NCBI GenBank assembly: GCA_026713825.1
Contig: JAPONS010000074.1
Location: 1-48,914, forward strand
Length of the DNA: 48,914 nt
Direction: 5' to 3'
Source of the DNA: Chloroflexota bacterium
GTDB taxonomy: Bacteria > Chloroflexota > Dehalococcoidia > Lucifugimonadales > UBA1127
Below are positions 1 to 48,914 of the stretch, in pieces. The notes beneath the pieces are model-generated. The model did not search any database and was not told where the DNA came from. It saw nothing but the letters and a program-made list of their open reading frames with translations. The position numbers and the translations under genes are program-made. Each line of letters begins with the position of its first letter. Within the stretch, counting starts at the first letter, position 1.

Positions 1-141
1 CTGCGGATCGCGGACCGGATGGAGCAGGGGAACATCGTGTGCCTGCTGGCGGACGGCGGGTGGAAGTACCTGAGCACGAACCTCTGGACGACGGACTACG
101 GCGACCTCGAAAGCCGGGTCAAGGGCAAGATCTGGTGGTAG
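1..141 (+). CDS. Cysteine synthase family protein, C-terminal fragment
   Basis: The window opens inside a reading frame that ends at a TAG at 139-141, leaving the last 46 residues. The segment NIVCLLADGGWKYLST followed by a short polar tail and a Lys/Trp end resembles the C-terminus of PLP-dependent cysteine synthases (CysK/CysM fold type II), where a conserved Asp-Gly-Gly-x-Lys-Tyr-Leu-Ser-Thr stretch closes the cofactor domain. Such enzymes make cysteine from O-acetyl- or O-phosphoserine and sulfide or a sulfur carrier. The catalytic lysine and substrate loop lie outside the window, so CysK, CysM and cystathionine beta-synthase-like members cannot be told apart. The next gene starts 135 bp downstream on the same strand. 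Confidence 0.72.
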   Translation: MRIADRMEQGNIVCLLADGGWKYLSTNLWTTDYGDLESRVKGKIWW

Positions 142-276
142 CGGGGGCTAGCTGAGCGTGCCCCAGGCGCCCGCGCATATCCCATTGCCGCAACTACTCT
201 CCCAGATTTGCCAACATTCCCTGCGTTCTGTATCCTTTGCCCCGTCAATACTCAGGTTTCTTTGGGGAGATATCGT

Positions 277-777
277 ATGGCAGGCGTCGACCCCAATGCC
301 TTCAAGGCGGCGGCTGGCAGCTTCGGTTCGGGCGTCACGGTGGTGACCGCAATGGAGGACGGCAAGGTACACGGCATGACCGTCTCGGCCTTTGCCTCCG
401 TGTCACTGGACCCCACGCAGATTCTGGTCTCGCTGCGCACCGGCAGCCGGGTGACCGGCATGATCAACGCGTCTGGGGGCTTTGCCGTGAGCGTCCTTCG
501 AGAGGAACAGCGGGAGATCGCCTCCCACTTCGCCACCAGCGGCCTGGAGCTGCAGGACGGCTCCTTCCCGCAGTTCGCGTCCATCACCGCCGTCACCGGC
601 GCGCCCATCTTCGAGGGCTCGCTGGCCCACTTCGACTGCACCGTGGCCCATGCCTTCGAGTGCGGCGACCACATCATCTTCGTCGGCGACGTCGTGGAAG
701 CCGGCTCCACGGACGGGGAGCCGCTCATGTACTACAAGGGCGGCTTCCGCGGAATTCGGGACTGGGCCGGCGGCTAG
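277..777 (+). CDS. Flavin reductase family protein (HpaC-like partner)
   Basis: A 166-residue protein of the flavin reductase-like FMN-binding split-barrel family. It has the expected order: an early Gly-rich GSFGSGVTVVTA segment (about residues 15-27), HGMTVSAFASVSLDP (flavin phosphate binding), and a C-terminal YYKGGFRGI strand. These proteins reduce FMN or FAD with NAD(P)H and pass the reduced flavin to a monooxygenase. The ATG at 277 is preceded by GGGGAGA at 264-270; an in-frame ATG at 208 would add about 23 residues that do not look like the family. The gene lies 55 bp upstream of an HpaB-type hydroxylase on the same strand, so the two probably form a two-component flavin-dependent monooxygenase. 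Confidence 0.85.
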   Translation: MAGVDPNAFKAAAGSFGSGVTVVTAMEDGKVHGMTVSAFASVSLDPTQILVSLRTGSRVTGMINASGGFAVSVLREEQREIASHFATSGLELQDGSFPQFASITAVTGAPIFEGSLAHFDCTVAHAFECGDHIIFVGDVVEAGSTDGEPLMYYKGGFRGIRDWAGG

Positions 778-832
778 CTGCTCGCCGCCCGCCGTCTGAA
801 CAACCCATCGGCTGACAAGGAGACCTGAGGAC

Positions 833-2353
833 GTGTCCATAGACATCAGCACGGCAAAGGGCGCCAAGACGGGCCAGGGCTACATCGAGAGCCTGCGCGA
901 CGGCCGCGAGGTGTGGCTCGACGGGGTGCGCGTCGACGACGTGACCACGCACCCGGCCTTCTCCGGCATGGTGCAGGAGATGGCGCGCATCTACGACCTG
1001 CAGTACACGGACGAGCTCCGCGACCTGATGACCTACGAATCGCCGGAGACGGGCAACCGCATCAGCTACTCCTACAGCCTGCCGCGAACGTACGAGGAGC
1101 TGATGGCCCGCAAGCGCAACAGCGAGATCTGGATGCAGGAGAGCTTTGGGCAGCTCGGCCGGACGCCGGACTTCTGCTCCTCCGTGGTGTGCGGCTGGTA
1201 CGACATGCGCCACATCCTCGACCAGGTCACGCCGAAGCTGGCCGGCAACGCCGAGCGCTTCTGGCGCTTTGCCGCCGAGCACGACGTCGCCATGACGCAC
1301 GCCATCGGCGACCCGCAGGTCGACCGGACGAGCACTGTCGCGGGGGAGAACCAGGCGCCGGGGAACGCGTGGGCCGGCGTGGGCGGCTACGCGATGGAGA
1401 ACCCGGAGGACGACGAGGCCACGGCGCTCCACGTCGTCAAGGAGACGCGGGAGGGCATCGTGCTGCGGGGCGCGAAGCAGCTGGCGACGCTGGCGCCCCT
1501 CGCCAACGAGTGCCTCGTCTACCTCTCGGCCACCTTCTCCAACCGCGCCAACAACGAGTTCGTCCAGTGGTTCTCGGTGCCCATGAACGCGCCGGGCCTC
1601 GTCACCGTCTGCCGGGAGCCCTTCTCTGTCTTCCCGGGAAGCTGGGGCCACCCCTTCGGCGGTCGCTTCGACGAGCAGGACGCCATGATGTTCTTCGACA
1701 ACGTGCTGGTGCCGTGGGACCACGTCGTCATGCTCTACGACGCGCCGACCGCCGTCCGCTACCTGGGGCGCATCAACACACTGGCAGGGTACAGCAGCAA
1801 CATCCGCCTCTACGAGCGCATCCGCACCTTCGTCGCGGTGGTGACGATGCTGGCCAAGGCCAACGAGATCGACGAGATTCGCGGCGTGCGGGACATGCTC
1901 GGCGAGCTGGTCGCCTACGCCGAGATGATCCGGCTCGCCATCCGCGGCATGGACGCCGACGCGCAGGTGAGCGACGGCGGCCTCATGCTGCCCGGCGACG
2001 GCTTCTCCCTCGGCATCTTCGCGGCGCAGATCTCGAAGCGGGTGTTGGACGTGCTGCAGATCATCGGCGGCATGGAGCTGGTCTCACAGCCGAGCGAAAA
2101 GGACCTCGCCAACGAGGAGATCCGACCGTACCTCGACAAGCTGCTGCCGAGCAACGGCCTCGACACGCCCGAGCGCGTCCGCCTCTTCCGCCTCGCCTAT
2201 GACGTGTGCATGTCAGCCTTCGCGACGCGCCAGGAGATCTACGAGTACTGGCACCGGGGCGACGTGACGCGCAACCGCAGCAACCTCTACGGCCGCTACA
2301 ACCGCGGCCAGGTGGTCGACCGCATCAACGAACTGCTGTCGCGGCCGATGTAG
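833..2353 (+). CDS. 4-hydroxyphenylacetate 3-hydroxylase family flavin monooxygenase
   Basis: 506 residues, the usual size for the HpaB family. These enzymes use FADH2 supplied by a reductase to ortho-hydroxylate phenols. Family features visible are the N-terminal SLRDGREVWLDGVRV segment, the LGRTPDF stretch near residue 105, an acyl-CoA dehydrogenase-like middle with VYLSATFSNRANN and the C-terminal YDVCMSAFATRQEIYE/NRSNLYG region. The start is GTG at 833 with AAGGAG at 817-822. The flavin reductase immediately upstream supports a two-component system. The true substrate cannot be read from the sequence: HpaB-like proteins from environmental bacteria act on varied phenolics, and related families include 4-hydroxybutyryl-CoA dehydratase, so '4-hydroxyphenylacetate' is a family name only. 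Confidence 0.88.
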   Translation: MSIDISTAKGAKTGQGYIESLRDGREVWLDGVRVDDVTTHPAFSGMVQEMARIYDLQYTDELRDLMTYESPETGNRISYSYSLPRTYEELMARKRNSEIWMQESFGQLGRTPDFCSSVVCGWYDMRHILDQVTPKLAGNAERFWRFAAEHDVAMTHAIGDPQVDRTSTVAGENQAPGNAWAGVGGYAMENPEDDEATALHVVKETREGIVLRGAKQLATLAPLANECLVYLSATFSNRANNEFVQWFSVPMNAPGLVTVCREPFSVFPGSWGHPFGGRFDEQDAMMFFDNVLVPWDHVVMLYDAPTAVRYLGRINTLAGYSSNIRLYERIRTFVAVVTMLAKANEIDEIRGVRDMLGELVAYAEMIRLAIRGMDADAQVSDGGLMLPGDGFSLGIFAAQISKRVLDVLQIIGGMELVSQPSEKDLANEEIRPYLDKLLPSNGLDTPERVRLFRLAYDVCMSAFATRQEIYEYWHRGDVTRNRSNLYGRYNRGQVVDRINELLSRPM

Positions 2354-2438
2354 GCCCTCGCGGACGCAGGGTTGGCCTGCGGCGCCCTCAGCGCTGTGCC
2401 GTCGGAGTTGCCGTCCGCGCCGCACATTGTAGACACGC

Positions 2439-5400
2439 TTATTGCGCATTCCTGCGTTTCCTGTTCAGAACAATCAGTCCAACAAACGCCAGGACCAGCA
2501 ACGCGACGGCGGCCGGGGCAACCCAGACCCATGAGGAAGCAGTCCATGACGGAGCCAATGGCACGTCACCTGGTGAAGTCGGGACGGGGGCAACAGTCGC
2601 CGTCGGCGGCGGCGCCGGAACAGGGGTGAACGTTGGTGTGGGCACGGGCGTTGGCAATGGAGTAGGCGTGTTGGTAGGCGACGGCGTTGGGGTGGGCGTC
2701 TCGGTAGGGGTGGGCAACGGCGTTGGGGTAGGCGTATTGGTAGGGGTTGGCGACGGTGTCGGCGTTGGTGTGTTGGTGGGGGTCGGCGTTGGCGTCGGAG
2801 TAGGCGTCGGCAGCGCAATGCCACATGCGGCAGCATCGTTGGCCAAGAGGAATGCCGGAGACCAGTTGGAAATTGGCTGGCCATTGTGCCCACCCTGAAG
2901 AATCCTGACCATTAGGGTGACCCTGTCAATGTGCGGCCAAATCTTCTGCCAGAACCAGGGTTGATTGATTTCAATATGTCCTCCGTGGTCGCTTACGCGT
3001 ACATCCAGGAACTCGCGATGTGCAGACGCAACCTTGCGAAACACCAAGGTGAAGTTGCTCCAGTCGGTCAGACCCTCCACCTTGAGGTCCAAAGTGGTCT
3101 CGTAGCTGCCCTGGGCATTGCGGGACATGCAGTATGGCGGCCCGGGACTGACGGACTCGATGGTGACTGGGTACTCCGGTAGAGGTGCGTCGTCTCGCGC
3201 CATCGTCGGCGTTGATGGCGGCGGCGGATTGTTGAACGGATTGCGGTAAACGAGCACCCGGCTCCGGTTTATGTCACCCATATACAGGTTGTCATTGCCG
3301 TCAAAGGCAGCAGAGTAGTACATTGAGCCGAAATCATACAGATACGCATTTGGGAGGGACTTGGGCTTTAGTGGGTCGTCGTAGACGCCCGCAAATCGGG
3401 GGGCCAAGTAGGCGTTGTATCCGACCACCATTCTGTTCGTACTGTCGAATGCCGGTTCCCAAGTGGCCGCTTTGAAGACAAACCATGAGGACGTGCCAAT
3501 GATTTCTCTGTCCCAAATTGAGCCTATCGAGAGTCGACTGGATATCGGAGCTGAGTAGGTGTGGACACTCTTCGCATGTGGGTCAAATATGGCCTGTGAG
3601 TTCGCTGCGTGACCTGGAAATGGCGGGAATATCAGGAGCCGTTTGTTACCTTCAACTTCCAGCCCGTGATCGGAGACGTAGAGGTTCCCCTTCCTGTCGA
3701 AGGACAAAGCTCCCGGGGAGCACAGGACGTCCAGATGGTTGTCACTGTCAATCGCAGGCCTATGGTCCGGAGGAAATCGTCCCTGGTTACACAGGGCGCC
3801 AGTGGCATCCCACTGACCCAGAATCACGTCCACCACAGGGTTGATCAAGGGATCGCGAATTCGAACGACACGATGATTGTCCGTATCGCTCAACCAGAGG
3901 AATTCGCCATTCCCCTCCGGGGCGATCCCGAAAATGCGGTGCCCAAGAGTGACCCTTTGCTGCGTACCTAACACTGGGAAGGAAGCTCTCTCCCTCCATG
4001 TTGTGTGCAAAGGTACGGAGAATTCCGTTAACGGCAGCTGGTAGACCTCAAGGAATCTTCTTCCTTCAAATCCCAGCACCCACAGTCTTCCGGCTGTGTC
4101 AACCTTGATTCTGCCGCAACAGTCTTTCCACTCCTCATCGTGAGACTCCTCGCCAACCGCACCGTCGGCCGGTCGCCCATTGAACAGGTCTTCCAGCCCA
4201 TTCCAGAACAAGAGCCTGCCAATGTCGGACACCACAAGCTGGTCCTGCCACACTGCAATCCCTCTGGCGGAGTGTATGCCGCCTTTATCCTTGAGATTGG
4301 GCTTGATTGGCGGGTAGAAGAGACGCCTATCAGCTGCACCAACCCATTCCTCTCCAGGGCTGAATTCAGGAGGAGGGAACCGAATGACCTCCGCATAATT
4401 GAGATAAACAGGAACAAGGACGTGACCGGTTCCGTCGATTCCCACACTGCCTGCCAACCAGCACATGCTTGGGTTCTCAGGTAACTGAAATAGGCGCTCG
4501 CCGCACTCGTGGACCGGCCTGTATGAGTCCTTCCCCAAGACGTGACGCACGGAGGCGCCTTCATGGTCCCATAGCTCAATCATGCGGTTGCCCGCGTCAA
4601 CTACCCAAACCCCCCTGCCCAGGGGATCGATCTCCAGCGAGGTAGGGTTGTGGAAATTCGAGCCAAACTCCATGGCCGCCCGCATGCCGGAGACAAACGG
4701 CGGCTTGAAAATCAAGACCCTGTCGTTGATCGTGTCGGCCACATACAACCATCCGTTTTCGCCGAACCTGACAGCAGACGGCCCATGCAATCCATCCATC
4801 GAATCTCGACGCGCTGCGCTTCGGAAATTGGGTTGACCCAGGACCAGGTCAGCGGTTCCGGCTATCTCTCCGCTCCCAGGCTCTGCCGGAAACCGGAGAA
4901 CGCGATTATTGCCGCCATCTGCCACCCACATGTTGCCCTGCGCATCGATTTCCACCCCGTTGCCGTACCAGTTGGTATAGCCCTGATTTGAGGGGGAGTG
5001 AAAGCACAAGGTAAAGGCAGAGGGAATTTCCCTTGCTCCTTGATTACACGCCATGCCTGAGAAGTCCCTCTGCCCCCAGACCTGGTCCGCGACTGCGTCC
5101 TCTGCCATCGGACTGTTGTATTTCAATATCCTGTTGTTGACCGAGTCAGGCACATAAAGGCTTCCGTCCTTGTCGACAGCCATGGTGACAAACGTATGCG
5201 TTTCGCCGGGGCTGAGTGCAATGTCGCGAATCCCGCAAAGCGTTTCTGCTGTTGCCACTGCTCGGTAAGGGAAATTCTGGACACTGCTATCACCGTTGCA
5301 GGCCGAGTAGTCATATCCAAACGGCTGTCCTATCACGATGTCGGCGGTGCAAGGGCCAATGCCTTCGTAACACTTCGCCAGGTCAATCCCCAGGATGCGA

Positions 5401-6110
5401 CTGTTCCCAGAGTCCCAGACATACGCGGTTTCAGATTCAGTGGTGCGGTCTACGACAACGCCACCTGGGTTGAAGACCTTGAACGGGACCACTCTGTTCT
5501 CACCAATCTGCGAAAAGTCACGCTCCCCAATAATCACGTCCGCCCACAGATCACCGGCGATACCTCGGACCGGCGCCGTTGGCGGAAACGAGCCCGGTGA
5601 GGGGGTTGGAATGGGTGCTGGCTGTTCCACCGTGCACGCGTTGACTCCCCTTGCCACGTTGACGCGCGCGGACCAATTGGACAGCCCGTTCCCTTCCGCA
5701 TCCGCTATGCGTACCCAGAAGAACATCAATGGAAACTCTTGGAGTTGCTCCTGAATCAGTCCTGTGTCCAGGGTAATTCGTTCTGAGCTCTCCCAGTTGA
5801 CTTCGTCGTCGATGAGGACCGTGAATTCCCGGGCGTATATCCGTCGGAACTGCAGTCGGCCATTGGAAGTGGGGGCAAGGTTCTCCCCCGTAATGACCAA
5901 TGTCCTTTCGCTGGTGTCCTCAGCGTTGAGGTTGATGCAACCGGGATGCTCAGGGGCCACCGAGTGGATTGCGGGATGCAGCTCCTGCGCACGCACAATG
6001 AACCCCAAATCGCCCCCCACAATGAGCGCCGACAGAACGACGGTGGCAAGAAACGAGCACAGAAGAACTGCCGCAAGTCCCAAGGGGAGTTTCCGGGAAA
6101 CGCAGTTCAT
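2439..6110 (-). CDS. Large NHL-repeat surface protein with Pro/Thr spacer and C-terminal membrane anchor
   Basis: A 1223-residue protein. Residues about 8-37 are a hydrophobic signal or anchor segment. The middle (about 200-960) holds at least seven NHL/beta-propeller-like blades, recognisable by recurring motifs such as [52 protein letters not shown] and [13 protein letters not shown], several followed by VLGQ- or WGQ-type linkers. Around residues 1098-1160 a Pro-Thr low-complexity spacer follows, then a transmembrane helix (about 1195-1215) and a basic tail NRKRRNAQ. This architecture suggests a protein exported and held at the cell surface. NHL propellers bind proteins or ligands; no catalytic residues are evident. 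The gene is visibly less GC-rich than its neighbours and stands alone between convergent and divergent genes, so it may be accessory or acquired. Confidence 0.8.
2628..2812 (-). repeat. Low-complexity Pro/Thr-coding tandem repeat
   Basis: On the plus strand this is a run of GTTGG/GTAGG/GTGGG hexamer-like units with slight variation; on the coding (minus) strand it gives alternating Thr-Pro with Asn, Ser and Leu interruptions. It is the spacer between the propeller region and membrane anchor of the NHL protein. Unit copy number may vary between strains by slippage. Confidence 0.9.
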
Positions 6111-6311
6111 TTCATCGCCAACACTACAGCCGTCATCCGGTCACATCAGACCCCGCAAGGCATGACTCTCTCAGAATGCCCCGGCCAAGCGTACCGCGCA
6201 TTGCACTGGAAGTCGACGCATGGGGTTGTAATGCCCCTTGACCCGGAGATTGTCTCCACCGCCCCCGCCCAGGGTGTATCATCCCCCCATCGCCGCATTG
6301 AGGAGGACGCC

Positions 6312-6758
6312 ATGATCACCGGCATCGACCATGTCCACGTCACGACGTTCGACATGGACAAGAGCATTGACTTCTACACCAACGTGCTGGGCTTCCACTT
6401 CCTGCGCCGGGTGGAGTTCGGGCCGGAGGACAACCGGCGGGAGCTTGCGTACGTGGGGATGGGCGACATCCTGCTGGAGCTGCTGCCCCCGCCGCCGGGC
6501 GTCGACAAGGTCGTGGGGACGGCGCAGCGGCCGCTGGCGCTGACGGTGACGGACGTCGACGCCGTCATCGCCGACCTGGAGGCGAAGGGCGTCGAGGTGA
6601 CGACGCAGCCGCGGCCGGGCTTCTCCTTCTACGGCGTCACGGCCGTCGTCACGGACCCCAGCGGCCTGGCGATCGAGCTTCGCGAGTGGCGCGGCGGCGA
6701 CGGCCCGCACTACGCCGACTGGCAGCCGGAGGTCGAGGGCGCGGTGCGGACGGGGTAA
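6312..6758 (+). CDS. VOC family (glyoxalase/dioxygenase superfamily) protein
   Basis: 148 residues with two beta-alpha-beta-beta-beta modules. Metal-ligand candidates are the His of GIDHVHVTTFDM (about residues 6-8), a Glu in ILLELLPPP (about residue 56), a position in the second module (PLALTVTDVDAV) and the final Glu of LAIELREW. The YTNVLGFHFLRR and DPSGLAIELREW motifs are typical of lactoylglutathione lyase/methylmalonyl-CoA epimerase-like proteins. The ATG at 6312 follows GAGGAGGACGCC. The reaction cannot be assigned; VOC proteins include isomerases, dioxygenases and resistance proteins. A decayed copy of part of this gene lies about 1.06 kb downstream (7821-7946). Confidence 0.85.
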   Translation: MITGIDHVHVTTFDMDKSIDFYTNVLGFHFLRRVEFGPEDNRRELAYVGMGDILLELLPPPPGVDKVVGTAQRPLALTVTDVDAVIADLEAKGVEVTTQPRPGFSFYGVTAVVTDPSGLAIELREWRGGDGPHYADWQPEVEGAVRTG

Positions 6759-6800
6759 GGGTGCGGTTGGGCGACGCGCGTCGGGCTAGGCCCTATCAAA

Positions 6801-7676
6801 CTATCGGCCCTGGGGATTACCGGCCGCCGGAGGCTCCAGTGAAGTAGTGGTAGGCTGACGCACACGGGCCAGATAGATGAGCGCCAAGGGGAGGATGAGG
6901 GACATTCCAAACGTCACGGCTGTCACTTCCAATGCCCAAAGGGAGGGCCAAGCCAACAGCATCCATACACCCACCAGCGTTGCTTGCACCGCCAGCAATG
7001 CAAGAACCACCCGCCTGCGGAACACGGCTTGGCGCGATGCAAAGTTGCCGAGCAGCCATGCGAGCACGCACCCTGTCACGAGGCCGATGCCCGCATTTAC
7101 TGGAATTGCAAGGAGGGCCGCCATGCCCGCCGAGGGCGAATCAAGTGCATCCTTGATAGCTCTTTCCACCATGGCGCCTGGCAGTGCGTAGCTCTGGCTA
7201 ACCAGGAACAGGAAGAACGCATGCGCAAGGCTGATCCCGGATGCCCGTCGCGCGAACACTACCAGTACGGGAAGCTGCGCCAGCCAGGCCACCAGCCCGA
7301 ATCCGGAGAACGATAGCAGGTACTCGCTTATTCTCTCCTGGGGGTCCACGAACAACGGCGCAACGACGAGGAACGCGAACAAGAGCACGGCGCCGACAAC
7401 GTGCGACGCCAGTCCGTAGCCCCAAACCAGCGTCAGAAACTCCCGGCCAAGGCGGCGCACTCGCGCATAGAAGACGCCCAACAATACCGCAGCGACAAGG
7501 CTCCCTGCAGCCCCATTCCCGAAGTAGTAATAGCGCCCATCTGTCAAGCCTCTGTCCCACAAATTGGCGCTTACGATGGTGGACAGGTAGCCCGCTATGA
7601 AACTGGCAGCGGGCACCGCCACCAGCAGGACCAGCTCCCAACGATAGGTGTTCGTAAAGCGGCTCGCGGGGGTCAT
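6801..7676 (-). CDS. Uncharacterised polytopic membrane protein
   Basis: About 291 residues with roughly seven to eight hydrophobic segments, beginning with WELVLLVAVPAASFIAGYL and ending with a polar tail rich in Thr, Pro and Gly. No family motif was recognised. The ATG at 7676 was chosen because upstream residues in the open frame are polar and derive from a degenerate duplicated region; there is no strong ribosome binding site, so the start is uncertain. The gene is convergent with the VOC gene and lies between that gene and its decayed 3' copy, which makes it look like part of an inserted cassette. Confidence 0.55.
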   Translation of the reverse strand: MTPASRFTNTYRWELVLLVAVPAASFIAGYLSTIVSANLWDRGLTDGRYYYFGNGAAGSLVAAVLLGVFYARVRRLGREFLTLVWGYGLASHVVGAVLLFAFLVVAPLFVDPQERISEYLLSFSGFGLVAWLAQLPVLVVFARRASGISLAHAFFLFLVSQSYALPGAMVERAIKDALDSPSAGMAALLAIPVNAGIGLVTGCVLAWLLGNFASRQAVFRRRVVLALLAVQATLVGVWMLLAWPSLWALEVTAVTFGMSLILPLALIYLARVRQPTTTSLEPPAAGNPQGR

Positions 7677-7820
7677 AGCTTGACGGCTCCAGTGGTCCTG
7701 CCACCCTCCCCGCTGCTCCGGGCTTTCACACAGCATGGAGCAAGGACCATCTTCACTTCCATCCGGCATTATACAGGACGCATCCAACTGTACTCCGGCA
7801 TGGGCGTTGTAATCCGACCA

Positions 7821-7946
7821 GCGACATCCTGCTGGAGCCGCTGCCCCCGCCGTCGGGCCATCGAACTGCGCGAGTGGCGCGGCGGCGACGGCCCGCACTA
7901 CGCCGACTGGCAGCCGGAGGTCGAGGGCGCGGTGCGGACGGGGTAA
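7821..7946 (+). pseudogene. Remnant of the VOC gene (3' part, internally deleted)
   Basis: Bases 7821-7858 match 6463-6500 of the intact VOC gene with a few mismatches, then 7859-7946 match about 6671-6758, including the stop codon. About 170 bp between them are missing, so no functional product is possible. Similarity ends shortly after the shared GGGGTAAGG. Just upstream, CATGGGCGTTGTAAT (7799-7813) also resembles sequence upstream of the intact gene near 6219, hinting that a longer copy once existed. Confidence 0.88.
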
Positions 7947-7969
7947 GGCCTACCGCCAGCCGCCGCTGC

Positions 7970-8132
7970 CTACCGCCACCGCGCGAAGGCGAGGCCGCAG
8001 CCGGTGCCCGCCGGTGAGCGGTAGCCGGGGATGTACTCCAGCAGCTCCATGTTGAGGTGGTCGCAGGCCCCGGCGGCCGCGATCCAGCAGAGCACCTCAC
8101 CCTGCGAACCCTGCATCCATGTGCGGGGCAGC
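7970..8132 (-). pseudogene. Remnant of the LigB-like dioxygenase gene (3' end only)
   Basis: These 163 bp match 10974-11136, the last 163 bp of the intact LigB-like gene, in the same orientation and at a constant offset of 3004 bp, with about 11 mismatches. The match includes the stop codon and ends abruptly at 8132, where sequence coding for a transposase C-terminus takes over. Together with the intact gene it forms a direct repeat around the transposase remnant and the GTPase/WD40 pair. Confidence 0.92.
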
Positions 8133-8314
8133 CCGCAGACTTGCGCGGGCTGGCTCACGCCTTGGCTGCCTGGAACCGGGTCTATGAGACCGCCCGGCCC
8201 CACCAGGCCTTGGGGTATCTGACCCCGGACCAGTTCTATCAGCGGTGGCACGCCACCCACCCTGCGGGAAAGGAGGCCGTGTCCGATATGTCTTGTCCCC
8301 ATGCACCTGATTGA
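8129..8314 (+). pseudogene. Transposase (DDE integrase-core type) C-terminal remnant
   Basis: The frame encodes AAWNRVYETARPHQALGYL followed by TPDQFYQRW and a polar tail, ending in TGA at 8312-8314. The W-x-x-x-Y-E-x-x-R-P-H-Q-A-L-G-Y-L-T-P pattern is the well-known C-terminal end of IS3/IS481-type integrase-core transposases. The DDE catalytic core is absent, and the frame fuses upstream into the LigB remnant, so this is a dead fragment. It marks an old transposition or recombination junction at the left edge of the GTPase/WD40 cassette. The exact IS family was not determined. Confidence 0.8.
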
Positions 8315-8350
8315 CAATGACAGCGCAGCCGGTGTATGCTTTCCAGTTGG

Positions 8351-8478
8351 TACTTTATCTCATTTATACCAACGTTGGATGTTTGCATTCGTCGGATAAT
8401 TGCCATTGTTTATTAAATACGCCATCATGATTGCGACACCCTCGGCTGGTTGCAATCTATAATCAATACTTTATCTCA
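8351..8478 (+). promoter_or_regulatory. AT-rich upstream region of the COG0523 gene with a 12-bp direct repeat
   Basis: TACTTTATCTCA occurs at 8351-8362 and again at 8467-8478. A perfect -10 hexamer TATAAT lies at 8458-8463, directly before the second copy, and CCAACGTTGG (about 8370-8379) is a perfect palindrome. No good -35 box is spaced 16-18 bp upstream. The region is strikingly AT-rich for this chromosome. The repeats could be operator half-sites; this is inference. Confidence 0.4.
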
Positions 8479-8502
8479 GTAAAATTTAAAGGAGGGTCCT
8501 AT

Positions 8503-9849
8503 ATGAACATTCAGCGCAAAGTGCCTGTTACCATCCTCACCGGCTTCCTCGGCTCTGGCAAGACCACCCTTCTCAACCGGATCTTGACTGAGGAGCACGG
8601 CAAGCGCATTGCCGTGATCGAGAACGAGTATGGGGAGGTCGGCATCGATCAGGCCCTCGTCATCAACGCTGACGAGGAGGTCTTCGAGATGTCAAACGGT
8701 TGTATTTGTTGCACGGTGCGCGGAGACCTGATCCGTGTGCTCAACAATCTCAATAAGCGCCGGGACAAGTTCGACTATGTGCTGGTGGAAACCACGGGCC
8801 TCGCCGACCCCGGTCCGGTCGCCCAGACGTTCTTCATGGACGAAGAGCTTCGCGCTGAATACTCGCTTGACGGGATCGTCACGCTGGTCGACGCAGCCCA
8901 CATTGAGCAGCAGCTGGGCAGAAGCGACGAGAGCACGGAGCAGATCGCGTTCGCAGACGTTTTGGTCCTCAACAAGACCGACCTCGTCAACGGCGAGGCC
9001 CTTGACGGCCTGGAGGCTCGGCTCCGGGGCATGAACCGGATGGCGCGAGTCGTGCGCACCCAGCAAGCGGACGTACCAGTAGAAACTGTACTCGACCTCG
9101 CCGCCTTCAACTTGGACCAGGTGCTCGAGCGTCGTCCCACCTTCCTCGAGCCGGAGTATCCCTTCGAATGGACAGGAGTCTATTCCCTCGATGCCGGCCG
9201 GTACGAATTCAGCCTCACCGACGGACCTGATCCGTCGATGTCGCTGATCGTCGTGCCCGACCAGGGCGCCGATGACGCTGCCCTGCGTGTTCGCGCGGAG
9301 TGGTGTGTCCGGCAGTACGCTGAACCTGTGGAAATCATCCACCCGGGGGGAGAGATTCCTGTCGGAAGGCATGTGAACCTCCAGCTCGATTCCCCAGGAC
9401 GCAAGTCGTTCTTCCTGGATTTCGATGCCCATGTGCAGGTCGGCCTCTACACCCAGCATCTCTCGGAGGAGTTCGATTTCCAACTGAGGAACGCGGATGG
9501 AGCAGTGGTCCCCGCCGAAGTCGAGCGAACCTGGGTCGCACAGCACGAGCACGACGACACGGTGGGTTCGATCGCTATCGAGAAGGACGGCGACGTAGAC
9601 CCCGAAAAGCTCAACTCCTGGCTTATCCACCTGCTCCAGGAGCGTGGGGTGGACATCTTCCGAATGAAGGGCTTTCTCAGCTTCGCGGGGGAGTCGCGTC
9701 GCCACGTTTTCCAGGGGGTCCACATGCTCTTTGGCAGCCAGCCGGAGCGCGAATGGGGAGATGCGCCCCGCCGCAATCAGCTCGTCTTCATTGGCCGCAA
9801 CCTCGATGGCCAGGCTATCCGGGAGGCATTCGACGCATGTCTAGTATAG
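8503..9849 (+). CDS. COG0523 (CobW/P47K-type) GTPase, putative metallochaperone
   Basis: 448 residues. G1/Walker A is GFLGSGKTT (residues 14-22), the subfamily metal motif CxCC is C67-I-C69-C70, a Walker B-like ETTGLADP follows, and the guanine-specificity motif NKTD is at 157-160. COG0523 GTPases deliver or insert metals such as Zn or Co. The protein is longer than the common 310-400 residues: about 120 residues (roughly 230-350), beta-rich and containing AQHEHDD, sit between the GTPase domain and the CobW C-terminal domain, which is recognisable as FRMKGFLSFAG. The ATG at 8503 has a strong AAAGGAGG at 8488-8495. The downstream WD40 gene starts inside this gene's 3' end, implying translational coupling. 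Confidence 0.85.
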   Translation: MNIQRKVPVTILTGFLGSGKTTLLNRILTEEHGKRIAVIENEYGEVGIDQALVINADEEVFEMSNGCICCTVRGDLIRVLNNLNKRRDKFDYVLVETTGLADPGPVAQTFFMDEELRAEYSLDGIVTLVDAAHIEQQLGRSDESTEQIAFADVLVLNKTDLVNGEALDGLEARLRGMNRMARVVRTQQADVPVETVLDLAAFNLDQVLERRPTFLEPEYPFEWTGVYSLDAGRYEFSLTDGPDPSMSLIVVPDQGADDAALRVRAEWCVRQYAEPVEIIHPGGEIPVGRHVNLQLDSPGRKSFFLDFDAHVQVGLYTQHLSEEFDFQLRNADGAVVPAEVERTWVAQHEHDDTVGSIAIEKDGDVDPEKLNSWLIHLLQERGVDIFRMKGFLSFAGESRRHVFQGVHMLFGSQPEREWGDAPRRNQLVFIGRNLDGQAIREAFDACLV

Positions 9850-10949
9850 ATGTCGGCAGTCCGCTGGGCGTTCTTGGCCGGGGCTGGTCTGCGATGGTCG
9901 GCGACTACGCTATGGCCGGGGGGTGGAGCCGGGGCGGTGAAGCGCTGGTGGTCGGCGATGCCGAGGGTGGCGTTTACGCCTTTGACGGCGAGTCCGGCGA
10001 GACCGCCTGGGAGCGGCGCGGGGTCCATGACGGCGGTGTGCTCTCGGTGGCAGTCCACCCAGACGGAAGCGTGTTCGCTACGGCCGGCCAGGACGGACGA
10101 GTCTTGATCTGGGATGCCGCCGAGGGTCAGGTAACCCGGGCTATCGAGGTCGGAAGCGGTTGGGTGGAAAACGTGGCATGGTCGAAGGACGGCCAGAGAT
10201 TGGCGGCCTCCAGTTCCCGCCGGGTCCACGCGTATGACAAGGACGGAGAGGAGGTCTGGCAGTCCGATAGTCATCCCAGCACCGTCAGCGCCATCGCTTG
10301 GTCACGTCGAGGGGAACTGGCAACGGCCTGTTACAGTCGAGTGACCTTCTTGGGCGCGGCCACCGGCAAGGCTCGCCAGACGCTGGAGTGGCAGGGATCC
10401 CTGGTGTCGATGGTCCTGAGCCCGGACGGGGACATCGTGGCCTGCGGCAGCCAGGACAACTCGGTGCACTTCTGGCGCCGCTCCACGGGGCAGGACTCCG
10501 AGATGTGGGGATATCCTGCGAAGCCGTCGGCCCTGGCCTTTGATGATTCCGGCACCGTTTTGGCCACCGGAGGCGGTGAGGCCGTGACGGTCTGGAGCTT
10601 CCGGAAAAAGGGCCCCGAAGGCACGCGGCCCGGCGTCCTGGAGTTTCATGAGCAACCCGTCTCGACGCTCGCCTTCGCTCCCGGCGCGATGCGACTGGCA
10701 TCGGGGGGGCGCGATGGCGCAGTGGTTGTGTGGATGCTGAAGGTAAATGGAAGGGGCAGACCGGTAGGGGCGGAGGACCTTGGGGCCCCGGTCGCCCAAT
10801 TATACTGGCGGCCCGACGGGCGCGCGCTTGCCGCCCTGGACGCCCGGGGTGGCGTGACGGTCTGGTCAATAGAGCAAGCCGAGGGCAGAATTAGACTTTC
10901 ACGCCAAGCGCGGGGAGAGGTCGGGACGGGCGCGCGCCGTTCACCTTGA
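9837..10949 (+). CDS. WD40-repeat beta-propeller protein
   Basis: 370 residues made of about seven WD40-like blades, for example LSVAVHPDGSVFATAGQDG with VLIWD, MVLSPDGDIVACGSQDNS with VHFWRR, and TLAFAPGAMRLASGGRDG with VVVWM. No signal peptide or catalytic domain is visible, so a cytoplasmic scaffold is likely. The ATG at 9837 overlaps the GTPase stop by 13 bp and has GGGAGG at 9821-9826, so the two genes are probably coupled and their products may interact. The last residues and the TGA stop fall inside a dispersed intergenic repeat (10937-10964), so the natural C-terminus may have been changed by the repeat. Confidence 0.82.
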   Translation: MSSIDVGSPLGVLGRGWSAMVGDYAMAGGWSRGGEALVVGDAEGGVYAFDGESGETAWERRGVHDGGVLSVAVHPDGSVFATAGQDGRVLIWDAAEGQVTRAIEVGSGWVENVAWSKDGQRLAASSSRRVHAYDKDGEEVWQSDSHPSTVSAIAWSRRGELATACYSRVTFLGAATGKARQTLEWQGSLVSMVLSPDGDIVACGSQDNSVHFWRRSTGQDSEMWGYPAKPSALAFDDSGTVLATGGGEAVTVWSFRKKGPEGTRPGVLEFHEQPVSTLAFAPGAMRLASGGRDGAVVVWMLKVNGRGRPVGAEDLGAPVAQLYWRPDGRALAALDARGGVTVWSIEQAEGRIRLSRQARGEVGTGARRSP

Positions 10950-10964
10950 GCCTGTCGAAGGGCG
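10937..10964. repeat. Dispersed CCGTTC...GAGCCTGTCGAAGGG repeat
   Basis: This copy reads CCGTTCACCTTGAG then CCTGTCGAAGGGCG. Close variants occur at 45103-45130, 43424-43448 and 13748-13781. The core is a short palindromic intergenic repeat (REP-like) widespread in bacterial genomes. Here it supplies the WD40 stop codon and sits at the right edge of the GTPase/WD40 cassette. Confidence 0.75.
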
Positions 10965-10973
10965 CATCTCCTG

Positions 10974-11957
10974 CTACCGCCACCGCGCGAAGGCGAGGCC
11001 GCAGCCGGTGCCCGCCGGCGAGCGGTAGCCGGGAATGTACTCCAGCAGCTCCATCGTCAGGTGGTCGCAGGCGCCGGCGGCGGCGGTCCAGCACAGCACC
11101 TCGCCCTGCGAGCCCTGCATCCATGTGCGGGGCAGCGACGCGAGCTTGGCCCTATCGCGCTCCGCCATGCCCGCCAGCGCCAGCCGGTCCAGCTCCTCGT
11201 CGACGATGCCGACGCTGAGGCCGCCCGACGCGATCACGGCCACGCGCTCGTCGCCGGGCCAGACGCGGACGGCGTCGCGCACCGCCACCCCGAAGTCGTA
11301 CAGCCGCTTGGGCGTCGGCTGGTTGGGCGGCGTGTGCACGTTGAGGATGATGGGCACGAAGGGCACCGACATGCCAGGCATCATCCGGTCCAGCATGAAG
11401 CCGAAGCCGTGGGCCATGCCCTCGCCCGCCTTCTGCACGTTCGCCGACGCGATGTCGAACTCGGCCTCGATGAGCCTTTCGACGAGGTGGAGGCCCATGG
11501 CGGCGTGGGTGGGGCGGTCGCCCTCCTCGTCGCCCCATGCCGCCGCCGACAGCCGCGCCATCTCGCCGGCGCCGGGCGGCGTTGCGCGCGGGATGAGGTG
11601 GTAGGAGTCGCCGTAGTAGACCAGCATTGCGGGGCGGTTGTCGCCCGCGATGTTCTCGTCCTCATCATCGCCCATCATGACGACGACGTCGGGCTTCGCC
11701 TCGGCGATGGTGTCCACGAGCGTCTGCATGTGGCGCTTGACGGCATCGTGCTTGGCCCGCATGACCTCCGGGGTGAGGTGGCCGGCGACGGAGGCGGGGG
11801 CCCTGGCGAGGAGCTCGTCGTAGTTGGTGGGGACGCCGTAGCGGTCCTTGATGCGGGCGCTCAGCTTGTCGCGCTCGCCGAGGGCGGGCCACATTTCGGG
11901 CGGCAGCGCCGTCATGGGGCTGCGGCTCGACCCGATGCCCAACACCACTTCCGCCAT
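10974..11957 (-). CDS. LigB-type (class III extradiol dioxygenase superfamily) protein, possibly altered active site
   Basis: 327 residues with the LigB-like layout: N-terminal VVLGIGSSRSPM, a central DVVVMMGDDEDENI, a middle SVPFVPIILNVHTPP strand and a C-terminal EVLCWTAAAGACDH/TGCGLAFARW region. Extradiol dioxygenases open catechol-type rings with Fe(II) held by two His and one Glu. In relatives the first motif normally reads S-H-S-P and the second G-D-D-Q-H-E; here these positions are Arg and Asp, so both usual His ligands appear lost. It may be inactive, or use another metal site or chemistry. The ATG at 11957 is preceded by AAAGGA. Its last 163 bp are duplicated at 7970-8132. Confidence 0.75.
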   Translation of the reverse strand: MAEVVLGIGSSRSPMTALPPEMWPALGERDKLSARIKDRYGVPTNYDELLARAPASVAGHLTPEVMRAKHDAVKRHMQTLVDTIAEAKPDVVVMMGDDEDENIAGDNRPAMLVYYGDSYHLIPRATPPGAGEMARLSAAAWGDEEGDRPTHAAMGLHLVERLIEAEFDIASANVQKAGEGMAHGFGFMLDRMMPGMSVPFVPIILNVHTPPNQPTPKRLYDFGVAVRDAVRVWPGDERVAVIASGGLSVGIVDEELDRLALAGMAERDRAKLASLPRTWMQGSQGEVLCWTAAAGACDHLTMELLEYIPGYRSPAGTGCGLAFARWR

Positions 11958-12024
11958 GGCACACGTCCTTTCCCTGCGCGGTGTGCGCTGTCCCCCGCCA
12001 CGCCGCAACCCGCTTCGTGGAAGG

Positions 12025-12471
12025 CTAGGCCCGGCTCCGCCGAAGCGCCACGTACGTCACGGCCGTCGATGTTATCAGGCTCAGCAGCCCGCCAATGAGG
12101 ATGTCGATGGGCACCAGGATCCCCGGCCAGTCGGAAAACGTCACAAAGATCGGCGCAATGTAGGTGGCGTACGCCGCGCACCCCAGCACAAAGCTGTTCT
12201 GCATCGCCTTGCGCAGGTTGTTCTCCTTCACCGCCGGCTCAATCGCCAGATAGCTGTTTGCGAGGGCGATCAACGCGAAAAAGGCGAGCAGGGCCAGCAT
12301 CTCGCCGCCGCCCCACGTCTCCATCTGCTTGCCGAAGGTGTCGAGGATCTCCTTACTGCCGCTCGCCTCGTGGAGACTCTTGTACATGTTCACCGCGATG
12401 GGCGAGACGTTCCACACTACATCAACCACCGCGTACACCACAAAGGCCGCTAAGTACCTAACGTACTGCAT
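12025..12471 (-). CDS. DUF2177-like small membrane protein
   Basis: 148 residues with four hydrophobic helices: YLAAFVVYAVVDVVWNVSPI, a second around ALLAFFALIALANSYLA, a third around GCAAYATYIAPIFVTF and a fourth around DILIGGLLSLITSTAVTYV. The N-terminal helix with Asp and Trp followed by a SPIAVNMYKSL stretch resembles the DUF2177 family of unknown function. The ATG at 12471 has GAGGTGAG just upstream. It lies 67 bp upstream of the LigB-like gene on the same strand and could be co-transcribed. The family assignment is moderate and no function is inferred. Confidence 0.6.
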   Translation of the reverse strand: MQYVRYLAAFVVYAVVDVVWNVSPIAVNMYKSLHEASGSKEILDTFGKQMETWGGGEMLALLAFFALIALANSYLAIEPAVKENNLRKAMQNSFVLGCAAYATYIAPIFVTFSDWPGILVPIDILIGGLLSLITSTAVTYVALRRSRA

Positions 12472-12563
12472 ACTCACCTCGCTGCCGGTTGACCGTCCGC
12501 CGCACCTTATACCATCCGCGGCGCGGTACGGCAACAGCCCCCGCGTGAAGTCCCTTCCTGCCC

Positions 12564-13352
12564 CTAGCTCAGCACCATGCCGCCGTCTATGTAGAAGGTC
12601 TGGCCGGTGACGTACGACGCGGCGGGGGAGGCGAGGTAGACGGCCATCAGCCCCACCTCACGGAGGCGGCCGACGCGGCCGAGGGGGATGCGGGCCGCCG
12701 AGCGCTGGTCGCGCTCCGCCAGCTCCTCCTCGGTCATGAAGTCGGTGTCCGGGAACTGTCCGGGCGCGATGGTGTTCACCCGCACGCCGTAGGGCGCCCA
12801 CTCCAGCGCGACGGACTCCGTGAACCTGGTCAAGGCCGCCTTGCCCGCCGCGTATGCCGACATGTTGGCGGCGGCGCGCCGCGCGGCGAACGAGGAGACG
12901 TTGATGACCGTGCCCTCGCCTCGCTCCAGCAGGTGCGGGCCGAAGACACGGCACCCCTCAAAGGCTTCCGTAAGGTTGATGTTCAGGATGCTGTGCCACT
13001 CGGCGGAGGTCATGCCCTCGCCCTCGACGCCGGGGAGCGCCGAGACCGGCTTGCGGATGGAGTCGCCGGCGGCGTTCACGACGATGTCGATGTGGCCCAT
13101 GTCGTAGATGGCCTGGCTGGCGAGGAAGTCCATGTCCTCGCCGTGGGTGGCGTCGACGACCAGCGCGACGGAGTGACGGCCCATCTCGCGGATGCGCTGC
13201 GCCACGCCCTCGGCGTACTTGTCGGTGATGCCGGTGACGGCGACGTCGGCGCCGCCCTCGGCCAGCGCCAGCGCGATGCCCCGGCCGATGCCGCGGCTGC
13301 CGGCGATGACGATAGCCTTCTTGCCCTCCAGGCTGAAGTCCGCAATGCTCAT
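12564..13352 (-). CDS. Short-chain dehydrogenase/reductase (SDR, classical type)
   Basis: 262 residues with a complete classical SDR core: cofactor loop GSRGIGRG (about residues 18-25; the usual leading Thr-Gly is Ala-Gly here), DATH (adenine side), NAAG, catalytic Ser in INVSSFAARR, and YAAGK with the catalytic Tyr and Lys. The C-terminal YVTGQTFYIDGGMVLS end is typical. It oxidises or reduces an alcohol/carbonyl with NAD(P)(H); FabG-like and glucose dehydrogenase-like members share this pattern, so the substrate is unknown. An Arg after the first Gly can favour NADPH. The ATG at 13352 was chosen because homology begins there. Confidence 0.88.
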   Translation of the reverse strand: MSIADFSLEGKKAIVIAGSRGIGRGIALALAEGGADVAVTGITDKYAEGVAQRIREMGRHSVALVVDATHGEDMDFLASQAIYDMGHIDIVVNAAGDSIRKPVSALPGVEGEGMTSAEWHSILNINLTEAFEGCRVFGPHLLERGEGTVINVSSFAARRAAANMSAYAAGKAALTRFTESVALEWAPYGVRVNTIAPGQFPDTDFMTEEELAERDQRSAARIPLGRVGRLREVGLMAVYLASPAASYVTGQTFYIDGGMVLS

Positions 13353-13398
13353 GGCTCTCCTTTGGTGTTGTGGTCCCGTCGGGCCGAGGGGCTGGGGC

Positions 13399-13707
13399 CT
13401 ACGCGCCCTCTTCCTCGCCTTCCTCGAACTCCGGGATGGTGAAGACGCCGAGGTCCACACCCTGGTGGACGTGGACGATGTAGTCGTCGCGGGCGACGCC
13501 CAGGACGTCGACGAGCTCCTCGTCCACGGTCTCCACCAGGTCCTGGATGTGCTCCTGCGTCAGGCTCTCGGCGACGCAGAGGGTGGCGTGGACGACGCCG
13601 GGCGTGAAGTGGATGTCCACGCGGCCGATGGGCTGCTCGTCCTCGAGGATGGTGTAGCACTCGGAGTGCTCGGTGCGGACCTCGCGCTCAAAGTAGAAGC
13701 CTGGCAC
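13399..13707 (-). CDS. Small acidic protein of unknown function
   Basis: 102 residues from a GTG at 13707 with a strong AAGGAGG immediately upstream. The sequence begins PGFYFEREVRTEHSE, continues as alternating beta and helical stretches (IGRVDIHFTPGVVHATLCV; EHIQDLVETVDEELVDVL) and ends in an acidic FEEGEEEGA tail. No family was recognised. It lies 46 bp upstream of the SDR on the same strand, so the two may be co-transcribed. Its start signal, regular codon use and plausible fold argue that it is a real gene and not a shadow of another frame. Confidence 0.6.
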   Translation of the reverse strand: MPGFYFEREVRTEHSECYTILEDEQPIGRVDIHFTPGVVHATLCVAESLTQEHIQDLVETVDEELVDVLGVARDDYIVHVHQGVDLGVFTIPEFEEGEEEGA

Positions 13708-13747
13708 GTCCGCCTCCTTCCCTCGTGTCTGCGGTGTGGACACCCCA

Positions 13748-13834
13748 CCGTTCACCCTTCGATTTCCCTCAGGGCGAACGGGCTGGCGCCGTCCCCGCAG
13801 GCCCACCCCTCTGGATCCCGGCATTCGCCGGGAT
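13748..13834. repeat. Pair of REP-like palindromes
   Basis: Two hairpins lie between proA and the small acidic gene. At 13748-13781 CCGTTC and GAACGG arms enclose CCCT/AGGG pairs. At 13815-13834 ATCCCGGC-ATTC-GCCGGGAT forms a perfect 8-bp stem. The second resembles the palindrome at 32195-32214. They may serve as terminators or mRNA stabilisers downstream of proBA. Confidence 0.75.
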
Positions 13835-13847
13835 GACGGCACGCTGG

Positions 13848-15125
13848 TTACGGGCGGGTGTGGCCCTTGCCGCGCACCACCCACTTGTAGCTGGTCAGCT
13901 CCCGCAGGCCCATTGGGCCGCGCGCGTGGAACTTGTTGGTGCTGATGGCGAGCTCCGCGCCGAGGCCGAACTCGAAGCCGTCGTTGAAGCCGGTGCTGGC
14001 GTTGACGAAGACGGCGGCCGCGTCCACCTCGTCGAGGAAGCGTTCGGCCGCCTCCGAGTCCTCCGTGATGATGGCCTCCGAGTGGCCGGAGCCGTAGCGG
14101 GCGATGTGCTCCAGCGCCTCGTCCATGGAGTCGACGACCTTCACGGAGCAGATGAGGTCGAGGAACTCCTGCCCGAAGTCGTCCTCGGTGGCGGCGGCGA
14201 CGGTCGCGCCCGGCTGCGACGCCAGCAGCGTGGCGGAGCGGCGGTCGCAGCGCATCTCGACGCCCGCCGCGCCCAGCGTGCCCGCCAGCAGCGGCAGGAC
14301 GCGCGGCGCGGCCTGCGCGTGCACGAGCACCGTGTCGAGGGCGTTGCAGACGGAGAACCGCGCGACCTTGGCGTTCGTGGTCACGGCGACGGCCGTCTCC
14401 GTCTCGGCGGTGGCGTCGACGTAGGTGTGGCACACGCCGATGCCGCCGGTGATTGCCGCCATCTGCGCGTTCTCCGCCACGAAGTTCACCAGCGAGGCGC
14501 TGCCCCGCGGCACGATCAGGTCGATGTAGTCCGACATCCCCAGCATCTGCAGCACCAGCGCGCGGTCCGTGTCCTCGACGAACTGCACGGCCTCCGGCGG
14601 CCCGCCCGCCGCCTCGATGGCGTCGCGAATGATGGCGGCGAGCACGGTGTTGGTGTGCACGGCCTCCTTGCCGCCGCGCAGGATGCAGGGGTCGCCCGCC
14701 TTGAAGCAGAGGGCGGCGATGTCGACGGTGACGTTGGGGCGGCTCTCGTAGATGACGCCGATGACGCCGAGGGGCACCCGGCGTCGGGTGATGACCAGGC
14801 CGTCGGGGCGCGTGTAGCTCTCGAAGTCCTGCCCCACGGGGTCGGGCAGCGCGGCGATGGCCCGCACGCCGTTGGCGACGTTGGTGATGCGGCGCGCGTC
14901 GAGCAGGAGCCGGCCCATGACCGCGGAGGAGAGGCCGCCCTCGCGTCCGGCCTGCAGATCGCGCTCGTTGGCCTCGACGATGCGGTCCGCCTGCGCCTCG
15001 AGGGCGTCGGCGATGGCGAGCAGGGCGCGGTCCTTCACGCCGGTCGGCGTGCGCGCCAGGGCGGGCGCGGCGGCGCGCGCAGCGCGGCCCTTGCTTTCGA
15101 GTTCGGGCGCTATTGCCGTTGCCAT
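13848..15125 (-). CDS. proA: Gamma-glutamyl phosphate reductase (proline biosynthesis)
   Basis: 425 residues, normal for ProA. The enzyme reduces gamma-glutamyl phosphate to glutamate-5-semialdehyde with NADPH, the second step of proline synthesis. Aldehyde-dehydrogenase-like features are visible: VPLGVIGVIYESRPNVTVD, the GGKEA loop, RGSASLVNFV, the catalytic Cys260 in FSVCNAL and the C-terminal ARGPMGLRELTSYKW signature. The ATG at 15125 is preceded by AAGGAGCAGGTC. The proB stop is 10 bp upstream, so proB-proA form an operon read leftwards from the divergent promoter near 16035. Confidence 0.96.
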   Translation of the reverse strand: MATAIAPELESKGRAARAAAPALARTPTGVKDRALLAIADALEAQADRIVEANERDLQAGREGGLSSAVMGRLLLDARRITNVANGVRAIAALPDPVGQDFESYTRPDGLVITRRRVPLGVIGVIYESRPNVTVDIAALCFKAGDPCILRGGKEAVHTNTVLAAIIRDAIEAAGGPPEAVQFVEDTDRALVLQMLGMSDYIDLIVPRGSASLVNFVAENAQMAAITGGIGVCHTYVDATAETETAVAVTTNAKVARFSVCNALDTVLVHAQAAPRVLPLLAGTLGAAGVEMRCDRRSATLLASQPGATVAAATEDDFGQEFLDLICSVKVVDSMDEALEHIARYGSGHSEAIITEDSEAAERFLDEVDAAAVFVNASTGFNDGFEFGLGAELAISTNKFHARGPMGLRELTSYKWVVRGKGHTRP

Positions 15126-15135
15126 GACCTGCTCC

Positions 15136-16005
15136 TTAGCCGAGGGCTTCCCGGGTCTTCTCCGCCACCGCAAACCACGTCCCCAGCGGTTCGCCCGCGA
15201 GCAGCCTCGCGAGGACGTCCGGCAGGTGGCCGTCGGCGATGATGACGCTGGTGCCGGCGGACGTTGCGTCCCGCGCGGCGCTGATCTTCGTGGTCATGCC
15301 GCCCCGGGCCGTCGGTCTCAGCGGGCCGCTGACCTCGGCAGCGAGGGCCTCGAGGTCCAGCACCTCCGGGATGAGCTCCACGTCCGGGTGCACGTTGGGG
15401 TCGGCGGAGTAGAGGCCGGCGACCTCGCCGAGGATGATGAGCAGGTCCGCGCCGATGATGCGGGCCACCACGGCGGAGAGGGTGTCGTTGTCGCCGATGA
15501 TGACGCCCTCCAGCTCCTCGTTGGCGACGACGTCGTTCTCGTTCACGATGGGGACGACGCCCAGCGACAGGAGCTCCTCGAAGGTGTTCTGCGTGTTGCG
15601 CCGCCGCTCCTCGTCGTCAACGTCGCCGCGCGTGAGGAGGGCCTGGGCGATGACGACGCCGCGCGCGCCGAAGAAGCGCTCGTAGACCCGCATGAGGCGG
15701 CTCTGGCCGATGGCGGCCAATACCTGTCGGAGGAGGGGCGTCCGTTCCTCCGGGTTGTCGAGGTTGGCAATGGAGGCGTCCCGCTCCTCCAGCGCCTGGC
15801 GGCCCGCGGCCACCGCGCCGGAGGTCACGACGACCACCTCGACGCCGCGGTCGCGCAGGACGACGATCTGGCGCACCAAGTCTTCCATGGTGGGGAGGTC
15901 GAGCTGGTCGACGGCGCCCGAGAGCAGGGCCGTCCCCAGCTTCACGACCACGCGCCGCGCCTCGGCCAGTGGCCGAAGGGAACCCGCACCGTTCGTGTCT
16001 GCCAT
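15136..16005 (-). CDS. proB: Glutamate 5-kinase, short form without PUA domain
   Basis: 289 residues of the amino acid kinase fold. It phosphorylates L-glutamate in the first step of proline synthesis. Motifs are VVVKLGTALLSG at the N-terminus, VVTSGAVAAGRQAL, VPIVNENDVV, IGDNDTLSAVVA and the C-terminal ARGGMTTKISAA. The E. coli-type C-terminal PUA RNA-binding-like domain (about 90-100 residues) is absent; the protein ends soon after the kinase domain. Short ProB proteins exist in other bacteria, and lack of PUA may change proline feedback behaviour. The start at 16005 is ATG, transcribed divergently from mfd. Confidence 0.95.
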   Translation of the reverse strand: MADTNGAGSLRPLAEARRVVVKLGTALLSGAVDQLDLPTMEDLVRQIVVLRDRGVEVVVVTSGAVAAGRQALEERDASIANLDNPEERTPLLRQVLAAIGQSRLMRVYERFFGARGVVIAQALLTRGDVDDEERRRNTQNTFEELLSLGVVPIVNENDVVANEELEGVIIGDNDTLSAVVARIIGADLLIILGEVAGLYSADPNVHPDVELIPEVLDLEALAAEVSGPLRPTARGGMTTKISAARDATSAGTSVIIADGHLPDVLARLLAGEPLGTWFAVAEKTREALG

Positions 16006-16034
16006 AGGACGCCCCTTTGAGGATGTGCCCGAAC

Positions 16035-16093
16035 ATTATACATCAGGCAGCTACGGTGTGACGATTTCCGCAATCCTCGCCCCGTGCTACAAT
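16035..16093. promoter_or_regulatory. Divergent promoter region between proBA and mfd
   Basis: Leftwards, a perfect TATAAT (complement of 16035-16040) with TCGTCA as a possible -35 at 18-bp spacing would give a leader of roughly 25 nt before proB. Rightwards, an extended -10 TGCTACAAT (16085-16093) could start the mfd message about 75 nt before its ATG. Both are sequence-based predictions. Confidence 0.5.
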
Positions 16094-16174
16094 TGCGCCA
16101 ATGGTCAGCTCGACGGGCGTTTCGCCGCCGCGCTGGCCCTATTGGCGTGTCCGCACCACATCGAGAAGGCAGGC

Positions 16175-19100
16175 ATGGGACTCACCGGCATACTGGACCT
16201 CCTCGGCGAATCGGCGGCCCTGCAGGCGGCGTTTCGCGCCCTCGACAACGGCGGCGCGCGCACCCCGCTGCGCCTGACAGCCCCGGATGCGGCCCGTGGC
16301 TGGGCGCTCGGCGTGCTGAGCCGCAGCCTGCGCCGCCCGATGCTGGTCGTCACCGCCAAGCCGGAGGACGCCGACCGGATCTCGGACGAGATCACGACGA
16401 TCCTCGGCGAGGGCGACGGCGCGCCCGCCGTGCTGCGCCTGCCGGAGAGCGAGGCGCTGCCCTACGAGCGGCTGGCGGAGGACGAGGCCGTCGCCCACGA
16501 CCGGCTCGGCGTGCTCTCGGCTCTGCTGGAGGGTGGCCGCCACGGCGGCGGCCGCGGCGAAGGGTCGCCGGGGCTGGTGCTGGTGGCGTCGGTGGCGGCG
16601 CTGTGCCAGCGCACGCTGCGGCCGGACCAGTTCGAGGACACAACGCACACGCTGGCAGTGGGGCAGCGCGTGCAGACGGGCCCACTGCTGATGCGGTGGG
16701 CGGCGATGGGGTACGTCATGGAGCCCACCGTCGAGACGCCGGGCGCGGCCAGCCGGCGCGGCGGCATCCTCGACATCTACCCGCCCAGCGCGGCATCGCC
16801 CTTCCGCATCGAGCTCTTCGGCGACGTCATCGAGGAGATCCGCGCATTCGACCCGGAGACGCAGCGCTCGGCGGCGCCGGTGGCGAGCGTCACCGTCACG
16901 CCCGCGCTCGACCACCCCGTCGACGCGGAGGCGCTGGAGGCCATAGAGGAGCTGCTCGACCCTGAAGCGGTCGACGCGGACCCGCTGGCGCGGATGCGGG
17001 AGGACGTCGAGCGCATGGGCAGCGGGCAGAGCATCGGCGAGGCGGCGTTCTACGCGGGATTCCTCATCGACGGCAGCCCTCTCGACTACCTGCCGCCGGA
17101 GGCCGTGGTGGCCGTGCTGGAGCCGGACCGCGTGTCGCAGGAGGCCGAGGCGCTGGAGGAGCAGGCGTCGGCGCTGCTGGCGGCGAAGGTGGCACGACGC
17201 GAGCTGCCCGCGGGTTGGGTCTCGCCGTGGTGGCCGTGGAGCGAGGTGCTCGAACGCATCGAGGGCCATGCCTCACAGCTGCACCTGGAGTGGATGACAC
17301 CCTCGACGGCGGGCGGGGCGGGCGGGCTGCAGGCCGTGCCCGCGCCGGGCTTCTGGGGGCGGCTCGAGGCCTTCGCCAGCGACATCGCCGACCGTACGCG
17401 GGCGGGGGAGCGCGTCGTCGTGCTCTCGCACCACGCGGAGCGGCTGCAGGAGGTGCTGCGCGGCTACGACGTCGGCGCCGCGCTGCTGACGGACGTGCAC
17501 AGCGCGCCCTCGGCCGGCTCCGTCACCCTCGCCGCAACGCCGCTCACGGAGGGCATGCGGCTGGAGCTCGACGGCGGGGCGCTGACGGTCTTCACGGACA
17601 CGGAGGTCTTCGGGCACGCCAAGCGCCGCCGCACGCTGCGGCGCCACGCCGCGCGCCGCGAGGCCTTCCTGACCGAGCTCGTGCCCGGCGCGTACGTCGT
17701 CCACATCGACCACGGCATCGCGCGGTTTGCGGGGGTGCGGCGGGTCGCCACGGAGCACGGCGAGCGCGAGTACCTGACGCTGGAGTACGCGGAAGGGGAC
17801 AAGCTCTACGTGCCCTCGGAGCACCTGGACCGGGTCACGCCGTACGTCGCGCCCGGCGACGACTCGCCGACGCTCACGCGGCTCGGCAGCCAGGAGTGGT
17901 CGCGGGCCAAGGAGCGGGCGCACCGGGCGGCGCGGGAGATGGCGGGCGAGCTGGTTGCGCTGTACGCGGCGCGGCAGGTGCTGCCCGGACACCCATTCTC
18001 GCCGGACACTCTCTGGCAGCACGAGATGGAGGACGCCTTCCCCTACGCGGAGACCCGCGACCAGCTCGAGGCCATCGACGCCGTGAAGGCGTCGATGGAG
18101 ACGCCGCACCCGATGGACCACCTGGTCTGCGGCGACGTGGGATACGGCAAGACGGAGATCGCGGTGCGGGCGGCGTTCAAGGCCGTGCAGGACGGGCTGC
18201 AGGTGGCCGTGCTCTGCCCGACGACGGTGCTCGCGCAGCAGCACTACGCCACCTTCGCCGATCGCCTCAGCCCATACCCCGTCCGCATCGAGGTGCTCAG
18301 CCGCTTCCGCACGCCGCCGGAGCAGGCGGCCACCGTCGAGGGGCTGCGCTCGGGCGCCGTCGACATCGTCATCGGCACGCACCGGGTGCTGTCGAGGGAC
18401 GTGGAGTTCAGCAAGCTCGGCCTCGTGGTCGTCGACGACGAGCAGCGGTTCGGCGTCGTGCACAAGGAGTGGTTCAAGAAGCTGCGGCGCGAGGTGGACG
18501 TGCTCACCCTGACGGCCACGCCCATCCCGCGCACCCTCTCGATGGCGCTGGCCGGCGTCCGCGACATGACGACGGTGCACACGCCGCCGCAGGAGCGCCA
18601 GCCCGTCCGCACCTTCGTGTGCGAGTACAGCGACAGCGTGGTGCAGGAGGCGCTGCTGCGGGAGCTCGACCGGGGCGGGCAGGTCTTCTTCCTGCACAAC
18701 CGCATCCGCACCATCCACGAGTGGGCCGACCGCATCCAGAAGCTGGCGCCGCAGGCCAAGGTGGCCGTTGGGCACGGGCGCATGGACGAGGAGGAGCTGG
18801 CCCGCGTCATGAGCGACTTCATGGAGGGCAAGACGGACGTCCTCGTCTCGACGACCATCATCGAGGCGGGGCTGGACCTGCCCAACGCCAACACCATCCT
18901 GGTGCACCGGCCGGAGATGCTGGGGCTCGCGCAGATGTACCAGTTGCGGGGGCGCGTCGGCCGCGGTGCGCGGCACGCGTATGCCTACTTCCTTATCACC
19001 CCCGGCATTCCGATGACGGAGGCGGCGCAGAAGCGGCTGAAGGCCATGCTGGCCTACCAGGAGCTGGGCGCGGGGTTCCGCATCGCCATGAAGGACCTCG

Positions 19101-19699
19101 AGATCCGGGGCGCGGGCAACATCCTGGGCGCGGAGCAGAGCGGGCACGTCCACGCCATCGGCTTCGACCTGTACACGCGGCTGCTGGAGGAGGCCGTCTC
19201 GGAGCTGCGGGCGGAGCAGGCGGGACAGCCCTTCACGCCGCGCGCGGACCTCGCGCAGGTCTCCGTTGATCTGCCCTTGGAGGCGTACATCCCCGAGGAC
19301 TACATCGCCGACCTGCCGTCGCGGCTCGGCGCGTACGGGCGGCTGGCGCGCGCCGCCGACACGGAGGAGGCGGTGGTCATCGGCGAGGAGCTGCGCGACC
19401 GGTTCGGGCCGACACCGGAGCCGGTGCGGAACCTGGTGTACGCCGTGCGCATCAAGGCGCTGGCCCGCGCCGCGGGCATCGAGACCGTGGCCCGCGAGAG
19501 CGGCTCCATCGCGCTGCGGCTGCGCCACGGCGTCGGCGGGGCTGCGCCGCTGCTGCAGCGCGAGCTGGGCGCGCACGCCCGCGTCGGCGACGCGCTGGTG
19601 CGGGTGCAGGTGAAGGAGGGCTGGACGGAGACGCTCGCGTGGACGCTGGAGCGCCTGGCGGCATTCCGGGAGCGCGTGCTGGAGATGGCTGGGGGTTAG
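16175..19699 (+). CDS. mfd: Transcription-repair coupling factor
   Basis: 1174 residues, normal for Mfd. It displaces RNA polymerase stalled at DNA lesions and recruits UvrA. Domain order is complete: UvrB-homology region (EALPYERLAEDEAVAHDRL, RRGGILDIYPPSAASPFRIE), RNA polymerase-interacting domain (PGAYVVHIDHGIARFAGV through YADGDKLYVP-like sequence), helicase lobe 1 with Walker A GDVGYGKTE and TATPIPRTLSMAL, lobe 2 with STTIIEAGLDLPNANT and QLRGRVGRGARHAYAY, then GAGNILGAEQSGH and the C-terminal UvrA-inhibitory domain. Walker B reads VVDDEQRFGV where DEEQ is common. The ATG at 16175 starts the homologous region; its ribosome site is weak (AAGGCAGG). The stop overlaps the convergent HAD gene by 4 bp. 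Confidence 0.96.
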   Translation: MGLTGILDLLGESAALQAAFRALDNGGARTPLRLTAPDAARGWALGVLSRSLRRPMLVVTAKPEDADRISDEITTILGEGDGAPAVLRLPESEALPYERLAEDEAVAHDRLGVLSALLEGGRHGGGRGEGSPGLVLVASVAALCQRTLRPDQFEDTTHTLAVGQRVQTGPLLMRWAAMGYVMEPTVETPGAASRRGGILDIYPPSAASPFRIELFGDVIEEIRAFDPETQRSAAPVASVTVTPALDHPVDAEALEAIEELLDPEAVDADPLARMREDVERMGSGQSIGEAAFYAGFLIDGSPLDYLPPEAVVAVLEPDRVSQEAEALEEQASALLAAKVARRELPAGWVSPWWPWSEVLERIEGHASQLHLEWMTPSTAGGAGGLQAVPAPGFWGRLEAFASDIADRTRAGERVVVLSHHAERLQEVLRGYDVGAALLTDVHSAPSAGSVTLAATPLTEGMRLELDGGALTVFTDTEVFGHAKRRRTLRRHAARREAFLTELVPGAYVVHIDHGIARFAGVRRVATEHGEREYLTLEYAEGDKLYVPSEHLDRVTPYVAPGDDSPTLTRLGSQEWSRAKERAHRAAREMAGELVALYAARQVLPGHPFSPDTLWQHEMEDAFPYAETRDQLEAIDAVKASMETPHPMDHLVCGDVGYGKTEIAVRAAFKAVQDGLQVAVLCPTTVLAQQHYATFADRLSPYPVRIEVLSRFRTPPEQAATVEGLRSGAVDIVIGTHRVLSRDVEFSKLGLVVVDDEQRFGVVHKEWFKKLRREVDVLTLTATPIPRTLSMALAGVRDMTTVHTPPQERQPVRTFVCEYSDSVVQEALLRELDRGGQVFFLHNRIRTIHEWADRIQKLAPQAKVAVGHGRMDEEELARVMSDFMEGKTDVLVSTTIIEAGLDLPNANTILVHRPEMLGLAQMYQLRGRVGRGARHAYAYFLITPGIPMTEAAQKRLKAMLAYQELGAGFRIAMKDLEIRGAGNILGAEQSGHVHAIGFDLYTRLLEEAVSELRAEQAGQPFTPRADLAQVSVDLPLEAYIPEDYIADLPSRLGAYGRLARAADTEEAVVIGEELRDRFGPTPEPVRNLVYAVRIKALARAAGIETVARESGSIALRLRHGVGGAAPLLQRELGAHARVGDALVRVQVKEGWTETLAWTLERLAAFRERVLEMAGG

Positions 19700-20397
19700 G
19701 CCGGCCGCGAGCCGCCGGAGAAACCGAGGATCTCCAGAAGGTCTCCGGGTGCCTCCGCTACGAGGTCAGGGCGCGTAATCCTGACTCTCTCTTCGCCGTT
19801 GGGGATGCCCCACGTGGCGAGGCAACTCCAGCATCCCGCCGCCTTCGCCGCCCTAATGTCGGCCACACTGTCGCCAACCATCAGCGCGCGCTCAGGCGGG
19901 ACGCCCAACCGGTGCAGCGCCTTCAGGACTCCCTCGGGGTCCGGCTTGGTCCTGGTGACGTCGTCGATGCCGATGAGCACGGGAATGCGGCCGGTGAGCC
20001 CCAGCTCTTCCATCTCGACCGCGGCGCCGGCCACGACGCCGTCAACCTCATAGGACCTGTACTTCTGGGTCACGACCGCCATGGGAACGCCGCGCCGCTC
20101 GAGCTCGCCGAGGACCTCGTCCACGCCGGGGAACATCTGCACCAACCCGGGGGCCTTCGTGCTGTAGATGCTCCTGTAGCGGTCATAGATGTCTGTGGGC
20201 TTGCCGTGACTCTCCGCCAGCATCGCAAGGGACTCCCCGAGGGTCATGTCCGTCAGATTGAGAAGGAAATGCCCGGCGTCCACGCCCGCGATGTCGACAT
20301 CGCGGAGCGTCTGCGCCAAGGCGTTGAGCCGGACGGGCAGGGAGTCGACGAGGGTGTCATCGAAGTCCCAGATGACAGCGGACACGCGCAGGGGCAT
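19696..20397 (-). CDS. HAD-superfamily phosphatase (phosphoglycolate phosphatase-like)
   Basis: 233 residues with the full HAD motif set: nucleophile motif I DFDDTLVDS, motif II in VVTQKYRS (Thr instead of the commoner Ser), motif III Lys in RTKPDPEGVLKAL, and motif IV GDSVADIRAAKAAG. A helical cap domain (about residues 20-85) marks subfamily I with a C1 cap, as in Gph phosphatases that hydrolyse 2-phosphoglycolate, or in pyrophosphatase PpaX. The ATG at 20397 was chosen; an upstream extension in the same frame is Pro/Gly-rich and unlikely. The substrate is not deducible. Confidence 0.82.
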   Translation of the reverse strand: MPLRVSAVIWDFDDTLVDSLPVRLNALAQTLRDVDIAGVDAGHFLLNLTDMTLGESLAMLAESHGKPTDIYDRYRSIYSTKAPGLVQMFPGVDEVLGELERRGVPMAVVTQKYRSYEVDGVVAGAAVEMEELGLTGRIPVLIGIDDVTRTKPDPEGVLKALHRLGVPPERALMVGDSVADIRAAKAAGCWSCLATWGIPNGEERVRITRPDLVAEAPGDLLEILGFSGGSRPA

Positions 20398-20464
20398 TTC
20401 AGGGCGTTGCAAGGGACCTCCGGCAAAGGGGGGTGCGTATAGTTTACTCACCTGCTCCCTCACG

Positions 20465-20493
20465 TTGACACCCCACCCCCTGCATGGTACGCT
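20465..20493 (+). promoter_or_regulatory. Predicted sigma-70 promoter of the A-type Fe-S carrier gene
   Basis: Consensus -35 TTGACA at 20465-20470, a 17-bp spacer, and an extended -10 TGGTACGCT ending at 20493. Transcription would begin near 20500, giving a leader of about 38 nt before the ATG at 20538. Confidence 0.55.
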
Positions 20494-20537
20494 CACGGTT
20501 GGCACGAATCGTCTCGGAAGTTGTGGGGAGGACCCTG

Positions 20538-20873
20538 ATGATTGAAGTTACCGCCGAAGCTGTTGAGAAGCTGAAGTCCATCATGGAGGACGAGGAGGCC
20601 GAGGAGGCCGCGCTGCGCGTGGTCGTGGTCCCGTCCGGGCAGGGCGTACAGTACATGCTCACCTTGGAGTCCGAGCAGAATGAGGACGACGTCCTCACCG
20701 TCATCGACGGCGTCCGGGTGCTCATCGATTCCGACAGCGCCCCCATCATGCAGGGCGCCTGCATCGACTACGTCGAGGACCTGATGCGCAGCGGCTTCAC
20801 CATCAACAACCCCAACGTCGCCACCGACTTCGGGTGCGGCTGCGGCGGCAACTGCTCCTGCGGCGGCCACTAG
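20538..20873 (+). CDS. A-type iron-sulfur carrier-like protein (HesB/IscA/ErpA family) lacking the first Cys
   Basis: 111 residues with the HesB fold signature: ITAEAV-type N-terminus, ALRVVVVPSGQGVQYMLTLE, VRVLIDSDSAPIMQGACIDYVED and GFTINNPNV. A-type carriers hold an Fe-S cluster with three Cys, the first in G-C-S-G (Cys35 in IscA) and two in a C-terminal C-G-C. Here position 35 is Gln, while the tail carries four Cys (100, 102, 106, 108) in GCGCGGNCSCGGH and there is an extra Cys75. Cluster binding may therefore rely on the tail and Cys75, or the protein may have another metal role. It has its own promoter and a strong terminator, so it is monocistronic. Confidence 0.85.
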   Translation: MIEVTAEAVEKLKSIMEDEEAEEAALRVVVVPSGQGVQYMLTLESEQNEDDVLTVIDGVRVLIDSDSAPIMQGACIDYVEDLMRSGFTINNPNVATDFGCGCGGNCSCGGH

Positions 20874-20893
20874 CCCCGACACTCCCAGCGAAC

Positions 20894-20932
20894 AAAGGAA
20901 GAGGCCCCGGGCAAGCCGGGGCCTCTTCCTTT
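20894..20932. terminator. Strong bidirectional intrinsic terminator
   Basis: A perfect 17-bp stem (20894-20910 with 20916-20932) around a 5-nt loop, with AAA/TTT at the base. It serves the Fe-S carrier gene on the plus strand and the TPR gene on the minus strand, which converge here. Confidence 0.95.
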
Positions 20933-20957
20933 CGGGTTTCCCCTGCCTCGCCCTGTA

Positions 20958-21803
20958 CTAGACCCTGATCTCCTCGTCTTCCTCGTCCTCAACCTCTTCA
21001 TCGTGGAGCGCGCGCGCGGGGCGCTGCGGTTTCACGGCCGCCGGCGGGTCATCCCCGGCGTCATCACCGCCCAGACCGTCGTCAGTGAACGGCGCCCAGC
21101 TCGTCATGGATTCGAATTCAACGTCCTCGTCGAGGCCCATGTTCATGTCGGCGACGTAGGCCGGGACGGCGCTGCCCGTCGGCGGGAAGGAGACGACGCC
21201 GTTCATCTTCGCCGACTGGTACGTCTCCCGCACCACGACGGAGATGCCGTCATGGGACACGGACGCCACGGCGGCGACGTACTTGTTGCCGCCGTCCTGC
21301 AGCCTGATGAGCCGCGCGGCGAGCCGAGGGTCCAGCCGCCCCAACTGCCGGCCCGTGCGGTTGAGCACGGCAACCGTGTGGCCGTCCACCTCGAGTTGGA
21401 CCACGTCGCCGTTGTGCACCTGCCCGAGCACGGACGGTGACGGCAGACCGATCAGCGCCGTCGTGATGCTCTTGCCCGACTCGTCCAGGAAGACCTGCGG
21501 CGCAACGCGGCGGGCCGACGCCACGATGGGGGCGTCCTCCATGCCCGCCATGCGGTCCAGGTTCTTGCGGGCAATGCCGTTGGTCGGCGCAATCTCCAGG
21601 CTGCGGCCCAGCGCAACCCGCGCCTCCGAGTAGCGGCCGGTCTCTGCCAGCGCCTTGCCAAGGCGGTTCAGCGCCTCGACGTCGTCCGGGTAGAGATCAA
21701 GGATCTCCCGGTTCAGCACCACGGCGTCCTGCCACTTGCCCCGGGTCGCCAGGGTGATGGCCTCGTTGGCCTTTACTCTCTGCAGTTTTGATCTATGCTC
21801 CAC
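20958..21803 (-). CDS. TPR-repeat protein with a C-terminal HIRAN-like region
   Basis: About 281 residues. Residues about 10-85 form two to three tetratricopeptide repeats (WQDAVVLNREILDLYPDD; RYSEARVALGRSLEIAP). The middle (VQLEVDGHTVAVLNRTGR then LGRLDPRLAARLIRL) looks like a HIRAN-type beta domain, and the C-terminus is acidic and disordered (DEEVEDEEDEE). TPRs mediate protein contacts and HIRAN domains bind DNA ends in some proteins; the second assignment is tentative. A GTG at 21803 with GGAG 8 nt upstream is preferred; an ATG at 21827 in frame has no ribosome site. It ends at the shared terminator. Confidence 0.7.
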   Translation of the reverse strand: MEHRSKLQRVKANEAITLATRGKWQDAVVLNREILDLYPDDVEALNRLGKALAETGRYSEARVALGRSLEIAPTNGIARKNLDRMAGMEDAPIVASARRVAPQVFLDESGKSITTALIGLPSPSVLGQVHNGDVVQLEVDGHTVAVLNRTGRQLGRLDPRLAARLIRLQDGGNKYVAAVASVSHDGISVVVRETYQSAKMNGVVSFPPTGSAVPAYVADMNMGLDEDVEFESMTSWAPFTDDGLGGDDAGDDPPAAVKPQRPARALHDEEVEDEEDEEIRV

Positions 21804-21880
21804 GTGCAGCGCTCCGTACCCTCGCATTGGAGGGGCATTCTACGGCGTCCCGCTCTGCGGCGCCAGTCCCCTGTCCGCCT

Positions 21881-22288
21881 CTACAACTTCCCCTGCCGCA
21901 CCAGCGCGCGGTGCTCGATTGCCGTGCAGCGGTCCATGACCACGTCGAGGCCGTGTTCCGCTGCCCGGGCGGCCGCCTCGTGGTGGATGACGCCGAGCTG
22001 CAGCCACAGCGCACCCGCACCCACCTTGACGGCCTGCTCGGCCACAGGCGGCACTTCCTGAGAACGTCGGAATACATCGATAAGTTCCACATGGAAGGGG
22101 ATTGCTTCCAAATCGGGGTAGCTCCGCTCGCCCAGGACCTCGTCGATCATGGGGTTCACGGGCACGATGCGGTAGCCGTTCGACTGCAGGTAGGCGGCGA
22201 CGCCATGACTGGGCCGCGAAGGGTTGGGAGACAGCCCCACCACCGCCACCGTCCGGCACTCGCGCAGGATCTCCTCAATGCTCCGCAT
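21881..22288 (-). CDS. CoA-binding domain protein (YccU-like)
   Basis: 135 residues, a stand-alone Rossmann-type CoA-binding domain. The N-terminal TVAVVGLSPNPSRPSHGVA loop, followed by YRIVPVNPMIDEVLGE and the segment from LWLQLGV to IHHEAAARAAEHGLDVVMDRC, matches the family that includes E. coli YccU and the N-terminal part of acyl-CoA synthetases. It binds CoA or a similar nucleotide; no enzymatic activity is established for the family. The ATG at 22288 is preceded by GGGACGGG-like purine-rich sequence. It is divergent from the glycosyltransferase gene. Confidence 0.88.
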   Translation of the reverse strand: MRSIEEILRECRTVAVVGLSPNPSRPSHGVAAYLQSNGYRIVPVNPMIDEVLGERSYPDLEAIPFHVELIDVFRRSQEVPPVAEQAVKVGAGALWLQLGVIHHEAAARAAEHGLDVVMDRCTAIEHRALVRQGKL

Positions 22289-22450
22289 CCCGTCCCCCCT
22301 TTGCGCCTACGGAATACCCCCAAGGTGAGGCATGTGTCAAGTAGCTGTCGCGCCATTTATGCGGATGGAGTGACATGGTTGCCGCAACGGCGCGTCCCGA
22401 CGCCCCCCGCCAACTGGACACCGCACCTGCGATGTGCTTCCCTTGAAGTG

Positions 22451-23200
22451 ATGACGACCGACGACCGCGAACCACCGGGCAAGCCCCTCGTCGAGGTGGT
22501 CTTGCCGGCCTACAACGAGGAGCAGGACCTCCCCCGCAGCGTCGAGACCCTCGTCGCCTTCCTGCGCGGGCAGCCGCAGTACGCGTGGCGCGTGCTGGTG
22601 GCGGACAACGCCTCCACCGACGGCACGCTGGCGACGGCGCATGCCCTCGCCGAGGCCAATCCCGAGGTGGAGGTCTTCCATCTGCCGCAGAAGGGGCGCG
22701 GGCGCGCCCTCCGCGCGGCGTGGCTCCGCAGCGACGCCGACGCCGTCTGCTACATGGACGTAGACCTCTCGACGGACCTGGGCGCGCTGCCGCCGCTCAT
22801 CGCGTCGGTGCTGGACGGCGGCTATGACGTCGCCACCGGCACGCGGCTGGCGCGGGCCTCCCGCGTCTACAAGCGCACGCCGAAGCGGGAGTTCACCTCC
22901 CGCTGCTACAACCTGCTGATCAAGGCGATGTTCTGGACGCGCTTCTCCGACGCCCAGTGCGGGTTCAAGGCGCTGGACCGCGCGACCGCGCAGCGGCTGC
23001 TCCCGCTGGTGCGGGACAACGCCTTCTTCTTCGACACGGAATTGCTGCTCATCGCGGAGAAGCGCGGGCTGCGCATCTTCGAGGTCCCCGTCACGTGGAC
23101 CGACGACCCGGGCACGACGGTGCGGGTGGTGAAGACGGCGATGGAGGACATCCGCGGCCTCCTGCGGCTGCGCTTCGGCGGCATCCCCCGGCTGCCGTAG
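22451..23200 (+). CDS. Family 2 glycosyltransferase (dolichyl/polyprenyl-phosphate glycosyltransferase-like)
   Basis: 249 residues with a GT-A fold: VEVVLPAYNEEQDLPRSV at the N-terminus, VLVADNASTDGT (nucleotide binding), KGRGRALRAAW, the DxD-containing YMDVDLSTDL that binds metal and sugar nucleotide, and DAQCGFKALDR plus FFFDTELLLIAEKRG further on. The pattern is close to DPM1/Alg5-like enzymes that load sugars on polyprenyl phosphate. No transmembrane helices are present, so it likely sits at the inner membrane face. The ATG at 22451 begins the homologous region; upstream frame extends far but is unrelated sequence. Confidence 0.85.
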   Translation: MTTDDREPPGKPLVEVVLPAYNEEQDLPRSVETLVAFLRGQPQYAWRVLVADNASTDGTLATAHALAEANPEVEVFHLPQKGRGRALRAAWLRSDADAVCYMDVDLSTDLGALPPLIASVLDGGYDVATGTRLARASRVYKRTPKREFTSRCYNLLIKAMFWTRFSDAQCGFKALDRATAQRLLPLVRDNAFFFDTELLLIAEKRGLRIFEVPVTWTDDPGTTVRVVKTAMEDIRGLLRLRFGGIPRLP

Positions 23201-23356
23201 GGCCGGCGGCCGGCTGTGCGACCCCCACCACGCCCTCGGCGCAGGGGGCACGGCGACGAGCGCACAGGCGCGCGCAAGCGGGCAATTGCCGGGACACGGG
23301 CGCTTTCCATGCGGCGACGGTAGCGGTCACCTTTGCGTCCGTGCAATGGGCCCGTG

Positions 23357-24490
23357 TCAGGGTGTGTCGGCGAACCTCGGCATGACCCTGGTGGCGAAGG
23401 CCTCCAGGTTCTTGAGGGTCTTCTTCAGCGGCATCCCCATGTGTGCGAACTCCACGAGCAGGTAGTCGAGGTTGCAGACCTCCTGCAGCTCGTGGACCTT
23501 CTCGATCACGTTGTCGGGCGAGCCGACCAGCAGCGTGCGCGGCTCCAGGAAGTCCCAGTCGAGGTTCACGCTCGGGTCGAGCTCCTCGTCCGGGTTGGTG
23601 AAGACCTGCCGGCCGCGGAACGGGTCGTTGAAGATGAAGGCGGACATGATGCCCTCCTCCGCGTCGCGGCGGGCCTCCTCCATCGAGGACGCGACGTAGG
23701 TGGAGCGCATGACGCCCTGGTCCTCGCCGATGCGGAACGTGCGCCCCTCCAGCTCCGTCCTGATCTGCGCGTAGAGCTCCATGCGCTGCCTGACGCGGAG
23801 CGGCGGGGGCTGCCAGTAGCAGGCCTTCAGCCCCATCTCGGCCGCCGTCGAGACGGAGCGGTCGGTGGAGACGGTCATCCAGAGCGGCGGGTACGGCTGC
23901 TGGAAGGGCCTTGGCGTCACTCTGAGCCTCGTCACGCGGTCGCCCTCCTGCCACGCGGGGTTGGACGGGAACTTCGGGTGCGAGAAGACGGTGTCGTCGA
24001 CGGGGAACGTGTAGTTCTCCCCTGCATGCGAGAAGTACTCATTGGTCCAGATCTCGCGGACGATCTCCACCGTCTCGCGGAACAGCTCCCGGCTCTCGGC
24101 CTCCTTGCGCGGGTCGGCGTTGGGGTGGAACTGCGGGCCCTCGTACGGCCAGATGCCCCTGCCGAAGCCGACCTCCACGCGCCCGCCGGTCATGTTGTCG
24201 AGGATGGCGATGTCCTCGGCGAGGCGGATGGGGTGCCACCACGGCGCGATGTTCGCCATCTGCCCGATGCGAATCCTCGACGTGCGCGCCGCGAGGTCCG
24301 CGCCGAGCAGGATCGGGTTCGGCAGGTCGCCGGCGGCGTAGGGGCCAAAGTGGCGCTCGCCAAGCCAGATGGCCTCGAAGCCGAGCTCCTCGGCAAGGAC
24401 GGCCTGCCGGCGAATGTTGTCGATCATCTGCGCGGCGTTGGTGGCCTCTCCGGCCGACGCTGCAACGGTTGTGAACGCCGCGAACTTCAT
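23357..24490 (-). CDS. LLM-class (luciferase-like) flavin-dependent oxidoreductase
   Basis: 377 residues with a TIM-barrel bacterial luciferase-like pattern: LGFEAIWLGERHFGPYAAG at strand/helix 2, ANIAPWWHPIRLAEDIAILD, GGRVEVGFGRG, and a C-terminal TLLVGSPDNVIEKVHEL segment. Such enzymes use FMNH2 or F420 to oxidise or cleave organic substrates (alkanesulfonates, alkanes, nitrilotriacetate and others). The ATG at 24490 is preceded by GGGAGGGCGAAGGC. It is divergent from the phosphotriesterase-like gene with 133 bp between starts. The cofactor cannot be decided from sequence alone. Confidence 0.88.
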   Translation of the reverse strand: MKFAAFTTVAASAGEATNAAQMIDNIRRQAVLAEELGFEAIWLGERHFGPYAAGDLPNPILLGADLAARTSRIRIGQMANIAPWWHPIRLAEDIAILDNMTGGRVEVGFGRGIWPYEGPQFHPNADPRKEAESRELFRETVEIVREIWTNEYFSHAGENYTFPVDDTVFSHPKFPSNPAWQEGDRVTRLRVTPRPFQQPYPPLWMTVSTDRSVSTAAEMGLKACYWQPPPLRVRQRMELYAQIRTELEGRTFRIGEDQGVMRSTYVASSMEEARRDAEEGIMSAFIFNDPFRGRQVFTNPDEELDPSVNLDWDFLEPRTLLVGSPDNVIEKVHELQEVCNLDYLLVEFAHMGMPLKKTLKNLEAFATRVMPRFADTP

Positions 24491-24623
24491 GCCTTCGCCC
24501 TCCCATGGCCTGAGCGTGGGAACGTTCGCATTATGTCGAGGACAAGGAACGGACAGGGCCGCAGCTTTGCCCCTCGGATGTGTTGATGATACATTGCGCC
24601 AGATTACCGCAAGGAGAGGCAAC

Positions 24624-25676
24624 ATGCCATCAGGCGAGAACCGGGGGCTCGTCCAGACCGTGCTGGGCCCCGTGCCGCCGTCGGAGCTGGGGCCCACGAC
24701 GACCCATGAGCACCTGTACATCGACTTCTCGTTCATGTACCGCCCGGCGCAGGACTCGCCGCGCCCGGAGCTGGCGGACGCGGCCATCGCGCTGGACAAC
24801 CTCGGCTGGGTGCGGCGCAACTACTACAGCAACCACTTCAACCTGACCCTCATGGACCTGGACACCACCATCGCAGAGGTCAAGAAGTTCCGCGACCTGG
24901 GCGGGGGCGGCATCGTGGACGCGACGTCGCTGGGCATCGGGCGCAACCCTGAGGCGCTGGCGCGGATCTCGCGGGAGTCGGGCGTCCACGTCGTCATGGG
25001 CGCGGGCCACTACGTCGCGGCCGTGCACCCGGCGGACATGGACCAGCGCACTGCGGAGGACATCGCGCGGGTCATCGTCAGCGACGTCACCGAGGGCGTG
25101 GACGGCACGGGCGTCCGGGCTGGCATCATCGGCGAGATCGGCTGCACGTGGCCGCTGGCGGCGAATGAGCGGAAGTCGCTGACGGCGGCGGCGATGGCGC
25201 AGCAGGAGACGGGCGCGGCGGTCCTCATCCACCCCGGCAGGGACCCCGACGCGCCGATGGAGATCCTGAACGTGCTGGCGGACGGCGGCGCGGACCTGTC
25301 CCGCGTCATCATGGGGCACCTGGACCGTACCATCTTCGAGTCCGACGGGCTCCTGGCCGTCGCCGCGACAGGCTGCTACCTCGAGTGGGACCTGTTCGGC
25401 AACGAGGGGTCGTACTACCCGCTGGCGGAGCTCGACATGCCGAGCGACGCGCAGCGGCTGGGGTTCCTGCGGCGCATGGCGGACGCGGGCTACGGCGACA
25501 AAATCGTCATCGGCCAGGACATCTGCCACAAGCACCGGCTGGTCCAGTACGGCGGCCACGGCTACGGCCACATCCTCGAGAACATCGTGCCCAAGATGCG
25601 CCGCAAGGGGTTTTCGGAAGAGCTGGTTCACGCCATCACCGTGGACAACCCGGCGAGGGCGCTGGCGCTGGTGTAG
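24624..25676 (+). CDS. Phosphotriesterase-family amidohydrolase
   Basis: 350 residues of the phosphotriesterase (PTE/PHP) branch of metal-dependent hydrolases. The binuclear metal site is complete: TTHEHLYID (HxH), GEIGC where Glu takes the place of the carboxylated bridging Lys as in some PTE relatives, LIHPGRDP (His), MGHLDRT (His) and GQDICHK (Asp). Proteins of this branch hydrolyse phosphotriesters, lactones or related esters; the natural substrate is often a lactone. The ATG at 24624 has AAGGAG at 24611-24616. It is monocistronic, divergent from the luciferase-like gene. Confidence 0.88.
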   Translation: MPSGENRGLVQTVLGPVPPSELGPTTTHEHLYIDFSFMYRPAQDSPRPELADAAIALDNLGWVRRNYYSNHFNLTLMDLDTTIAEVKKFRDLGGGGIVDATSLGIGRNPEALARISRESGVHVVMGAGHYVAAVHPADMDQRTAEDIARVIVSDVTEGVDGTGVRAGIIGEIGCTWPLAANERKSLTAAAMAQQETGAAVLIHPGRDPDAPMEILNVLADGGADLSRVIMGHLDRTIFESDGLLAVAATGCYLEWDLFGNEGSYYPLAELDMPSDAQRLGFLRRMADAGYGDKIVIGQDICHKHRLVQYGGHGYGHILENIVPKMRRKGFSEELVHAITVDNPARALALV

Positions 25677-25685
25677 GCACCAGAA

Positions 25686-25741
25686 GTCGGCGCGCCGTCA
25701 GGCGGCGCAGCGCTCGAGCGTGCGGGGGTGAGCCGCCTGCC
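25686..25741 (-). pseudogene. Diverged copy of part of the thioredoxin-like gene
   Basis: About 56 bp here align with 26987-27042 inside the thioredoxin-like gene, in the same orientation. The best part is GCTCGAGCGTGCGGGGG shared exactly, with a few substitutions and one indel elsewhere. Similarity stops at 25742, where AT-richer sequence with two orphan genes begins. It is a candidate remnant of the same kind as those at 7821 and 7970. Confidence 0.65.
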
Positions 25742-25757
25742 ATGTTATAGTGTTTTC

Positions 25758-26243
25758 ATGCGTTCCATTGAATTCAGAGAGCTTGGGCTTGGCCTGAAGA
25801 CCATTGCCTGGATGTTGTTCGTCAGTATTACTGCCGGCATATTTCTCGCCTTAGTTTTCTCCACTATGCTCTTAGCACTGGCTGCGCAGATGCTCGGGCT
25901 ATCAGGCATCCACGAAGCCATTGATGCCCTATTGAAAGTGAGGGACCCGCTACTTCCGATAGTGACACAGCTGTACTCAGTGTGGTTTGGAGCCCAAATT
26001 GCGAGTCTTGCGTTTGGACGTGTTCTTGGCACACTCCTCCCACCAGCTTTCAGCAGGGTGTTGCAGCCCTCCCTCTGTTTCGGTCTGCTCCAGAGCCTCA
26101 GCTGGAACTACCTAACTAGGTATCCCATAGTTTTTGCTTCATCACCGAAGTCCCAAGCGGCTCTCTGGCTTCTTCGCCGTCCGGGTAGCATCTCTTCGAA
26201 CACCTCCACAGCACTAGCCGGCGCCGATCCCCTGCTGAACTAA
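25758..26243 (+). CDS. Small orphan membrane protein
   Basis: 161 residues with two clear transmembrane helices, around TIAWMLFVSITAGIFLALVF and the following MLLALAAQMLGL, and a third possible one near VWFGAQIASLAFGRVLGTLL. The C-terminus is Ser/Ala-rich. No family was recognised. Codon use and base composition are less GC-rich than the neighbours. A -10-like TATAGT (25746-25751) lies only six bases before the ATG and there is no ribosome binding site, so the message may be leaderless. It lies in the island bounded on the left by the thioredoxin-gene fragment. Confidence 0.5.
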   Translation: MRSIEFRELGLGLKTIAWMLFVSITAGIFLALVFSTMLLALAAQMLGLSGIHEAIDALLKVRDPLLPIVTQLYSVWFGAQIASLAFGRVLGTLLPPAFSRVLQPSLCFGLLQSLSWNYLTRYPIVFASSPKSQAALWLLRRPGSISSNTSTALAGADPLLN

Positions 26244-26328
26244 GCCGAGTCCTCACTCCGCACTTTTCCCGGCACTTGCAAATACTGTGCTGCAATCTTG
26301 CCGACGAAGTCCGAATTGGAGGACTCCA

Positions 26329-26760
26329 TTGAATAGTCGTTTTGTATTTGCCATGCTTGTCGCGCTGCTGGCACTACTGGCCCTTTCTCAAGGTTGCGGA
26401 CGCTCTGAACCACCGCAGCTTCCACGTTCAGTACCAGCGGACGGCCTCTACCAATTCCTTGCTGACGAATACGCCAGCAACTCCACTCGTCTTCAACTAA
26501 GGATTGAAGAACGCCAGCTTTTCTCAATACTACTGGTGATCACCAATATCGATGAGAACAAGGTTCAGCAGCATCTGCGGAAGCCCGCACTCGAGATGGA
26601 TTCTTACGTAGAGTGCGAATTCAAGAATCGCGAACAGGTTCGCCAATTGAACAAAGGTAACACCATCGAAGTGTACGGCTTCCTGAAAGACGCATTCGCC
26701 AAGAATTTCGGGCTGCAAAACAATGCCGTCAAACTTGGCGACTGCCACTATGTGACATAG
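26329..26760 (+). CDS. Putative lipoprotein with an OB-fold (tRNA_anti-like) domain
   Basis: 143 residues if translation starts at TTG 26329, which has GGAGGA at 26318-26323; an upstream in-frame ATG (26287) lacks a ribosome site. The N-terminus is a hydrophobic signal peptide ending ALSQGCGRS, a plausible lipobox with Cys as the lipidated residue. The mature part (LQLRIEERQLFSILLVIT; VECEFKNREQVRQL; NTIEVYGFL; VKLGDCHYV) has the strand pattern of the tRNA_anti-like OB fold seen in secreted bacterial proteins. Function is unknown. It belongs to the AT-richer island with the preceding orphan gene. Confidence 0.6.
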   Translation: MNSRFVFAMLVALLALLALSQGCGRSEPPQLPRSVPADGLYQFLADEYASNSTRLQLRIEERQLFSILLVITNIDENKVQQHLRKPALEMDSYVECEFKNREQVRQLNKGNTIEVYGFLKDAFAKNFGLQNNAVKLGDCHYVT

Positions 26761-26780
26761 CGTATTGTCCTAGTCACCAA

Positions 26781-26814
26781 CGGGGTGGCACACAACTAGT
26801 GGCGTGCTACCCCG
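26781..26814 (+). terminator. Hairpin downstream of the lipoprotein gene
   Basis: CGGGGT (26781-26786) pairs with ACCCCG (26809-26814), extended inward by a G-U and GCAC/GTGC to an 11-bp stem. The following T-tract is broken, so efficiency is uncertain. Confidence 0.5.
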
Positions 26815-26892
26815 AACTAACCTTTGCTCAATTTGGCCCAGAGTCAAGTTGTCACTGTTGCATTTGGCAAAAGGGAGGTCACAGAAAGAAGA

Positions 26893-26917
26893 AGGGGCCG
26901 GCGCAATGCCGGCCCCT
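26893..26917 (-). terminator. Intrinsic terminator of the thioredoxin-like gene
   Basis: A perfect 10-bp GC-rich stem (26893-26902 with 26908-26917) around GCAAT. On the minus strand it is followed by a T-rich TCTTCTTTCT tract, fitting an intrinsic terminator for the gene ending at 26942. Confidence 0.85.
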
Positions 26918-26941
26918 CCGCATTTCGCTTAACGCGACAGC

Positions 26942-27538
26942 CTAGATGCCGAGCTTCTCTGAGAGCATCGCGCGCATCTCCTCGACGGTGGCGCGCTGCC
27001 AGGCGGGGTAGCGCTCGAGCGTGCGGGGGCGGGCCGCCTGCCGGACCTGCGCCTCCTCGGCGTCGGCGGGGAGCTCCTTCCGAGCTTCCTCAACGAACTG
27101 CGCGCCCTCGGCGTAGCCGATGGCCGGGCGCTCGATCCAGTGGCAGAGGTAGTCGCCGCCGCTGGTGTAGAAGACGACGGTGGGGATGGAGCGGAACTCG
27201 CCGCGGTTGAGGAACTCGTCCATGATGTCCAGGTTCTCGTCGCGAGGGAAGACGCGGAGCTCCATGCCCGCGGACTCGGCGATGCGGGTGAAGACGGGGA
27301 GGCCGCGGTAGACGTCCGGGCACCAGTCCTCGCCGATGACCATCATGCGGGCCGCGCCGCCCTCCATGCTGGCGGCCTTGCTGAAGAACGCGGCGTCGTC
27401 CGCGGTCATCGAGTCGGCGGCGGTCTCGGTGTACTTCTCGAACATGTCCTTGTTGACGTTGATCTGCGCGATGTAGTCGGGGTAGGTGAAGCCCTGCCCG
27501 TATCGCTCCTGGGTCACGACGCTGGTCTGCTCTGCCAT
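26942..27538 (-). CDS. Thioredoxin-fold protein (Thioredoxin_9-like)
   Basis: 198 residues. The motif EDWCPDVYRGLPVFTRIA, followed by LRVFPRDENLDIMDEFL and FRSIPTVVFYTSGGDYL with the cis-Pro of the thioredoxin fold, matches the Thioredoxin_9 type, which has a single Cys (WCPD) rather than CxxC. Such proteins may act in thiol-disulfide or peroxide-linked reactions but are poorly studied. The N-terminal 40 residues (YPDYIAQINVNKDMFEKY) are helical. The ATG at 27538 is preceded by AAGGAGGAAACC. It lies 72 bp downstream of the probable selenocysteine glutaredoxin on the same strand, so the two may form a redox operon. Confidence 0.8.
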   Translation of the reverse strand: MAEQTSVVTQERYGQGFTYPDYIAQINVNKDMFEKYTETAADSMTADDAAFFSKAASMEGGAARMMVIGEDWCPDVYRGLPVFTRIAESAGMELRVFPRDENLDIMDEFLNRGEFRSIPTVVFYTSGGDYLCHWIERPAIGYAEGAQFVEEARKELPADAEEAQVRQAARPRTLERYPAWQRATVEEMRAMLSEKLGI

Positions 27539-27610
27539 GGTTTCCTCCTTTTTACTGCTCCTGCCTGCTGTCTTCGGGCCCGGTCACGCGGGCCTGTACT
27601 AGAAGATTTC

Positions 27611-27826
27611 TCAGCCCGACTCGCCGTTGAAGCCCTCCTCCACGCGGCCGTCCGGGTAGACGATGACGGGCACGGCGCTGCCGTACTCGCGCGCCTCGTC
27701 CATGTACGTCTGGTTGTCGTCGATCATCCGGTCCTCGAAGTCGATCCCCTGCTCGGTCCACGCAACGCGCAGCGCCTCACACGTGGGTCAGGTGCGCAGG
27801 ATGTAGACGATGGGGACTGTCGCCAT
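27611..27826 (-). CDS. Glutaredoxin-like selenoprotein (UGA-encoded Sec13, U-x-x-C active site)
   Basis: Reading from the ATG at 27826 (AGGAGG just upstream) gives ATVPIVYILRT, an in-frame TGA at 27790-27788, then PTCEALRVAWTEQG and a complete glutaredoxin fold: FEDRMIDDNQTYMDEA, cis-Pro AVPVIVYPDG and GFNGESG before a normal TGA. The internal TGA falls exactly where glutaredoxin and NrdH have the first Cys of C-x-x-C, giving U-P-T-C. A hairpin follows directly. This is the classic pattern of a bacterial selenoprotein, 71 residues with Sec. A nonsense mutation of a Cys codon is the alternative. The selABCD genes are not in this window, so decoding is inferred. Confidence 0.7.
27758..27787 (-). 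promoter_or_regulatory. Candidate bacterial SECIS hairpin
   Basis: Immediately after the UGA, CCACG (complement of 27782-27786) pairs with CGTGG (complement of 27758-27762). Inside, GCG/CGC can pair to leave a CTG apical loop about 16-18 nt from the UGA, in the range reported for bacterial SECIS elements and with a loop G. The outer stem is short and partly wobble-paired inside, so the structure needs computation to judge. Confidence 0.5.
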
Positions 27827-28186
27827 GGCGGCCTCCTGAACATAGCTGGACTACGGCTGGCGGTGTTGTCAAAGAAGATGGTACACGACGGGGCGGGGGC
27901 TGTCACGGCCTTGCCGGGGCGGTCGGCTATTGATTCGTAATGGCAGTTCCTGGGGCGTACAAGGGTTGACACGGATTGTCGCGCGTGCATCATGCACTTA
28001 GAATTATTAGAAGAACGCTCTATCGCTTGACCTTGTCAAGTGCGATAGACCATATGCAACAAGGTTGCCAGATGGAGACACTACCACGATGGTAGCGTAG
28101 CGGTCACGCACAAGACGTGAAGTAGATACCTTGTGCGGGCCGCTTGTGTTTTGTTCCACACAAGACACATGAAGGGGAAGGCAGCA
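27827..28186. other. 360-bp intergenic region with promoter-like and palindromic elements
   Basis: No gene was recognised. Within it are a consensus -35 TTGACA (27966-27971) with a weak -10 CATCAT at 16-bp spacing, and a 13-bp palindrome GTGCAT-C-ATGCAC (27985-27997) overlapping that -10. A larger inverted repeat at 28020-28048 follows, where CTATCGCTTGAC pairs with GTCAA-GT-GCGATAG, leaving a 2-nt bulge. These are placed to drive and control the small protein/retropepsin pair that starts at 28187, with a leader of about 180 nt. Confidence 0.5.
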
Positions 28187-28441
28187 ATGACAACAATTCC
28201 GAACGACAAAATTCAAAAGGACATCTTCGACACTGAAAGGCGTGTCCCCATCTTTTACGCAAGACTCCCTGAGCTTCTGGCCACCCACCCGGACGAGTGG
28301 GTGGCCTTCGTAGAGGGCGATGAGTGGTTCTTCGCAGAAACGTTGTCATCGCTCCTGAATGAACTTGATGCTAAGGGGAAACGGCGCGACACCGCTCTCA
28401 TTAGGTCATTGGCATCCCGTCGTGACATCCTGATCCTGTAG
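28187..28441 (+). CDS. Small protein resembling DUF5678, partner of retropepsin
   Basis: 84 residues from the ATG at 28187, which follows GAAGGGGAAGGC. The central part, YARLPELLATHPDEWVAFVE followed by GDEWFFAETLSSLLNELD, has the Trp-Val-Ala-x-x-x-Gly-Glu pattern and length of DUF5678-like proteins, whose function is unknown. In-frame ATGs at 28133 and 28169 would lengthen it without homology. It is separated from the retropepsin-like gene by 2 bp, so they are certainly one transcription unit and may work together, for example as a binding partner, inhibitor or substrate. The family assignment is tentative. Confidence 0.6.
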   Translation: MTTIPNDKIQKDIFDTERRVPIFYARLPELLATHPDEWVAFVEGDEWFFAETLSSLLNELDAKGKRRDTALIRSLASRRDILIL

Positions 28442-28443
28442 CA

Positions 28444-28899
28444 ATGCCGACAGGTCATTTCGACGAGGGAGAAGCTCCGAGGATAGGAGGAAGGCTTAGC
28501 ATCCCCTCTTTGACAATTTCTGGACACATCGACTTTCTTGTTGACACGGGGGCCGACAACACCGTCTTGTTCATTGATGACGGGGACAGGTTAGGGCTGC
28601 CATACAACAAGCTGCCGCCGCCAACACCCGGCGCTCGCGGCGTTGGCGGCCCCGCAGCCGTATCCATCGTTGAAGCAACGGTCAGCCTATGGGACATCGT
28701 ACAAGAGAATGGCATCGACCATTTCCAAGAGTATCCGCTGTCCATAAGGCTGCTCATCATGCTGCATAACGAAGATGAAGAGAAAGAGAAGGCCATGCAG
28801 GGTGTGGCCTCGCTACTTGGGCGGGACGTACTGAATCACTGGGCAATCTCATACGATGCGCCGACCAACGTCCTCACTTTTGACAACTTCCGAGCTTAA
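28444..28899 (+). CDS. Retropepsin-like aspartic protease
   Basis: 151 residues with the signature of single-domain retroviral-type aspartic proteases: catalytic IDFLVDTGADNTVL (Asp-Thr-Gly, about residues 31-41), a Gly-rich flap-like stretch GARGVGGPAAVS, and the C-terminal hydrophobic-hydrophobic-Gly motif in ASLLGRDVLNHW. Such proteins act as homodimers, each chain giving one Asp. No signal peptide or membrane helix is visible, so it acts in the cytoplasm. The substrate is unknown. The start at 28444 lies 2 bp after the preceding stop; coupling is likely as its own ribosome site is weak. Confidence 0.75.
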   Translation: MPTGHFDEGEAPRIGGRLSIPSLTISGHIDFLVDTGADNTVLFIDDGDRLGLPYNKLPPPTPGARGVGGPAAVSIVEATVSLWDIVQENGIDHFQEYPLSIRLLIMLHNEDEEKEKAMQGVASLLGRDVLNHWAISYDAPTNVLTFDNFRA

Positions 28900-29084
28900 T
28901 ATGCGGCCACCGCCGCACGAGGCCCTTCCGCGAAAGTAGAGAGGTCGTTGGAGTCGAAGGCCAACCCCACGGACAAGAGACGACCGCTGTTGCTTTTGGA
29001 GCACAGGGATGCTTGGCGACTAGAGGGGATGTGAGTTCGTGTTCCTAGCGTGAACGCGTAATCCTCCCCAGAGACGGCGGTCGG

Positions 29085-30578
29085 CTACCGCCCGGCTGCT
29101 CCAAGCGTGATCCACGCGCCGTCGCCGGGGCGGAGTGCGCGCGTCGCCTCCTCAATAGCGGCCATGACCGGATCGGGGTAGACGCCGAGGAGCACGACGC
29201 CGAGCGCCATCGCGCCGATGACGGCGGTGAGCACGGCGGGCGTCGCGACGGCGACGGAGCCGCCCTCGTCCTCGGGCGCCTTCTCGATGTACATCTGCCG
29301 GATGAGCTGCAGGTAGTAGTAGAGGGAGATGAGGCTCGCGAACATGGCGACGCCCGCCAGCCACAGGAGGTCCTCGGCGGCCGCGGCGGAGAAGAGGTAG
29401 AACTTGGTGACGAAGCCCGCCAGGAAGGGCAGGCCCGCCAGCGAGAAGAGGCCGATGGTGATCGCGGCCGCCAGGAACGGCGAGCGCCCGGCGAGGCCCG
29501 CGAAGTCCGGGATGTCGTCCTTGCCCGTCGCGTTGTAGAAGGCCGTGATGGCGAAGAACACCGCGAAGTTCGTCAGCGAGTAGCCGACGAGGTGCACCAA
29601 GAGCCCGTTGGACGCCAGCGGCGACAGGGCGGCGATTCCCATCAGCAGAAAGCCCACCTGCCCGACGCTCGAGTAGGCCAGCATGCGTTTCACGTTGGTC
29701 TGCACGATGGCGACGACGTTGCCGAAGATCATCGTCAGCGCGGCCATGCCCGCAATGAGCATCTGCCACTGGTCATAGGCGGGCGCGAGTCCCTCGTAGA
29801 AGAGACGCAGCACCAGCGCGAATGCCGCCGCCTTGGAGCCGACGGCGATGTAGGCCGTTATCGGCATCGGCGCGCCCTGGTAGACGTCGGGCGCCCACAT
29901 GTGGAAGGGCACGGCGGCGAGCTTGAAGCCGAGGCCGGCCACCACGAGCGCGAGGCCGATGAGCAGCCGGCCCTCGACGCCGCCCGCGCCGTCAAGCGCC
30001 GTCGCCATCTCGGCGAAGTGCGTCGTGCCGAGGGCGCCGTACAGCAGCACGATGCCGTAGAGGAGCAGGCCGGACGAGAACGCGCCCAGCAGCACGTACT
30101 TGACCGAGGCCTCGTTGGAGCGGCGGTCCTGCAGGGCGAAGCCGCTGAGGATGTAGAGGCAGAAGCTCAGCAGCTCCAGCGACAGGTAGGCGGTCAGGAG
30201 CTCGCCGGACGCGGCCATCATCATCATCGCCAGCACGGACACGATGATGATGGCGTAGTACTCGCCGGGGTGCGTCAGGCGCTGGTTCACGAAGTGCAGC
30301 GAGCCGAGGATGACGGCGATGCCGATGCCCATCGAGAGCACCTTGAAGAAGAGCGCGTAGCTGTCGACGCGGTAGAGGCCGTCGAAGAGGCTGTCGTGCT
30401 CGTTCAGCAGGAAGGGCACGGTGAAGGCGATGATGACGGCGAGACCGGCGGCGGAGACCCAGGCGAGGATGTCCTTTCTGACCGGCCGGATGAAGAAGTC
30501 CAACGTGAACACGAGGAAGGCCAGTCCCGCGACCAGGAACTCCGGCCAGAGCAGCTCGAAACGAACGTCCATCGTCAT
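29085..30578 (-). CDS. nuoN: Complex I subunit N (antiporter-like membrane subunit)
   Basis: 497 residues with about 14 transmembrane helices. It is the NuoN/ND2 member of the Mrp-antiporter-like proton channels in complex I. Supporting features are the central LAVVAGLGFKLAAVPFHMWA-like segment with conserved Lys and His in VPFHMWAPDVYQGAP, RMLAYSSVGQVGFLLMG, and SLAGLPFLAGFVTKFYLF. Its ATG overlaps the nuoM stop as ATGA, so translation is coupled. It is the last gene of the nuo cluster; no clear terminator follows before 28900. Confidence 0.95.
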   Translation of the reverse strand: MTMDVRFELLWPEFLVAGLAFLVFTLDFFIRPVRKDILAWVSAAGLAVIIAFTVPFLLNEHDSLFDGLYRVDSYALFFKVLSMGIGIAVILGSLHFVNQRLTHPGEYYAIIIVSVLAMMMMAASGELLTAYLSLELLSFCLYILSGFALQDRRSNEASVKYVLLGAFSSGLLLYGIVLLYGALGTTHFAEMATALDGAGGVEGRLLIGLALVVAGLGFKLAAVPFHMWAPDVYQGAPMPITAYIAVGSKAAAFALVLRLFYEGLAPAYDQWQMLIAGMAALTMIFGNVVAIVQTNVKRMLAYSSVGQVGFLLMGIAALSPLASNGLLVHLVGYSLTNFAVFFAITAFYNATGKDDIPDFAGLAGRSPFLAAAITIGLFSLAGLPFLAGFVTKFYLFSAAAAEDLLWLAGVAMFASLISLYYYLQLIRQMYIEKAPEDEGGSVAVATPAVLTAVIGAMALGVVLLGVYPDPVMAAIEEATRALRPGDGAWITLGAAGR

Positions 30579-32128
30579 GCGATGCCCATCCCTTCGAGCA
30601 GCGGCTTCACGCCGCTGTCAATGATCTCGACGATGCGGAAGGGGTAGAGGCCCCACAGGAGCAGCACGCCCACCAGCGCCGCGCCCACGGCCACCTCCAG
30701 CGGCTTGGCGTCCTCCAGGTCGGCCCACCGGTCGCTGATGGGGCCGAAGAAGACCTTGGCCATGAGCCGCAGGATGTAGACCGCCGTGATGGCCGCGCCG
30801 ATGACGGCCAGCACGCCCAGGATCGGGTACGTGCGGAAGGTGCCGATGAACACAAGCAGCTCCGCCACGAAGCTGCTGAACCCGGGCAGCCCCAACGACG
30901 TCAATCCCGCCACGGCGAGGAATGCGCCAACGACGCCCATGCGCTTGCCGAGGCCCTCGAGAACGGTGATGTCGCGCAGGTGCGTCCGCTCGTAGATGAT
31001 GCCCACCATGGCGAAGAAGAGGCCCGTCATGATGCCGTGCGAGAACATCTGGAAGACCGCCCCGTTGAGGCCGATGACCTCCAGCGTCCCCAACCCCATG
31101 AGCACGTAGCCCATGTGGCTGACGCTGGAGTAGCCGATGACGTACTTGAGGTCGCGCTGGCCGAGCGCCGAGACCGCGCCGTAGAGCACGTTGACCGTGC
31201 CGAGGCCGATGAGCACCGGCGCCCAGTCGCTCGCGCCCTCGGGCAGGATGACCATGCCGACGGCCAGGATGCCGAACGCGCCCAGCTTCATCAGCACGCC
31301 CGCGTGCAGCATGCTGACGGCCGTCGGGGCGGCGACGTGGCCGTCGGGCGACCAGGTGTGGAAAGGCCACAGGCCCGCCAGCACGCCGAAGCCGACCATG
31401 AAGAACGGGTAGAAAATGCGCTGGAAGTTTGTCGAGTACTCTACATCGGCCAGCGCCGCGATGGAGAAGCTCGCCATGCCGGTCTCGGCGCGGGCCTCGG
31501 CCCAGACGGCGAGGATGGCGACCCAGACGAGCACGCTGCCGGCGACCAGGTAGAGCATCAGCTTCATCGCCCCGTATTCCTTGGGGCGGTCGTACTTGCC
31601 GCCGCCGCCGTACCCGGGGATCTCGACGGCGGGCTGCTTCGTGAAGTCGGTGCTGCTGCCCCACACGCCGATGAGCAGGTACATGGGCACCACGGCCAGC
31701 TCGTAGAAGAAGAAGAGGAAGAAGAGGTCGGTCGCCAGGAAGACGCCGTAGACGCCCGCGACCAGCAGCGTCAGCCAGATGAAGAAGTCCTTGGGCCGGT
31801 GCGTCACGTTCCACGACACCAGCACGCCCGCCATGAAGATGATGGCGTTCAGCAGCACCAGCGGCGTCGTGATGCCCGAGATGCCCAGCGAATAGCGGAT
31901 GCCCAGCGCGGGCAGCCACTCGAAGTCGACGGTGTACTTCGACAGGTCGCCGTCGGTGTCGAAGGTCACGAAGAGCCACACCGCCATCACGAGGCCCGCG
32001 AAGGCGATGACGCGCGTGTACCAGTGGATGAGGCTGTGCTTGTCGGCGGGGAAGAAGACCATCACCAGCGCCCCGAAGAAGGGCACGGCGATCAGCGCAA
32101 AGAGCAGGACGCTTTCCATGCTGCTCAT
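30575..32128 (-). CDS. nuoM: Complex I subunit M (antiporter-like membrane subunit)
   Basis: 517 residues, about 14 transmembrane helices. NuoM/ND4 signatures include FFYELAVVPMYLLIGVWG with the conserved Glu, the WPFHTWSPDGHVAAPTAVSM loop with Lys/His nearby, YSSVSHMGYVLMG and SLGLPGFSSFVAELLVF. The ATG at 32128 (MSSMES) is chosen; a second ATG at 32119 is possible. In the sequence before this start, the last part of nuoL is repeated, so the ATG still overlaps a TGA belonging to that duplicate. This suggests that nuoL and nuoM once overlapped as ATGA before an insertion separated them. Confidence 0.95.
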   Translation of the reverse strand: MSSMESVLLFALIAVPFFGALVMVFFPADKHSLIHWYTRVIAFAGLVMAVWLFVTFDTDGDLSKYTVDFEWLPALGIRYSLGISGITTPLVLLNAIIFMAGVLVSWNVTHRPKDFFIWLTLLVAGVYGVFLATDLFFLFFFYELAVVPMYLLIGVWGSSTDFTKQPAVEIPGYGGGGKYDRPKEYGAMKLMLYLVAGSVLVWVAILAVWAEARAETGMASFSIAALADVEYSTNFQRIFYPFFMVGFGVLAGLWPFHTWSPDGHVAAPTAVSMLHAGVLMKLGAFGILAVGMVILPEGASDWAPVLIGLGTVNVLYGAVSALGQRDLKYVIGYSSVSHMGYVLMGLGTLEVIGLNGAVFQMFSHGIMTGLFFAMVGIIYERTHLRDITVLEGLGKRMGVVGAFLAVAGLTSLGLPGFSSFVAELLVFIGTFRTYPILGVLAVIGAAITAVYILRLMAKVFFGPISDRWADLEDAKPLEVAVGAALVGVLLLWGLYPFRIVEIIDSGVKPLLEGMGIA

Positions 32129-32307
32129 TGCGCCACCCACCACGCGACGGCGAGGGCCAGGAAGCCGAGCGCCATGCCCAGCCCCCCTCTCGTCATTCCG
32201 GCGAAAGCCGGAATCCAGGGGTGCGGGGAGGCCGTCATGCACATCGTCATCATTGCGCCACCCACCACGCGACGGCGAGGGCCAGGAAGCCGAGCACCAT
32301 GCCCAGC
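32125..32307. repeat. 58-bp direct repeat of the nuoL 3' end flanking a REP-like palindrome
   Basis: 32125-32182 and 32250-32307 are identical except one base (32171 vs 32296). The right copy is the true 3' end of nuoL; the left is a duplicate fused to the nuoM start. Between them, about 67 bp include a perfect 8-bp stem palindrome ATTCCGGC-GAAA-GCCGGAAT (32195-32214). Confidence 0.95.
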
Positions 32308-34127
32308 GCGTAGCTGTAGAGCTTGCCCGTCTGCACCAGCCGCAGGACCCGCCCGGACCGCTCCGTCACCACGCCCGGGCCGTTCACCCCAACGTCGTTC
32401 ACGAGCGCCCGGTCAACCCAGGCGATGGCGTTGCCCAGCGTGAGCACGACCGTGTCGATGGTCCACTGGTAGACCTCGTCGACGTAGAACTTGTTGGCGA
32501 CGGCCGTGTGCACGGGCCGCACCCTCGCGATGATGCCCTCGGTGCTCAGGCTGCCCGTCACGTACGCCAGCCACGCGATGCCGAAGCCGGCGAGCGCCAG
32601 CACCGCCGACGCGACCGCGATCCCCACGTTCAGGTGGAAGGCCTCCTGGTGGTCGCCGGCGAAGACGAAGTAGCCGAAGCCCCCATAGCCGTCGGTCCAG
32701 CCGAAGGCGAGCAGGCCGCCCAATGCGCCGAGCGTCGTGAAGACCAGCATGGGTGCGAGCATGGAGGGCCCGGACTCGTGGGCGTGCTCGTTCTCGGGCT
32801 TCAGCTTGCCGAGGAAGGCGGAGAAGAAGACGCGGCCCATGTACAGCGCCTTCATAAAGCCGACTGTCAGCGCGACGATGAGGAAGACCCAGCCGAACTG
32901 CCCGTGGAAGGCGGCCAGCGTGACCTCGTCCTTGCTGAAGAAGCCGCCGAAGGGCGGGATGCCGCCCAGAGAGAGCGCCGCCACGCCGAAGGCAAGCGCC
33001 GTCAACGGCATCCGCCGCCGCAGCCCGCCCATCTGCCGGATGTCGGTCTGCTCGCTGCCGTGGGAGATGCTGCCCGCGCCGAGGAACAGCGTCGCCTTGG
33101 CGAAGCCGTGGAGCAGCAGGTGGAACATGCCCGCCGTCACGCTGCCCGCGCCGAGGGCCAGCATCATGAAGGCGAGGTCCGTCAGCGTCGAGTAGGCGAG
33201 CACGCGCTTGATGTCGGTCATCACGAGCGCCATCGCGGCCGCGCCGAGGGCCGTCACCGCGCCGAGGCAGAGGAGCACCAGCGACGCCGTGTCCGAGGCC
33301 TCGAAGAAGGGGAAGACGCGCGCCACCAGGAACACGCCCGCAACGACCATCGTGGCTGAGTGCACCAGCGCGCTGACGGGCGTCGGGCCCTCCATCGCGT
33401 CGGGCAGCCAGACGTGGAACGGGAACTGCGCCGACTTGCCGATGGCGCCCATGAGCATCAGGAGCGCCGCGCCGGTGACCACGCCCTCGGAGAGCTCGCC
33501 GTTCGCCAGCGCGGCGAAGATGGCCGAGAGCTCGAAGGTGCCGGTCTCGACGAAGAGCAGCAGGATGCCGATGAGCAGGCCGACGTCGCCGACGCGCGTC
33601 GTGATGAAGGCCTTCTTGGCCGCCTCGGCCGCCGAGCGCCGGTCGTAGAAGAAACCGATGAGCAGGTAGCTGCAGATGCCGACCAGCTCCCACGCGATGT
33701 AGAGCAGCAGCAGGTTGTCGGCCATCACGAGGGCGAGCATGGAAGCGGCGAAGAGGGAGTGGACGGCGAAAAACCAGGTGAAGCGCGGCTCGTGGGCCAT
33801 GTAGCCCCACGAGTAGACCTGGATGCCCAGCGCGGCCGCCGTCACGAGGCCCAGCATCGTCAGCGTGATCGGGTCGATCCACATGCCCCACGTCAGCACG
33901 GCGTCGCCGGCCCGCAGCCAGTCGATGCTGTACATGAACGTGTAGTCGCCGGGGAACGACTTCTGCCCGAACCAGTCGGCGAAGACGAAGAAGAAGAGCG
34001 CGAAGCTGACGGCCATGGAGCCCGTGGCCAGGATGGCGCCCCAGTTCGGCAACCACCGCCTCAGCGCCACCATGAGCGCGAAGGCGATCGCCGGCAGCGA
34101 CGGGATGAGCCACGCCCACTCCATCAT
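32250..34127 (-). CDS. nuoL: Complex I subunit L (antiporter-like subunit with lateral helix)
   Basis: 625 residues, the expected size of NuoL/ND5, with about 16 transmembrane helices including the C-terminal long amphipathic segment. Signatures are YIAWELVGICSYLLIGFFYD with the conserved Glu, SAQFPFHVWLPDAMEGPTPV, VHSATMVVAGVFLVAR, VLAYSTLTDLAFMMLALG and LSLGGIPPFGGFFSKDEV. It forms the distal proton channel. The start is ATG 34127. Its terminal 58 bp are duplicated downstream. A 98-bp gap with a hairpin repeat separates it from nuoK. Confidence 0.96.
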   Translation of the reverse strand: MMEWAWLIPSLPAIAFALMVALRRWLPNWGAILATGSMAVSFALFFFVFADWFGQKSFPGDYTFMYSIDWLRAGDAVLTWGMWIDPITLTMLGLVTAAALGIQVYSWGYMAHEPRFTWFFAVHSLFAASMLALVMADNLLLLYIAWELVGICSYLLIGFFYDRRSAAEAAKKAFITTRVGDVGLLIGILLLFVETGTFELSAIFAALANGELSEGVVTGAALLMLMGAIGKSAQFPFHVWLPDAMEGPTPVSALVHSATMVVAGVFLVARVFPFFEASDTASLVLLCLGAVTALGAAAMALVMTDIKRVLAYSTLTDLAFMMLALGAGSVTAGMFHLLLHGFAKATLFLGAGSISHGSEQTDIRQMGGLRRRMPLTALAFGVAALSLGGIPPFGGFFSKDEVTLAAFHGQFGWVFLIVALTVGFMKALYMGRVFFSAFLGKLKPENEHAHESGPSMLAPMLVFTTLGALGGLLAFGWTDGYGGFGYFVFAGDHQEAFHLNVGIAVASAVLALAGFGIAWLAYVTGSLSTEGIIARVRPVHTAVANKFYVDEVYQWTIDTVVLTLGNAIAWVDRALVNDVGVNGPGVVTERSGRVLRLVQTGKLYSYALGMVLGFLALAVAWWVAQ

Positions 34128-34190
34128 CGGCCAGCCTCCGCCCTATGTGCTCGCGTACCTGTCACCAAGTCCTCCAAAACGTAGTCCGTC

Positions 34191-34210
34191 GTTCCCGCGC
34201 AGGCGGGAAC
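34191..34210. repeat. REP-like palindrome between nuoK and nuoL
   Basis: GTTCCCGC-GCAG-GCGGGAAC forms a perfect 8-bp stem. It is of the same size class as the palindromes at 13815 and 32195 and again sits at a gene junction. Confidence 0.8.
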
Positions 34211-34225
34211 CCCGCCGCCCGCGTC

Positions 34226-34531
34226 CTACCCCTTCATCGAGTCCGCTTCGTCCACGTTGGCCGTGGCGCGGACGCGGTAGAGCCGCAGGATGATGGCCAT
34301 TGCGAGGCCGACTTCGGCCGCGGCCACCGTGATGATGAAGACGGTAATCACCTGGCCCACCAGCCGTCCCGGGTCCAAGAAGGCCGCGTATGCGACGGCG
34401 TTGATGGTCGCGGCGTTGAGCATCAGCTCGACCGCCATGAGCACCATGACGGCGTTGCGGCGCGCCAGCACGCCGTACACCCCGATGGCGAACAGCGCGG
34501 CGCTCAGCAGCTCGACGTGGTACAGCTCCAC
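34226..34531 (-). CDS. nuoK: Complex I subunit K
   Basis: 101 residues with three transmembrane helices, normal for NuoK/ND4L. Conserved Glu residues within the membrane appear in VMVLMAVELMLNAATI (helix 2) and VAAAEVGLAMAIILRLYR (helix 3); both belong to the proton path. A GTG at 34531 is the start, with GGGGCTAGG upstream and 2 bp between it and the nuoJ stop region, so nuoJ-nuoK translation is close-coupled. Confidence 0.95.
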   Translation of the reverse strand: MELYHVELLSAALFAIGVYGVLARRNAVMVLMAVELMLNAATINAVAYAAFLDPGRLVGQVITVFIITVAAAEVGLAMAIILRLYRVRATANVDEADSMKG

Positions 34532-34533
34532 GC

Positions 34534-35043
34534 CTAGCCCCCGCTCCCCGGCGCGTCGTTGTCCGATGCCCGCGCGAGGATGATCGCGCCGATGAGGGCC
34601 ATCAGCAGCACCAGCGACGCAATCTCGAAGGGGACGACCCAGTTGGTGAAGAGCTCGCCGCCGAGCTCCTGCAGGCTCGGGCCCTGCAGCGCCTGCGTGT
34701 CGAGCCGGTCGTTCAGGATGACGGCGCCCATCGCGCCGAAGACGCCGAGGGCGGCCAGCGCGCCGACGAGCCACTGCGGGTTGGCCCGCACGTTGGAGAA
34801 CTCCTCGGCGCGCGTCAGCATCAGCGCGAAGAGCAGCACGATGGTCACCGCGCCGCCGTAGATGAGCACCTGCACCAGCGCAAGGAACTCGGCGACGAGC
34901 AGGATGAAGACGCCGGCCACGGAGGCGAGGCTCACCAGCAGGAAGAGGGCCGCGTGGGCCACGTTGCGCGTCGTCACCACGCCGATGCCGCTGACCAGAG
35001 CCACGACGGCAACAATGGCGAAGGCGACCGCCTGCGCGTCCAT
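34534..35043 (-). CDS. nuoJ: Complex I subunit J
   Basis: 169 residues with five transmembrane helices, as in NuoJ/ND6. The conserved ALFLLVSLASVAGVFILL and LVQVLIYGGAVTIVLLFALM segments form helices 2-3, including the region where a pi-bulge moves during coupling. The ATG at 35043 overlaps the nuoI stop by one base (TAATG on the minus strand), so the genes are translationally linked. Confidence 0.94.
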   Translation of the reverse strand: MDAQAVAFAIVAVVALVSGIGVVTTRNVAHAALFLLVSLASVAGVFILLVAEFLALVQVLIYGGAVTIVLLFALMLTRAEEFSNVRANPQWLVGALAALGVFGAMGAVILNDRLDTQALQGPSLQELGGELFTNWVVPFEIASLVLLMALIGAIILARASDNDAPGSGG

Positions 35044-35621
35044 TAGGCCTCGCTCTCCTTTTCGGCGGTGTCCTCACCGGCTTCCGCCTCGGCTGCCGGG
35101 GCGCCGCCCTCGACGGCGGGAGCGGCGGCCTTGGCCGCTGCTGCGACGGCCGCCTTCTTCTTCGTCGGCGGGATCCAGTTGGACTCGTGCTGGTACTTGA
35201 CGCCCATGTCGAGCAGCATCGGCAGGTCCACGCGGCGGCCGTTGCGGGCATAGTGGCTGATCTCGTGCTCGTGGCTCATCTCGATGGCGTCGAAGTTGCA
35301 GACCTCGACGCAGATGCCGCACAGGATGCACCGGCCGAGGTTGATCTCGAAGTCCCCGATGATCTTGCGGCGTGTGCTCTCGCCCTCGGCGTGCTTGGGG
35401 TTGTCGACCATGGTGCCGGACATGCACTGCGTCGGGCACATGCGCACGCACACCATGCAGCCGACGCAGTAGGGCTCGCCGACCTCGCCGTCCCACGTCA
35501 GCGCGGGGAAACCCCACTGCCGCTCCTGCAGGGGCAGGTGCTGCTTGGGGTACTGCGCCGTCACCGGCTTCCGGAGCGTCGTCGACAGGGTCACGAGCAT
35601 GCCCTTGAGCGCGTTAAACAC
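35043..35621 (-). CDS. nuoI: Complex I subunit I (two [4Fe-4S] ferredoxin-like subunit)
   Basis: 192 residues. Two cluster motifs carry electrons from the peripheral arm to NuoB: CVGCMVCVRMCPTQC and CILCGICVEVCNFDAIE. In the second motif, Asn follows the last Cys where Pro is common. A 40-residue Ala/Glu-rich extension (KKKAAVAAAAKAAA then acidic sequence) follows the core, longer than usual and possibly disordered. Translation starts at GTG 35621, overlapping the nuoH stop by 8 bp. Confidence 0.95.
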   Translation of the reverse strand: MFNALKGMLVTLSTTLRKPVTAQYPKQHLPLQERQWGFPALTWDGEVGEPYCVGCMVCVRMCPTQCMSGTMVDNPKHAEGESTRRKIIGDFEINLGRCILCGICVEVCNFDAIEMSHEHEISHYARNGRRVDLPMLLDMGVKYQHESNWIPPTKKKAAVAAAAKAAAPAVEGGAPAAEAEAGEDTAEKESEA

Positions 35622-36774
35622 GTCGCACCTCCCGCGCGGACACCAGCTTCACCTTCGGCCGGTTCTTCTGCGACGCCTGCCGGGTGTAGATGAAAACGGC
35701 CGCGCCTGCCAGCGTGACGACTCCGAGAATCGTGTGCACCCAGACCGGCCAGCCGTAGAAGAGCACGAAGGCGACCATCACGAAGTTCAGGAAGGAGAGC
35801 GGCACCAGCGCCTGCCAGCCGAAGGCCATGAGCTGGTCGATGCGCAGCCGCGGCAGCGTCCCCCGCAGCCAGAAGATGAGCAGGATGACGGCGTAGCACT
35901 TGATGAGGAACCAGAGCACCTCCGGCAGGAAGGGCCCGGACCAGCCGCCCAGGAAGAAGATGGTCACCAGCGCGGCGATGAGGAACGTGTTGATGTACTC
36001 GGCCAGGAAGAAGATGGACCAGTGCGCGCCGCTGTACTCGATGAACGGCCCGCCCACCAGCTCCGACTCCGCCTGGAAGATGTCGAAGGGGCTGCGGCCG
36101 ACCTCGGCGAGGCCCGCCAGCAGGAAGACGACGAAGGCCATCGGCTGCAGCAGGATGTACCACTGGTACCCCTGCCCCTCGGCGATGGCCGTCAGGTTCA
36201 GCGTGCCCGCCAGCATCGCGATCGTCATAGCGATGACCAGCAGCGGGATCTCGTAGCTGATGAGCTGCGCCGCGCTGCGCAGGCCGCCCATGATGCCGTA
36301 CTTGTTGGCGGACGCCCAGCCGGCCATGATGAGCCCGATGATGGAGAGGACGGACATGGCGAGGATGTAGACCACACCCAGGTCCATGTCGCGCAGCACC
36401 AGGTCGGAGCTGAAGGGCACGGCCACCCAGACGAGGAAGCTCGGGATGAAGACGGCCAGCGGGGCCAGCCAGTAGATAGGCCGGTCCACCCATGAGGGCA
36501 TGATGTCTTCTTTGACCACCAGCTTGATCGCGTCGGCCACGGGCTGCAGCACGCCGAAGGGGCCGACGCGCATCGGGCCCATGCGCTGCTGGATGCGCCC
36601 CAGCGACTTCCGCTCCAGCCACGTCAGCGAGAGCACGACGACGCTCAGGATGGTGAGCAGCGCCCCCGCGCGGATGACCAGCAGCAGCGCGTCCTCGCCG
36701 CCGAAGAACACGGAGAGCGCTATCAGCGCGACGAGGCCGATGACGCCCAGGGCGAGGGCCACGAGGAGGATCAC
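35614..36774 (-). CDS. nuoH: Complex I subunit H
   Basis: 386 residues with eight to nine transmembrane helices. NuoH/ND1 forms the quinone chamber and links peripheral and membrane arms. Signatures: LTWLERKSLGRIQQRMGPMR, a KLVVKEDIMP loop, LLAGLAEVGRSPFDIFQAES with the conserved acidic cluster, and FWLRGTLPRLRIDQLMAFGW. The GTG at 36774 overlaps the nuoD stop as GTGA and has GGGAGGTGGACC upstream. Confidence 0.95.
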   Translation of the reverse strand: MILLVALALGVIGLVALIALSVFFGGEDALLLVIRAGALLTILSVVVLSLTWLERKSLGRIQQRMGPMRVGPFGVLQPVADAIKLVVKEDIMPSWVDRPIYWLAPLAVFIPSFLVWVAVPFSSDLVLRDMDLGVVYILAMSVLSIIGLIMAGWASANKYGIMGGLRSAAQLISYEIPLLVIAMTIAMLAGTLNLTAIAEGQGYQWYILLQPMAFVVFLLAGLAEVGRSPFDIFQAESELVGGPFIEYSGAHWSIFFLAEYINTFLIAALVTIFFLGGWSGPFLPEVLWFLIKCYAVILLIFWLRGTLPRLRIDQLMAFGWQALVPLSFLNFVMVAFVLFYGWPVWVHTILGVVTLAGAAVFIYTRQASQKNRPKVKLVSAREVRRV

Positions 36775-37886
36775 CGGTCCACCTCCCCCAGCACGATGTC
36801 CAGGGAGCCGAGGACCATGACGGCGTCGGCCACGTAGGTGTTGCGGAGCATGGGCCGCAGCGCCTGCAGGTTCGCGAAGGACGGCGGCCGGATCTTGAGC
36901 CGGTACGGCTTGTCGCCGCCGTCGCTGACCAGGTAGACCCCGATCTCGCCGCGGGGGTTCTCGGCGCGGAAGTAGGCCTCGCCCTTGGGCGGGCGCGGGA
37001 TGCCGCGCACCTGCGCCTTGATGGCCCCCGACTCCGGCATCTGCTCCAGCGCCTGTTTCACGATCTTCACCGACTGCCGCATCTCCTCTACGCGCATCGC
37101 GTACCGGTCCCACGTGTCGCCGTTCTCGCCGATGGGAATGTCAAAGTCGAAGCGGTCGTAGATGGAGTACGGCTCGACGGCGCGGATGTCGTCCGGGATG
37201 CCGGACGCGCGCAGCGACGGCCCCGTCAGGCCGTAGTCGAGCGCCTCCTGCCCGCTGAGCACGCCGATGCCCCGGGAGCGGGCGAGGAAGACCTCGTTGT
37301 ACGTAAGCAGCCGGTCGCCCTCCTCGATGCCCTGCTCGATGGCGGGCAGCACGCCCTGCACGCGGGCGACGAAGTCGTCGGGCGGCTCCTCGCGCAGCCC
37401 GCCGATGCGGAAGTAGTTGTGCATCATGCGCGCGCCGGTGACCGCCTCGAAGAGGTTCTGGATGCGCTCCCGCTCGCGGAAGCCGTACATGATGGGCGTC
37501 ATTGCGCCCGCGTCGAGGCCCATGGTGCCGTAGAAGAGCATGTGGCTGGAGATGCGGTTGAGCTCACAGAGGATGACGCGGATGTACTCGGCGCGCTCGG
37601 GGACGGCGAGGTTCATGAGCTTCTCGACGGCGCCGACGAAGGCCAGCTCCGTGTTGAAGTTGCCGATGTAGTCCATCCGGTCGAAGAGGGTGATGATCTG
37701 CGAGTAGAGCTCACCCTCGGAGAGTTTCTCGGAGCCGCGGTGGAGGTAGCCGATGTGGGGGTCGCAGTCGACGATGCGCTCGCCATCGACCCAGAGCACC
37801 ATACGAAATACGCCATGGGTTGACGGGTGCTGCGGCCCCATGTTCACGAGGATATCTACGGATTCCAGGCGTTGGGCTTCCGTCAT
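36771..37886 (-). CDS. nuoD: Complex I subunit D (49-kDa quinone-site subunit)
   Basis: 371 residues, NuoD not fused to NuoC. It holds half the quinone pocket next to NuoB. Signatures: NMGPQHPSTHGVFRMVLWVD with the quinone-site His residues, PHIGYLHRGSEKL, YIGNFNTELAFVGAVEKL (where many relatives have YVSPMCNEH-like sequence), SHMLFYGTMGLDAGAMTP and GEIGVYLVSDGGDKPYRLKI. The ATG at 37886 stands 137 bp from the korB stop, a gap with two hairpins, so nuoD could begin a separate message from korAB or be joined to it. Confidence 0.95.
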   Translation of the reverse strand: MTEAQRLESVDILVNMGPQHPSTHGVFRMVLWVDGERIVDCDPHIGYLHRGSEKLSEGELYSQIITLFDRMDYIGNFNTELAFVGAVEKLMNLAVPERAEYIRVILCELNRISSHMLFYGTMGLDAGAMTPIMYGFRERERIQNLFEAVTGARMMHNYFRIGGLREEPPDDFVARVQGVLPAIEQGIEEGDRLLTYNEVFLARSRGIGVLSGQEALDYGLTGPSLRASGIPDDIRAVEPYSIYDRFDFDIPIGENGDTWDRYAMRVEEMRQSVKIVKQALEQMPESGAIKAQVRGIPRPPKGEAYFRAENPRGEIGVYLVSDGGDKPYRLKIRPPSFANLQALRPMLRNTYVADAVMVLGSLDIVLGEVDR

Positions 37887-37910
37887 GCCCTCTCCACCGG
37901 GTTTGCGTCC

Positions 37911-37940
37911 CGACGGGGCGTCTCAAAAGGCGCCCCGTCG
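37911..37940. other. Hairpin between korB and nuoD
   Basis: CGACGGGGCG (37911-37920) pairs with CGCCCCGTCG (37931-37940), extended by TCT/AGG to a 13-bp stem with a CAAA loop. A second short GC stem (CCGGCCT/AGGCCGG) lies near 38001-38019 right after korB. Neither has a good T-tract on the minus strand. They may be a weak terminator, attenuator or mRNA processing signal within the cluster. Confidence 0.55.
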
Positions 37941-38023
37941 CGTGGTCTGCCGTGCCCTCGCACGACGTATGTTGTCTAAAGAAGTGCCGTTGCCAGTCGC
38001 CTCCGGCCTGAGGCCGGGGGAAC

Positions 38024-38911
38024 CTACATCATCCGGCGGACAATTCTCTCGCGCTGCTCGTCGGTGATGGCCAGGTCGCGGTGCGCGATGGGGCCGCCCT
38101 TCTCCAGCACGGGCTCCCGCTGCCCCAGCGTCTCGATGTCGTTGCCCTGGAAGAAGAGGCCGACGTTGATGGTGTCGCCCCACTCCATGGCGCGCTCGCA
38201 GGCCGACTTCCAGTCCTGCGGGTCGTGTCCCTGCTCCTCCAGCTTGACGACCCGCTGCTTGAAGAAGTCGTGCGAGTTGTCGAGGTTGAAGGTGACGCAG
38301 GGGCTGAAGACGTCCACCAGCGCGAAGCCCTTGTGCTCGATGGCGCCCCGGATGAGGGCCGTGGTGTGGCGGATGTCGCCGCTGTAGGCGCGCGCGACGT
38401 ACGTGGCACCGTTCATGATGGCCTGCGTCAGGGGGTTGAGCGGCGTCTCGACGTTGCCGAAGGGCGTGCTCTTGGTCTTCATGCCCAGCCGGCTGGTGGG
38501 CGAGATCTGGCCCGTGGTGAGGCCGTAGATCTGGTTGTTCATGACGATGTAGGTGATGTCGATGTTGCGGCGCGCGGTGTGCGTGAAGTGGTTGCCACCG
38601 ATGCCGTAGCCGTCACCGTCGCCGCCCGTCGCGATGACCGTCAGGTCATGGTTCGCGAGCTTCGCGCCGGACGCCACCGCGAGGGAGCGCCCGTGCAGCG
38701 TGTGCGCGCCGTAGGCGTTGATGTAGCCCGGCAGGTTGGAGGAGCAGCCGATGCCGCTCACCGTCAGGATCTGGTGCGGTTGCAGGCCCAGCTCGGCGCA
38801 CGCCCGCTGCAGCGAGTTGAGCACCCCGAAATCGCCGCACCCCGGGCACCAGTCCGGGTTGATCCCGGAGCGGAAGTTTGCAGCCGTCATTTGTGCACTG
38901 CCAGTGGTCAT
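38024..38911 (-). CDS. korB: 2-oxoacid:ferredoxin oxidoreductase, beta subunit
   Basis: 295 residues. The beta subunit binds thiamine diphosphate and a [4Fe-4S] cluster and, with KorA, oxidatively decarboxylates a 2-oxoacid (often 2-oxoglutarate) to acyl-CoA while reducing ferredoxin. Visible are cluster Cys in DWCPGCGDFGVL, GIGCSSNLPGY and FSPCVTFN, and the ThDP/Mg motif TGGDGDGYGIGGNH followed by IVMNNQIYGLTTGQ. The ATG at 38911 has GGGAGGAACGGTC upstream; the korA stop is 12 bp away. It sits between nuoC and nuoD, on the same strand. Confidence 0.94.
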   Translation of the reverse strand: MTTGSAQMTAANFRSGINPDWCPGCGDFGVLNSLQRACAELGLQPHQILTVSGIGCSSNLPGYINAYGAHTLHGRSLAVASGAKLANHDLTVIATGGDGDGYGIGGNHFTHTARRNIDITYIVMNNQIYGLTTGQISPTSRLGMKTKSTPFGNVETPLNPLTQAIMNGATYVARAYSGDIRHTTALIRGAIEHKGFALVDVFSPCVTFNLDNSHDFFKQRVVKLEEQGHDPQDWKSACERAMEWGDTINVGLFFQGNDIETLGQREPVLEKGGPIAHRDLAITDEQRERIVRRMM

Positions 38912-38923
38912 GACCGTTCCTCC

Positions 38924-40699
38924 CTAAACGTTGACTTCCTGGTAGGGGACGAAGACGTCCGCCTTACCGGCCAGGATCTCCCGCACGCCGTTGGCGATGT
39001 GGTGGGGCATGAAGGGCTCGCCGTCGTACTTGCGGATGTGACTGTCGATGGTCAGGCCGGTCTCGCTCCGCAGGTAGCGGTAGAACTGGCCCGAGTAGTT
39101 GTTCTCCACGATGATGGGTTTCTTGGCCGCGTTCACCACCGCGGTGATGGCGTTCGCGTGGAAGGGGACGATCCACTTCACCTGCAGGCGGTTGGCGGTG
39201 ATGCCCTCCTCCGCAAGCTGCTCCACGGCCTCCCGGATGGCGCCCTCCGAGGAGCCCCAGCCGATGAGGGTCACGTCGGCGTCGGCTGGGCCCACCAGGG
39301 CCGGCGAGGCGACGCGCCCCTCCAGGTCGTTGAACTTGCGGGCCCGCTTCTCCACCATGGCGCGGCGCTTGTAGGGGTTGGTGTACTCGTCGCTGATCAG
39401 GCCGCCGTCCTCGTCGTGCTCGTCGGTGGATATCACGTGGACGTAGCCCTCCGTGCCGGGCAGCGCCCGCGGGGAGATGCCGTCCTCGGTGTCCTTGTAC
39501 CGCTGGTAGCCGTTGCCCGTCCCCGCATCGGTGATGATCTTGCCGCGGTTGATGGCGGGGTTCATGTCGATGTCGTCCGGGACCACGCTGAAGGTGCCCT
39601 CGGAGATTAGCAGGTCGGACAGCACCAGGCCGGGGCACTGGTAGTGGTCGACCAGGTTGAACAGCTCGGGGATGGTGTTGTAGGCGTCCAGCGCGCTTGT
39701 CGGGGCGACGATGATGCGGGGGAAGTCGCCCTGGCTGGCGCCCAGCGTCTGCCACAGGTCGCCCTGCTCGGTCTTCGTCGGCACGCCCGTCGAGGGGCCC
39801 GCGCGCTGCACGTCGACCAGGACGACGGGGATCTCCATCATCGCCGCCGCGCCCACGGCCTCGGTCATCAGCGCGAAGCCGCCGCCGGACGTCGAGCACA
39901 TGGCCCGTGCGCCCGCGTGGGCCGCGCCCATCACCATGTTCGCAACGCCGATCTCGTCCTCCACCTGCCGCACCATGATGCCCAGGTCGCGGGCGTTCTG
40001 CGCCATCCAGTGCAGCACGCCGGTCGAGGGGCTCATGGGGTAGGCGGCGTAGAACTTGACGCCGGCGGCCGCCGCGCCCATGGCGATGGCGTCGTTGCCC
40101 GCCCACTGGGCCTTCGGCTGGTCCGTCTCCGGGAGCGCCGTCGGGAAGGGAGTGAAATTCTGCTGCGCGTACTCGTACCCCGCCCGTGCCACGCCGACGT
40201 TCTCGTCGACCACCGACTGCCCCTGCCGCGCGAACCGCACCTTCAGGGAGTCCTCGAGGATCGTGAAATCGAGCTGCAGCAGCGCGCAGGTGGCGCCGAC
40301 GGCGATCGTGTTCTGCACCAGCCGGTTGCGGCTCCCGGACACCTGCGACACCGGGATGGGGCAGAGCTCCACGCCCTGCCGCGGGTTGCCCGGGTTGATG
40401 GAATCGCTGTTGAAGATGGCGCGCGTGCCCTCGCCCATGAGGCCCAGGTGCCGGTTCATGGTGTCCTGGTTCAGGCAGAGCAGCAGGTCCAGCTTGTCGC
40501 CGTGCGTGTACACGGGCTCGTCGCTGATTCGGACCGTCAGGAAGATGTGGCCGCCGCGGACGATGGACTGGTAGGCGTTGTAGGCGTTGAAGTAGAGACC
40601 CCTGCGAATGAACAGTCGCGTCAGAATGTTGCCCGGTGTGGCGATGCCCTGTCCCGCCTCACCGCCGATTGCCAACGCAAAATCGAAACTCCCGGCCAT
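38924..40699 (-). CDS. korA: 2-oxoacid:ferredoxin oxidoreductase, fused gamma-alpha subunit
   Basis: 591 residues. The N-terminal 190 or so form the gamma domain (ALAIGGEAGQGIATPG; LDLLLCLNQDTMNRH), followed by the alpha pyrimidine-binding domain (GVKFYAAYPMSPSTGVLHWM; EDEIGVANMVMGAAHAGARA; STSGGGFALMTEAVG) and a C-terminal transketolase-like part (VTLIGWGSSEGAIREAVE). This fused form is typical of KorA/2-oxoglutarate-type enzymes; pyruvate or branched-chain substrates cannot be excluded. The ATG at 40699 is preceded by GAGGAGTTCGACC. It begins the kor-nuoD part of the cluster, 211 bp after nuoC. Confidence 0.94.
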   Translation of the reverse strand: MAGSFDFALAIGGEAGQGIATPGNILTRLFIRRGLYFNAYNAYQSIVRGGHIFLTVRISDEPVYTHGDKLDLLLCLNQDTMNRHLGLMGEGTRAIFNSDSINPGNPRQGVELCPIPVSQVSGSRNRLVQNTIAVGATCALLQLDFTILEDSLKVRFARQGQSVVDENVGVARAGYEYAQQNFTPFPTALPETDQPKAQWAGNDAIAMGAAAAGVKFYAAYPMSPSTGVLHWMAQNARDLGIMVRQVEDEIGVANMVMGAAHAGARAMCSTSGGGFALMTEAVGAAAMMEIPVVLVDVQRAGPSTGVPTKTEQGDLWQTLGASQGDFPRIIVAPTSALDAYNTIPELFNLVDHYQCPGLVLSDLLISEGTFSVVPDDIDMNPAINRGKIITDAGTGNGYQRYKDTEDGISPRALPGTEGYVHVISTDEHDEDGGLISDEYTNPYKRRAMVEKRARKFNDLEGRVASPALVGPADADVTLIGWGSSEGAIREAVEQLAEEGITANRLQVKWIVPFHANAITAVVNAAKKPIIVENNYSGQFYRYLRSETGLTIDSHIRKYDGEPFMPHHIANGVREILAGKADVFVPYQEVNV

Positions 40700-40752
40700 G
40701 GTCGAACTCCTCAATACACAATGGTGTCGACATAGGCCGACACGACTAGCGC

Positions 40753-40781
40753 AGTATACGGGCAAACTTTACGGGCGTCTA
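40753..40781 (-). promoter_or_regulatory. Possible promoter of korA
   Basis: On the minus strand, TAGACG (complement of 40776-40781) and TATACT (complement of 40753-40758) are separated by 17 bp, 54 nt before the korA ATG. The 211-bp gap also contains the near-palindromic stretch GTTACTATAAC around 40814-40830. A separate promoter would let korAB-nuoD-N be expressed apart from nuoABC. The -35 match is only 4 of 6. Confidence 0.35.
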
Positions 40782-40910
40782 TTTGTTCGGCTTGGCCCGC
40801 CAGGTGGCCGTATGTGGTTATAGTAACACTCTATAGTGACAGGTTGAGCTATACGCCACACCCTAGTCGTTGCAAGCTGGGCCGTCAAGCGGCCGCTACG
40901 AGTTGGCCGC

Positions 40911-41489
40911 CTACCACTCCTGGTAATCGTGGAAGGGGAAGGACTTGCGCCCCGGGAAGCCCTCGAACTCCTCGTACAGGATGAGGACGCGCGGGTCCGG
41001 GTGTCCGGGGAACTCGACGCCGAAGAGGTCGTGCCCCTCCCGCTCGAACCAGTCCGCGCCCCGCCACACCCCCGTCACCGAGGGCACCGACGGCGTCTCC
41101 GGCGACGTGTCCACCTTCAGCGTCAGCTTGTGCCGGTGCTCGCGCGACCAGAGGTGGTACACCACCTGGAAGCGGTCCTCGTAGTCGACGACGGAGAGGC
41201 AGCGCAGGTAGTCGAAGGAGAGCGAGGGGTCGCCGCGAAGCGTCGCGCAGGCGTCCAGCAGCCGCGCAGAGGCCACGGTCACGACCACCTCGTCCAGCGC
41301 GGTGTCAACCTCCGGCTCGAAGGGGGCCAGCGGGCCGGGCAGCAGCGCCTTCAGGGCCTCGCCGCGGTCGTCCAGCCCGATCGGGGGCGGCGCCGCCTGC
41401 CTAGGCGCTCTCGCCGGCGCCGTCTCCTGAGAGCTCGCTTCCTGGGAGGGCGTGCTCTCCTGGTCGGGCTGGGGGGTTACTTCCTCCAT
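40911..41489 (-). CDS. nuoC: Complex I subunit C (30-kDa subunit)
   Basis: 192 residues, a stand-alone NuoC. The first 40 residues are a Gln/Ser/Pro/Ala-rich extension not typical of the family; the fold begins around [13 protein letters not shown]. The family signature lies in [26 protein letters not shown] (about residues 144-170) and the C-terminal [13 protein letters not shown]. The ATG at 41489 has GAGGCGAT upstream. Its first 89 bp overlap the nuoB 3' end in another frame. Confidence 0.93.
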
Positions 41490-42087
41490 ATCGCCTCGCG
41501 TCGTGTTGGATCTTGTCCTGCAGCCGCAGCAGCCCGTCCATGAGCGCCTCCGGCCGCGGCGGGCACCCGGGGATGTACACGTCCACCGGCACGATGTGGT
41601 CGACGCCCATTACCACGGAGTAGGAGCGATAGTAGGGCCCGCCGTTGGTGGCGCAGCTCCCCATCGCGATGACCCACTTGGGCTCCGGCATCTGCTCGTA
41701 CAGCAGCTTGATGGGCTCGGCCATCTTCTTCACCACGGTGCCCGCCACGATCATCACGTCCGACTGCCGCGGCGACGGCCACGTCACGATGCCCATCCGG
41801 TCAAGGTCGTGGTTGGCCATGTATGTCGACATCATCTCGATGGCGCAGCACGCCAGCCCGAAGGTCAGCGGCCACAGCGAGTTCTTCCTCGCCAGCGCCA
41901 GCAGGTCCTCCAGCGGAGCCGTGATGACGCCCGGCGCGCCGCTGCGGTAGGGCGCGGCCGGCGCGACGTTCCCCTCCGCCGCCTCTGACGGCGGCAGGTC
42001 CATGCTGCTGCTCCGCTCCCACTTCTGGTACCACCCCGGCACGACGGGGCTAATGCCCCACGTGGGCTTGTCCTTCTCTACCGCCAC
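41401..42087 (-). CDS. nuoB: Complex I subunit B (N2 cluster subunit)
   Basis: 228 residues if started at GTG 42087, which overlaps the nuoA stop by 10 bp and has AGGGGG upstream; ATG 42003 would give about 200 residues with GGAGCGGAGCAGC before it. NuoB carries cluster N2, the last before quinone. Its ligands are in [11 protein letters not shown] (two adjacent Cys), [11 protein letters not shown] and [17 protein letters not shown]. The C-terminal 30 residues ([19 protein letters not shown] and beyond) are low complexity and encoded in the segment overlapping nuoC. Confidence 0.94.
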
Positions 42088-42446
42088 TGCAGGACCCCCT
42101 TGCGCCACCCGTACAGCACGCCGAAGAGCAGGATGGCGATGAACAGGATCATCTCGTAGAAGACCCAGGAGGCGCCATCGAGGAACATCAGGATCCACGG
42201 GAAGAGGAAGACAGCCTCCACGTCAAACAGCAGGAAGAGGATGGCGAAGATGTAGTAGCGGACGTGGATCTGCGACCACGAGAAGGGCGTCGGCGGGATG
42301 CCGCACTCGAAGGGCAGCTCCTTCATTGCCGACTTGCGCCTGGGCGCGAGGAAGAAGCTCGCGGCCAGCATGCCGCCCATCGCCAGCAGCCCCACGGCCC
42401 CGACGATGACGACGGCGGTGTAGTTCAGGGCATACCCCTCCGGCAT
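42078..42446 (-). CDS. nuoA: Complex I subunit A
   Basis: 122 residues with three transmembrane helices, typical for NuoA/ND3. The conserved loop [20 protein letters not shown] followed by [23 protein letters not shown] includes the Cys of the ND3-type loop (FECG) and the acidic FDVE motif. The ATG at 42446 is preceded by GAGGTCTTTGCC. It is the first gene of the nuo cluster; no nuoE, F or G is found next to it, since an unrelated regulator lies upstream. Confidence 0.95.
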
Positions 42447-42571
42447 GGCAAAGACCTCCGCGCACCACTATAGCACGGCGGCATTGGCGTCGTCATGGGC
42501 GCGCCCCTCCCCTGCCCTACAGCGGGAACGCTGTGTAGGTCAACCTGACATCACAAGGGGAAGGTGGTGCC

Positions 42572-43309
42572 CTAGCCCATCTGCCTGGACCTGTCATAGA
42601 GGAGCCGAGGATTCTCGCTCAATAGATGAATTGGCGGGGTGATTACATGCCCTTCGCGCACGGTTTCATGTAATCGCCTGTCAGTCAGAAAAGGTTGGGA
42701 AGGTGTAATGACATATGCTTGCACGCCTTTCTTATGCAGCTCCTTTATCAATTCCGAAAAGTCCGGATCCACAGTGATTAGCAATACCACCGTCGCATCA
42801 GGGTCCTGCCCGGAGTCTGAGGCAGCTTGCGAGAAAATGTACTCGAACCAGTCCCCATCGTCCTGCCAGATGCGCCAATCTTGTGCTTCAAGCTCCGATG
42901 CAAGTTGCTGCTGAGAGGGATTGAGGAAAGCCTTGAGTCGCAGGTGCTTTACGTTCGGCGCAAGGCGCTTGGCCTCATCAACGATCCAGCGCGAAGCTTG
43001 ATCACCGTTATTGAACATAGGAGCGACGCTTAGCCCGTCCCAAAACACTAGAACACTGTCACGAACCTTTGCCTTCTGTCTGACCGGGGCAAAGAACGTA
43101 GGCATGTAGCCTCCTTCCATAGCAACGGAGTAGATTCTTGCTAGCCACTTGGCATCCGGCGTAGTCGATCCAGTCTCCCAGCGCGACAATGAGTTCTGGA
43201 GAACGCCCAGCTTGGTAGCCATCTGCGACTGTGAAAGGCCCAACTGTCGACGAGTTTCTATCAAACTCTCCTTCAGGAACTGGTACGAACCAGTCTTTGG
43301 CGTCGGCAT
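42572..43309 (-). CDS. XRE-type HTH fused to a NYN (PIN-like) domain
   Basis: 245 residues. Residues about 10-60 are an XRE/Cro-like helix-turn-helix (RRQLGLSQSQMATKLGVLQN then SLSRWETG). From about 84 to 215 lies a NYN/LabA-like PIN-fold domain: SVLVFWDGLSVAPMF with Asp91, ATVVLLITVDPDFSELIKEL with acidic residues at the expected position, and KGVQAYVITPSQPFLTDRRL. NYN domains are metal-dependent ribonuclease folds. The combination suggests a DNA-binding regulator that is also, or controls, an RNase. The ATG at 43309 has no ribosome site but stands six bases after a good -10 box, so the mRNA is probably leaderless. A palindrome in the promoter suggests autoregulation. Confidence 0.8.
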   Translation of the reverse strand: MPTPKTGSYQFLKESLIETRRQLGLSQSQMATKLGVLQNSLSRWETGSTTPDAKWLARIYSVAMEGGYMPTFFAPVRQKAKVRDSVLVFWDGLSVAPMFNNGDQASRWIVDEAKRLAPNVKHLRLKAFLNPSQQQLASELEAQDWRIWQDDGDWFEYIFSQAASDSGQDPDATVVLLITVDPDFSELIKELHKKGVQAYVITPSQPFLTDRRLHETVREGHVITPPIHLLSENPRLLYDRSRQMG

Positions 43310-43315
43310 GTTACA

Positions 43316-43344
43316 AGTATATACAGTTCTGTAGAATTCATCAA
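43316..43344 (-). promoter_or_regulatory. Promoter of the XRE-NYN gene with a palindromic operator in its spacer
   Basis: Minus strand: TTGATG (complement of 43339-43344), 17-bp spacer, TATACT (complement of 43316-43321). The spacer contains TACAG-TT-CTGTA (43322-43333), a perfect inverted repeat of 5-bp arms. Initiation at the usual distance falls on the A of the ATG at 43309. Confidence 0.75.
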
Positions 43345-43423
43345 CAGGATTGATAAATGGGTTCACGCAATACCTCCATAGTCCATGTCTATGAGCCGTC
43401 ATCTCTCACCCACCTGACTCCGC

Positions 43424-43448
43424 CGTTCGCCCTGAGCCCCGGCGAAAG
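43424..43448. repeat. Variant of the dispersed CCGTTCGCCCTGAGC repeat
   Basis: CCGTTCGCCCTGAGC continues to CCCGGCGAAAGGG; TTCGCC (43426-43431) pairs with GGCGAA (43441-43446). It resembles the copies at 10937 and 45103 and lies upstream of the MFS gene. Confidence 0.65.
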
Positions 43449-43495
43449 GGTCTCGCACAGGACCCGCCGGAGGGTGACCCCACCCCCTACCTCCC

Positions 43496-43507
43496 CTGTG
43501 CTAGAAT
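43496..43507 (+). promoter_or_regulatory. Extended -10 element of the MFS gene
   Basis: TGTGCTAGAAT gives an extended -10 (TG-C-TAGAAT, hexamer at 43502-43507). Transcription would start around 43514, downstream of the ATG at 43506, which supports the GTG at 43536 as the real start. Confidence 0.45.
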
Positions 43508-43535
43508 GGCGCAACTATTCCGGCAGGGGCGGCAT

Positions 43536-44810
43536 GTGACGAACGCGCTCTCCGGCATCGGGTCCCGCTACTTTGCGGCGCTGGCCTACGCCGACTACCG
43601 CTGGCTGTGGATCGCGGCCATGGGTGGGGCGTCGGCCTACTGGGCGCTCATCGTCGCGAGGGGCATCCTCGTGCTGGAGATGTCCGACTCCTCCGCGTGG
43701 GTGGGCATCGTCACCTTCGCCGCCATGGGCCCGCGCTTCCTCATCCCGCCGCTCGCCGGCTACCTCGCCGACCGCTTCAACCGCCGCGACGTCCTGGCCG
43801 CCGCCTACTGGGCGAACACCGTCAACAACGGCGTCCTCGCCCTGCTGGCCCTGACCGGGTCGCTGGAGCTGTGGCACGTGCTGGCCCTGTCCATCCTGAA
43901 CGGCACCGCGCGCACGTTCCAGATGACGGCGACCGCCTCGCTGGTGCCGAACCTGGTCCCGCGCGAGAAGCTGCTGAACGCCGTGTCGCTGAACTCGGCG
44001 ACACAACAGGGGTCGCGGCTCATCGGGCCGGGGCTGATCGCGCCGCTGCTGGCCATCTACGGGCCGGACGCCGCCTTTGTCGGCTGCACGGCCTTCTACG
44101 CCCTGGGTGTCGTCATGATCAGCCGCATCCAGACCCGCTCGTCGGGCGGCCTTGGCCGGGGCTCCAACCTCCTCAGCAGTCTGGGCTCCGCCGCGGGGGT
44201 CGTCTACCGGCACCCGGAGCTCCGGGTGCTCTTCGGCATCGTGGCCTTCCATTGCGCCATGACCATGTCCTTCGAGGCCATCTTCCCCGCCATATCGCTG
44301 AACGTGCTGGACACGGGGCGGACGGGGGTGAGCTACCTGATGATGGCCGTGGGCGCGGGCGGGCTGGTCTCAGCCATCTTCATTGCGGGCGTGCGCGCCG
44401 AACGAATGCGAGGCCGCATCCTGCTGGTCTCCGGCGTCGTGAGCGGCATCTCCATGCTGGGGCTGGCAACCGCGACCTCCCTCCCGACGGCAGTGGCGGC
44501 CGCGGCCCTCATGGGAGCTTCGCAAGCGGGCTTCATGGCGCTGCTGGCCGCGATGGTGCAGACGCTGGCGCCGGAGGAGATGCGGGGGCGCATCAGCGGC
44601 CTCAACCAGATCAACCTGGGCGGCACCATGGCCGTGTTCAACCTCGTCAACGGCTTTGCCGTCGACTTCATCGGGCCGCAGACGGTGCTGGTGTTCCTCG
44701 GCCTCGGCTTCGCGGGCATCGTGACGGCGAGCCTGCTCATAGCGGCGCTCCGCGGCATTTACTTCCAGGGCGTCCCCCTGTCGGCGCGAGCGCCGGCCGC
44801 GGCGGCCTAG
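43536..44810 (+). CDS. Major facilitator superfamily transporter (putative exporter)
   Basis: 424 residues with about 12 transmembrane helices. MFS signatures include the loop between helices 2 and 3, PPLAGYLADRFNRRDVL (G-x-x-x-D-R-x-x-R-R type), and the corresponding half-repeat VQTLAPEEMRGRISGLNQIN. The pattern is like EntS/enterobactin-exporter and multidrug proteins, with no sign of a sugar porter. GTG 43536 is preferred: GGCAGGGGCGGCAT precedes it and an extended -10 overlaps the alternative ATG at 43506. The substrate is unknown. Confidence 0.82.
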   Translation: MTNALSGIGSRYFAALAYADYRWLWIAAMGGASAYWALIVARGILVLEMSDSSAWVGIVTFAAMGPRFLIPPLAGYLADRFNRRDVLAAAYWANTVNNGVLALLALTGSLELWHVLALSILNGTARTFQMTATASLVPNLVPREKLLNAVSLNSATQQGSRLIGPGLIAPLLAIYGPDAAFVGCTAFYALGVVMISRIQTRSSGGLGRGSNLLSSLGSAAGVVYRHPELRVLFGIVAFHCAMTMSFEAIFPAISLNVLDTGRTGVSYLMMAVGAGGLVSAIFIAGVRAERMRGRILLVSGVVSGISMLGLATATSLPTAVAAAALMGASQAGFMALLAAMVQTLAPEEMRGRISGLNQINLGGTMAVFNLVNGFAVDFIGPQTVLVFLGLGFAGIVTASLLIAALRGIYFQGVPLSARAPAAAA

Positions 44811-44827
44811 CCCCTCACGCACAAACC

Positions 44828-45091
44828 ATGGACGACAACGAATTCATCCAACGCATGCGGCAGCGCATCCAGGAGAGCACCGGCGTCGACGTGTCGCTGG
44901 AGCTCGACCACGTCCAGGCCGGCGACGTTGACGTCATCCTGACCGGCCCCCAGCCGCGCGTCCTCATGGGCGCCGACGCCCTCCAGCACGCAGGCCTCGC
45001 CCGCATGTTCATCCAATACGCCATCCTCTGCATCAAAGAGAACCGCAAAGTGGACCAGGACGAGTTCACCCGGTTCCTACGGCGGAACTAG
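44828..45091 (+). CDS. Small conserved-looking protein of unknown function
   Basis: 87 residues, starting ATG 44828 17 bp after the MFS stop. Sequence DDNEFIQRMRQRIQESTGVD, then VSLELDHVQAGDVDVILTGP, LMGADALQHAGLARMFIQYA and a basic end FTRFLRRN suggests a small alpha/beta soluble protein. No family was recognised. It lacks a clear ribosome binding site and is probably translated by coupling to the MFS gene. The regular codon composition and clean frame support a real gene. Confidence 0.6.
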   Translation: MDDNEFIQRMRQRIQESTGVDVSLELDHVQAGDVDVILTGPQPRVLMGADALQHAGLARMFIQYAILCIKENRKVDQDEFTRFLRRN

Positions 45092-45102
45092 AGCCTCACC
45101 AT

Positions 45103-45130
45103 CCGTTCGCCCTGAGCCTGTCGAAGGGTG
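45103..45130. repeat. Dispersed CCGTTCGCCCTGAGCCTG repeat
   Basis: This copy reads CCGTTCGCCCTGAGCCTG then TCGAAGGGTG. It is almost identical to the copy at 10937-10964 and lies between the small protein gene and the methyltransferase promoter. Confidence 0.8.
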
Positions 45131-45135
45131 CCGCG

Positions 45136-45164
45136 TTGTCCGGCACCAATAGTTAGGGGATAAT
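45136..45164 (+). promoter_or_regulatory. Promoter of the methyltransferase-nuclease gene
   Basis: TTGTCC (45136-45141), 17-bp spacer, GATAAT (45159-45164). Initiation would fall about 3 nt before the ATG at 45174, giving a nearly leaderless mRNA. AGGGGA lies within the promoter and is too far upstream to be a ribosome site on such a transcript. Confidence 0.55.
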
Positions 45165-45173
45165 ACCCGCACT

Positions 45174-46919
45174 ATGCAGAACTCTCTCTACTACGGCGAC
45201 AACCTAACTGTTCTTCGCGAGCACATCCCCGACGAATCAGTTGACCTCATCTATCTAGATCCTCCTTTCAACTCCAACGCTTCCTACAATGTACTTTTCA
45301 AAGAGAAGACAGGAGAGGAATCTGCTGCTCAATTCAAGGCATTTACAGACACATGGAAGTGGACAAAGGACACTCAATGGGCGTTTGAGAAGGACATCAT
45401 TGCAAATCCTGCCGTTCCAGTTGCCGTTAGGGACATGGTCGACGCGTTCAAGAAGTTCATCGGCCAAAATGACATGATGGCCTATCTGGTGATGATGGCC
45501 CCCCGCCTGGTGGAGTTGCGACGGGTACTCAAGCAAACTGGCAGCCTGTATCTGCACTGTGACCCGACAGCTAGCCACTATCTGAAAATCCTCATGGACG
45601 CGGTGTTTGGAAAGGACCAATTCAGAAATGAGATAGTTTGGCGCCGAACGGGGTCGCACAATCAAAATAAGCGCTTTGGTCCAATCCATGATGTGATCCT
45701 GTTTTATACCAAATCTGACAATTACCTTTTCGACGTACAATTCCAGCCTGTCGCGAAAGGACACGTTGATGGGTATTTCCGACAGGAGGACGACAAGGGT
45801 AAGTATTGGACCAACGCGTTGACCGGGGCTGGCACGCGAAATGGAGAATCAGGTCAACCATGGAGGGGATATGACCCCACTCCCCATGACAGGCATTGGG
45901 CTGTTCCAGGGAACTTAGTAGCCGAACTAGGAATCGACGCAACAATATCACAGCATGAAAAGCTGGAGCAGCTATATCAGGCTGGATATGTTGACCTTCC
46001 CACAAAAGCCAGCGATGCCCTACCGACTTTCCGACAATACCTTAAGGATCTGCCTGGCTCACCGCTTCAGGATCTTTGGGCGTACCAGCCGTACACCCGA
46101 GGCGTCCTATACGGGGATGAACGCGCAATTGATGAGGATGTCCGCTGGATTCCTAGGCAGGGTGGCAAGGAAAGGCTAGGTTACCAAACACAAAAGCCCC
46201 AGGCTCTCCTTGAACGAGTGATAAAGGCAAGTACCAGCCAAGGCCAAATGGTGCTAGACCCATTCTGTGGATGCGGCACCGCGATTGCAGCTGCGCAGGC
46301 CTTGGGTCGCCAGTGGATAGGCATTGACATCACGCATCTTGCAGTAGCTTTGATGAAGAATCGCCTACGTACAGCCTTCAATTTGGAAGCTGGCAAGGAC
46401 TACACAGTGATCGGGGAGCCAGTAGACGTCGGCAGCGCCCAAGCCTTAGCGGAGCAGGACCGTTTTCAATTCCAGTTCTGGGCACTATCGCTATTGGAGG
46501 CATTCCCACGCGAGGAGGGCAAGAAGGGGCCGGACGGCGGCATTGACGGTGTTCTTAGTTTCATTGATGGCAAGCAGCGCACGCAGAACAAAGCAATCGT
46601 GCAGGTGAAGAGCGGCCACGTTTCGGCCCCGCAAATAAGAGACCTCAAGGGTGTCGTTGAACGGGAGAAGGCATCCCTAGGTCTGTTCATCACCCTTGAA
46701 GAGCCCACCAGTGTCATGCAAACGGAGGCCATAGCCGCCGGTTTCTTCCACTCGGAACTCTGGCAGAAGGATTACCCGAAGATTCAGATTCGTACCGTTC
46801 AACAGCTCCTGACAGGTCAGGGCTTTGAACTCCCTCCACAGCTTCCGTCTATGTACCAGCCAGCGCAGCGGGTGCGTCGCAAACAGGGACGCCAAGCGTC
46901 TTTTGGGGAGTCGTCATAA
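45174..46919 (+). CDS. Beta-class DNA methyltransferase fused to an Mrr-like nuclease domain
   Basis: 581 residues. Motif IV DPPF is at 29-32 and the SAM-binding motif I DPFCGCG at 362-368, the order of beta-class amino-methyltransferases (N6-adenine or N4-cytosine). The region between, about 130-340, likely holds the target-recognition part. After the methylase, residues 450-545 carry an Mrr-type PD-(D/E)xK restriction fold: KKGPDGGIDG (Asp458) and AIVQVKSG (Gln477-Val-Lys479), then IRDLKGVVEREKASLGLFIT. This would be a one-chain restriction-modification enzyme or a modification-dependent nuclease. Base composition is lower in GC than the neighbours, consistent with transfer. The ATG at 45174 lies close to its promoter. 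Confidence 0.85.
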   Translation: MQNSLYYGDNLTVLREHIPDESVDLIYLDPPFNSNASYNVLFKEKTGEESAAQFKAFTDTWKWTKDTQWAFEKDIIANPAVPVAVRDMVDAFKKFIGQNDMMAYLVMMAPRLVELRRVLKQTGSLYLHCDPTASHYLKILMDAVFGKDQFRNEIVWRRTGSHNQNKRFGPIHDVILFYTKSDNYLFDVQFQPVAKGHVDGYFRQEDDKGKYWTNALTGAGTRNGESGQPWRGYDPTPHDRHWAVPGNLVAELGIDATISQHEKLEQLYQAGYVDLPTKASDALPTFRQYLKDLPGSPLQDLWAYQPYTRGVLYGDERAIDEDVRWIPRQGGKERLGYQTQKPQALLERVIKASTSQGQMVLDPFCGCGTAIAAAQALGRQWIGIDITHLAVALMKNRLRTAFNLEAGKDYTVIGEPVDVGSAQALAEQDRFQFQFWALSLLEAFPREEGKKGPDGGIDGVLSFIDGKQRTQNKAIVQVKSGHVSAPQIRDLKGVVEREKASLGLFITLEEPTSVMQTEAIAAGFFHSELWQKDYPKIQIRTVQQLLTGQGFELPPQLPSMYQPAQRVRRKQGRQASFGESS

Positions 46920-46926
46920 CCCCCTA

Positions 46927-47655
46927 TCAACTCTTCCCCCTCGACGAAAGAAGCCTCTCTAGTCTTCTTTCAATACTCGGATGGGTGTCTCTTTCCTCTC
47001 CCCATTCCGACCTTTCAGCCACTACCTGAAGGGCGTGGGACATGCTCTCTATCCCCACAACGGACGCTGCGCGCCTATCAGCCTCGAACTCAAAATGGCG
47101 AGACAAAAGTGGATTTGCCACCGGAACGATCGTGAGGGCAGCGGCCACGAGCATTAGCAAAATGGGGTCTCCCATAACAGCGGCAATAGTCATAGCGCCG
47201 AAAAGTGCTGTCATCATTACAACCACGCTCTTAAGATTGTGTTTACATGCCAAGTGCGCCATTTCATGTGCTATTACCGCGTTGCCCGCCCGGGTCCAGA
47301 GGCACGAGTTTAGGCCTTCAGTGATGTAGAGCCCTTGGCTGCCCACCCATGCATTGATGTGCCCCCCCTCCACTACCTTCATTACTTTGGGGGGACGCAC
47401 GTTGAGGCGTTGTGCAACTTCAACCACTGCCGAAGGAACTCGCACCTCTTTTGGCCGAACGAGTCTCAACATATTGCGGAGGTCTTTGGGAATGAACTGA
47501 AGTGCGTATTGGGTAATGGTGAAGGGCAATAGCAAGATCCAAACAGGGCCGCTTATGGACGCTAGCCATGCCAGGCCGAATGCAATGGCTATGGTAAGGG
47601 CCACAAGCCCTACCAAAGCACTAATCCTTAATGTCAGCAATCCCGAGTAGGTCAC
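46927..47655 (-). CDS. M48-family (HtpX-like) membrane metalloprotease
   Basis: 242 residues. Two N-terminal hydrophobic helices (about 10-55) are followed by the zinc site HEMAH at 130-134 and the third ligand in RHFEFEADRRAA near 188-190. Two more hydrophobic segments lie between them, as in HtpX, a membrane-bound protease of quality control. A GTG at 47655 with AGGAATTAGTT upstream is the start. It converges with the methyltransferase gene, 7 bp between stops. It is AT-richer than the average and may belong to the same accessory segment. Confidence 0.85.
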   Translation of the reverse strand: MTYSGLLTLRISALVGLVALTIAIAFGLAWLASISGPVWILLLPFTITQYALQFIPKDLRNMLRLVRPKEVRVPSAVVEVAQRLNVRPPKVMKVVEGGHINAWVGSQGLYITEGLNSCLWTRAGNAVIAHEMAHLACKHNLKSVVVMMTALFGAMTIAAVMGDPILLMLVAAALTIVPVANPLLSRHFEFEADRRAASVVGIESMSHALQVVAERSEWGEERDTHPSIERRLERLLSSRGKS

Positions 47656-47800
47656 AACTAATTCCTGCTAGAGTCTCGCAATACAAATTCTAGCAGGGAA
47701 ATAGACTTGAATTCAACTAATTCATCATCAACCCTATGCTTGCATTGACAGTCGAAGGCAAGGCGGGAGAACCGTTACGGGAATCTGCCTGACTCACCCA

Positions 47801-48283
47801 CTACCCCTTCCCGCTCGCCGCCCGTATCTCCGCTATCTGCGCCAGCAGCGCCTCGTCGTCCAGCTCCAGGTCGATGGGCTCGCCGAAGGGCTGCGGGAAC
47901 TCGACGGGGATGGAGTAGTAGACCTCCAGGTAGTTGTTCTCCGGGTCGCGGAAGTAGATGCTCGCCGTGTTCCCGTGGGTGATGATCCGCTCCTCCTTGA
48001 CGCCCTCCTCCTGGAAGAGCTTGTGGAACGCCCTGATGTCCTCCAGGCTCCCCACGTGCATCGAGATCTGCTGCACCAGCTTGACGTCATCGGGCGCCGT
48101 CCGGCCGCTGGTCAGCAGGATCTCGTGGTGCTCCTCCGCCGGCCGCGCCGAGAGGAAGCACGCGTTGCCGTTGGGGAAGGCATCCGTCACCGTAAACCCC
48201 AGCACGCGCGTGTAGAAGTCCAGCATCTTCGGGTAGTCGTAGCAGTGCAGGCCGATGTGGCCCAGCGATGTCACCTTTGGCAT
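47801..48283 (-). CDS. VOC family protein, ring-cleavage dioxygenase-like
   Basis: 160 residues with metal-ligand pattern of type I extradiol dioxygenases/VOC proteins: SLGHIGLHCYDYPKMLDFYT (His), AEEHHEILLTSG (His), KLVQQISMHVGSLEDIRAFH and IYFRDPENNYLEVYYSIP (Glu). Such a single-module-pair protein could act on catechol-like compounds or be another VOC enzyme. The C-terminal DDEALLAQIAEIRAASGKG helix is an extension. The ATG at 48283 has GAGGAGGGCACA upstream. It is divergent from the MmcQ/YjbR gene. Confidence 0.85.
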   Translation of the reverse strand: MPKVTSLGHIGLHCYDYPKMLDFYTRVLGFTVTDAFPNGNACFLSARPAEEHHEILLTSGRTAPDDVKLVQQISMHVGSLEDIRAFHKLFQEEGVKEERIITHGNTASIYFRDPENNYLEVYYSIPVEFPQPFGEPIDLELDDEALLAQIAEIRAASGKG

Positions 48284-48460
48284 TGTGCCCTCCTCTGCCG
48301 CGCACTGTCGGCGCGTTGGCTCAGTGTCGACGATGATATATGGCGATGGGTGTAACGTAGCCTCGACGACGCCCGTCGTCAACGGCAGCCGTGATTGGCT
48401 GCCCGCCGAGTCCAGTGCTATCCTCCCGAAACGCAACACCCCAATACGGAGGCGCACCCC

Positions 48461-48820
48461 GTGGCCGACGGCCTGAAGGACCAGCTCCGCGACTTCGCCC
48501 TCTCGCTGCCCGGCGCGTGGGAGGACCACCCCTGGGGCGAAAGCGCCGCGAAGGTGGGGGTGAAGGTCTTCGCCTTCTTCGGCGTGCCCGGCACGGGCTT
48601 CGGCATGTCGGTCAAGCTGCCCCAGTCCTCCGAGGCCCTCCTCACGATGCCCTTCGCCCGACCCGCCGGCTACAACCTCGGCAAGAGCGGCTGGGTCGAG
48701 ATGCACTTCACCGACGACGACGCCCCGCCAATCGACCTGCTGCTCGACTGCGTCGAGGAGAGCTACCGCGCCATCGCGCCCAAGACCCTCGTGCGAGAGC
48801 TGGACGCGAGGGAGGCGTAG
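48461..48820 (+). CDS. MmcQ/YjbR family protein
   Basis: 119 residues from a GTG at 48461 with GGAGG 8 nt upstream; an upstream frame extension to 48395 has no start signal. Family pattern: LRDFALSLPGAWEDHPWGES, KVFAFFGVPGT, SVKLPQSSEALLTMP, GYNLGKSGWVEMHF and a final helix VEESYRAIAPKTL. MmcQ/YjbR proteins have a small CyaY-like fold and are often called DNA-binding, though roles are unclear. It is the last complete gene in the window. Confidence 0.85.
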   Translation: MADGLKDQLRDFALSLPGAWEDHPWGESAAKVGVKVFAFFGVPGTGFGMSVKLPQSSEALLTMPFARPAGYNLGKSGWVEMHFTDDDAPPIDLLLDCVEESYRAIAPKTLVRELDAREA

Positions 48821-48833
48821 GGTAGGATCGTGA

Positions 48834-48848
48834 CCCCCCCCCCCCCCC
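48834..48848. repeat. Homopolymeric C tract
   Basis: Fifteen consecutive C residues followed by more C-rich sequence, near the end of the window. It is either a slippage-prone tract or a sequencing/assembly weak point. No gene covers it. Confidence 0.9.
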
Positions 48849-48914
48849 TCCTCCCTCGCCCCCGCCGCGCGGCCAGGGGGAGAACAGGGCGGGAGAGGTA
48901 GCCAACATCTCAAA

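Follow-up and report, generated by a model that had tools for sequence, protein, structure and literature searches.

Glutaredoxin-like proteins that contain selenocysteine (Sec) appear in more than one entry of a review list (PMC13188914). Among the UXX-star (seleno)proteins, family 1 has a UxxT motif and two Sec residues, and family 2 has a GxGU motif and one Sec residue; separately, Sec glutaredoxins with U-x-x-C are listed as Grx, PF00462, UxxC (PMC13188914). Given the two Sec residues of UXX-star family 1, a glutaredoxin-like protein with a pair of selenocysteines has, in principle, a precedent. The nearest known kind to the group described here is UXX-star (NF041212; families NF041114, NF041211, and NF047338), for which our definition was drawn from the same review, the NCBIfam profiles, and member sequences. 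The profile end and one locus from another family of the same class (L164) indicate that the name stands for Sec, two residues, and stop. This L164 locus is a UXX-star gene (112 bits) with CPYC as its C-x-x-C motif; it ends in GFGGG-TGA-CAC-ATC-TAA (GFGGG-U-H-I-stop), and a GC-rich stretch after its stop may form a hairpin. Our literature search, which did not cover the two papers that define UXX-star (Haft and Gwadz 2023; Haft and Tolstoy 2025), found no description of the double-Sec group reported below.

In this work, we analyzed a stretch of 48,914 nucleotides (the window) from the assembly (2.64 Mb, 96% complete) of an uncultured Chloroflexota bacterium, a SAR202-type member of Dehalococcoidia. 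Its nearest named relatives are Dehalococcoidia/Chloroflexota metagenome-assembled genomes, and the label SAR202 cluster is attached to other genomes in the order. On the minus strand of the source contig, the ATG at 27826 opens a glutaredoxin-like frame with an internal TGA at codon 13. Judging from sequence comparisons, the product of this locus is in all likelihood a glutaredoxin-like protein of 75 residues, two of which (Sec13 and Sec72) are selenocysteines. The two UGA codons of the gene, the second of which is near the protein end, are very probably each read as Sec, and the real protein very probably carries two selenium atoms. The features of the locus are as follows.

27832..27837, minus strand: predicted ribosome-binding site AGGAGG, a good sequence match ahead of the ATG at 27826
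27602..27826, minus strand: predicted coding sequence of the glutaredoxin-like double selenoprotein, 75 aa, MATVPIVYILRT-U-PTCEALRVAWTEQGIDFEDRMIDDNQTYMDEAREYGSAVPVIVYPDGRVEEGFNGESG-U-EIF
27788..27790, minus strand: UGA1, predicted Sec13, opens U-P-T-C (from the homologue alignment)
27758..27772, minus strand: putative SECIS 1, CUGCGC-GUU-GCGUGG, 6-bp stem, loop GUU, with a G at +22 after UGA1
27611..27613, minus strand: UGA2, predicted Sec72, with 3 residues remaining before the stop (from the homologue codon counts)
27602..27610, minus strand: codons 73-75, Glu-Ile-Phe, with Ile conserved at position 74
27599..27601, minus strand: true stop TAG; relatives have mixed stop codons at the same place
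27577..27594, minus strand: predicted SECIS 2, GGCCCG-CGUGAC-CGGGCC, 6-bp stem, wholly beyond the stop codon (from covariation)
26942..27538, minus strand: thioredoxin-like protein, Thioredoxin_9 (Pfam E 7.5e-25)

The frame on the minus strand is MATVPIVYILRT-TGA-PTCEALRVAW...VPVIVYPDGRVEEGFNGESG-TGA-EIF-TAG, and the corresponding protein pattern is M...RT-U13-PTC...GESG-U72-EIF-stop. With C put for U, the product matches the Pfam Glutaredoxin domain (PF00462; E 3.3e-8, 34 bits vs. a gathering score of 22.9). An earlier reading made without database searches (hereafter the sequence-only reading) had placed an in-frame TGA at the first Cys of C-x-x-C and described the downstream Cys, the cis-Pro, and the C-terminal GF-G motif as intact. 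Our results agree, since the TGA lies at 27790-27788 of the minus strand and the second Cys (C16), the cis-Pro (V52-P53), and the G-F-x-G motif are all present. The same reading counted a single Sec codon and ended the gene at 27611. The TGA found there appears to be a conserved recoded codon followed by Glu-Ile-Phe and the TAG at 27601-27599, so a second Sec codon had been taken as the stop and the C-terminus was wrong. Ordinary annotation likewise takes the codon 72 UGA for a stop, and standard gene calling that stops at UGA1 leaves 12 residues of the source protein. The commoner relatives with Cys13, when annotated by standard calling, look complete yet lose their most conserved reactive residue.

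The evidence for the second Sec comes from 85 non-identical homologous loci, which come from two sources, relatives of the source genome and species genomes of bacteria and archaea that were scanned for the gene. Codon 72 is TGA in 69 of these loci and TGC/TGT in the other 16; TAA and TAG do not occur. The true stop of the U72 loci, four codons past position 72, is mixed (TGA 40, TAG 19, and TAA 9), and one locus (L043) has GGG at the usual stop place and its own stop one codon earlier. Between U72 and the stop (x-Ile-x), position 74 is Ile in 66 of the 69 loci and Leu/Val otherwise, and the third base of the Ile codon varies freely (ATC/ATT/ATA). The Cys forms end in GCYIG*, GCHIG*, and SCNIG*. 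The codon counts, the conserved x-Ile-x, and the mixed stop thus point to a position for Sec or Cys, after which three more codons are translated before the stop, and this comparison of homologues shows UGA2 to be recoded. On a tree based on the glutaredoxin and its neighbour gene, with positions 13 and 72 left out, position 72 changes twice and position 13 switches about seven times. In these alignments, U72 is the near-constant residue of the group and position 13 is the variable one. The group adds a Sec family that spans the order, to a lineage rich in marine and sponge-derived members.

The region past the true stop provides a second line of evidence. Bacterial SECIS elements are expected to have a loop of 3-9 nt with a G in the first two places, a stem of 4-16 bp, a distance of 16-37 nt from the UGA, and an energy of <= -7.5 kcal/mol (PMC13188914). 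The hairpin after UGA2 in the source locus (27594-27577), with loop CGUGAC and its loop G at +24 from UGA2, has an energy of -11.0 kcal/mol (z about -4) and lies within these limits for stem, loop, distance, and energy. It is much stronger than the one after UGA1 and was absent from the sequence-only reading. In a geometry-restricted search, all six stem pairs were found in 60 of the 69 UGA72 loci vs. 3.8% of dinucleotide shuffles made from these regions, counts that ignore the tree and the non-independence of homologues. By the same search, the complete stem is present in only 2 of 19 Cys72 loci (the 16 homologues and three UXX-star-type outliers). Across the 69 loci, each of the six stem positions has four to six standard pair types; the hairpins are G/C-rich, with a stem of at least 6 bp and a small loop that starts mostly with G-U or G-G, and the distance from UGA2 to the loop is 16-23 nt (mostly 17-18 nt). 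When pairing was scored in a fixed register and no stem search was used, 73% was paired vs. 58% in shuffles at one offset. Inflation of the pairing by the choice of the best stem per locus was considered and rejected, given the few full stems that the same search finds in shuffles and Cys72 loci. Taken together, these comparisons show that selection maintains the pairing of hairpin 2 where UGA2 is present. The search for SECIS family matches in Rfam found none in the source stretch and 20 loci, even at permissive thresholds, and is uninformative since this type of hairpin matched none of the models scanned.

These results also bear on the simpler explanation that only UGA1 encodes Sec, with UGA2 an ordinary stop and the hairpin after it a terminator or a chance structure. 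TGA is indeed a common stop here (40 of the 68 readable true stops), and a hairpin shortly past a stop can be a terminator. However, a plain stop codon does not accord with a position that is TGA in 69 loci, Cys in 16, and never TAA/TAG, with an Ile codon kept after it and a mixed real stop four codons on. Moreover, the hairpin accompanies Sec and is mostly missing with Cys, though the same downstream gene often follows. We rejected a terminator function, as TTTT stands behind the hairpin in only 5 of the 69 loci and the hairpin sits inside a gene pair, and we give the ordinary-stop explanation a very small chance. With UGA2 read as Sec, the position of SECIS 2 outside the coding region means that 69 natural versions of this element are free of codon constraint. 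These versions picture the apparent SelB needs of the lineage (a 6-bp stem, a loop starting with G-U or G-G, and a spacing of mostly 17-18 nt), and the set can help in predicting SECIS elements and in testing the specificity of SelB.

The first Sec position has a more varied history. Codon 13 encodes Cys in 67 of the 85 loci, is TGA in 17, and is TGG in one; the alignment check proposed in the sequence-only reading, for Cys in place of U13 among homologues, was thus borne out. All 17 U13 forms also carry U72, so U13 never occurs without it. UGA1 is common to four of the five genomes of the genus and to 13 further loci in other families. One locus of the same genus (L028) has TGG (Trp) at codon 13 and still has a hairpin of the UGA1 type. 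Either Sec was lost to Trp there, in which case U13 is not indispensable, or the base is wrong. In other families of the order (L056-L064), the U13 motif is U-P-A-S in seven loci, U-N-A-S in one, and U-P-V-G in one. The second active-site Cys is lost in these loci, which rules out an internal selenenyl-sulfide between Sec13 and residue 16.

The sequence-only reading had also described a hairpin after UGA1 at SECIS spacing, and this claim held in part. The loop G of putative SECIS 1 falls inside the bacterial distance window of SECIS elements, and the energies are -4.7 for the apical stem alone and -16.3 for the whole 45-nt fold. Free minimum-energy folding of the region after UGA1 in the source locus was not more stable than shuffles (z +1.76), and the hairpin was assessed instead by the geometry-restricted search with synonymous shuffles. 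By this method, the hairpin of the source locus itself does not beat the shuffles (z -1.0, p 0.18). Codons of the U13 class are biased towards such a hairpin, with a mean z of -1.35 and a standard error of 0.22, vs. -0.21 for the C13 class, with a Mann-Whitney p of 2e-5 that ignores the tree and relatedness. Several U13 loci have SECIS-like hairpins with p < 0.05. In one locus (L029), the UGA1 stem has a bulged U and the loop AGGUUUG, which we take to resemble the E. coli fdhF element. The UGA1 hairpin is therefore supported in the family and weak in the source locus, and the case for Sec at UGA1 is strong from conservation and moderate from the hairpin.

The weak hairpin leaves some room for a reading in which UGA2 is Sec and the source UGA1 represents a lesion or a poorly decoded codon, with the N-terminal site decaying in this lineage. 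The TGG in a congener and the fact that C13 is the commoner state in the family are in line with such a decay. The persistence of UGA1 in four of the five genus genomes and in 13 loci elsewhere, with purifying selection on both sides, argues against it, as do the SECIS-like hairpins of several loci (p < 0.05) and a position that, one Trp apart, switches only between Sec and Cys. We consider this reading improbable, and favour Sec at both positions.

Decoding of both codons would require Sec machinery, and the presence of selA, selB, selC, and selD, which the sequence-only reading had suggested as a check, was confirmed in the organism's own genome. The matches score 544 bits for selA, 315 bits for selB (whose C-terminal domain is also found), 380 bits for selD (which has Sec within HCAGUAAK), and 68.5 bits for tRNA-Sec (selC; anticodon TCA). 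The selD gene (L012, contig C17) is itself a selenoprotein gene, which serves as an internal positive control for Sec decoding. Among the relatives, selA scores over the cut-off in 170 of 197 and is thus weakly informative for co-occurrence with the Sec form; two genomes that have no good selA match (G046 and G057) both carry Cys72 forms. Reading of TGA as Trp throughout (code 4) was rejected, as TGA serves as a normal stop in these genomes.

The two in-frame TGAs are the only point in favour of a pseudogene or an assembly error, in which they would be mutations or sequencing errors in a dead gene. The same TGAs are found in many independent assemblies, single-contig genomes included; for example, the single 2.86-Mb chromosome OX638292.1, one of the nearest named relatives, has both, with a protein that is 94% identical. 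Between the TGAs, dN/dS against three congeners is 0.015/0.114 (nearest relative), 0.065/0.228, and 0.19/0.77, that is, about 0.13-0.29 in the nearest relatives, with both UGAs kept. Decay downstream of the TGA, which the sequence-only reading had named as the sign of a pseudogene, was not found in the relatives. With an open frame, dN/dS well below 1, a conserved neighbour, and Sec machinery, the probability of a dead gene or an assembly error is negligible.

The sequence-only reading had called the gene downstream thioredoxin-like, and it does encode a Thioredoxin_9 protein, with a single conserved active-site Cys. In 76 of the 85 loci, a relative of this gene comes next after the glutaredoxin in the same orientation (gap 27-161 nt, median 69 nt), namely, in 66 of 68 loci with Cys/Sec13 and Sec72, in the Trp13 locus, and in 9 of 16 Cys72 loci. 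By these counts, the pair of glutaredoxin-like and Thioredoxin_9 genes is conserved. The active site of the partner is W-C-[P/G]-D-V, with the single Cys invariant in 72 of 72 sequences and a Val standing where C-x-x-C would have its second Cys; 49 of the 72 also have a Cys at reference position 132. On the other side of the glutaredoxin gene, the window contains a small protein with an aspartyl-protease-like domain (28444-28899, plus strand; LVDTGAD; Asp_protease_2 E 1.7e-6) and, beside it, a 102-aa ORF that has no Pfam match (28133-28441). Two Proton_antipo_M subunits follow on the minus strand (29085-30578 and 32250-34127, within 29085-34127), which probably belong to a run of nuo-type genes for respiratory complex I.

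The machinery, the Cys homologues, the lack of decay downstream, and the same TGA in relatives thus support the earlier reading of the locus as a redox gene pair that includes a Sec glutaredoxin-like protein. Its description was incomplete, as it gave U13 as the defining residue while U72 is the conserved one, and it did not connect the protein with the UXX-star family and its C-terminal Sec.

The AlphaFold2 model (pLDDT 93.4) has a glutaredoxin/NrdH fold, and VIA superposes 64-67 of its residues on NrdH, BC3987, and cGrx1 with an rmsd of about 2 and a Z of about 9-10. The best sequence and Foldseek match is cGrx1 (7c10; about 31% identity), which derives from a clostridial Sec-glutaredoxin. 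Going by the glutaredoxin fold, the Gly-rich loop ahead of Sec72 would lie near the active site. We propose that each UGA would be decoded by SelB and tRNA-Sec through a hairpin with its loop G about 22-24 nt downstream, UGA2 being served by the second hairpin entirely beyond the stop codon. The protein would be a selenol/thiol oxidoreductase, with the C-terminal Sec as its near-constant reactive group and either Sec or Cys, by lineage, at position 13. The protein probably trades electrons with the single-Cys thioredoxin-like neighbour or resolves the mixed (seleno)disulfide of that protein, and the pair may act as one redox module.

A different function, compatible with double Sec, is that the protein serves mainly as a metal/metalloid ligand (a selenolate/thiolate site) rather than as a disulfide reductase. 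The Sec of UXX-star proteins may bind metal (PMC13188914), and several lineages have U-P-A-S or C-R-G-S and thus no second active-site Cys. The glutaredoxin/NrdH fold, the C-x-x-C that is intact in most members, and the thioredoxin-like partner gene argue in the other direction, and we regard a metal-binding role as rather unlikely. For the redox function, a broader proposal is possible but doubtful as a whole: these genes may represent a selenoprotein family that is found across the order of SAR202-type Dehalococcoidia and has so far escaped recognition. Its C-terminal Sec, nearly constant and decoded via a SECIS wholly past the stop, and its variable active-site Sec/Cys would work jointly, possibly as a diselenide or selenenyl-sulfide pair, and the protein would form a redox system of two dedicated components with its single-Cys thioredoxin-like partner.

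Compared with known families, the protein resembles the U-x-x-C Sec glutaredoxins (cGrx1 structures 7c10 and 7c12) in its fold and in having Sec/Cys at the first active-site position, but it has a second Sec just past the Gly-rich loop, where the chain comes to its end. It is like the NrdH-redoxin, mycoredoxin, and TIGR02196 YruB-like families in fold (VIA Z 9-10 to NrdH), size, and C-x-x-C, whereas the source protein scores below all of their curated cut-offs; to our knowledge, these families have no C-terminal Sec/Cys motif. The closest resemblance is to UXX-star, with which it shares a length of about 70-75 aa, a glutaredoxin-like domain, and a Gly-rich G-F-x-G-x-x-G that precedes a Sec/Cys close to the stop. 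Each of the 34 members tested has a match to NF041212, and 28 to 31 of them match the family 1 to 3 models. However, the source protein reaches 36.7 bits vs. the NF041212 cut-off of 66, though matched nearly end to end, and present NCBI UXX-star models thus score it below cut-off. The group further differs in having three residues rather than two between Sec and stop (U-x-I-x; L043 has two), in its U/C-P-x-C motif, and in its pairing with a Thioredoxin_9 gene. Two homologues from another family of the same class (L159 and L160) end in GEHG-TGA-GAG-ATC-ACN-TGA, followed by a GC-rich hairpin-like stretch; their active site is C-P-T-S, and no Thioredoxin_9 gene was found in the flank examined. 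The domain feature of UXX-star, a glutaredoxin-like protein with a C-terminal Sec/Cys, is present in the group described here, which departs from UXX-star in two membership features yet is plainly of the same kind.
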